This document shows positions 1 to 33,749 of a DNA stretch of 33,749 bases, one piece after another (positions within the stretch are counted from its first letter, which is position 1; the number at the start of each line of letters is the position of its first letter). The position numbers and the translations under genes were made by a program. A model generated the notes under the pieces. The model was not told where the DNA came from, searched no databases, and was given only the letters and a program-made list of their open reading frames with translations. The stretch is from Synechococcus sp. CO36386bin_29 (GTDB taxonomy: Bacteria > Cyanobacteriota > Cyanobacteriia > PCC-6307 > Cyanobiaceae): the NCBI GenBank assembly GCA_011523835.1, contig WTFZ01000105.1, positions 1 to 33,749 on the forward strand, read 5' to 3'.

Positions 1-200
1 TAGCTGCAGCCCTCGATCGTCGTCCTGATCCTGTTGTGCAGACTTTGGGCGTGGAGTTCACATCCAGCTCAATCACCCTTGAGTTGATTCCTGAACGACT
101 GAATCAGAATCTCAGCCTTGAACAATGGAGCCTGGAAAGTTGCGAGGATGTTGTTAAAGAGGTGACTGGTCTCAATCTGAAGGTCAGGGTCCAGGAGTGA
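1..200 (+). CDS. 3' end of an unidentified gene (partial)
   Basis: An open frame enters from the left edge (first full codon at base 3) and ends at TGA 198-200, leaving about 65 C-terminal residues. The visible part is soluble-looking, with alternating hydrophobic residues (LGVEF, ITLELIPERL) and a final stretch ending in NLKVRVQE. I do not recognise the family. Codon use resembles the neighbouring genes, so I take it as real coding sequence. Its last 17 bases overlap the 3' end of the convergent RodZ-like gene. Confidence 0.6.
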   Translation, partial: AAALDRRPDPVVQTLGVEFTSSSITLELIPERLNQNLSLEQWSLESCEDVVKEVTGLNLKVRVQE

Positions 201-1002
201 TTTTGTGCCAGCGGATATCGCTGATGTCGCCCAGAGGTCGGGGTCGGTTGTTCCCGTTGCTGATGAGAACGAGGTCAGGACGACCTGCATAAATCTCGTC
301 TCCAGGATTGACAGCCAGTGGGGTCTCGTCGTCAAGGGTGCCTTCGTAGAGCGTCTCACCGTTGGGATTGCGAATTTCCAGCCAGCTGGGTTCCTGACTG
401 GTCACTGTCACGGAAGGAGCCGCTGATGGGGGAGTCAACGAGGGATCCGGTTCTGTTATCGCCGCTGGCTGCGGAGTCTCTGGTGCCGGCTGGGGTATCG
501 CTGTGTTGACCGCCACTTCAGGCGTTGGCATGGGCTGCTGTTTGGCAAACACCAAGGCGGTGCCAACACCGACACCAGCCAACAGCGCAAGGGTTGCCAC
601 AGACTTCCAGCGCATTGCCGATGGCCTTGATTCAGATTGTGCGTTTGATGATGTGTTGTTGGAGACAGCCGGCGAAGGGTTGGCAGCACGTTTCGGCTGG
701 GATCGACCGGCTTGTTCTGCTGCCAAGGCAATGGTCAGCTCATCGAGGAGCGGGTCTGGATCCATTCGAAGCCTGACCGCGATGCGCCTGGTCATGGCCT
801 TGATGAACACCGGTTCGGGCAGACGCTCTCGTTCCCCTCGTTCCAACGCATCGAGCTGTTCGTGCCCCAAGTGCAGTGAATCAGCCAGTTGCGCAGCAGT
901 CAGGCCAGCAACTTCCCTTGCCAAGCGCAGTTGGCTGCCAACAGAACCAAACCTGGACGCTATTTCGTTCCCTTCAGTCGTCAGTGACGCGTCGGAGGAC
1001 AT
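184..1002 (-). CDS. RodZ-like helix-turn-helix membrane protein (DUF4115 C-terminus)
   Basis: A 272-residue protein with three parts. Residues about 18-85 form a Cro/CI-type helix-turn-helix of the RodZ kind (QLRLAREVAGLTAAQLADSL, then LDALERGERERLPEPVF). A single membrane helix lies at about 132-152 (SVATLALLAGVGVGTALVF). A proline-rich linker leads to a C-terminal beta domain at about 200-272 (SWLEIRNPNGETLYEGTL) typical of DUF4115. In rod-shaped bacteria RodZ ties MreB to the envelope. Picocyanobacterial homologues are commonly annotated only as HTH-domain proteins, so the cell-shape role is inference. The ATG start at 1002 is the only one that keeps the whole HTH. The gene lies downstream of tRNA-Val on the same strand. 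Confidence 0.82.
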   Translation of the reverse strand: MSSDASLTTEGNEIASRFGSVGSQLRLAREVAGLTAAQLADSLHLGHEQLDALERGERERLPEPVFIKAMTRRIAVRLRMDPDPLLDELTIALAAEQAGRSQPKRAANPSPAVSNNTSSNAQSESRPSAMRWKSVATLALLAGVGVGTALVFAKQQPMPTPEVAVNTAIPQPAPETPQPAAITEPDPSLTPPSAAPSVTVTSQEPSWLEIRNPNGETLYEGTLDDETPLAVNPGDEIYAGRPDLVLISNGNNRPRPLGDISDIRWHKITPGP

Positions 1003-1116
1003 TGACGAACGGTTGTCTGTATTTGACAGAAAATAGAGGTGAATCCCGGTTTTGTCAGTTCGAGCCGGGACGAACAGTCATAACCCCAGGTGTGGCAAAA
1101 CCTGCAGGTGAATTCA

Positions 1117-1188
<72 letters not shown>

Positions 1189-1220
1189 GCACAACTTAAT
1201 CTTAAACCACCAGCTGCAGC

Positions 1221-1988
1221 TCAGCTTCCGCTTGCAGGTCGAAAGAGATGGTCGTGATCGGGCGAATACAGCCGCGACCGCTCAGAACCGTGTCGCTCCC
1301 GAAGCGCCGGGCTCACAACATACAAGGTTGTACGGATCAGGTTCCTTGTACGTGTTGTGTCGGCCATGGCTCCGAGGGGAACCACATCGATGGACTGATC
1401 AGGCCAGCTCACCCTGTAGCCGATCGCGACCGGAGTGTCTGCGGGGTAATGCTTGAGAAGCGTGGACTGAACCTCATCAACATGCCGCGCACTGAGATAC
1501 AGGCATAGTGATGCCTGCAATCTGGCCAGATGATCCAGCTGTTCGCGCTCAGGAACGCCGGTGCGGCCCCCGGTGCGGCCCAACACGATCGTTTGCACCA
1601 CGCCGGGAATCGTGAGTTCTGCATTGATCGCCGCTGCGGTGGCCTGATAGGCACTGATCCCAGGAACCACTTCAACGTTGATGTCGGCATCGGCCAGTGC
1701 ACAGATCTGTTCGTTAAGAGCGCTGTAAAGACAGGGGTCACCGTCATGGAGGCGGACCACGCGGTCTCCCTGGTTCGCCCGATCAATCATCAGGGGGATC
1801 ACCTCTTCCAGCGTGAGTGTGCTGGTGCGAATCCGTTCGCAATGCTCAGGGGCCAGGGCGGCGATCTGCGGCGAAACCAGCGAGTCGGTCCAGATCAGGA
1901 CATCAGCCGCCTGAATTCTCTGTTCAGCTCTGCGGGTGAGCAGGTCTGGAGCGCCGGGTCCGGCGCCAACGATGGAAATGGTTGTCAT
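1221..1988 (-). CDS. cobM: Precorrin-4 C11-methyltransferase
   Basis: A 255-residue SAM-dependent methyltransferase of the cobalamin tetrapyrrole family (CobM/CbiF). It methylates C11 of the corrin ring during B12 (in cyanobacteria pseudocobalamin) synthesis. The N-terminus [15 protein letters not shown] is the family's SAM site 1. DALIW-type (here [10 protein letters not shown]), [12 protein letters not shown] and [11 protein letters not shown] are the other conserved blocks, and the length is normal. The ATG at 1988 gives an N-terminus starting just before the SAM motif. It overlaps the lgt stop codon by 4 bp (ATGA), so translation is probably coupled to lgt and petA upstream. Whether the substrate is cobalt-precorrin-4 or precorrin-4 cannot be read from sequence. 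Confidence 0.92.
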
Positions 1989-2860
1989 GAAGGCTCGACG
2001 CGACGGAGTCCTGGATCTGGCAGGGGAGCTCTGCGTCCATAGAGCCAAAAAAGACCAGCGGAGGCCAAGGCCATCAGCGCGAGGCTCATCAACTGCGCGA
2101 TCCGCAGACCTCCCTCGCAGAACGGTGGCTGACCACCCAGGCAGAGGGGGTCAATGCGCAGACCCTCAATCCACACCCGCCCGAGGCTGTATCCAAGAAG
2201 GTAAAAACAACTCAGGGCGCCAGCGGGCAACTGAAGTCGGCCGCGCTGCCCGAGCCTGAACAAAACAATCAGCCCGATGAAGAGAGCCAGGTTCCAGACC
2301 GATTCATAGAGAAATGTGGGATGGAAGAACTCAGAATCAGCGAAAATCCTTGGTCTGTTCGTGAAGGGAATCAGGAGTTTCCAGGGAAGATCGGTCGGAA
2401 CTCCGAAGGCTTCAGAGTTGAAGAAGTTGCCCCACCGGCCGATGGCCTGACCAAGAATGACCGATGGCACGAGAACGTCGAGAACATCCCAGAAGGGAAC
2501 CTTTCTCCACCTGCAGAACAGAACCACCGACAACGTTCCTGCGATCAACGCTCCATGGATGGCAATCCCCCCTCGCCAGATGGCGAAAGCATCCCACCAT
2601 GACCCCTGGTAGGTCTTCCACTCAAAGGCCACGTAATACATCCGCGCTCCTACAACGGCGGCCAGCACGAGGATGGGTAGGAGGTCGCTGATCAACGCGC
2701 CATCAAGTCCCCGTTGACGGGCCAGCCAGCTGGAGAGATTGAGGCCGATCAGAACGGCCAGAGCGATGAGTAGACCGTACCAACGCAGAACGAAAGGCCC
2801 GAGCTGGAAAAGCTCGGGCCCTGGGGAGGTGAAGACTGCAGGAATCACCACCGAATTCAA
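1985..2860 (-). CDS. lgt: Prolipoprotein diacylglyceryl transferase
   Basis: A 291-residue polytopic inner-membrane enzyme that moves diacylglycerol from phosphatidylglycerol to the lipobox cysteine of prolipoproteins, the first step of lipoprotein maturation. The Lgt signature [10 protein letters not shown] is at 141-150, the IHG histidine at about 102, and HPTFLYES near 180. About seven membrane helices are visible and the length is usual. The start is TTG at 2860, giving [20 protein letters not shown]. It overlaps the petA stop as TTGA, which argues for translational coupling; GTG codons at 2851 and 2848 are alternatives. It is followed by cobM with a 4 bp overlap. Confidence 0.93.
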
Positions 2861-3789
2861 ACGCCCTCCGCAGCCTGCACTTTTTCAAACTGCTTTTTCT
2901 TCAGCACCAGCATGATCTGGGCCAGAGCCACGGCTGCAAAGAAGGCAAGCAGGCCGTAGATGCGCACAGGGTTCTGGAGAACAACCTCGGTATCGAGTTG
3001 TCCAAAGCCGCCCACATTGGGGTCGTTGGTGATTGGTGCACCCGCCTCAACGGCATCACCAACAGACACGATCAGTGCAGGGCCCACAGGAACCGTCTCG
3101 GACTGCTCAGTGCCATCAGCTGACGCAATGGTTACGACGCTGGCGCCATTCTCGCCCGCGTCAATAGAACTCACAGTTCCAGTGGACGGAGCTGTGAACA
3201 CGGTGTTGTTGCTCTTTTCACCCGTCGGATACACCTGGCCACGGCCACGGTTGCCGCCCACGTGGATGGAATATTTGCCGAAATGAATGTTGCTGTCAGT
3301 GGCCGGATCCGGGGACAGCACGGGGAAGACGATTTCCTGATGTTGGTCGCCAGGAATCGGACCCACGAGAATCACATTGGGCTGGTCATCGCTGTACTCA
3401 GAAAAGTAAACACCTTCGGTTTCTTCCTTGATGTCGTCCGTCCAGCGGTCTTGAGGTGCGAGGGTGAACCCATCGGGCAGCATCACCACAGCCCCGACCT
3501 GAAGAGGAACGTCACTGCCGTCGGCACCGATTTCAGGAACGGACGTGTCGTAAGGGATTTTGACAACAGCTTTGAACACGCTGTCTGGCAAGACGGACTG
3601 GGGAACTTCGGCTTGCGTCAGTTTCTGTGCGAGGTGACAGTTGGCGCAAACAATTTTCCCAGTGGCTTCCCTGGGAGAGTCGTAATTCTGCTGGGCCCAG
3701 AAGGGGTAGGCCCAACTGGTGCTGGGAGCGGTCAGCACTGTGACGCCCACGATCAGGGCGGCGAACAGGGGTGAGAGGAGGCGGCGCAT
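2857..3789 (-). CDS. petA: Cytochrome f (apocytochrome f)
   Basis: A 310-residue precursor of the c-type cytochrome of the b6f complex, which passes electrons from the Rieske protein to plastocyanin or cytochrome c6 on the lumen side. A signal peptide at 1-27 ends in STSWA; the mature protein begins YPFWAQ, and this N-terminal tyrosine supplies the unusual axial haem ligand. The haem motif CANCH is at 48-52. The single C-terminal membrane anchor lies at about 275-298, followed by KKKQFEKVQ. The ATG at 3789 is chosen because upstream in-frame codons give no signal peptide. It lies 41 bp after petC on the same strand, the usual petCA order. Confidence 0.98.
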
Positions 3790-3830
3790 CAGTGGCTGGA
3801 AACGGAGAGGGGCGTGGAAAGCAGAGGTGA

Positions 3831-4367
3831 TCAGGCCCACCAGGGCTTGTCGCCCGTGCGGAAATCGGTGTCCGTCCATTGGCTCACGAACACGTTGTCG
3901 TTTTCGATGCTCACATTGGCCAGGGCGAGCGAGAGGGGCGCGGGACCCCGGACAACTTTGCCGGTGGCGTCGTACTGGCTGCCGTGGCAAGGGCACATGA
4001 ACTTGTTGGCGCCGCTGTTCCAGGGCACAACGCAGCCAAGGTGCGTGCAGATCGCGTTGATGCCGTAGCTGCCAATGGCATCGTCGCCTTCAACGATCAG
4101 ATAAGTGGGATCTCCCTTGAGCCCCTGCACGAGGCTGCGGTCTCCATCTGGATGAGTGCTCAGCCAACCACTGGCAGTCACTGCGTTGCCAAGTTCGTCC
4201 TTGGCGCTCGTGCCGCCACCGCTGCCTGCAGCGCGTGGGGGGATGAAGTAGTTCACAACCGGGTAGAGAGCACCAAGCGCAACTCCCGTGACCGACCCGA
4301 AGGTCAGCAGATTCATGAACTGCCTGCGCCCCATTCCGGGCACATCACCTGCTGGCATTTGGGTCAT
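3831..4367 (-). CDS. petC: Cytochrome b6f Rieske iron-sulfur subunit
   Basis: A 178-residue Rieske protein that takes electrons from plastoquinol through its 2Fe-2S centre. The cluster ligands lie in CTHLGC (107-112) and CPCHGS (125-130). The N-terminus carries a twin-arginine-type motif, GRRQFMNLL (13-21), followed by the single uncleaved membrane helix (about 20-42), and then the glycine-rich hinge GSGGGTSA. This fits Tat-dependent insertion, and tatC lies about 0.4 kb away. The gene is the first of the minus-strand run petC-petA-lgt-cobM. It is divergent from the DUF3067 gene across 85 bp that should hold its promoter. Confidence 0.97.
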
Positions 4368-4452
4368 GACGGGATGTCAATCGGCACTGGATGGCGATCA
4401 TTATGGATGCATCAGGCCCTGTCAGTCTTTGCGGGGACTGGGATTTTCATTG
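4368..4452. promoter_or_regulatory. Divergent promoter region petC / DUF3067 gene
   Basis: This 85 bp gap separates two divergent genes. On the minus strand CATAAT (plus positions 4400-4405) resembles a sigma70 -10 box about 33 bp before the petC start. CTGACA lies upstream of it but only 14 bp away, too close for a standard -35. A GATGCATC palindrome sits at 4406-4413. The promoter assignment is inference. Confidence 0.3.
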
Positions 4453-4818
4453 ATGTTCAAAGACGACTCCGGAATGCCCCAGGCTGCTTCTTCAACACCG
4501 GCTGCACCGCTCAGTGCGGACGAGGTCGTTGCCCTCTTCCGTTCCCGCTGGCAGGCCAGTTACGACATGCAGATCGTCACCCGCCGTCGTCGTTTGTATG
4601 TGCAGGTGATGTGGGCTTATCTCGAACAGCAATCCTTTCCCCTCACGGAAGACGCCTATTGCCAGCATCTGGCCGAGGTTCTCGAAGTGGTGAACAGGCT
4701 CGGGGAAGCTGGTGCCGTACGGGCCTGGTTGCAGACAACCAAGGATCGCCCCCGGCTCGGCAAAGCCCTCAGCCTGCAGCTGCAGGGGGAGGGTCGACTG
4801 GAGGAGTTTCTGCTTTGA
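4453..4818 (+). CDS. DUF3067 family protein
   Basis: A 121-residue small soluble protein conserved in cyanobacteria and plastids. After a short variable N-terminus the core runs LSADEVVALFRSRWQASYDM, then RRRRLYVQVMWAYLEQQSFPL and a helical end with EVVNRLGEAGAVRAWL, a pattern I associate with DUF3067. Its function is not established as far as I know. ATG 4453 is used; ATG 4474 (MPQAASS) would remove only seven non-conserved residues. It is divergent from petC, and its last 50 bases overlap the 3' end of tatC. Being placed between the Tat substrate gene petC and tatC hints at b6f or Tat assembly, but this is inference. Confidence 0.78.
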   Translation: MFKDDSGMPQAASSTPAAPLSADEVVALFRSRWQASYDMQIVTRRRRLYVQVMWAYLEQQSFPLTEDAYCQHLAEVLEVVNRLGEAGAVRAWLQTTKDRPRLGKALSLQLQGEGRLEEFLL

Positions 4819-5539
4819 AACGCTGCACAATCGCCACCAGCAACACGCCGATCAGAAACAGGGCGGTGATCGCTCCTCCAAGAAGAAGCATGGTGATCGG
4901 GTCGGTGGAGGGTGTGAGCACCGCCCCGGCGAGGGCTGAGGTCAGCACCACCCACCGCCAGGCCGAGAGCATCCGTTTCCAATTCACCAGACCAAGGGCA
5001 CCAAGCAGCAGCTGAAGTACCGGTAACTGGAAGGCCAGTCCTGTCGACAGCATCAAGAGCAGCACGAAATCGAGATAGCGCTCGATCGACCAGATCGGTT
5101 CCACCACGTCGGCTCCGTAGCTCACGAGAAAACGCAGGGCCGCCGGCACGAGGGCCCACCAGGCAAAGGCGAGCCCGGCCAGGAACAACACCGCCGATCC
5201 GGCTACGGCTGGTGCGATCAGGCGACGTTCGTTGCGGGTGAGGCCAGGGAGAACGAAGGCCAGTCCCTGATACAGCACGTAGGGGAGCGCCAGGGTGAGT
5301 CCGGCATAGCCAGCCACCTTGAACGAAACGAACAGGAATTCCCCTGGAGCCAGTTGAAGAAAACGAATCGAGCCTGCGGGCTCCTCCAGCAGCCGAACCA
5401 AAGGCTTCACGACCAGCAGGCAGGCGAAAGCGCTCAAGGCCACAGCCAGAAGGCTGCGAAGCACCCGCTGCCTCAGCTCCTCGAGATGATCCACCAGAGG
5501 CATCTCAACGTCATTCATCGCATCACCTGTTGCCGACAC
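4769..5539 (-). CDS. tatC: Sec-independent protein translocase TatC
   Basis: A 256-residue TatC, the receptor that recognises twin-arginine signal peptides and exports folded proteins across the thylakoid and plasma membranes. The family hallmark PLVDHLEELRQRVLRSL is at about 14-30. The conserved loop GEFLFVSFKVAGYAGL follows helix 1, and six membrane helices are visible. The C-terminus is a short proline-rich tail. Two starts are possible, ATG 5539 and ATG 5518 (MNDVEMPL); both keep the whole family domain. Its 3' end overlaps the convergent DUF3067 gene by 50 bp. Its likely substrate PetC is encoded nearby. Confidence 0.95.
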   Translation of the reverse strand: MSATGDAMNDVEMPLVDHLEELRQRVLRSLLAVALSAFACLLVVKPLVRLLEEPAGSIRFLQLAPGEFLFVSFKVAGYAGLTLALPYVLYQGLAFVLPGLTRNERRLIAPAVAGSAVLFLAGLAFAWWALVPAALRFLVSYGADVVEPIWSIERYLDFVLLLMLSTGLAFQLPVLQLLLGALGLVNWKRMLSAWRWVVLTSALAGAVLTPSTDPITMLLLGGAITALFLIGVLLVAIVQRFKAETPPVDPPPAAAG

Positions 5540-5616
5540 CTTGATTGGTGGCGGCGCTGGAAGAACGCTGGATTCGTTGGGGTCGGAAGGATTCAGATCA
5601 TGAATCGGCTCAAGCT

Positions 5617-7332
5617 TCAGGCTAGGAGTTCTCTTCCCTCGAGTTGACGTCTGGCCCGGTCAGGCTCTGCCCAGAGCAGCTCTCCGTTGCGATGGCGCAC
5701 TGTTCCTGGCATGGCTCCGGGAATGCGCTGCAACGCATCAACGGCTGCCACCACCACCGGGACGGTGCGATTGCCCCGGGCTCGACTGAACCACGCCGCC
5801 AGATCAGCAGCCTGTTGGATCGCTTCCTCGGATGCAGGCGCAACCGACGCTTTCAGCACCACATGACTGCCGGGACATTCCTGCGCGTGGAACCAAAGAT
5901 CGCCAGTTCTGGCTTGACGCAGGCTGATCCATTCATTCTGGCGGTGGTTGCGGCCCACCTGGATCTTCAGGCCATCACTGGTGTGAACCTCGAGGGGCTG
6001 AGGTTGCCCCGTCGGTGCACCGCTACGGCGACGTCGCTGCCTTGGCGCCATCAACTCCTCCAGTTCTTGCTGGAGATCCCTCAACTGCAGGCTGCGCTCA
6101 TCGGGGTTGTCCCAGTCAGCCCGGGTGAGATCCTCCAGAAAGCTTTCACTGCCTTCGATCAGCATCAGACGTTGGTCGTGATGCTTGAGGCGCTCCTCGA
6201 TCAGAGGAACGGCCCGTCGCAGGCGCCGGGCCTGGTGGTAAAGCTTCTGCGCACGGGTGATCGTGTCGCGATCGGGATCCTGTCGGCAGAGCAGCTGATC
6301 CGCTTCCGACTGAAGGTTTGCGGCCCCATCGGTGTCCCTCAGTCGCTGCGTTTGTTCGTCGCGTTGGGCCTGCTCACGCTCGCGGCACTGTTGGAGTCGC
6401 TGTTGCAGGGTGCTGATCTCCCGCGACAGGCGGCGTTTGCTTACATGATCTTGGTAGTAGCACCCCAGCCGGAGGCTGAGCACGGCTTCACTGCTGGGTT
6501 CTGCGGGTGGGTCGTTCCAGACGCGGAAGCCGCTGCCCTCCATCTGCAGAGAGAACGTCTCCTCATCCAGATGGCGCAGCCAGCCGTTCCAGCGCTCATG
6601 GAGCCGTCGCCATTGCGATTCGGAAATCTTGTTGACCTGCTGCAGCATGAGAGGTGTCCCCTGGCTGTCGAGCGATCCAGGAAACGTCGTGAGCTGGGTC
6701 GCCAAAGCCGGACTGATTCCCTGATAAGTCTCCCGAAGTGCTTTGTCGAGGGGAATCGGAAGCAGCGTGATCCTGCGTTTCCATTGATCAAACGGCTCCT
6801 CAAGGCTCGGTGGTAGTCCCTGTAGCGCTGGGGGTGGTGTGTAGACATCACCGGTGCTGAGCGGGCGGATTCGGGATTGGTGTTGCCGCACCTGGCGGCC
6901 GATCGCCGTGATCCTTTTCTGGTCATCCAGAAGCAACAGGTTGCTGTGGCGTCCCATCAGTTCAAGAACCACTGTTCTGGTTGGGGGACTTCCTGGGCGG
7001 GGCGCCAGGTGAAAGCACACGACACGCTCGAAACCGTGCTGTTCAAGCTCCACCAGAGCCAGTTGGCGCAGACCGTGCTGAACCTGCTGGGCCAGGGTGC
7101 TGCCGCCACCATGGCGCCGTGGCGCATTGATCTGCACGAGCCTGGCGGATTCCGCCTGCCAGCTGAGCTCAAGCCACACCATGCCCTTCAGGGTGCGGAA
7201 GCCGAGTTGGAGCGAGTGGGCATCAGGTTGCTGTGCCTTTTCGAATCGGCTCGGTACTAGGCGCTCGCGCAGATCGCTCAGCACCGCCTTCAGAGCCGTG
7301 AGATCCATCACCTGGAGCGTGCTGGTGGCCAT
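5617..7332 (-). CDS. NFACT family protein (RqcH/Rqc2-like ribosome quality control)
   Basis: A 571-residue protein with the full NFACT layout. The N-terminal domain holds [18 protein letters not shown] and [15 protein letters not shown], a long arginine/glutamine-rich coiled coil lies at about 340-440, and the C-terminal NFACT-R domain contains [15 protein letters not shown] and [17 protein letters not shown]. Bacterial RqcH binds 50S subunits carrying stalled chains and adds alanine tails using tRNA-Ala. The position of the conserved Asp-Arg pair needed for tailing reads Glu-Arg here (E102-R103). The start is ATG 7332; ATG 7308 (MDLTALK) is equally plausible. It is divergent from gmk by 63 bp. 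Confidence 0.9.
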
Positions 7333-7395
7333 CCGCGCGTCTTGATCCGGTGCGTTGAGTGCCTTCCTACCCTGCGGCATGACTGCAGACAAGCG

Positions 7396-7965
7396 ATGGC
7401 ACCGTCCCAAGCCACGGCAAGGCTCGCGTTGCTCACCGGACCCAGCGGTGTCGGAAAGGGCACGCTGGTGGCCCTCTTGCAGGAGCGCCACCCCCATCTG
7501 TGGTTATCGGTGTCGGCCACCACACGGGCTCCAAGAGCAGGTGAGCAAGACGGGGTGCACTACTTCTTCAAGACTCGCCAGGATTTCGATGCCCTGGTCA
7601 ACAGCGGTGGCTTCTTGGAGTGGGCTGAATTCGCCAGTAACTGCTATGGCACTCCACGGGCACCCGTGGAAGAACGGCTGTCTGCAGGCACTCCTGTTCT
7701 GCTCGAAATCGAATTGGAGGGTGCCCGTCAGGTGAGGAAAACGTTCCCAGAAGCGCTGCAGATCTTCCTGGCGCCTCCCAGTTTCGAGGAGCTTGAGCGT
7801 CGCATCCGCGGGAGGGGTACTGAATCTGCTGAGGCGATTCAACGCCGTCTGAACAGAGCGCGCGCCGAACTCGATGCCCAGTCGGAATTTGATGCTGTCG
7901 TCGTCAATGACGACCTCGAGGCAGCTCTCTCGGAGCTTGAGGTGTTAATGGGCCTGTCGTCGTGA
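7396..7965 (+). CDS. gmk: Guanylate kinase
   Basis: A 189-residue enzyme that converts GMP and ATP to GDP and ADP. The P-loop GPSGVGKGT is at 15-23. The GMP-binding segment [19 protein letters not shown] is followed by [15 protein letters not shown]. The [17 protein letters not shown] and IRGRGTES lid segments are all in place, and the length is normal. The ATG at 7396 is chosen because upstream residues do not belong to the family. Downstream is a strong hairpin terminator shared with the convergent psaFJ operon. Confidence 0.97.
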
Positions 7966-7986
7966 TGAATGGCCGAACGTTTTCAT

Positions 7987-8017
7987 AAAAAAAGAGGGCG
8001 TAAGCCCTCCTTTTTTT
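7987..8017. terminator. Bidirectional Rho-independent terminator between gmk and psaJ
   Basis: A GAGGGC-GTAA-GCCCTC hairpin (7994-8009) is flanked by seven A on the left and, after one C, seven T on the right. It can therefore end transcripts from gmk on the plus strand and psaF-psaJ on the minus strand. It begins 22 bp after the gmk stop codon. Confidence 0.92.
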
Positions 8018-8031
8018 ATGAGTTGTCGATA

Positions 8032-8151
8032 TCAACCGAGAGGGTGAAACAGGAGATCGGGAAAGAAGCGATTCCACTCAATCAGGATTCCTGCAGTGAG
8101 TGTGAACCAGATGGCTGCAACAACAGGTGCAGTGGTGAGAAATTTCTGCAT
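8032..8151 (-). CDS. psaJ: Photosystem I subunit IX (PsaJ)
   Basis: A 39-residue single-helix photosystem I subunit. The minus strand reads ATG at 8151 ([20 protein letters not shown]) to TGA 8032-8034, ending PDLLFHPLG. The helix with [19 protein letters not shown] is the PsaJ hallmark. In PSI the protein sits at the periphery beside PsaF and binds chlorophyll. It lies 40 bp downstream of psaF, the standard psaFJ operon order, and ends in front of the bidirectional terminator. Confidence 0.97.
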
Positions 8152-8191
8152 CGATCAAGGATGTTGGTAAGTGTTGGAGTGTTGAAGCGAG

Positions 8192-8671
8192 TCAGCGAGG
8201 AGAGACGGTGATTTTGTCGTCGCTTTCAAGCATCTTTCCGCTGGTGAACTCACCAAACGCAGCGATTGGCCAGGTGGCAGCGGCAATGCAGGACTTCAGT
8301 GCGAGCTGGAGATCGATCTGAATCTCCTTGGTGTACTGCTCCTTTGTTCCACGGGTCGCTTTCAGGTATTCACGACCAGCCCAGCCGATGCAGCCAGCGA
8401 TGTAGAGGAACATCAGGCCAGGAAAGACAAAATCACCGGCATGGTCCCAACGGCCGTCGACGATGAGGTGAGGGAGCCCGTCCTCTCCGCAGACAGCTTG
8501 GCTGTACATCTCAAAACGAGCCTTGGCCTGTGGCGTGGTGGCAGCGCTGGCACGCTGCTGGAAACGGGCGCTTTCGGAGCAGGGAGTGAGGCCAGCAACA
8601 TCAGCCTTGGCGACCGGTGCAAAGCCGAACACCAGCAGGGCCGAGAGCGCAAGAGCGAATAGACGACGCAT
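8192..8671 (-). CDS. psaF: Photosystem I subunit III (PsaF)
   Basis: A 159-residue precursor. The signal peptide at 1-23 (MRRLFALALSALLVFGFAPV, ending AKA) targets it to the thylakoid lumen, and the mature protein starts DVAGLTPC. Conserved features are the paired cysteines (C31 and the C in QAVCGEDGLPHLIVDGRW), the membrane helix with FLYIAGCIGWAGREYL and the C-terminal segment with ALKSCIAAATWPIAAFGEF. In plants and algae PsaF docks plastocyanin or cytochrome c6; in cyanobacteria the lysine-rich docking extension is absent, as here. The ATG at 8671 is the only start that yields the signal peptide. The leader holds a 6 bp hairpin. Confidence 0.97.
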   Translation of the reverse strand: MRRLFALALSALLVFGFAPVAKADVAGLTPCSESARFQQRASAATTPQAKARFEMYSQAVCGEDGLPHLIVDGRWDHAGDFVFPGLMFLYIAGCIGWAGREYLKATRGTKEQYTKEIQIDLQLALKSCIAAATWPIAAFGEFTSGKMLESDDKITVSPR

Positions 8672-8690
8672 CGGAACGGTTCCTGGTATG

Positions 8691-8709
8691 CCTGCCCCGG
8701 AGCGGCAGG
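8691..8709 (-). promoter_or_regulatory. Hairpin in the psaF leader / psaF-tsaD divergent region
   Basis: CCTGCC (8691-8696) and GGCAGG (8704-8709) form a perfect 6 bp stem with a 7-base loop, 19 bases before the psaF start codon. The whole psaF-tsaD divergent gap is only 76 bp, so the promoters of both genes must lie close by or overlap it. A role as mRNA stabiliser or protein site is inference. Confidence 0.35.
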
Positions 8710-8747
8710 ATGACACAAACGGACAGTAGTGGAGGCTTTCTGCCTGA

Positions 8748-9818
8748 ATGCCAAAGGTGCTTGCGCTCGAAACAAGTTGTGACGAGTCGGCTGCTGCTGT
8801 TGTGGAGCAGCGCGGCGGCCGTTTGTTTGTTCTGTCGCACCGCATTGCCTCCCAGATCGAGGAGCATGCTCAGTGGGGAGGAGTGGTCCCCGAAATTGCC
8901 TCCAGACGCCATGTGGAGGCCCTTCCGCATCTCATCGACGCGGCGCTTGATGAAGCCGATCAGTCGGTGGCTGATCTGGATGCCGTCGCTGCGACCGTGA
9001 CACCCGGGTTGGTGGGGGCCTTGATGGTGGGCTCGCTGACCGGTCGCACCCTGGCAGCTCTGCATGGAAAGCCTTTCATGGGAGTGCACCACCTGGAAGC
9101 ACACCTGGCTTCGGTGCGTCTGGCTGCATCCCCTCCAAAGCTTCCTTATGTCGTGCTTCTGGTGAGTGGGGGACACACCGAGTTGATTCTTGTGGACAAA
9201 GACGGCGACTTTCACCGTCTCGGACGCAGTCATGATGATGCTGCTGGAGAAGCGTTCGACAAAGTGGCGCGTTTGCTGGGACTGGCTTACCCAGGTGGTC
9301 CTGCCATCCAGGCGGCTGCCAAAGCGGGTGATCCCAAGCGGTTTTCCTTGCCTAAAGGACGCGTGTCCCGTCCGGAGGGTGGGTTTTATCCCTACGACTT
9401 CTCGTTCAGCGGTCTCAAGACGGCGATGCTGAGGCAGGTGGAGAGTCTCAGAGCTGAGGGTGGGGCATTCCCTTTGCAGGATCTTGCTGCGAGTTTCGAG
9501 CAGGTGGTGGTGGATGTTCTGGTGGAGCGCAGCCTGCGCTGTTGCCATGACCAGAACCAGTCCACTCTTGTGATGGTCGGAGGTGTGGCCGCCAATGCAC
9601 GGTTGCGCGAGCAGATGGAGCGGCAGGGGCGAGAGCGAGGAATTGCCATTCATCTGGCGCCTCTGGCGTTCTGTACGGATAACGCTGCGATGGTTGGTGC
9701 CGCTGCACTCGGTCGCCTGCAATCAGGGTGGAATTCAAGTTCCCTCAAGCTCGGGGTGTCGGCTCGGTGGCCTTTGGAGAGCGGCGAGGAGCTCTATTCA
9801 AAGGAACCACGGTTCTAA
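8748..9818 (+). CDS. tsaD: tRNA N6-adenosine threonylcarbamoyltransferase TsaD
   Basis: A 356-residue Kae1/TsaD protein. With TsaB and TsaE it transfers threonylcarbamoyl to A37 of tRNAs that read ANN codons. The N-terminus [20 protein letters not shown] is the ASKHA phosphate-1 motif with the family's ETSCDE. HHLEAH (114-119) supplies the metal-binding HxExH histidines, and [24 protein letters not shown] and [12 protein letters not shown] follow in order. A GGAGG lies 12 bases before ATG 8748. It is divergent from psaF and followed closely by the Hli gene. Confidence 0.97.
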
Positions 9819-9853
9819 GAGTTCCGGGAATAAAGTTGCCTTAGCAGCTTCAC

Positions 9854-10036
9854 TTGAAGGTGGTTGAGTCCGAATCCCAGCAACGGCAGCAACCACAGCC
9901 CGTCGACGCAGACGAGCTCAACGAATGGCGTCGCGGGTTTACACCGCAGGCAGAGATCTGGAACGGGCGTCTCGCGATGCTTGGCCTTTCACTTGGGTTG
10001 TTGACGCTCGTCCTTTTCAGGATTTTCAGCCTGTGA
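9854..10036 (+). CDS. High-light-inducible protein (one-helix Hli/Scp)
   Basis: A 60-residue protein with one membrane helix at about 38-58. The core FTPQAEIWNGRLAMLGLSLG carries the chlorophyll a/b-binding family motif (ExxNxR before AMLG). Hli proteins bind chlorophyll and carotenoid as dimers and protect photosystem assembly under light stress. The N-terminal third is polar and glutamine-rich. The assigned start is TTG 9854; GTG 9860 or 9863-region codons are possible because the first residues are not conserved. The gene lies 35 bp downstream of tsaD and is convergent with the pilT-like gene. Which numbered Hli it is cannot be told. Confidence 0.9.
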   Translation: MKVVESESQQRQQPQPVDADELNEWRRGFTPQAEIWNGRLAMLGLSLGLLTLVLFRIFSL

Positions 10037-10072
10037 GTCTCTGACAATCAAGGTTTACACGTGGAGATCCGA

Positions 10073-11254
10073 TCAGGAGCTCCGTCCGCGAATGGCCTGT
10101 GAGAGCTCATTCGGTTTGAGGCTCACCGCGATCGCATCGTTCGGCTCGATCCTTCCCTGCATGACTAGATCCAGCAGGGATTGATTGCTTGTGACCATGC
10201 CGTCAAAACCGCTCCGCTCCATGATTTCCTCCACTTCATCGAGGTCTCCGCGCTGGATGTAGTCCTTGCAGGCTTCGGTGTTGATCAAGATGTCGTGATA
10301 AGCAGCGCGCTTGCCATCGTTGGTTCGGATCAACCCCTGAGCAACCACTCCCAAAAGGGACTCCGAGAGCGAGCGGCGAACGCTGTCCTGATCCTCAGGC
10401 GGGAAGAGTCCGAGCACGCGTTCGACCGTTTTCACGGCCGAATTGGTGTGGAGGGTCCCGAACACGAGGTGGCCCGTTTGGGACGCTTCAAGGGCTGTGC
10501 TCAAGGTTTCCCGGTCACGGATCTCACCCACAAGAATCACGTCCGGATCTTCTCTTAATGCTGCTCTCAGTGCGTTGTGAAACTGCAGCGTGTGCAGACC
10601 CACCTCCCGGTGTCTGATCAGCGAGCGCTGGCTCTGATGAACAAACTCCACAGGGTCCTCAATCGTGAGGATATGGCGGGTCTGATGGCGATTGATCCAG
10701 TCGATCATTGCCGCCAGGGTTGTGCTTTTCCCTGAGCCAGTGGGTCCGGTCACCAACACCAGTCCCTTCGGACGTGACGAGAGTTCCCGTAGCACGTCGG
10801 GAAGTGCCAGATCCTCGAGCGTGAGGATGGTCTGAGGAATGAGCCGCAGAACCATCGCGGGTCCGAGCAGCGAATCCAGAAGGTTGATTCGAACCCTCAC
10901 AAACGGAAACGCATGGGAGCCATCGAACTCCTTCGTTTGCTGAAAGAGATCAATCTGCTGCGGCGTGAGGATTTCTCTTAGCCAGCGATGAAATGTGTTC
11001 GGGTCTGTCTTCGGCCACTCTGTTTGAAGCATCTCTCCGCGGGCGCGGAAGCGAGGGATTTCTCCCACACCGAGATGAACGTCTGAGTGCCCCTGGTCAT
11101 GGGCCAGGCGCACGATCTCCTCAAGGGTTGGTGCGTTCTGCAGTGGCATGGTTGGCGAAGACCTCAGCGGTGCTGGCTCGCTTTCTGAAGGACTCCGGGT
11201 GGAGGGCGTAGCCGCTTGGGTCGTGAAACCCGGGGGGAAGATCGGTTGAGTCAT
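10073..11254 (-). CDS. pilT: PilT-family type IV pilus ATPase
   Basis: A 393-residue secretion ATPase of the PilT/PilB superfamily, most like the retraction ATPase. The Walker A GPTGSGKST is at 170-178, the Asp box has ILTIEDPVEFVH, the Walker B is DPDVILVGEIRD (about 236-247) and the His box is TGHLVFGTLHTNSA. The N-terminal domain has DVHLGVGEIPRFRARGE. It carries a proline/serine-rich leader of about 40 residues, and the classic PilT C-terminal AIRNLIRE motif is replaced by EACKDYIQRGD, so it may be a PilT variant rather than a standard retraction motor. ATG 11254 is used; the frame stays open upstream to 11365 but without conserved residues. No other pilus gene is visible nearby. Confidence 0.88.
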   Translation of the reverse strand: MTQPIFPPGFTTQAATPSTRSPSESEPAPLRSSPTMPLQNAPTLEEIVRLAHDQGHSDVHLGVGEIPRFRARGEMLQTEWPKTDPNTFHRWLREILTPQQIDLFQQTKEFDGSHAFPFVRVRINLLDSLLGPAMVLRLIPQTILTLEDLALPDVLRELSSRPKGLVLVTGPTGSGKSTTLAAMIDWINRHQTRHILTIEDPVEFVHQSQRSLIRHREVGLHTLQFHNALRAALREDPDVILVGEIRDRETLSTALEASQTGHLVFGTLHTNSAVKTVERVLGLFPPEDQDSVRRSLSESLLGVVAQGLIRTNDGKRAAYHDILINTEACKDYIQRGDLDEVEEIMERSGFDGMVTSNQSLLDLVMQGRIEPNDAIAVSLKPNELSQAIRGRSS

Positions 11255-11367
11255 CGGCTGCCGCCTCGTTCTGGTTTCAGCTTCGCCACTGCTGCTGCCG
11301 TGGCAAATGAGGGTCGGCTGGGAGCTCGCTGAATCGCGCTTAGGATCCCGCCACCGATCCTCCATTT

Positions 11368-12480
11368 ATGGCGGCCAAGCCTCGCGTCACCATCGTGCTC
11401 GGCACCCGGCCGGAAGCGATCAAGCTGGCTCCGGTGATCCAGGAATTTCGAGCCTGCTCCGCACTGGAAACTCGCGTTGTGCTCACTGGACAGCACAGGG
11501 AGATGGTGACCCAGGTCATGGAGCTGTTCCAGCTCAGCGCCGATCAGGATCTCGACTTAATGGCACCCCGCCAGACGCTGACGCATGTCACCTGTGCGGC
11601 CTTGCAGGGACTCCGCGACGATTTTCAAGCCTTCCCTCCGCAACTGGTGCTCGTGCAGGGGGATACCACCACGGCTTTCGCGGCGGCGCTTGCTGCGTTT
11701 TACGAGCAGATCCCCGTTGGGCACGTGGAGGCAGGCCTGCGCACAGACAACATCCTTGATCCCTTCCCTGAAGAGGCCAATCGCAGGCTGATTTCTCAGG
11801 TGGCTCAGCTCCATTTCGCTCCGACCCAGCGCTCCCAGGCCAATCTCGAGGCTTCCGGGGTTGTTGGTCGCGCCATGGTCACTGGCAATACGGTGATCGA
11901 TGCACTGCTGCGCATGGCTGAGCGCGCCCCTGCGCTCACCGACCTGTCCATCGACTGGGCCAACCAACGCGTCATTTTGGCCACCGTGCACCGACGCGAG
12001 AACTGGGGGGATCGCCTGCGCAGCATTGCTGAAGGAATGTTGGCGGTGCTCGAGTCCCACCCAGACACCACACTGTTGTTGCCGCTGCACCGGAATCCCA
12101 CCGTGCGCGAGCCCCTTCAGGAGCTGTTGGGTCACCATCCGCGCGTCGTCCTCACCGAACCTCTCGACTACGACCGTTTGGTGGCGGCGATGAAAGGCTG
12201 CACCCTGTTGCTGACCGATTCCGGTGGCCTGCAAGAGGAGGCTCCCGCTCTCGGTAAACCTGTGCTTGTGCTCAGGCGCACAACCGAGCGTCCGGAGGCT
12301 GTGGATGCCGGCACTGCGAGGCTGGTGGGTACGGACAGCGCATCGATCGCTCAGGAAACAGCCCGTCTCCTTGATGACCCCGCCGCATACGACCAGATGG
12401 CCCGTGCAGTCAATCCCTTCGGGGATGGTCTCGCCAGCGGACGCATCCTCCAAGCCGCTCTCGAGTTGTTGGTCAGCTGA
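11368..12480 (+). CDS. wecB: UDP-N-acetylglucosamine 2-epimerase (non-hydrolysing)
   Basis: A 370-residue GT-B-fold enzyme that interconverts UDP-GlcNAc and UDP-ManNAc, feeding ManNAc-type sugars to surface polysaccharide. Conserved blocks in order are LGTRPEAIKLAPVI, LTGQHREM, VQGDTTTA, GHVEAGLRT, PEEANRRLIS, ATVHRRENWGDRL and DSGGLQEEAPALGKPVLVLR. These include the catalytic histidine/glutamate regions and the allosteric UDP-GlcNAc site typical of the non-hydrolysing type. The length is normal. It is divergent from pilT across 113 bp. No other sugar gene is adjacent, so the final product is unknown. Confidence 0.94.
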   Translation: MAAKPRVTIVLGTRPEAIKLAPVIQEFRACSALETRVVLTGQHREMVTQVMELFQLSADQDLDLMAPRQTLTHVTCAALQGLRDDFQAFPPQLVLVQGDTTTAFAAALAAFYEQIPVGHVEAGLRTDNILDPFPEEANRRLISQVAQLHFAPTQRSQANLEASGVVGRAMVTGNTVIDALLRMAERAPALTDLSIDWANQRVILATVHRRENWGDRLRSIAEGMLAVLESHPDTTLLLPLHRNPTVREPLQELLGHHPRVVLTEPLDYDRLVAAMKGCTLLLTDSGGLQEEAPALGKPVLVLRRTTERPEAVDAGTARLVGTDSASIAQETARLLDDPAAYDQMARAVNPFGDGLASGRILQAALELLVS

Positions 12481-13006
12481 CGCCTCCTTCAGCAGTTGCG
12501 GCCGTTACCGCTGGCTGCTGCACCGTGCTCTGGTGGAGCCTCTGCCAGCTGAGAGCCCGCGAACGCTGATCTTTGTGGGGTTGAACCCTTCCCGCGCCAG
12601 TGAGCATCGTGACGATCCAACACTGCGACGTCTCATGGCGTTTGGAACACGTTGGCGGTACCACCGGCTTGTGGTGGTCAATCTGTTCGCGAGGATCTCT
12701 CCTTCACCAGGCGCATTGCAGCGCTGCAGCGACCCGATCGGCGACAGAACCGATGCTGTGCTGCAGCATTGGATGGAGGATTGGGCAGACCATCCGTCTT
12801 GGGATCTCTGGCTGGGCTGGGGGACCCGTGGCGCTCTGTATCAGCGGGATCAGGCCATGCTGGCCAAGCTTGCACCCGCTCTGCAGATTCGAATGGCCGG
12901 GGCTGGCCCTCTCACTCTGGGGACCACGCGCAGCGGACAGCCGCGCCATCCCCTCTATGTTCCAGGGGACCGAGTTCCAACTCCCTGGGCCTGTACGGTT
13001 CGCTGA
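12425..13006 (+). CDS. DUF1643 domain protein
   Basis: A 193-residue frame whose core is clearly DUF1643: CGRYRWLLHRAL, then TLIFVGLNPSRASEHRDDPT, LRRLMAFGTRWRYHRLVVVN and LFARISPSPGAL. The family occurs widely in bacteria and some phages, and its function is unknown. The start is uncertain. ATG 12425 lies 56 bp inside wecB in another frame; the only later starts near 12534 would cut off the conserved RYRW block. The true protein may begin at a non-standard codon around 12470-12490. The stop codon TGA overlaps the next gene's ATG by one base. Confidence 0.8.
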   Translation: MVSPADASSKPLSSCWSADASFSSCGRYRWLLHRALVEPLPAESPRTLIFVGLNPSRASEHRDDPTLRRLMAFGTRWRYHRLVVVNLFARISPSPGALQRCSDPIGDRTDAVLQHWMEDWADHPSWDLWLGWGTRGALYQRDQAMLAKLAPALQIRMAGAGPLTLGTTRSGQPRHPLYVPGDRVPTPWACTVR

Positions 13007-13251
13007 TGCCACGTCAACCACGCCGCTATCGCATTTCTCTCCATCTGTCAGGTGGTCAGACTGAAGTGGTGCATTTCCCAACGCTCGAGACCTTTCAGGA
13101 GTGGTATCAGGGCCTTGTGAACGGCGGCCAGGCTCAGGCGTTCGTGAATGTTCCTTTGGGTGAGCTCGAAGGGGAATATCTGGTCATCCGCCCGGAGGCG
13201 GTGATCGGACTGCGCGTGGAACCGCAATACGCCTCCATCGATGACGCCTGA
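13006..13251 (+). CDS. Small conserved protein of unknown function
   Basis: An 81-residue soluble acidic protein. It begins with a basic strand (MPRQPRRYRISLHLSGG), then a helix with FPTLETFQEWYQGLV, and ends in EGEYLVIRPEAVIGLRVEP. The likely fold is a compact alpha/beta unit, and I cannot name a family. It begins within the stop codon of the DUF1643 gene (TGATG) and ends 11 bp inside the antiporter gene, so the three genes are probably translated from one message. Confidence 0.75.
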   Translation: MPRQPRRYRISLHLSGGQTEVVHFPTLETFQEWYQGLVNGGQAQAFVNVPLGELEGEYLVIRPEAVIGLRVEPQYASIDDA

Positions 13252-14491
13252 GCGGCTGGGATTGCTCTGGGGCATCACGGTGTTCGCCGGTGCCGGGGCC
13301 AGGCTGTTGGCAGCTCTGTCCGGGCTTCCAGGCGTCGTTCTGTTGCTCCTCTCTGGTCTGTTGATCGGACGCTCCGGGCTGGGACTTGTCGAGCCGCTGG
13401 ACCTGGGGTTGGGGCTCGAGACCACAGTGGGCCTACTGGTCAGTCTGGTGCTGTTCGACGGCGGTCTGAACCTGCGTCTCCCTGGGGACACAATCAAAGC
13501 GACTGTATTGCGGATTTCTCTGCTTCGCCTGCTGTTGTCGCTCGGCGCGGGGGTGCTGGCTGCGCACTGGTTGGCAGGACTGGGATGGTCGGTGGCTGCC
13601 GTTTACAGCGCCATCGTGTTGGGTACTGGGCCGACCGTGGTCACGCCGATCGTTCAGCAGATCCGTCTGGCATCGCCCTTGGGGGATGTGCTGGAAGCCG
13701 AAGGCCTTGTGTTGGAGCCAGTGGGCGCGGTGCTGGCTCTTCTGCTGCTTGAACTGTCGCTGGGGGATCTCCATGGCTGGCGAGAGCTGGCGATCGGGCT
13801 GATGTCGCGGCTTGGAGGCGGCGTGATGATTGGCTTGGCTGTGGGCTGGTTGCTCTCGGAGGTGCTGCGGCGATTGCCCTCGGAGCATTCCGTCGGGCTG
13901 AGGCTTCAACTCACCCTGGGAGTGCTGTTTTTGATGTTCTCGATTGCGGAATGGCTGCTCCCGGAGTCAGGACTGCCTGCTTCGGTGGCCGCCGGTGTGG
14001 TGGTGGGGCGTCGCCCATCCACCCAGGCAGGTCAGCTGGATGAGTTGATCAGGGAGTTGGCCCGGCTTGCGATCACCATGCTGTTCCCGCTTCTGGCCGC
14101 AGATGTGTCTTGGGCGGAGCTCAGTCCTCTCGGATGGGGTGGGGTGAGTTGTGTGTTGGTGCTGATGCTCGTGGTGCGCCCAGCGGCCGTCAGTGTGGCC
14201 ACCGTGGGTCTTCCTCTTGATTGGCGGCAACGGCTCTTCCTGGGATGGCTCGCGCCACGGGGAATTGTGACCGCGGCTGTGGCTTCGCTGTTTGCTATCA
14301 GGCTTGAGCAAGCCGGGGTGCTTGGAGCAGGACGCCTGCAAGGCCTGGTGTTTCTAACAATTTTGATGACCGTTGGCCTTCAGGGCCTCACAGCCCAGCC
14401 CCTTGCCAAGGTTCTCGGTCTGATCGATCAGACCCCCGAGGCCATCAACGAGGCGCCGTTGCCGACGGAACCGTCAGAGGCAGCGCCTTAA
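13241..14491 (+). CDS. Cation:proton antiporter (CPA/NhaP-like)
   Basis: A 416-residue membrane protein with about 12 helices and the Na+/H+ exchanger fold. The first discontinuous-helix segment reads [18 protein letters not shown], the form found in the GPTV branch of these antiporters, and the next block is [17 protein letters not shown] late conserved block has [19 protein letters not shown]. It probably exchanges Na+ or K+ for H+ for pH and salt balance. There is no TrkA-N regulatory domain. In related proteins I recall Asp-Pro where Glu-Pro stands here (see findings). It overlaps the preceding small gene by 11 bp and the convergent gltX by 18 bp. Confidence 0.88.
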
Positions 14492-15904
14492 GCGGGGGAG
14501 ATCCTGACCAATCTGCGCCAGAAGAGACCAAGTGGTGAGTAGGTCGGGGCCCTGCAATCGACCCAAGAGGGCTGCCCTGAGGCTCTTCATCAAGATCCCT
14601 TTCTTCACACCTGCTGTCTTGGCAGCGCTTTTCAGGATCTCCTGGGCTTGGTCAATGCTCTCGCCAGACCAGGGAGCCTCCTCCAGGGCGTTCAGAAGAG
14701 CCTGCAGACATGGTTTGGCTCCCTCCTGATCAAGCTGTTTGAGGGCATCGTCCTCCAGGCCAGGCTCCATGAAAAACGGTTTGGCCTGATCCACACCATC
14801 GTTCAGCAGGGTCAGCGAGGGTCCGAGCAGCTCCACCAAGGACAGCGTCCAACCGGTGGTGTCGGGGATCGTCCAACCTTGATCGGCCCATAGCGGTGTA
14901 AGGGCGTTCTGAAGTTTCGCTGGCTCCCAACTGTGGAGGACCTGGGCATTCAGCCAGTTCAATTTGTCCCAGTCGAATTTTGCGCCGGCTTTGTTGACGC
15001 GATCGAAATCGAAGACCTTGGCGGCTGCTTCGAGCGTGAAGATCTCGTTCATTCCCTCAGGCACTGACCAACCCAGCAGGGTCATGTAGTTCGCCAGCGC
15101 TTCCGGGGTGTACCCCATCGCTCGAAAATCATTAATGGAGGTGACTCCATCCCGTTTCGACAGCTTGCGACCTTCGGGGTTGAGGATCAGTGGGGCATGG
15201 GCGAATGCCGGAACCGGCAAGGACAACGCTTCATAGAGGAGCAGCTGTTTCGCGGTGTTGGCGATGTGGTCTTCGCCTCGAATTACATGGCTGATGGCCA
15301 TTGCGGCGTCGTCAACCACCACCACGAGGTTGTAGAGCGGATCACCGATTTGATCGGCGGGAGCCCGCCTGGCCACCACCATGTCACCACCGAGGTCCGC
15401 ACCACGCCAAAGCATCGGTCCACGCACGAGGTCGCTCCAGCGAATCTCACGATGCTCATCGATGCGGAAACGGATAACGGCGTCCCGCCCCTCAGCCTGG
15501 TAAGCCGCTTCTTTCTCAGGTGTGAGGTCGCGATGGCGATTGTCGTAACGGGGTGCTTGGTTCGCCGCTTTCTGCTGGGTCCGCATGGAGTCCAGCTCCT
15601 CTTCGCTGGCGTAGCAGCGGTAGGCCAGCCCCTTGTCCAAAAGACTTTGAATCGCACTGCGATGGCGTTCAGTTTGCTCGCTTTGAATCACTGGGTCTCC
15701 GTCCCAGTCAATGCCAAGCCACTGAAGGCCCTCGAGGATGTTCTGGGTGAATTCCGGTTTGGATCGCTCCTTGTCGGTGTCCTCAATACGCAACAGAAAG
15801 GAACCGTCCTGGTTTCGCGCGAACAGCCAGTTGAAAACAGCCGTCCTGGCGGTGCCGATGTGAAGGGTTCCCGTAGGGCTCGGAGCCAGACGAACGCGAA
15901 CCAT
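14474..15904 (-). CDS. gltX: Glutamyl-tRNA synthetase
   Basis: A 476-residue class Ic synthetase that charges tRNA-Glu. In cyanobacteria it is non-discriminating and also makes Glu-tRNA-Gln for GatCAB. Its product is the precursor of all haem and chlorophyll through HemA and HemL, and hemL is in this window. The HIGH motif appears as LHIGTAR (14-20), KMSKS as KLSKR (247-251), and [18 protein letters not shown] is present. The zinc-binding cysteine cluster of the E. coli enzyme is not present. The start ATG 15904 lies just 20 bases from the 3' end of tRNA-Asp. Confidence 0.97.
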
Positions 15905-15924
15905 GCAATGGCTGAATGATGAAA

Positions 15925-15998
15925 CGGGACCGACGGGATTCGAACCCGCAACTTCCGCCGTGACAGGGCGGTGCTCTAACCGGTTGAACTACGGTCCC
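15925..15998 (-). tRNA. trnD: tRNA-Asp (anticodon GTC)
   Basis: The minus strand gives acceptor stem GGGACCG/CGGTCCC, anticodon stem CCGCC/GGCGG with loop CTGTCAC (anticodon GTC), and T-arm GCGGG-TTCGAAT-CCCGT. The discriminator is G, the identity base for Asp. CCA is not encoded. It lies immediately upstream of gltX on the same strand. Confidence 0.96.
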
Positions 15999-16141
15999 AG
16001 ACTGACCTACGGATATCTCAATCCGATCGGTTTGTCTGTGTCGCTTGCGCGACCAAATAAGTATCGACCTAAGCCCTGCCCTCCGTCAATAGTTGAGGTG
16101 GAAACAATTGGATGAGCCCCGGCAGTCATCGCCTACCCAAT

Positions 16142-16168
16142 AAAAAACCCCACCTTCCGGCGGGGTTT
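16142..16168 (-). terminator. Rho-independent terminator of the rplS-trnW-PSHCP unit
   Basis: Read on the minus strand: an AAACCCCGCC arm, loop GGAA, a GGTGGGGTTT arm with one internal mismatch, then a run of T (TTTTTTA). It lies 23 bp after the stop codon of the PSHCP gene and separates that unit from tRNA-Asp. The remaining stretch 15999-16141 shows no gene; it must contain the promoter for trnD-gltX, but I could not pick a convincing one. Confidence 0.88.
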
Positions 16169-16191
16169 CAGACGATTCAAATCAAGCTGAA

Positions 16192-16380
16192 TCAAGGGCG
16201 GAAACCTGCAGGTTCAATCAAACGAACTTGATTGCCACGGGCCGTGAATTCACGGCCTTGATCGCTTTGAACAACGACACGACCACCAGATTTGACACGA
16301 ATCACACGTGCTCGAACCCAGCCAAGTGCGGCTGATTCGAGCACCTTGACCACATCACCAGGTTGAAGATCCAACTCCAT
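16192..16380 (-). CDS. Prochlorococcus/Synechococcus hyper-conserved protein (PSHCP), Tudor-like, tRNA-binding
   Basis: A 62-residue protein, MELDLQPGDVVKVLESAALG through to IEPAGFRP. I recognise it as PSHCP, reported to be identical in all Prochlorococcus and marine Synechococcus genomes and absent elsewhere. Published work describes a Tudor-like fold over residues 1 to about 54, a disordered tail, and preferential tRNA binding through a basic patch around Lys30; here residue 30 is lysine, next to R23, R25 and R28. Pull-downs linked it to ribosomal protein L2, PsaD and a Ycf48-like protein. The ATG at 16380 gives exactly 62 residues. It lies 36 bp downstream of tRNA-Trp on the same strand and is followed by a terminator. 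Confidence 0.9.
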   Translation of the reverse strand: MELDLQPGDVVKVLESAALGWVRARVIRVKSGGRVVVQSDQGREFTARGNQVRLIEPAGFRP

Positions 16381-16416
16381 GCTCGAAATCAGGAAACTGC
16401 AGTAGGGGCCATCGGA

Positions 16417-16489
16417 CGCGCCGTGGAGGACTCGAACCCCCGACATCAGGTTTTGGAGACCTGCGTTCTACCAACTGAACTAACGGCGC
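16417..16489 (-). tRNA. trnW: tRNA-Trp (anticodon CCA)
   Basis: The minus strand gives acceptor stem GCGCCGT/ACGGCGC, D stem GTTC/GAAC, anticodon stem CAGGT/ACCTG with loop CTCCAAA (anticodon CCA) and T-arm GGGGG-TTCGAGT-CCTCC. The discriminator is G. CCA is not encoded at the 3' end. It lies between rplS and the PSHCP gene, on the same strand as both. Confidence 0.96.
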
Positions 16490-16490
16490 A

Positions 16491-16554
16491 AGGCGATGGA
16501 CCCCTCGGCCATCGCCGAAGCGATGGCATTTGGATTGAACGAGGTCGAAACCTC
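16491..16554 (-). promoter_or_regulatory. Hairpin cluster between rplS and trnW with mutually exclusive stems
   Basis: Read 5'-3' on the minus strand from the rplS stop codon, three stems appear. GAGGT-TTCG-ACCTC (plus 16541-16554) starts inside the stop codon. GCCATCGC-TTCG-GCGATGGC (16508-16527) is an 8 bp stem with a C(UUCG)G tetraloop. The right arm of that stem can instead pair as GGCGATGG (16509-16516) with CCATCGCC (16492-16499), two bases before the 5' end of tRNA-Trp. No T run follows, so this is not an ordinary terminator. It may be an RNA processing site, a 3'-end stabiliser or a partial attenuator; the role is inference. Confidence 0.65.
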
Positions 16555-17047
16555 AGCGATCGAAGCGCTGCTTCACGCGAGTGGCCTTGCCCACTCGTTC
16601 CCGCAGATAGAAAAGCTTCGCTCTCCTTACTTTACCGCGGCGTTCAACCTTGATGGAGGCAACCTGAGGACTGTGCAGCATGAAGACCCGCTCCACGCCG
16701 ATTCCCTGGAAGATCCGGCGCACAGTGATGGTTTGATTGAGGCCGCCGTGGCGCTTGGCAATCACGACACCTTCGTAGGGCTGAACACGCTCTTTATTCC
16801 CTTCACTGATCCGAACGCCAACCCGAACGGTGTCACCGACGTAGATATTTGGCAGATCGGTTTTCAGTTGATTCGTTTCGAACTCTCGAATGAGATCGGC
16901 GGCGTTCAGTCGAACCTTGTTGGCGGTTGAAGTCGCTTTTTTCGCTGAACCTGCCTCAGCAGTCTCTGCACTATCAACATCCACAGCGCCATCCGCCGCC
17001 GCCGTTGCGCTCTCCATTACAGAAGTGTCTTTTGGATCCGCTGCCAT
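16553..17047 (-). CDS. rplS: 50S ribosomal protein L19
   Basis: A 164-residue L19. The conserved core starts at about residue 48 ([20 protein letters not shown]) and continues with [53 protein letters not shown] and the basic end [21 protein letters not shown]19 lies at the 30S-50S interface. Typical bacterial L19 is about 115-120 residues; here about 45 extra N-terminal residues, rich in Ala, Asp, Glu and Ser, precede it. The start is ATG 17047 (MAADPKD); ATG 17017 (MESATAA) is an alternative that still leaves an extension. tRNA-Trp and PSHCP follow on the same strand. Confidence 0.96.
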
Positions 17048-17079
17048 CCAGCTCCGGGGAATCACGCCAAACAACCAGC

Positions 17080-17394
17080 TTACCCTGCCGACTCCCCCGC
17101 GCTAAAACGCTTTTTCACCGCTGAACGGAGGCTCTGAACCAGCATCGCTCCACCGGTGACCAACATCCAAATCAACCCCAGGGCGTTGAGCAACACCACG
17201 ACAGGTTCAAGCTCTGGCCCAAGCCACTCGCCTTCGTGAAGGCTCATCAGCCAGTGAGCCTGATCGCGACTGAGCCCTCCCCAATCCCGCGCCAGCCGAT
17301 ACGTCAATCCACTCATCACTGATGTGAGTAACGGCAGCAGAACGAACGGAGCCATCCATCGATGCCAACGCCTGATCTGCGCCATCCAACGCAT
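17080..17394 (-). CDS. Small PepSY-TM-like membrane protein
   Basis: A 104-residue protein with two membrane helices, one at about 14-33 ([20 protein letters not shown]) and one near 66-88 ([20 protein letters not shown]), joined by a loop with SLHEGEWLG. The RRWHRWM start and SLHEGEWLG are typical of PepSY-associated membrane helices, often linked to iron or redox proteins, but no PepSY domain proper is present. ATG codons at 17403, 17400 and 17394 are possible; 17394 is preferred because AGGGA lies 9 bases before it. It lies 32 bp upstream of rplS on the same strand and could be cotranscribed with it. Confidence 0.72.
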
Positions 17395-17464
17395 CACCAT
17401 CATTCCCTGAGCACGATTGATAGCGTGACAGCAAGACGTCGGGAATGGCCCGAAGGAACGACCG

Positions 17465-18304
17465 ATGAACCTGTTCGCAGATCTTCTTGCCTCAGCTCAG
17501 ACCGGCTCCGTGACGGCGACAGGTCCACGCATTCAGCAGCGCCGGGGAGTTGAGATCAAGTCGGCACGCGAACTCAAGATCATGGCGAAGGCCAGTCGCA
17601 TTGTCGCCACTGTGCTCCGGGAAATCATGGATTTGGTGGAGCCTGGTCAGACCACCGGGGATCTCGACGCTCACGCTGAGCGGAGAATCAGGGAAATGGG
17701 AGCCACCCCGAGTTTCAAGGGCTATCACGGTTTTCCCGCCAGCATTTGCGCAAGCATTAACAACGAAGTTGTTCACGGCATTCCCAGCAACAAGCGGGTG
17801 ATCAAGGCCGGAGATCTTTTGAAAGTGGATACAGGAGCATTTTTTGAGGGCTACCACGGTGACAGTTGCGTGACGATCTGCGTCGGTGATGTCAGCGAGG
17901 AAGCCGCCAGCCTCAGTCGTGTTGCCCAGGAGTCGCTCATGGCTGGACTCGCTCAGATTCGTTCTGGTAACACGCTTCTCGATATCGCTGGAGCTGTCGA
18001 AGATCGGGTGCGTGAGGGTGGCTTCAGCGTGGTGGAGGATTACACAGGCCATGGTGTTGGTCGCAATCTCCATGAGGAGCCGTCCGTCTTCAACTTTCGA
18101 ACGGATGCCCTGCCCAACGTGAAGCTCAGACCTGGGATGACCCTGGCCGTTGAACCGATTCTCAATGCCGGTAGTAAAGACTGCCGGACTCTCAAGGATC
18201 GCTGGACCGTCGTCACTCGAGACGGGCGGATGTCGGCTCAGTGGGAACACACCATCGTGGTGACATCCGATGGTTGCGAAATTCTTACCGACCGGGGTGA
18301 TTGA
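17465..18304 (+). CDS. map: Methionine aminopeptidase type I
   Basis: A 279-residue metalloenzyme that removes the N-terminal methionine from new proteins. All five metal ligands are visible: D122 and D133 ([15 protein letters not shown]), H196 (GHGVGR), E230 (LAVEPIL) and E261 (QWEHTIVV). The substrate-loop histidine is in [20 protein letters not shown]. The first 30 residues ([15 protein letters not shown]) are an extra leader compared with E. coli Map, too short for the zinc-finger linker of some Map1 types. It is divergent from the small membrane gene and overlaps the convergent SDR gene by 20 bp. Confidence 0.96.
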
Positions 18305-19067
18305 TCCTGAATGACTTGTTGTAAAGCCAGCGACACAACTCCGTCAGTGGCATCAGTACATAGGTCAAAGGATTTGGTGTGACCACGATCAGTGGAAGTC
18401 CGAGGCGTGCTTGAACAAGAACTTGCTTGGCCACAAAAGTTGCGGGCATGACCCCGATGGGATTGAGGTTCGAGCGAAAAGGACCAAGCACCAGTTTTCG
18501 CAGATTTGGCAGTCCCGACAGATGGCGTTGAGGGATGCTCCATCGCAGGCTCACCAAGTGTCCGATCAGTCTCTTGCTCAGTTCGTAGCCCGGGCTGAGA
18601 GCGGGCTGGATCTCAGCTTCCGATGTGTTCACCCAAAGCTCCCGTCTTCGCGTGGGAGTCTCGAGACAGATTTGCTCGAAACGCTGGATCAAACGCCAGT
18701 GGCTCAGGGCATTGATCTCCAGGGCCTTGGTCAGGGTTTCAGTGTCCTGATCTCCACCGGGATTCACACCATGGTTGAGAACCAGCACATCCAGTGATCT
18801 CAGGGTTGCATCGAGAGCGTCTTCCTCACCACTGCACCAGCACACCCACTCCTGTGCTGCCAGCGATGAAGGTGATGCGTCTTCTCTGGCGCGGTGGCTG
18901 ATGCCGACCACCCAGGCACCTCCTCCCCTGAGCTGAGCTGTGAGAGCACGACCCAGTTCACCGTTCGCTCCTGTAATACCCACCCGTTGACCCTGCCACC
19001 CCCTAGCGCCAACGCCGTTCTGGGGAGAGGTGCCTGCGGTCTGTTCCATCGCGGAGAATTGGGGCAT
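18285..19067 (-). CDS. Short-chain dehydrogenase/reductase family protein
   Basis: A 260-residue protein with a Rossmann nucleotide-binding start ([13 protein letters not shown] at 30-42, the TGxxGxxG motif). It continues with [13 protein letters not shown] (NHG in place of the usual NNAG), serine in LWVNTSEAE and the catalytic YxxxK as YELSK. A hydrophobic segment near the C-terminus ([17 protein letters not shown]) suggests membrane contact. It resembles the SDR half of cyanobacterial proteins annotated as bifunctional sterol desaturase/SDR, but no desaturase part is present. The substrate is unknown. ATG 19067 is used; ATG 19049 is possible. It is divergent by 20 bp from the next gene. Confidence 0.85.
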
Positions 19068-19087
19068 GCTGAAGCCCTGACGACGCT

Positions 19088-19468
19088 ATGACGGTGCCCA
19101 GTGTGTCCGAGGAGGCTCAGCTTGCACTCTTCGCGCCTTACTGCGGTGGGCGTGAAACGGAGGCATCGCTTCGACAGGCGCTCGACATGCTGCCTTCCTG
19201 CCGGCATGAGGGCGAGCGGATGCTGGTCGACGGACCCGCGCATCGTTTTTTATTGAGCTGGGATTCCATACAGGCTCCGCTTGAACTCTGTCACTGCCTT
19301 CTTCAATTTGAGGGGCGTCCCGCGGACGACTACCGATTTGAGTGTCCGGCTCATCAGCTGTTGAGCTGGTTGATGGTGGGGCCGGTTCAAGGTGTGGGAT
19401 CCGATCTACCTGACAGCTTCTGGCAATGGCTGCTGCTTGAAAGGTTCACTGAGGGGAGACCCCTTTAA
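19088..19468 (+). CDS. Conserved hypothetical protein
   Basis: A 126-residue soluble protein rich in Leu and Trp, with an acidic N-terminus (SVSEEAQLALFAPYCGGRET) and a C-terminal helix around DSFWQWLLLERF. I do not recognise a family. It lies 28 bp upstream of the P-loop/DRTGG gene on the same strand, and codon use matches its neighbours, so it is probably expressed with that gene. No membrane segment or metal motif is evident. Confidence 0.7.
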   Translation: MTVPSVSEEAQLALFAPYCGGRETEASLRQALDMLPSCRHEGERMLVDGPAHRFLLSWDSIQAPLELCHCLLQFEGRPADDYRFECPAHQLLSWLMVGPVQGVGSDLPDSFWQWLLLERFTEGRPL

Positions 19469-19496
19469 ATTGCTGATAGAACCACTGAAATCACGC

Positions 19497-20585
19497 ATGG
19501 GCTCCACGCTGCTGATCGGATCCTGTGAACCCTTCAGTGGAAAGTCAGCCCTTGTCTTGGGCCTGGCTCGTTACCTGCTCTCAGCGGGAGAGCGCGTTCG
19601 GTTCGGAAAGCCTCTGGCCACCAGCTTTGACTGGTCTCCTGAGCAGGGTGATTTGCCTGATTCCCTTATCGATGACGATGTGCGTTTCGTCGGCGAAACC
19701 CTTGGGCTCGATGATCAGGAGTTGATCCCATCGCTGCACCTGCTGTCGCCGTTGACAGCGGAGATGCGTTTGGCGGAGGGCACGTTGACTGCTGGTGGTG
19801 GCCTGGAGGATCTGCGAAGCCAACTCCTTGGCTTTGACGGTGGAGTGACTCTCCTCGAGGCTGCCGGCAACCTTCATGAAGGACTGCTCTATGGCCTGAG
19901 CCTGGTGCAGCTCGCGAATGATCTCGATGCACCTGTGGTCCTCGTGCATTTATGGCAGGACAGCTGCAGTGTGGACGCTCTTCTTGCCGCCAGGGCGCAG
20001 CTGGGGGATCGCTTGCGTGGTGTTGTGCTGAATGCGGTCACCCCCGATGACGTCGCTGCACTGGAGCGTGAGGTGGTCCCTGCCCTGCAGGGGTTGGGTC
20101 TCACCGTCTTCGGAGTGATGCCCCGCTCGCCCCTGCTGCGCAGTGTCACGGTAGGTGAGCTTGTCCGGCGCCTGGATGCTCGGGTGATCTGCTGCCCAGA
20201 GAAGCTTGAGTTGCTGGTGGAAACCCTCAGCATCGGCGCCATGAATGTGAATTCGGCCATGGAGTTCTTCAGGCGAAGGCGCAACATGGCTGTTGTCACA
20301 GGAGCTGACCGCACTGACATTCAACTGGCTGCTTTAGAAGCGTCCACCCAGTGTCTGATCCTCACGGGTGCCGGCGAGCCTCTGCCGCAGTTGATCAACC
20401 GGGCTGATGAACTTGAGGTTCCCTTGCTGAAGGTGGAACACGACACGCTGGCTACCGTCGAAGTAATCGAGCAGGCTTTTGGACATGTGCGTCTGCACGA
20501 AGCAGTCAAAGCAACTTATGCCTTTCGACTGGTCGAAGAACATTGCCGTTTGAATGATCTCATCAAGGCCGTTGGGCTTGCTTAA
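19497..20585 (+). CDS. P-loop/DRTGG domain protein (phosphotransacetylase N-terminal type)
   Basis: A 362-residue protein of two parts. Residues 1-200 are a BioD-like P-loop NTPase (SCEPFSGKSALVLGLARYL; later APVVLVHLWQDSC and RLRGVVLNAV). Residues about 215-325 resemble a DRTGG domain (LGLTVFGVMPRSPLLRSVTV, then MNVNSAMEFFRRRRNMAVVT and GADRTDIQLAALEA). In many bacteria this pair forms the regulatory N-terminus of phosphate acetyltransferase; here the catalytic PTA domain is missing. In cyanobacteria such proteins stand alone and their role is not established. The ATG at 19497 directly precedes the P-loop strand. Confidence 0.85.
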   Translation: MGSTLLIGSCEPFSGKSALVLGLARYLLSAGERVRFGKPLATSFDWSPEQGDLPDSLIDDDVRFVGETLGLDDQELIPSLHLLSPLTAEMRLAEGTLTAGGGLEDLRSQLLGFDGGVTLLEAAGNLHEGLLYGLSLVQLANDLDAPVVLVHLWQDSCSVDALLAARAQLGDRLRGVVLNAVTPDDVAALEREVVPALQGLGLTVFGVMPRSPLLRSVTVGELVRRLDARVICCPEKLELLVETLSIGAMNVNSAMEFFRRRRNMAVVTGADRTDIQLAALEASTQCLILTGAGEPLPQLINRADELEVPLLKVEHDTLATVEVIEQAFGHVRLHEAVKATYAFRLVEEHCRLNDLIKAVGLA

Positions 20586-20615
20586 TCACTGCTAGCTTCA
20601 AAGGACGCCTGAGCG

Positions 20616-21134
20616 TTGTCATTGAGCCGATCCCTCGATCTTCCTGCGCTTGACAAGGTCGACACCCTTGCTCAGGAACTTGCCTTGCTTCAGGACAAGG
20701 GACAACGTCGCATCGCAGTTCTCGGCAGTCGCCATGTCCCTGTGGTGGCGATTCATCTCATTGAACTGATTGCACGGTCCCTGGCTCAGGAAGGTCATTC
20801 CCTTGTTACCTCCGGAGCACAGGGGGTGAATGCTGCGGTAATCAGAGGAGTTCTGGCTGTTGATGCGTCGAAGCTCACTGTTTTGCTTCCCCAAAGTCTG
20901 AGCCGCCAGGGACCTGAGATTCAGGATCAGCTGGAGCAGGTGCTGCATCTCATTGAAAAGCCAGAGAATGATGACCTTCCTTTGCCGATGGCCAGCAGTC
21001 TCTGTAATCAGGACATCATCACGCGCTGCGATCAGCTGATTTGTCTGGCGTTCCATGACAGCGAAACACTGCTCGCAAGCTGTCGTAACGCTGAAGATAT
21101 GGGCAAAGTCGTGAGCCTGCTTTACTTCGATTGA
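20616..21134 (+). CDS. DprA/Smf-like Rossmann-fold protein
   Basis: A 172-residue protein with the core IAVLGSRHVPVVAIHLIELI, then GHSLVTSGAQGVNAAVIRGV and KLTVLLPQSLSRQGPEI. It resembles the nucleotide-binding Rossmann fold of DNA processing protein A (DprA/Smf) or the LOG family. Cyanobacterial homologues are usually annotated as DNA recombination-mediator protein A. It lacks the SAM and winged-helix domains of full DprA, so a role in natural transformation is not assured. The start TTG 20616 is supported by AAGGA ten bases before it. It follows the DRTGG gene by 30 bp on the same strand and stops 3 bp before the convergent nfeD end. Confidence 0.78.
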   Translation: MSLSRSLDLPALDKVDTLAQELALLQDKGQRRIAVLGSRHVPVVAIHLIELIARSLAQEGHSLVTSGAQGVNAAVIRGVLAVDASKLTVLLPQSLSRQGPEIQDQLEQVLHLIEKPENDDLPLPMASSLCNQDIITRCDQLICLAFHDSETLLASCRNAEDMGKVVSLLYFD

Positions 21135-21137
21135 GCT

Positions 21138-21581
21138 TTATTGCAGCAGTTTGATCGGAAGAATCTGGAGATGAGTTCCTTCGCGCCCCATCACCAAAAC
21201 CTGATCTCCCCGTTCAAGGTTTTGCTCCAGATCAAGCGAACTCGCTGCCCAGCTCTGGCCATGCCAACGCACCCGGCCTTCCCCACCGGGAGCGATGGTG
21301 CCAAGGACTTCCGCCGTGTCTCTTTTCAGCCCCCGTTGAGCTGATGAAGGGCTTCGTTTGGCTGACCAGCGGCTCAGCCGGAGAATCCCAGCTGCAGTGA
21401 TCACAACAAAAAGGGTGATCTGGAGCCCGATCGGCAGAGGGACCAAAGCCGTGAGAACAGAAAGGCATAGTCCTCCCAGCACGGCAACGATCAAACCGTC
21501 AAACCCTGGTTGCAAATATTCCATCGCCAGCAGCAGCCCTGACAGCAGTAACCACACCAAGGGGATTGGAACAGGAGGCAT
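21138..21581 (-). CDS. NfeD family protein
   Basis: A 147-residue membrane protein. It has about three hydrophobic helices at 7-70 (PLVWLLLSGLLLAMEYLQPG and onward), then a soluble OB-fold domain with GTIAPGGEGRVRWHGQSWAA and ERGDQVLVMGREG, which is the NfeD signature. The serine-protease domain of long NfeD proteins is absent, so this is the short NfeD type. NfeD proteins are partners of stomatin/SPFH proteins in membrane quality control; a stomatin gene starts 24 bp away on the other strand. The shared 24 bp gap means their control elements overlap coding sequence. Confidence 0.88.
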   Translation of the reverse strand: MPPVPIPLVWLLLSGLLLAMEYLQPGFDGLIVAVLGGLCLSVLTALVPLPIGLQITLFVVITAAGILRLSRWSAKRSPSSAQRGLKRDTAEVLGTIAPGGEGRVRWHGQSWAASSLDLEQNLERGDQVLVMGREGTHLQILPIKLLQ

Positions 21582-21605
21582 CGCAGCCGGCTGACTTCTC
21601 TCACT

Positions 21606-22553
21606 TTGGTCTCTAATCTCCGCGAAAGCATCAAAATCGTGGAAGCTCTCGTCGGTTTACCTGCGCTTGTCTTGCTCGCGCTTCTGGGCACAGGCAGCGT
21701 CAAAGTCACCAGCGGCGGCCGATCCAGACTGGTGGAGCGCCTGGGGAAATACGACCGCGAGCTTCAGCCAGGTTTGTCCATTGTGATTCCAGTGGTGGAA
21801 AAAGTTGTGAGCCATGAATCACTGAAAGAGCGTGTGTTGGATATTCCTCCCCAGCTCTGCATCACACGAGACAATGTCTCCATCGAGGTGGATGCGGTTG
21901 TGTATTGGCAACTTCTTGAACATTCCCAGGCGTACTACGCCGTTGACAATCTTCAGGCGGCAATGGTGAATCTGGTTCTCACCCAGATCCGCGCTGAAAT
22001 GGGCAAACTTGACCTCGATCAGACGTTCACCACCCGTAGTGAGGTGAATGAACTGCTACTCAGGGAGCTTGATGAGGCGACGGATCCATGGGGCGTGAAA
22101 GTAACCCGGGTTGAGATGCGGGATATCAATCCCTCGCCAGGGGTCAAGCAGGCGATGGAGGCCCAGATGACGGCAGAACGGGAAAAACGGGCAGCGATTC
22201 TGCGCTCTGAAGGAGAAAAGGAAGCGCAGCTCAACGAAGCGCGTGGTCGGGCCGAGGCGCTTGTGCTCGATGCGCGAGCCCAGAAAGAAGCTCTTCTGCT
22301 GGAGGCCGAAGCCCAGGCCAAGCAGCAGAGCGTTCTGGCTGAAGCGAAATCCCAGGCGGCCCTTGTCGTGGCCAAGGCTCTTGCAGAGAGTCCGCAAACG
22401 GAGGAGGCGATCCGCTTGATGCTTGCCGAAACCTGGATGGAGATGGGACAGCGCATGGCTGATTCACCCGCGGGCAGTGTGCTGATGGTGGATCCCCAAT
22501 CCCCAGCATCCCTGTTGGCTGCCTTGAAGCAGTTCCAGCAGTCGAAGCCTTAG
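21606..22553 (+). CDS. SPFH/stomatin-family protein
   Basis: A 315-residue prohibitin/stomatin homologue (QmcA-like). An N-terminal membrane hairpin (ALVGLPALVLLALLGTGSVK) precedes the SPFH domain with RLVERLGKYDRELQPGLSI, DIPPQLCITRDNVSIEVDAV and TDPWGVKVTRVEMRDI. A long alanine/glutamate coiled coil follows at about 180-265. Such proteins form large ring assemblies that organise membrane microdomains and regulate proteases such as FtsH. The start is TTG 21606 or GTG 21639, the latter giving VEALVGLP; I cannot decide. It is divergent from its expected partner nfeD, and its stop codon overlaps that of the MAPEG gene. Confidence 0.92.
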   Translation: MVSNLRESIKIVEALVGLPALVLLALLGTGSVKVTSGGRSRLVERLGKYDRELQPGLSIVIPVVEKVVSHESLKERVLDIPPQLCITRDNVSIEVDAVVYWQLLEHSQAYYAVDNLQAAMVNLVLTQIRAEMGKLDLDQTFTTRSEVNELLLRELDEATDPWGVKVTRVEMRDINPSPGVKQAMEAQMTAEREKRAAILRSEGEKEAQLNEARGRAEALVLDARAQKEALLLEAEAQAKQQSVLAEAKSQAALVVAKALAESPQTEEAIRLMLAETWMEMGQRMADSPAGSVLMVDPQSPASLLAALKQFQQSKP

Positions 22554-23023
22554 CCCAAGACCAGGGCTTTCAGTCCCTCGCTGTAGAGAATGCCGGTGCA
22601 CAGCAGCGCGCCGGCCCAGCACAGCCCTCGCAGGGGTGCGATGTTGGCAACGTATGCGGGCAGATACAAGAAACGCAGCAGAGGTTGCAGCAGTGCGGCT
22701 GGGACGGCCAGTCCGGGCAGTTCCCCGACCTCGAGCACAGCGATCAAGGCCAGCAGTGCTGCCGGTGCATGCAGGGTGAAGGCTTCAAAGCTGTTCTGAT
22801 GAGCCCAGCTGGCACGTTGTCCCCATGCTGGAAGGCGCTCGAACATCGCCCTGGGCGCTTTCATGTCCTCCATGGTGAAATTCGCTTGGGATCGGGCCGC
22901 ACCGAGAGGCACGATGCTGGCGATGACCGCAGCACCAGAGAGCACCAGCGACCAGGCGTAGGGGGCAGCGGGTGCCTGGGTCAGGAGAGTGAGCAGATTC
23001 ACAGCCGTCAGGACAATCGACAA
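22550..23023 (-). CDS. MAPEG family membrane protein
   Basis: A 157-residue protein with four membrane helices and the MAPEG pattern. The segment around RAMFERLPAWGQRASWAHQN is followed by SFEAFTLHAPAALLALIAV and RFLYLPAYVANIAPLRGLC, which fit glutathione transferase-like MAPEG proteins. The substrate in cyanobacteria is unknown. The upstream frame closes at a TGA four codons before TTG 23023, so the start is this TTG or an internal GTG at 23002. The 201 bp between this gene and the YajQ gene shows no convincing gene on either strand. Confidence 0.86.
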   Translation of the reverse strand: MSIVLTAVNLLTLLTQAPAAPYAWSLVLSGAAVIASIVPLGAARSQANFTMEDMKAPRAMFERLPAWGQRASWAHQNSFEAFTLHAPAALLALIAVLEVGELPGLAVPAALLQPLLRFLYLPAYVANIAPLRGLCWAGALLCTGILYSEGLKALVLG

Positions 23024-23224
23024 CTTTAGGAATCATCTGAAGTGCAATGCGTTCTCGCTTTGGCTTGCTCAGGTCCTCAGACGTGATGGATGTTTCGGCG
23101 AGGAGGCCAGAGTCAGAACATTGTTGGTCTGCCATGCAGGCGAGGGCTTCGTCCTCACTGAAGAGGTTCAGAGAAGTATTGCTGCCCCAGCGCTACGATG
23201 GCTTTGAGAGAAAGATGCTGAACG

Positions 23225-23719
23225 ATGGCAACGTATTCCTTTGATGTTGTTTCTGATTTCGACCGCCAGGAACTGGTTAACACTCTTGACCAGGTCCGTC
23301 GTGATGTGGGACAGCGTTACGACTTGAAGGATTCCAATACAAACATTGAGCTTGAAGAAGCAGCAGTGGTAATCACAACCGCGAGTGATATGACTTTGCA
23401 GGCCGTTGAAGATGTTCTGCGTGCGAAGGCGACTAAGCGTAATCTGTCGTTGAAGATTTTTGATTTTCAAGCTCCCGAGGCTGTTGGTGGTAATCGCGTT
23501 AAGCAGGTGGTTCAGTTGAAGAAAGGTCTTAGCCAGGAGCTGGCTAAGAAAATGAGTAAGATTGTGCGTGACGAGCTTAAGAAAGTCACGGTGGCTATTC
23601 AGGGTGAAAGTCTTCGTGTTACGGGAAAGAGTAAAGATGATCTTCAGCAGGTGATTCAGCTTCTGCGTTCAAAAGAAGATGAACTTGACGTCCCTCTGCA
23701 ATTTGAAAACTACCGCTGA
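23225..23719 (+). CDS. YajQ family nucleotide-binding protein
   Basis: A 164-residue full-length YajQ (DUF520) protein. The conserved start YSFDVVSDFDRQELVNTLDQ is followed by RYDLKDSNTNIEL, RVKQVVQLKKGLSQELAKKM, KIVRDELKKVTVAIQGESLR and VTGKSKDDLQQVIQLLRS. Proteins of this family bind tRNA and nucleotides, and a Xanthomonas member binds cyclic di-GMP. Which ligand applies here is unknown. ATG 23225 is the natural start. Its codons use more T- and A-ending positions than the flanking genes, which often marks strongly constrained or differently expressed genes and is not in itself evidence of transfer. Confidence 0.94.
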   Translation: MATYSFDVVSDFDRQELVNTLDQVRRDVGQRYDLKDSNTNIELEEAAVVITTASDMTLQAVEDVLRAKATKRNLSLKIFDFQAPEAVGGNRVKQVVQLKKGLSQELAKKMSKIVRDELKKVTVAIQGESLRVTGKSKDDLQQVIQLLRSKEDELDVPLQFENYR

Positions 23720-23720
23720 A

Positions 23721-24977
23721 TCATAGACTCAAATTCAGTTGAATGCCTCCCGCCAGGATGTCTTGTATTTTGCCTTTTCCTTCGGGGTTGATAATCCATT
23801 GCAACACGGGTTGTATCTGCACTGCATCGGATAAATAAATTGAATAGTTGAGCTCTACAACTCCCTCATAAGTGGCTCCTGGCGAAAGATTCGGACTGAA
23901 GCTGGTGCGGCTTAATCCAAGTGCTAGTACATCACGCGGACGATTGTTCAGGGGGCCCTGGGATAACCATCCGGCTCCAAGGTATGTGGGGTAGGGATTA
24001 TTCGCTGGGTCCAGGCTGATGCGCCCAGCCACCCAGAGTCGATTGTCCATTCCGATTGGCAGGCCGACTGGCCAGGTCAATGATCCATAGACGCCACGAT
24101 TGAGGCCCTCACCAACACCTTCTGTTTCCGTTCTGAGAAGTTGGGTGGACGCGACATAGCATCCAAGTTGTGCTTCCGGTGCCGGTAACGTTCGTTCGAC
24201 GGTGATGCGGCTGTTGCCAAGGGGCATCGGTTCAAGAAGATCCTTGCGTGATCTCAGCGGATTGGTGCTCCATTGCACGGTCTGGACGCCTCCCCGCACC
24301 TGCGGCTGCTCAGGATTCACGCCGAGGCTGGAGGCAATTGAGGTTTCAGGATCGAGTAAGAAATAGCCATAGGCAAGGGACCCCATGGTGTCTGAGTGGG
24401 CCTCAACCCTGATGCCAGGGGTGACGAAGGGATTGATCGGCAGACCAACCACCAGCAGGTTGAGCGTGTTATTCAGCGTTGAATTGATGTAAGAATTCGT
24501 CGCGGGCGTCACCAGAAACTCTGGATCGAGCGACAGCAGGCCTGCTGATGCGCTCCACCAACTGTCTCCGCGATTGCGTTCAACATTGGCTGCCGTAATC
24601 CAAGTACCAACCGGGTTCACCAATGTTTGAAGCGTGAATTCCGATCCGAGCTCGGTGTTGAGATTGGGATTCCCTGCCTGATTGGTGAGTTCAAGATTCA
24701 CCTGCCAATGATCCAGCTCCTCCCAGTTCTTGTCTGGCTTGGTCAAGCCAGTGCTCATGCTGAGACCCATCACGGTGGTCTGAAACCAGCTGCTTGCTGA
24801 TGGATTCAGGCCTCCTTGAAGGCCACCCATCGGCTCGGATGTGAATTGAAGGTCGAAATCAATCCAATCCGGGAAGCCGAGCAGTGACTTGAGTGGTTCT
24901 CCTTTCGCAGGTGCACCAAGCGCGATCAACAACGAGACTGCGCTAATCCAGCGTGTCGCTGGAGGCACTGGAATCAA
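23721..24977 (-). CDS. OprB-type carbohydrate-selective porin
   Basis: A 418-residue outer-membrane beta-barrel protein of the OprB family. A signal peptide of about 26 residues ([18 protein letters not shown]) precedes a barrel of alternating strands rich in Asn, Gly and Trp, such as [37 protein letters not shown] and [21 protein letters not shown]. The cyanobacterial SLH domain of large porins is absent. The last strand ends in NLSL rather than Phe. The start is TTG 24977, overlapping the hemL stop as TTGA, so translation may be coupled to hemL. The substrate (sugars or other small solutes) is unknown. Confidence 0.86.
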
Positions 24978-26275
24978 GCGATGTCAGCGAACGAGTCGCG
25001 GAAGGCCTGGATTGTGGCCTCGATATCGCCGTCGGAATGAGCCAAGGAGGTAAATCCGGCTTCAAACGCAGAAGGAGCCAGATAAACACCCCGTTGGAGC
25101 ATCGCCCGATGCAGCTTGCCGAAACGATCAGCGTCTGTGGCTTTCGCTTCTTCGAAGTTGCGAACCGGACCTTCACAGAGGAAGAAGCCAAACATGGCGC
25201 TGACGCTTCCTCCAGTGATTGGCAATCCGGCTGCCGACGCAGCCTCCTTAATTCCAAAAATCAGCTTTTCTGTTGTTGCCGCCAGCCGCTCGTAGGTCCC
25301 TGGTTGGCTGAGAAGCTCCAGTGTCTTGATTCCAGCGGTCATGGCCAGGGGGTTTCCGCTCAGGGTGCCCGCCTGATACATCGGGCCGGCAGGGGCCACC
25401 ATTTCCATGATGTCTCGACGTCCGCCATAGGCACCCACCGGTAGGCCACCACCGATCACTTTGCCCATGGTGGTGAGGTCTGGTGTGACCCCAAAGTGAG
25501 CCTGAGCACCGCCGTAGCTGATGCGGAAGCCGGTCATCACTTCGTCGAAGACCAGCAGGGCACCATTCTCCTTGGTGAGCTCGCGCAGACCTTCCAGGAA
25601 GCCAGGTTCAGGCTGGATGAATCCCGCATTCCCCACGATGGGCTCCAGGATCACTCCAGAGATGGCATCGGGATTTTCAGCAAAAAGTTGCTTGACCGCT
25701 TCGAGATCGTTGTAGGGAGCGGTCAGAGTGTTGGCGGTCGTACTCCTCGGAACACCCGGAGAGTCAGGCAGTCCAAGGGTGGCGACGCCAGATCCAGCCT
25801 TCACGAGGAACATGTCCGCGTGGCCGTGGTAACAGCCCTCGAATTTGATCACCTTGTCGCGGCCAGTGAAGGCCCGCATCAGGCGTAGCACCGCCATGCA
25901 GGCCTCGGTGCCGCTGTTCACGAAACGCACCATCTCCACACTGGGGACGGCATCAATCACCATCTCAGCGAGCGTGTTCTCCAGCGCGCATGGGGCTCCG
26001 AAGCTTGTGCCCTTTTCGATCGCTTCCTGAAGGGCGCTAATCACCTCGGGGTGGGCATGGCCGCAGATCGCAGGCCCCCAACTGCCGATGTAGTCGATGT
26101 ATTTGTTCCCATCCACGTCCCAGGCATAGGGACCCTTGACCCGATCGAAAACAAGTGGTTGCCCTCCCACGGAGCGGAATGCCCTCACCGGAGAGCTCAC
26201 GCCACCGGGCATCAGAGCCTGTGCGGCACTGAACAACTCCTGGGAGCGGGTGGTGTTGAGGGTGGGTGCAGTCAC
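24974..26275 (-). CDS. hemL: Glutamate-1-semialdehyde 2,1-aminomutase
   Basis: A 433-residue PLP enzyme that converts glutamate-1-semialdehyde to 5-aminolevulinate, the second dedicated step of chlorophyll, haem and bilin synthesis. Conserved blocks are [98 protein letters not shown] and the PLP lysine in [22 protein letters not shown] 26275 ([11 protein letters not shown]) is preferred because marine homologues start this way as I recall; TTG 26290 would add five residues. It is divergent from the GlcD gene and followed by the OprB porin with a 4 bp overlap. Confidence 0.95.
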
Positions 26276-26387
26276 GGGGGCGGTAGCCAATGGGCCGATG
26301 CAAACCGTGCAACATCCTGACCCAAGAACGGCCCGAATCGCAGAAACTGTGTCGGAAGGCAGGGTTTTAGAGGATTAGCTGACTAAG

Positions 26388-27884
26388 TTGACTGGGTCTT
26401 GCGAACGTGGAGTGGGGCACGACTGGGCAGCTCTCGAGAGGGATCTGAGGCTTTTTTGCGATTCAAGAGATGTGGTCTCTCGTCGAGAAGAGTTGCTTGT
26501 TTACGACTGCGATGGCCTCACCATGGACCGCCATGCCCCTCCTCTGGCTGTCCTGCCGCGAACCACCGACCAGGTCGCTGCGATCGTCAGTGCCTGTCAT
26601 CGCCGTGCCATCCCCTTTGTTGCTCGTGGCAGTGGCACGGGTCTTTCAGGCGGCGCTCTCGTCGAAGAGGAAGCGCTGCTGATTGTGACCAGTCGCATGC
26701 GCAGGATTCTTGAGATCGATCTCAGTAACCAGACGATCACCGTGGAACCCGGTGTCATCAACAGCTGGGTGAGCCGTGCCGTCGCTGGCGATGGGTTCTA
26801 TTACGCGCCGGATCCCTCCAGCCAGGTGGTTTGCAGCATCGGCGGAAATGTCGCTGAGAACTCCGGAGGGGTGCACTGCCTGAAATATGGAGTGACCAGC
26901 AATCACGTGCTGTCGATGCAGGTGGTTTTACCCGATGGCCAGGTCACACAGCTGGGAGCAGGCCTTTCAGAGACCTGTGGCATTGACCTGCGCGGTGCAT
27001 TCATCGGCAGCGAGGGCACGCTGGGAATCGCGACGGAGATCACTCTGCGTCTATTGCCAGCTCCTCAGAACGTTGCTGTGCTTCTTGCCGACTTTCCCTC
27101 CATGGCGGCGGCTGGGGAGGCCGTTCGACGCATCACCTCAGCTGGTGTGCTGCCTGCCGGCCTGGAGATCATGGATCACACTTGCATTGAAGCTGTCAAC
27201 GCCGCCTTCGCTGAGGAGGAATATCCGCCAGACGCCGGCGCTGTTCTTCTGATCGAACTCGATGGTCAGACGCGCGAAGTGAAGGAGGCTGTCGCGCTGG
27301 CCATCCACCTCTGCCGCGAGACGGGAGCGGGACGGGTGCGAGAGGCTTGGGATGAAACAGAGCGGTCCAGGCTTTGGAAAGGTCGAAAAAGTGCGATCTC
27401 CGCTTTAGGGCGTCAGTGCCCCAGTTATTACCTCCAGGATGGCGTCGTTCCTCGAACCGCCCTCCCGTCCGTTCTGGCGGCGATCGACCGACTCAGCGCT
27501 GAGCACGGTCTGGTGGTGGCCAATGTGTTTCACGCCGGTGACGGCAACCTTCACCCCCTCATCTTGTATCGAGCTTCAGACCCTGGTGTGAACGAGAAGG
27601 TGAAGACCCTTGGTGCCGCGATTATGGAGCTCTGCCTTGCCGCTGGGGGAAGCATCAGTGGAGAACACGGCGTGGGCAGCGACAAGCGTTGTTTCCTTGA
27701 TCGCATGTTCAGCGAAGACGATCTCTCCACGATGAAACGTGTGCGTTTGGCGTTTGACCCCGACGGTCGGGCCAATCCCGGCAAGATTTTTCCCACGCCG
27801 AAAAGCTGTGGTGAATCCCAGCGGCGCTTTGTTGAATTGGAGCGCTCCGGTTATCGGTTGCCCGATGAGGCCGTGGCCTTCTAA
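26388..27884 (+). CDS. glcD: FAD-linked oxidase, glycolate dehydrogenase subunit GlcD type
   Basis: A 498-residue flavoprotein. The N-terminal FAD-binding domain has AVLPRTTDQVAAIVSACHRR and FVARGSGTGLSGGALVEEEA, then GGNVAENSGGVHCLKYGVTS and GSEGTLGIATEITLRLLPAP. The C-terminal FAD-oxidase domain ends with VANVFHAGDGNLHPLILY and GGSISGEHGVGSDKR. In cyanobacteria GlcD with GlcE/GlcF oxidises photorespiratory glycolate to glyoxylate; a D-lactate role is a family alternative. No GlcE or GlcF is next to it. The start is TTG 26388 or GTG 26412; the first 14 residues are not conserved. The stop overlaps that of the convergent xth by 4 bp. Confidence 0.9.
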   Translation: MTGSCERGVGHDWAALERDLRLFCDSRDVVSRREELLVYDCDGLTMDRHAPPLAVLPRTTDQVAAIVSACHRRAIPFVARGSGTGLSGGALVEEEALLIVTSRMRRILEIDLSNQTITVEPGVINSWVSRAVAGDGFYYAPDPSSQVVCSIGGNVAENSGGVHCLKYGVTSNHVLSMQVVLPDGQVTQLGAGLSETCGIDLRGAFIGSEGTLGIATEITLRLLPAPQNVAVLLADFPSMAAAGEAVRRITSAGVLPAGLEIMDHTCIEAVNAAFAEEEYPPDAGAVLLIELDGQTREVKEAVALAIHLCRETGAGRVREAWDETERSRLWKGRKSAISALGRQCPSYYLQDGVVPRTALPSVLAAIDRLSAEHGLVVANVFHAGDGNLHPLILYRASDPGVNEKVKTLGAAIMELCLAAGGSISGEHGVGSDKRCFLDRMFSEDDLSTMKRVRLAFDPDGRANPGKIFPTPKSCGESQRRFVELERSGYRLPDEAVAF

Positions 27885-28711
27885 TCGATCTCTGAGACCT
27901 CATCGTCATCGTCGAGCTCCCAGGCTAAATCCACCACGACAGGAGCATGGTCACTGGGCTGTTCTCTTCCCCTCTCCTGTTTGTCAATGCTGCAACTGCG
28001 GGCCAGGTCCTTTAAGTCGCCGCTGAGATAGATGTGGTCGATTCGCCAACCGCTGTCGCGGTTCCAGGCTCCACTGCGATAATCCCACCAGCTCCAATGG
28101 CCACTGCCTGGCTCAAACAGTCGAAAGGCATCGCCCAGATTGGAACCGAGAACTTGGAGCAATGCCTCCCTCTCGGAATCTGAGGCCATGATCCCTCCGG
28201 TGAGTCGATCCGGGTCGTGGAGATCCCTTGCTTCCGGACCGATATTGAAGTCACCAACCACGCAAAGGGGTTCATCCCTGGTTTCCGCGGATCGTAAATA
28301 GCGTTCCAGGCATCGCATCCAGTTCAGCTTGTAGGTGTATTTCTCTGAACGCAGGCTTGAACCATTCGGCACGTAGAGATTGACCACCCGGATGCCGTCC
28401 ACCAGGGCGCTGATCACACGCTTCTGGGAACTGAGCTCTTCGGCATCTTCGTCGCCTGGTAACTCACCAGTCAGCCCAAGGCGAACATCCTCGAGGGGAT
28501 GACGACTGATCAGAGCGACGCCGTTGTACGACTTCTGCCCGTGGATGCCAACGGAGTAGCCCCTCTCAAGGAACGGTTCCATCGGGAACAAAGGATCATC
28601 GACCTTCGTTTCCTGAAGGGCGAGCACATCGATGCTGTTCCGATCCAGCCAGCTGAGAACATGCTCTAGACGGGTCCGCACCGAGTTGACATTCCAGCTG
28701 GCGATCTGCAC
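27881..28711 (-). CDS. xth: Exodeoxyribonuclease III (AP endonuclease)
   Basis: A 276-residue member of the Xth/ExoA family, which cuts at abasic sites and has 3'-5' exonuclease activity in base-excision repair. Motifs in order are QIASWNVNSVRTRL, LALQETKVDD (metal Glu), YNGVALISRHP, VVNLYVPNGSS, VVGDFNIGPEARDLHDP, WWDYRSGAWNRDSGWRIDH and the final SDHAPVVV. The GTG at 28711 (QIASWNV) is preferred because homologues begin there; the frame stays open to GTG 28762, which would add 17 unconserved residues. The acidic tail LDDDDEVSEID is unusual. It is divergent from the small secreted protein gene. Confidence 0.93.
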   Translation of the reverse strand: MQIASWNVNSVRTRLEHVLSWLDRNSIDVLALQETKVDDPLFPMEPFLERGYSVGIHGQKSYNGVALISRHPLEDVRLGLTGELPGDEDAEELSSQKRVISALVDGIRVVNLYVPNGSSLRSEKYTYKLNWMRCLERYLRSAETRDEPLCVVGDFNIGPEARDLHDPDRLTGGIMASDSEREALLQVLGSNLGDAFRLFEPGSGHWSWWDYRSGAWNRDSGWRIDHIYLSGDLKDLARSCSIDKQERGREQPSDHAPVVVDLAWELDDDDEVSEID

Positions 28712-28771
28712 GGACTCTGTAGTTGATGGCGAAAGACCCTTAGCATCAGGCCCCTGGATCACAGTCGCCCC

Positions 28772-29089
28772 ATGCAGTCTTTGCTGAATGTCGGAGTCCT
28801 GGCAGTAGCAGGCTCTGCTCTGCTGCTCGCTCCCTTGCCGGCGGCTGCGCAGACGTCTCTCTCCGAGACAGGAGCAGGTTTCAAGACGGACAACGACCGA
28901 AGCATCCTGGACACAACCTCAGGGACTAAAAACGAGGGATCGGTGCTTGATGCGACCAATCCGATGCAATTGATGCAGCGCCTTCGTCAGGCCACATCCC
29001 TCAACGACGCCACGGACCCAGTGGATGCGATCGATGCTGCTCTTAGAGCTTTCGAGGAGCCTGATCCTGCTGCTGGAACTCGTCCCTGA
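28772..29089 (+). CDS. Small secreted protein of unknown function
   Basis: A 105-residue precursor. A clear signal peptide (MQSLLNVGVLAVAGSALLLA, ending AAA with cleavage before Q) is followed by a polar, low-complexity mature part of about 79 residues rich in Asp, Thr and Ser (FKTDNDRSILDTTSGTKNEG). A final helix has PMQLMQRLRQATSLNDATD. There is no cysteine in the mature part, so it is not a lipoprotein. I do not recognise a family. Its last 47 bases overlap the convergent TPR gene. Confidence 0.72.
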   Translation: MQSLLNVGVLAVAGSALLLAPLPAAAQTSLSETGAGFKTDNDRSILDTTSGTKNEGSVLDATNPMQLMQRLRQATSLNDATDPVDAIDAALRAFEEPDPAAGTRP

Positions 29090-29816
29090 TCACCGACCCC
29101 GACGTCCAGGCGTTTTTGCGTGCCGCCTCCAGAGTCCACCGCATTCTGGTTGACGACAGGTTGTTCTTATTCAGACGTCCATCGCCCCCCAGACGTGCTG
29201 CTTTGTCCAACAGGGCGATGGCCTGATCGCCCCGTCCTTGATCGCGCTTCAACAGAGCCAGAGCCATCACAGGCTCAATCCGGTTCGGGTTGTCCTTGAT
29301 CAACTGTTCATAGATGGATCTGCTTGCAGGCAGATCTCCATTCAGACGATGCAGGTCCGCAAGGATCAAGCCCAGCGCCAGTCGTTGTGCGGAGGCTGAT
29401 TGCTTGAACTGTTGGTTCACCTGATCGACCGCTGCTTGAGAGCGTCCCGACTCAATGGAAAGAAGCCCGCTGAGTGCGATCACCTGCAGTCGGTTGGGAT
29501 GCAGAGTCTCAAGGCGTTTCAAGGTGATTGCTGCAGCTTGACGATCCCCCTGGCCGAGCTGAGCTTTTGCCAGAAGCAGCGACCATCGCCAGTCGCGTGG
29601 ATTGGACTCCACCTGTTCTTTGATCAGAGCCATGCTGGAGGGGGCTGACTTGGACTTGCTCTCCGCCTGAAGTCGATGTCGTTGCATGAGGCCGCTTTCG
29701 TCGAGTAAGACCCACCCGATCAGCAGACTGATGCCGATTCCCGCAATAAGTGGACGGGAGGTTCGGAGCCTTTTGAAATGGAGCCCTGCCACTAATGTCC
29801 GTGAACTCGGGGACAT
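29043..29816 (-). CDS. TPR-repeat membrane-anchored protein
   Basis: A 257-residue protein with one N-terminal membrane helix (about 22-38, PLIAGIGISLLIGWVLL). A helical-repeat body follows in the style of tetratricopeptide repeats, for example WRWSLLLAKAQLGQGDRQAA, LIKDNPNRIEPVMALALLKR and DQGRGDQAIALLDKAARLGG. Such proteins act as scaffolds, and partners cannot be inferred. The overall pattern is similar to the TPR part of cytochrome c biogenesis factor CycH/NrfG, but that is a weak resemblance. ATG 29816 is the start. It is divergent from the next gene by 35 bp and overlaps the preceding gene by 47 bp. Confidence 0.78.
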   Translation of the reverse strand: MSPSSRTLVAGLHFKRLRTSRPLIAGIGISLLIGWVLLDESGLMQRHRLQAESKSKSAPSSMALIKEQVESNPRDWRWSLLLAKAQLGQGDRQAAAITLKRLETLHPNRLQVIALSGLLSIESGRSQAAVDQVNQQFKQSASAQRLALGLILADLHRLNGDLPASRSIYEQLIKDNPNRIEPVMALALLKRDQGRGDQAIALLDKAARLGGDGRLNKNNLSSTRMRWTLEAARKNAWTSGSVIRDEFQQQDQAPRKL

Positions 29817-29851
29817 TCTGAGGTGAACTCCCGACGCTGGCTAGAGTCGAT

Positions 29852-30526
29852 ATGGGCCGGTGGATGCCCTTACGACCGATGCGCGACCATCCCATTCCTG
29901 CGGTGACTGAGCCGCTTCAGTACAGGGCCATCGGCGTTGTGCGCGGAGAGTTCCGTGCTGACTCCGACGAAAAGTCCACACGGGGACAGCTCATCGACGG
30001 TGAGGGTCATGCTCTGGAGTGTGTGGTGCTCGGACGGATGCTCACGTTGATGCGTCGTCATCTCGACATGAGCCAGCCTCATTTGTGGGTTGTCTATCCC
30101 CGCTGCCGAGAACAGGAGCACCTGCACCTGCAAATTGCCGGGATCTGGGAACCCAGCACTCTCTCACGATCAGCGCACTCGGAGGGCAGCGCTCCCATCG
30201 AGGACTCCTTGCCCGAAGGTGATGACTACTTTTCTATTCGAGGAGAGCTGATCTACACAAAGGCCGAAACCGCCGATGTGGTGGTGAAGGTGCGTCAGCA
30301 ACCCCGCGCCGATGGCTTTCGGCCTCTCCCCTTCAAACTCCAGCTCAAAGGCGAGCTTGCTTTGGAGCATCTCCGCCATTTCGTCAGCCTTGATGTGCGC
30401 CGACAGGGTCAGTTGCTGCAGATTGAATCCTCTGAAGTGATCGCTCCGATGCCGACACGCGGCGGAAAGGGACGAGGTCAGACAGCCCGCCGTGGGGCCT
30501 CCAGCACGCGACCGGTCGGCAGCTGA
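29852..30526 (+). CDS. Conserved hypothetical protein, basic C-terminus
   Basis: A 224-residue soluble protein. Residues about 22-110 look like a beta-rich domain (LQYRAIGVVRGEFRADSDEK, then HLWVVYPRCREQEHLHLQIA). A second part at 125-195 has DYFSIRGELIYTKAETADVV and FRPLPFKLQLKGELALEHLR. The last 25 residues are a basic Gly/Arg/Thr tail (TRGGKGRGQTARRG) that could bind RNA. I do not recognise a named family. Starts are ATG 29852 or ATG 29879 (MRDHPIP). The stop codon shares a base with the ATG of the M41-like gene, so it is the first gene of a tightly packed unit. Confidence 0.75.
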   Translation: MGRWMPLRPMRDHPIPAVTEPLQYRAIGVVRGEFRADSDEKSTRGQLIDGEGHALECVVLGRMLTLMRRHLDMSQPHLWVVYPRCREQEHLHLQIAGIWEPSTLSRSAHSEGSAPIEDSLPEGDDYFSIRGELIYTKAETADVVVKVRQQPRADGFRPLPFKLQLKGELALEHLRHFVSLDVRRQGQLLQIESSEVIAPMPTRGGKGRGQTARRGASSTRPVGS

Positions 30527-31164
30527 TGGCGTCGTCGCCTGTGTCGTCCACCTCCGCAGGTTTCGCCGTTGCTGGCTGCACGGTGTTGGCAGTGTTCGGG
30601 CCGCTGGGCGGACTGTCTCCGGCTTGGATCGCCCTTCTCATTGGCGGTGGGTTGCTTGGTCTCACGGTGGATGCATCCCAGTTCGAAGGAATGGGTGGAC
30701 ATCTCGTGGCCGAAGCGCTGCCTGGGGGAAAGTCCCGTTTGCGCCGGGTGGCACGCCATGAAGCTGGTCACTGGCTCGTGGCCCGCGATGAGCAGATGGG
30801 TGTGAAGCGTGTACTCGTTGGAACTAGGGCTTGTCTGGAGGCAGGCTTGCGCTGCAACGGGGCGACTGAGTTCGAGCTTCCAGATCATGCGCGCCTGCCT
30901 CTCGAGGAGCTGCGCCGCTGGAGTCGCGTGCTCCAAGCCGGCATGGTGGCCGAGGTGTTGCTCGAGGGAGCCGCTCGAGGAGGCGAGGATGACCGCGCTT
31001 TGCTCGGCCGGATCTGGGGCCTTTCCGGGCAAGACGTGGAGACCGCACAGCGGGAGCAACGCCGGGCGAGGCGAGAGGTTGAGCAATTTCTGCGCCGTCA
31101 TCGCGATGATCTTGAAGCTGTGGCTGATCGGCTGCTGGAGGGCCTGGAACCGGAGGCGGCATGA
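30526..31164 (+). CDS. Stand-alone M41 (FtsH-like) peptidase domain membrane protein
   Basis: A 212-residue protein. Two hydrophobic helices lie at about 13-48, followed by a peptidase-like part. HEAGH at 78-82 (VARHEAGHWLVARDEQ) is the zinc motif of the M41/FtsH family. The later segment QAGMVAEVLLEGAARGGEDD aligns by eye with the FtsH stretch that ends in the third zinc ligand Asp, so D155 or D156 may complete the site. The AAA ATPase module of FtsH is missing. Related AAA-less proteins exist in cyanobacteria and plants, with no assigned substrate as far as I know. It starts within the upstream stop codon and overlaps larC by 4 bp. Confidence 0.82.
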   Translation: MASSPVSSTSAGFAVAGCTVLAVFGPLGGLSPAWIALLIGGGLLGLTVDASQFEGMGGHLVAEALPGGKSRLRRVARHEAGHWLVARDEQMGVKRVLVGTRACLEAGLRCNGATEFELPDHARLPLEELRRWSRVLQAGMVAEVLLEGAARGGEDDRALLGRIWGLSGQDVETAQREQRRARREVEQFLRRHRDDLEAVADRLLEGLEPEAA

Positions 31165-32381
31165 CCTCCTTGTTCGTGGACTGTCCCACCGGTCTTGCCG
31201 GAGACATGCTGCTGGCGGCTTGCCTGGATCTTGGTGTTCCTGAGGCGGTGATTCACGAGCCGTTGCGGCAGCTTGGATTCGCGCATGCCTACCGACTCAA
31301 GGTTGCGGAGGCATCCAGCGGTGGCCTGCGTGGTGTGCGGCTCTTTGTTGAAGGAACGGAAGCGCAACCGCCCCATCGCCATTGGCGTGAGCTGCAGGAG
31401 CGCATCAATGGCTCTCCCCTGGCTGCACCGCTGCGCCAGCGGGTTCTTGCGGTGTTCGAAGCCCTCGCGGATGCTGAAGCTGCAGTGCATGGCACCAACC
31501 CTGAAGCGGTTCATTTCCACGAAGTGGGCGCCATCGACAGCCTTGTGGATGTGGTGGGAGTGTGTGCTGCCCTGGAGCATTTGCAGGTCAGTTCCCTGCT
31601 TTGCACGCCCCCCCCTGCCGGTCGTGGCACCGTGACCACGGCCCATGGCGTGTTGCCCGTTCCTGTTCCAGCAGTGCTGGAGTTGGCCCGACGGCATGGG
31701 CTGACCCTGCGCTGCGGTATGCAGTGGCCGGAGGCAGAGCTCACCACACCCACAGGGTTGGCACTCATGGCCTTGCAGGCTGATCGGTTTGGCTGGCCAT
31801 CGGTGCTTGAGCCTGTCGCGACAGGGGTCGGACTGGGGCATCGCCAACTGGATCGTCCCAACCTGTTGCGTCTGATCCAGCTGCAGCCTGCTCCGCGGCC
31901 TGCGTCCGATCAACCCCAGTGGCAGGACCTGGTGGTGCAGGAGGCCTGGATTGACGATGCCTCAGCGGAAGCCATTGCCTGGTTGGTTGAGCAGCTCCGC
32001 AGCGGTGGGGCTCTGGATGTGGCCTGTGCTCCCATTCAGATGAAGAAAGGTCGGGCTGGCACGGCCGTGACCGCCTTGGTGCGAGCGGATTGTGCTGAGG
32101 TGCTTCGGCAGATCTGGTGGCGGGAGAGTCCGACTCTGGGACTCAGGGAGCGGCATCAGGGGCGCTGGGCGCTTCCTCGGCGTCGGGGAACGCTGGCCAC
32201 GTCCTGGGGGGAGCTGGCGGCCAAGCAGACCCGGCGTCCGGATGGCCAGCTTGAGATCAAGCCGGAACGCGATGCTCTGCAGCAGCTGGCCGATCAGAGT
32301 GGTTTGACACCATCCCGCCTGCTCAGTCAGTTGCGGCTGGATGGTGATGGCTTTGAGCCTTGTGAGGACTGGCGATGTTGA
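31161..32381 (+). CDS. larC: LarC family nickel insertion protein (pyridinium-3,5-bisthiocarboxylic acid mononucleotide nickel chelatase)
   Basis: A 406-residue protein of the LarC (DUF111) family. In lactobacilli LarC inserts nickel into the pincer cofactor of lactate racemase LarA. The N-terminal part is FVDCPTGLAGDMLLAACLDL, followed by HFHEVGAIDSLVDVVGVCAA and TPPPAGRGTVTTAHGVLPVP. The C-terminal part has QMKKGRAGTAVTALVRADC and ESPTLGLRERHQGRW. The histidine-rich linker often seen for nickel binding is not obvious. In some lactobacilli larC is split by a programmed frameshift; here it is one frame. No larA, larB or larE is in the window. It overlaps the M41-like gene by 4 bp and the next gene by 7 bp. 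Confidence 0.92.
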   Translation: MTSLFVDCPTGLAGDMLLAACLDLGVPEAVIHEPLRQLGFAHAYRLKVAEASSGGLRGVRLFVEGTEAQPPHRHWRELQERINGSPLAAPLRQRVLAVFEALADAEAAVHGTNPEAVHFHEVGAIDSLVDVVGVCAALEHLQVSSLLCTPPPAGRGTVTTAHGVLPVPVPAVLELARRHGLTLRCGMQWPEAELTTPTGLALMALQADRFGWPSVLEPVATGVGLGHRQLDRPNLLRLIQLQPAPRPASDQPQWQDLVVQEAWIDDASAEAIAWLVEQLRSGGALDVACAPIQMKKGRAGTAVTALVRADCAEVLRQIWWRESPTLGLRERHQGRWALPRRRGTLATSWGELAAKQTRRPDGQLEIKPERDALQQLADQSGLTPSRLLSQLRLDGDGFEPCEDWRC

Positions 32382-33340
32382 AGTTTCGACATTTTCAAGC
32401 GCCCATGTCGCTCCCGGGGGGGCTCAAACTCTGGGTGACGCTGTTGACGCTCTCCTTCGTTGCTTGGGCGATGGCTGGACAGGCAGCAGGTCTGCGCACC
32501 CTGACGATTTCGGCCCTGGGCTGGTGCTGGATGATGCTGGCCCTCGGGCTCAGCTGGCTAAGCCTGTTGGTGAATGCCCTCAGTTGGAGAGTTCTGGTGC
32601 TCTGGCTGGGGCATGGCACAGGCCCGATCCCTCTGGTGCCCATTTATCTCGGCAGCAATCTTCTCAAATACCTCCCTGGTGGGATCTGGCATTTCGTGAA
32701 GCGCGTGCGCCTACTCGCACCCTCCATCGGTACAGGCCCCGCTCTGGTTTCCGTGTTGCTTGAGCCCATGCTGATGGCTGTCGCAGCCATGCTCTGGGTT
32801 CCCTTCGGAGGGTTCCAGGGTGGACTCGCGCTTTTGACTCCCTTGCCTGCCTTGCTTCTCCTGCCGCGCTGGCGGGAGCCGCTGTTGCGCCGCCTTGAGC
32901 GCCAGCGGCTTCGCCAGCTCAATCGGGTCGATCACGATGCGTCAGAGCCATTGACTGAACCCGAGCAATACGGAAGCGGTCGTGAGGCTTACCCCTGGGG
33001 CCCCCTGCTGGCGGAGCTGCTGTTTGTGGCCTGCCGCTTTTCCGGATTCTGGGCTTGCCTTCAGGTGTTTGGACTGAATCAAGCGCTGCCGATCACCGGA
33101 TGGCTGGCGGCTTTCGCGCTCGCCTGGACGGCCGGGTTGGTGGTGCCGGCAGCCCCCGGAGGCCTGGGAGTCTTTGAGGCCGTGCTTCTACTCAGACTGG
33201 GCCAGTCGGTTCCTGAGGCGCCGCTCCTGGCGGTGGCCTTGAGTTACCGCCTGGTGGCCACCCTGGCGGATGTTCTGGCTGCCGGTGGCGTGTGGGCGGA
33301 CAGGGTGCTGACCAAGCGTTGGCTGGTCTTCAATCCCTAA
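32375..33340 (+). CDS. UPF0104/lysylphosphatidylglycerol-synthase-type transmembrane protein
   Basis: A 321-residue membrane protein with about eight helices. The family core is visible in YLGSNLLKYLPGGIWHFVKR and in GLVVPAAPGGLGVFEAVLLL near the C-terminus, both typical of the MprF/AglD membrane domain (UPF0104). There is no catalytic synthase domain for lysyl-phosphatidylglycerol. Members of this group include flippases and lipid-modifying proteins; the role here is unknown. It starts 7 bp before the larC stop codon and closes the overlapped unit. Confidence 0.83.
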   Translation: MLKFRHFQAPMSLPGGLKLWVTLLTLSFVAWAMAGQAAGLRTLTISALGWCWMMLALGLSWLSLLVNALSWRVLVLWLGHGTGPIPLVPIYLGSNLLKYLPGGIWHFVKRVRLLAPSIGTGPALVSVLLEPMLMAVAAMLWVPFGGFQGGLALLTPLPALLLLPRWREPLLRRLERQRLRQLNRVDHDASEPLTEPEQYGSGREAYPWGPLLAELLFVACRFSGFWACLQVFGLNQALPITGWLAAFALAWTAGLVVPAAPGGLGVFEAVLLLRLGQSVPEAPLLAVALSYRLVATLADVLAAGGVWADRVLTKRWLVFNP

Positions 33341-33444
33341 CCGTTCCAGGGTGCGTGAGGTGGTGAACACGTCCCTACTGGGATCAGTGATCCCCTGGCT
33401 TGACCGCATCGAACCCAAAGGCCTGGATATGGAGAGCGTCTGAG

Positions 33445-33749
33445 ATGGACACACCGCCCTTGGCCGCTCAGGTGCTGCCCTGCCCGCTCTCCGCTGGTTG
33501 GGAGCTTCTGCGCACGATTCCTCTTCCGCGCACGGGCACGGATGGACGGCCCATGGGGGGCTTCTCGGCGGCGGCGTATGACCAGGACGATGATCGGCTC
33601 TGGCTTCTCAGTGATGCCCCGCGAGGGCATCTCGTGCCGTTCAGCGGCTTGCGTGCCCAGGGATCAGGAAATGCAGGTGCACACCCTGCGAGACCGCGCT
33701 GGAGGGGTGATCGAGCAGTTGCGCACGGTTGCGATGGGCTCGAACTGGC
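33445..33749 (+). CDS. Esterase-like activity of phytase family protein (5' part, probable frameshift)
   Basis: The start of a gene running off the right edge. ATG 33445 has GGAGAG eight bases upstream. Residues 1 to about 72 read like the phytase-type esterase family (PF13449): PCPLSAGWELLRTIPLPRTG, then GGFSAAAYDQDDDRLWLLSD and APRGHLVPFSGLRAQ. From about 33662 the plausible continuation (DQEMQVHTLRDRAGGVIEQL) is in the next frame, while the starting frame becomes Arg/Gly/Ala-rich and unlike protein. One extra G in the run at 33660-33662 would explain it. The 104 bp gap before the gene holds no other clear feature. Confidence 0.6.
   Translation, partial: MDTPPLAAQVLPCPLSAGWELLRTIPLPRTGTDGRPMGGFSAAAYDQDDDRLWLLSDAPRGHLVPFSGLRAQGSGNAGAHPARPRWRGDRAVAHGCDGLEL

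Follow-up and report, generated by a model that had tools for sequence, protein, structure and literature searches.

On the minus strand of the window, the whole 33,749-nt stretch of Synechococcus sp. CO36386bin_29 DNA that was analysed, the gene order reads rplS, tRNA-Trp(CCA), 36 nt, PSHCP, terminator, tRNA-Asp and gltX. The group opens with rplS (ribosomal protein L19; 16553–17074, minus strand; Pfam PF01245, 156 bits), placed upstream of tRNA-Trp as the original prediction had it. In the rplS–trnW interval, the rplS 3′ UTR, the minimum free energy (MFE) fold contains a hairpin, GCCATCGC-TTCG-GCGATGGC (16508–16527, minus strand), followed by a leader arm with one bulged U (16494–16505, minus strand). 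The tRNA-Trp gene (16417–16489, minus strand; Rfam RF00005, 68.9 bits; ARAGORN bounds 16414–16490, minus strand) does not encode its CCA end, and from its discriminator G at 16417 to the PSHCP ATG at 16380 there are the 36 nt claimed earlier. This tRNA trailer is also the PSHCP 5′ UTR (16381–16416, minus strand) and harbors a trailer arm at 16404–16414 (minus strand). The PSHCP coding sequence (16192–16380, minus strand, stop codon at 16194–16192) specifies 62 residues of a Tudor-domain protein; a longer open reading frame (ATG 16446, 84 aa) extends back into tRNA-Trp, and such longer variants of the gene are put down to start-codon misannotation in PMC4215834. The predicted terminator of PSHCP's own is found as an intrinsic-terminator-like hairpin at 16140–16168 (minus strand), with stem AAACCCCGCC-GGAA-GGTGGGGTTT and Ts after it (strand folding, z −3.2). 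Beyond it on the same strand lie tRNA-Asp(GTC) (15924–15999, minus strand; ARAGORN) and the glutamyl-tRNA synthetase gene gltX (14474–15904, minus strand; Pfam, 318 bits), two neighbors that the original prediction did not mention.

Two further elements of the untranslated regions deserve description. The UUCG-capped hairpin at 16508–16527 (minus strand) is strong, and marine Synechococcus relatives carry, as judged by eye, a hairpin of other sequence in the same place; perhaps it acts as a protector of the rplS mRNA 3′ end. Within the PSHCP 5′ UTR no Shine-Dalgarno sequence was found, and column frequencies reveal a semi-conserved TGCAGTTTC stretch (16402–16382, minus strand) outside high-light Prochlorococcus, replaced by GAGGAG in two loci (L073, L096).

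Residues 1–56 of the encoded protein are 100% identical to PDB entry 6nnb_A (E 2.4e-31), entitled ‘Solution structure of the Tudor domain of PSHCP’, and Lys30 is present together with Arg23, Arg25, Arg28 and Arg34, so that the protein, its fold and the basic residues named beforehand are all recovered in the window. An AlphaFold model (pLDDT 86) has 6nnb as its top PDB match, followed by SH3-like barrels that include the Tudor domains of PHF20 and TDRD3, and is consistent with the five-stranded SH3-like barrel that characterizes Tudor domains. Exactly the same 62-aa sequence is encoded in 226 of 233 loci. Association with the ribosome is indicated by an L2 pull-down in PMC4215834. At the nucleotide level, synonymous variation is suppressed in codons 2–9 (codons 1–9 occupy 16380–16354, minus strand): in high-GC genomes mean codon heterozygosity is 0.21 there vs 0.46 for codons 10–62, and GC3 is 0.45 vs 0.71, the gltX control for codon variation comprising only 8 sequences. 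Unusual codons such as CTA/TTA are retained at the PSHCP start in genomes of 60–70% GC.

PSHCP is restricted to the picocyanobacterial clade. It is present in 363 of 400 Cyanobiaceae genomes and in 247 of the 251 near-complete ones; two near-complete genomes lacking it were checked and gave no trnW match either (a search run without a positive control), so that the absence is probably an assembly gap. A class-wide search of 291 genomes returned nothing better than E > 0.007 outside Cyanobiaceae, and no copy was found in the phages or viral contigs searched. An identical PSHCP locus occurs on a contig titled Bifidobacterium breve (CALPNT020000095.1, locus L107), evidently a mislabelled cyanobacterial contig.

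Conservation of gene order, the comparison proposed with the original prediction, was assessed in 233 loci containing trnW and PSHCP, 184 of them distinct and ranging in locus GC from about 33% to 71%. The order holds throughout, PSHCP being flanked by rplS–trnW on one side and trnD–gltX on the other: rplS precedes trnW on the same strand in every one of the distinct Cyanobiaceae loci (184/184), and gltX follows in 169/169 loci long enough to contain that position. The gap from discriminator to ATG is exactly 36 nt in 110 of the 184 and between 34 and 39 nt in 175, a spacing maintained across the 33–71% GC range. Both the order rpl19-trnW-PSHCP-trnD-gltX, in all picocyanobacteria examined, and partial co-transcription were already published in PMC4215834, and what is new here is the extension to 184 distinct loci and the outgroup comparison. 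Several outgroups have rplS-trnW-secE-nusG (L143, L147, L152, L154), which resembles the PSHCP locus in that trnW sits behind rplS and ahead of a protein gene, but differs in lacking PSHCP and a conserved leader:trailer helix. In an S. elongatus-type outgroup (L144, L145) the order is rplS-trnW-terminator-trnD, with trnD at 205 nt and PSHCP absent; a distant homologue was sought in the S. elongatus trnW–trnD gap, which holds no open reading frame of at least 40 aa. The ancestral PSHCP site may have looked like this. Since trnW lies behind rplS in the outgroups and the S. elongatus type has trnW–trnD without PSHCP, PSHCP seems to have entered a trnW–trnD gap that existed before it.

The central finding concerns the RNA immediately flanking the tRNA, whose 5′ leader and 3′ trailer pair into a 10–12 bp helix enclosing it. 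In the MFE fold of the window AGGGGUCCAUCG (16505–16494) pairs with CGAUGGCCCCU (16414–16404). For Synechococcus/Cyanobium-type loci the mean duplex energy is −21.1 kcal/mol for cognate arms, −17.1 for lineage-swapped arms and −10.0 for shuffled leaders, and permutation of cognate against swapped arms gives z −9.2 (0/5000). Pairs were counted in fixed register in two ungapped, register-matched subsets (A2, A3), the MAFFT alignment (A1) being left out because the length of the 5′ loop varies by 1 nt between lineages; paired cells make up 93.9% and 96.9%, figures favored by the choice of a bulge-free register, which leaves the permutation test unaffected. The covariation score exceeds 500/500 shuffles and every slide in both alignments, on loci that are phylogenetically non-independent, and RNAalifold predicts the helix unprompted. 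Turnover of pairs is exemplified by trailer position +8, where 92 paired loci comprise CG 25, UA 20, GC 19, AU 18 and wobble 10. On a tree built from rplS and PSHCP sequence, parsimony counts about 23 switches between pair types at this position. Arms complementary to each other on either side of a stable RNA and compensatory changes between them point to selection having kept the leader:trailer pairing, and argue strongly for evolutionary conservation of the helix in Synechococcus/Cyanobium. For low-light Prochlorococcus support is weak, since z is about −2 (68–104 of 5000).

The same permutation test gave no signal on tRNA-Asp of the same loci (z +0.2) or on outgroup trnW (z −0.2). In each of three genomes, where 27–29 tRNAs were surveyed, tRNA-Trp has the strongest leader:trailer duplex. 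As a separate observation, tRNA-Tyr(GTA) (L260–L349) has a leader GUGUGG complementary to a trailer CCACA in three genomes (G000, G009, G075) and is a possible second stalked tRNA. Other identities for the paired element were considered and set aside. A palindrome acting at the DNA level is disfavored by frequent G-U pairs, which indicate that the helix acts as RNA; a known RNA family was sought in Rfam, which matches only the tRNAs; and an attenuator-like alternative in which the upstream hairpin would pair with the leader arm (GCCATCGC / GCGATGGC / CCATCGCC) was dropped because in relatives (e.g., L020) the hairpin varies, by eye, independently of that arm.

What the helix serves is a separate question, and one answer would confine it to tRNA-Trp, whose folding or fast maturation between two mRNAs it might assist, PSHCP being merely the downstream gene. 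The helix is indeed anchored to the tRNA and not to the ATG, for it still adjoins the tRNA in loci whose trailer has grown to 46–67 nt (L073, L085, L226), and the S. elongatus-type outgroup already places trnW next to trnD, separated by a terminator, and has no PSHCP. Against this, outgroup trnW also lies behind rplS yet carries no helix, so that helix and PSHCP turn up in one and the same family, and the 34–39 nt spacing is kept over the full span of GC content. A role limited to the tRNA is thus a credible alternative, though one to be entertained only tentatively.

High-light Prochlorococcus provides a natural contrast, a single clade in which the leader:trailer helix is missing and a promoter-like box takes its place. 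The box is a TATAAT ahead of tRNA-Trp, in 36 loci beginning exactly 15 nt before it, and judging from this position it would start RNA 2–4 nt before the tRNA. Helix and TATAAT are mutually exclusive in 180 of 184 loci, a suggestive pattern that is probably one event in one clade and hence not independent replication. These strains retain an identical PSHCP, and this bears directly on the notion, raised in the original prediction, that the attached tRNA would let PSHCP bind the message encoding it. Such autoregulation, as in ribosomal proteins, would have PSHCP bind its precursor at tRNA-Trp and the stalk, repressing or stabilizing it. PSHCP is reportedly an RNA-binding Tudor protein, going by the title of a 2019 JBC paper, and its fold agrees; moreover, its 5′ UTR bears a folded tRNA and a covarying helix. 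However, the outer stalk pairs vary freely in sequence, so that recognition would be mainly of shape, and because the high-light strains keep the protein although the helix is absent and a promoter-like box lies at the tRNA, binding through a tRNA loop cannot, on these genomes, be a general mechanism. We regard autoregulation as decidedly unlikely. A more elaborate form, in which the stalked pre-tRNA-Trp is the RNA ligand of PSHCP and a tRNA-based autoregulatory leader couples tRNA-Trp maturation, L19 and PSHCP's own synthesis, with high-light Prochlorococcus having lost this leader and using promoters instead, is a long shot.

Conserved pairing between leader and trailer implies that RNA must run from before tRNA-Trp into the PSHCP leader, which agrees with the RT-PCR evidence cited in PMC4215834 for co-transcription of rpl19, trnW, PSHCP and trnD. 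The suggestion that L19, the tRNA and PSHCP arise from one transcript consequently stands in part: spanning transcripts are detected in the published RT-PCR and RT-Q-PCR, but the full-length rpl19–PSHCP RNA makes up less than 2% of the pool by RT-Q-PCR in the same source. According to its Table 1, most PSHCP RNA in MIT9313 and WH8102 includes the 5′ region and excludes the tRNA, this ‘hcp + 5′ region’ class accounting for 74.9% and 81.1%, respectively, vs 9.5% in MED4, where ‘hcp only’ accounts for 42.8%; the first two strains are of the helix type and MED4 of the TATAAT type as assigned here from their relatives. From the RT-Q-PCR, performed with a ladder of forward primers, its authors favor a promoter inside tRNA-Trp. 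PSHCP would then be transcribed alone, from a promoter about 37 nt into the tRNA or just ahead of the ATG, and adjacency would matter only as promoter housing. The MED4 ‘hcp only’ fraction fits a promoter of PSHCP's own, yet the tRNA body is near-identical across strains whose ‘hcp + 5′ region’ fractions differ as widely as 75–81% and 9.5%, which speaks mildly against an internal promoter, and RT-Q-PCR cannot separate a start site from a processed end. Since the conserved helix in addition requires RNA spanning the whole tRNA, we judge independent transcription of PSHCP to be rather unlikely.

The explanation we find reasonably probable is that in most Cyanobiaceae rplS, trnW and PSHCP share a precursor on which the helix forms a processing stalk, and that the PSHCP mRNA begins near the 3′ boundary of the tRNA. 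The three genes would be transcribed at least partly as a single precursor, in which the end of the rplS 3′ UTR pairs with the PSHCP 5′ UTR and the resulting helix adjoins the acceptor stem, with a small internal loop separating the two. A nuclease step, putatively by RNase III on the stalk and/or by RNase P and RNase Z at the two ends of the tRNA, would excise the tRNA and so yield the 3′ end of the rplS mRNA and the 5′ end of the PSHCP mRNA, with the stalk setting the rate or position of cutting. Gene order, spacing, helix and compensatory evolution are observed in the loci themselves; the identity of the cutting enzyme and control by the stalk over the rate or position of cleavage are inferred. 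A search of four family genomes recovered an RNase III gene in three, the window's own, incomplete genome returning none, and one cyanobacterial RNase III is reported to have a role in tRNA and rRNA maturation (PMC10989914). RNase P is expected to act more slowly on tRNA ends that are extended or paired (PMC10731613).

An mRNA start near the tRNA 3′ boundary fits the ‘hcp + 5′ region’ class of PMC4215834, dominant in MIT9313 and WH8102 and scarce in MED4, although this is a reinterpretation, and a tRNA-internal promoter predicts an identical pattern. Several points weigh against a processing stalk. The helix has 10–12 bp, whereas pre-16S rRNA of E. coli requires >17 bp; the full rplS–PSHCP RNA is rare, and the authors who measured it prefer the internal promoter; and the helix is missing in high-light and weak in low-light Prochlorococcus.

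Few proteins of the ocean's most abundant phototrophs are as conserved as PSHCP, and a conserved stalk connecting the PSHCP message with a tRNA and L19 would give a concrete account of where that message begins, as well as an alternative reading of the published transcript data. The new element is the conserved stem by which the PSHCP message, at its start, is linked to the tail of the rplS message before it, a stem for which no earlier report was found in Rfam, in the available passages of PMC4215834 or in a partial literature search. The published PSHCP locus agrees with the present one in its identical protein, gene order and partial co-transcription and differs in that those passages describe no leader:trailer helix. 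Closer in architecture are the leader-trailer helices of bacterial pre-16S and pre-23S rRNA (PMC10250234), in which complementary flanks likewise clasp a stable RNA within a polycistronic transcript and show covariation. These measure 25–40 bp vs the 10–12 bp of the tRNA-Trp stalk, which, unlike them, clasps a single tRNA between two mRNAs and for which cleavage by RNase III is putative. Pre-tRNAs with a paired leader or extended acceptor stem (PMC10731613) resemble the stalk in having paired bases close to the cleavage site, which are predicted to make RNase P slower, and in retaining U(−1)/G(+1), but they are described as inhibitory structures, whereas the tRNA-Trp stalk is conserved by compensatory changes across a family. 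To the rRNA leader-trailer helix the stalk thereby adds what would be a short, tRNA-sized version.
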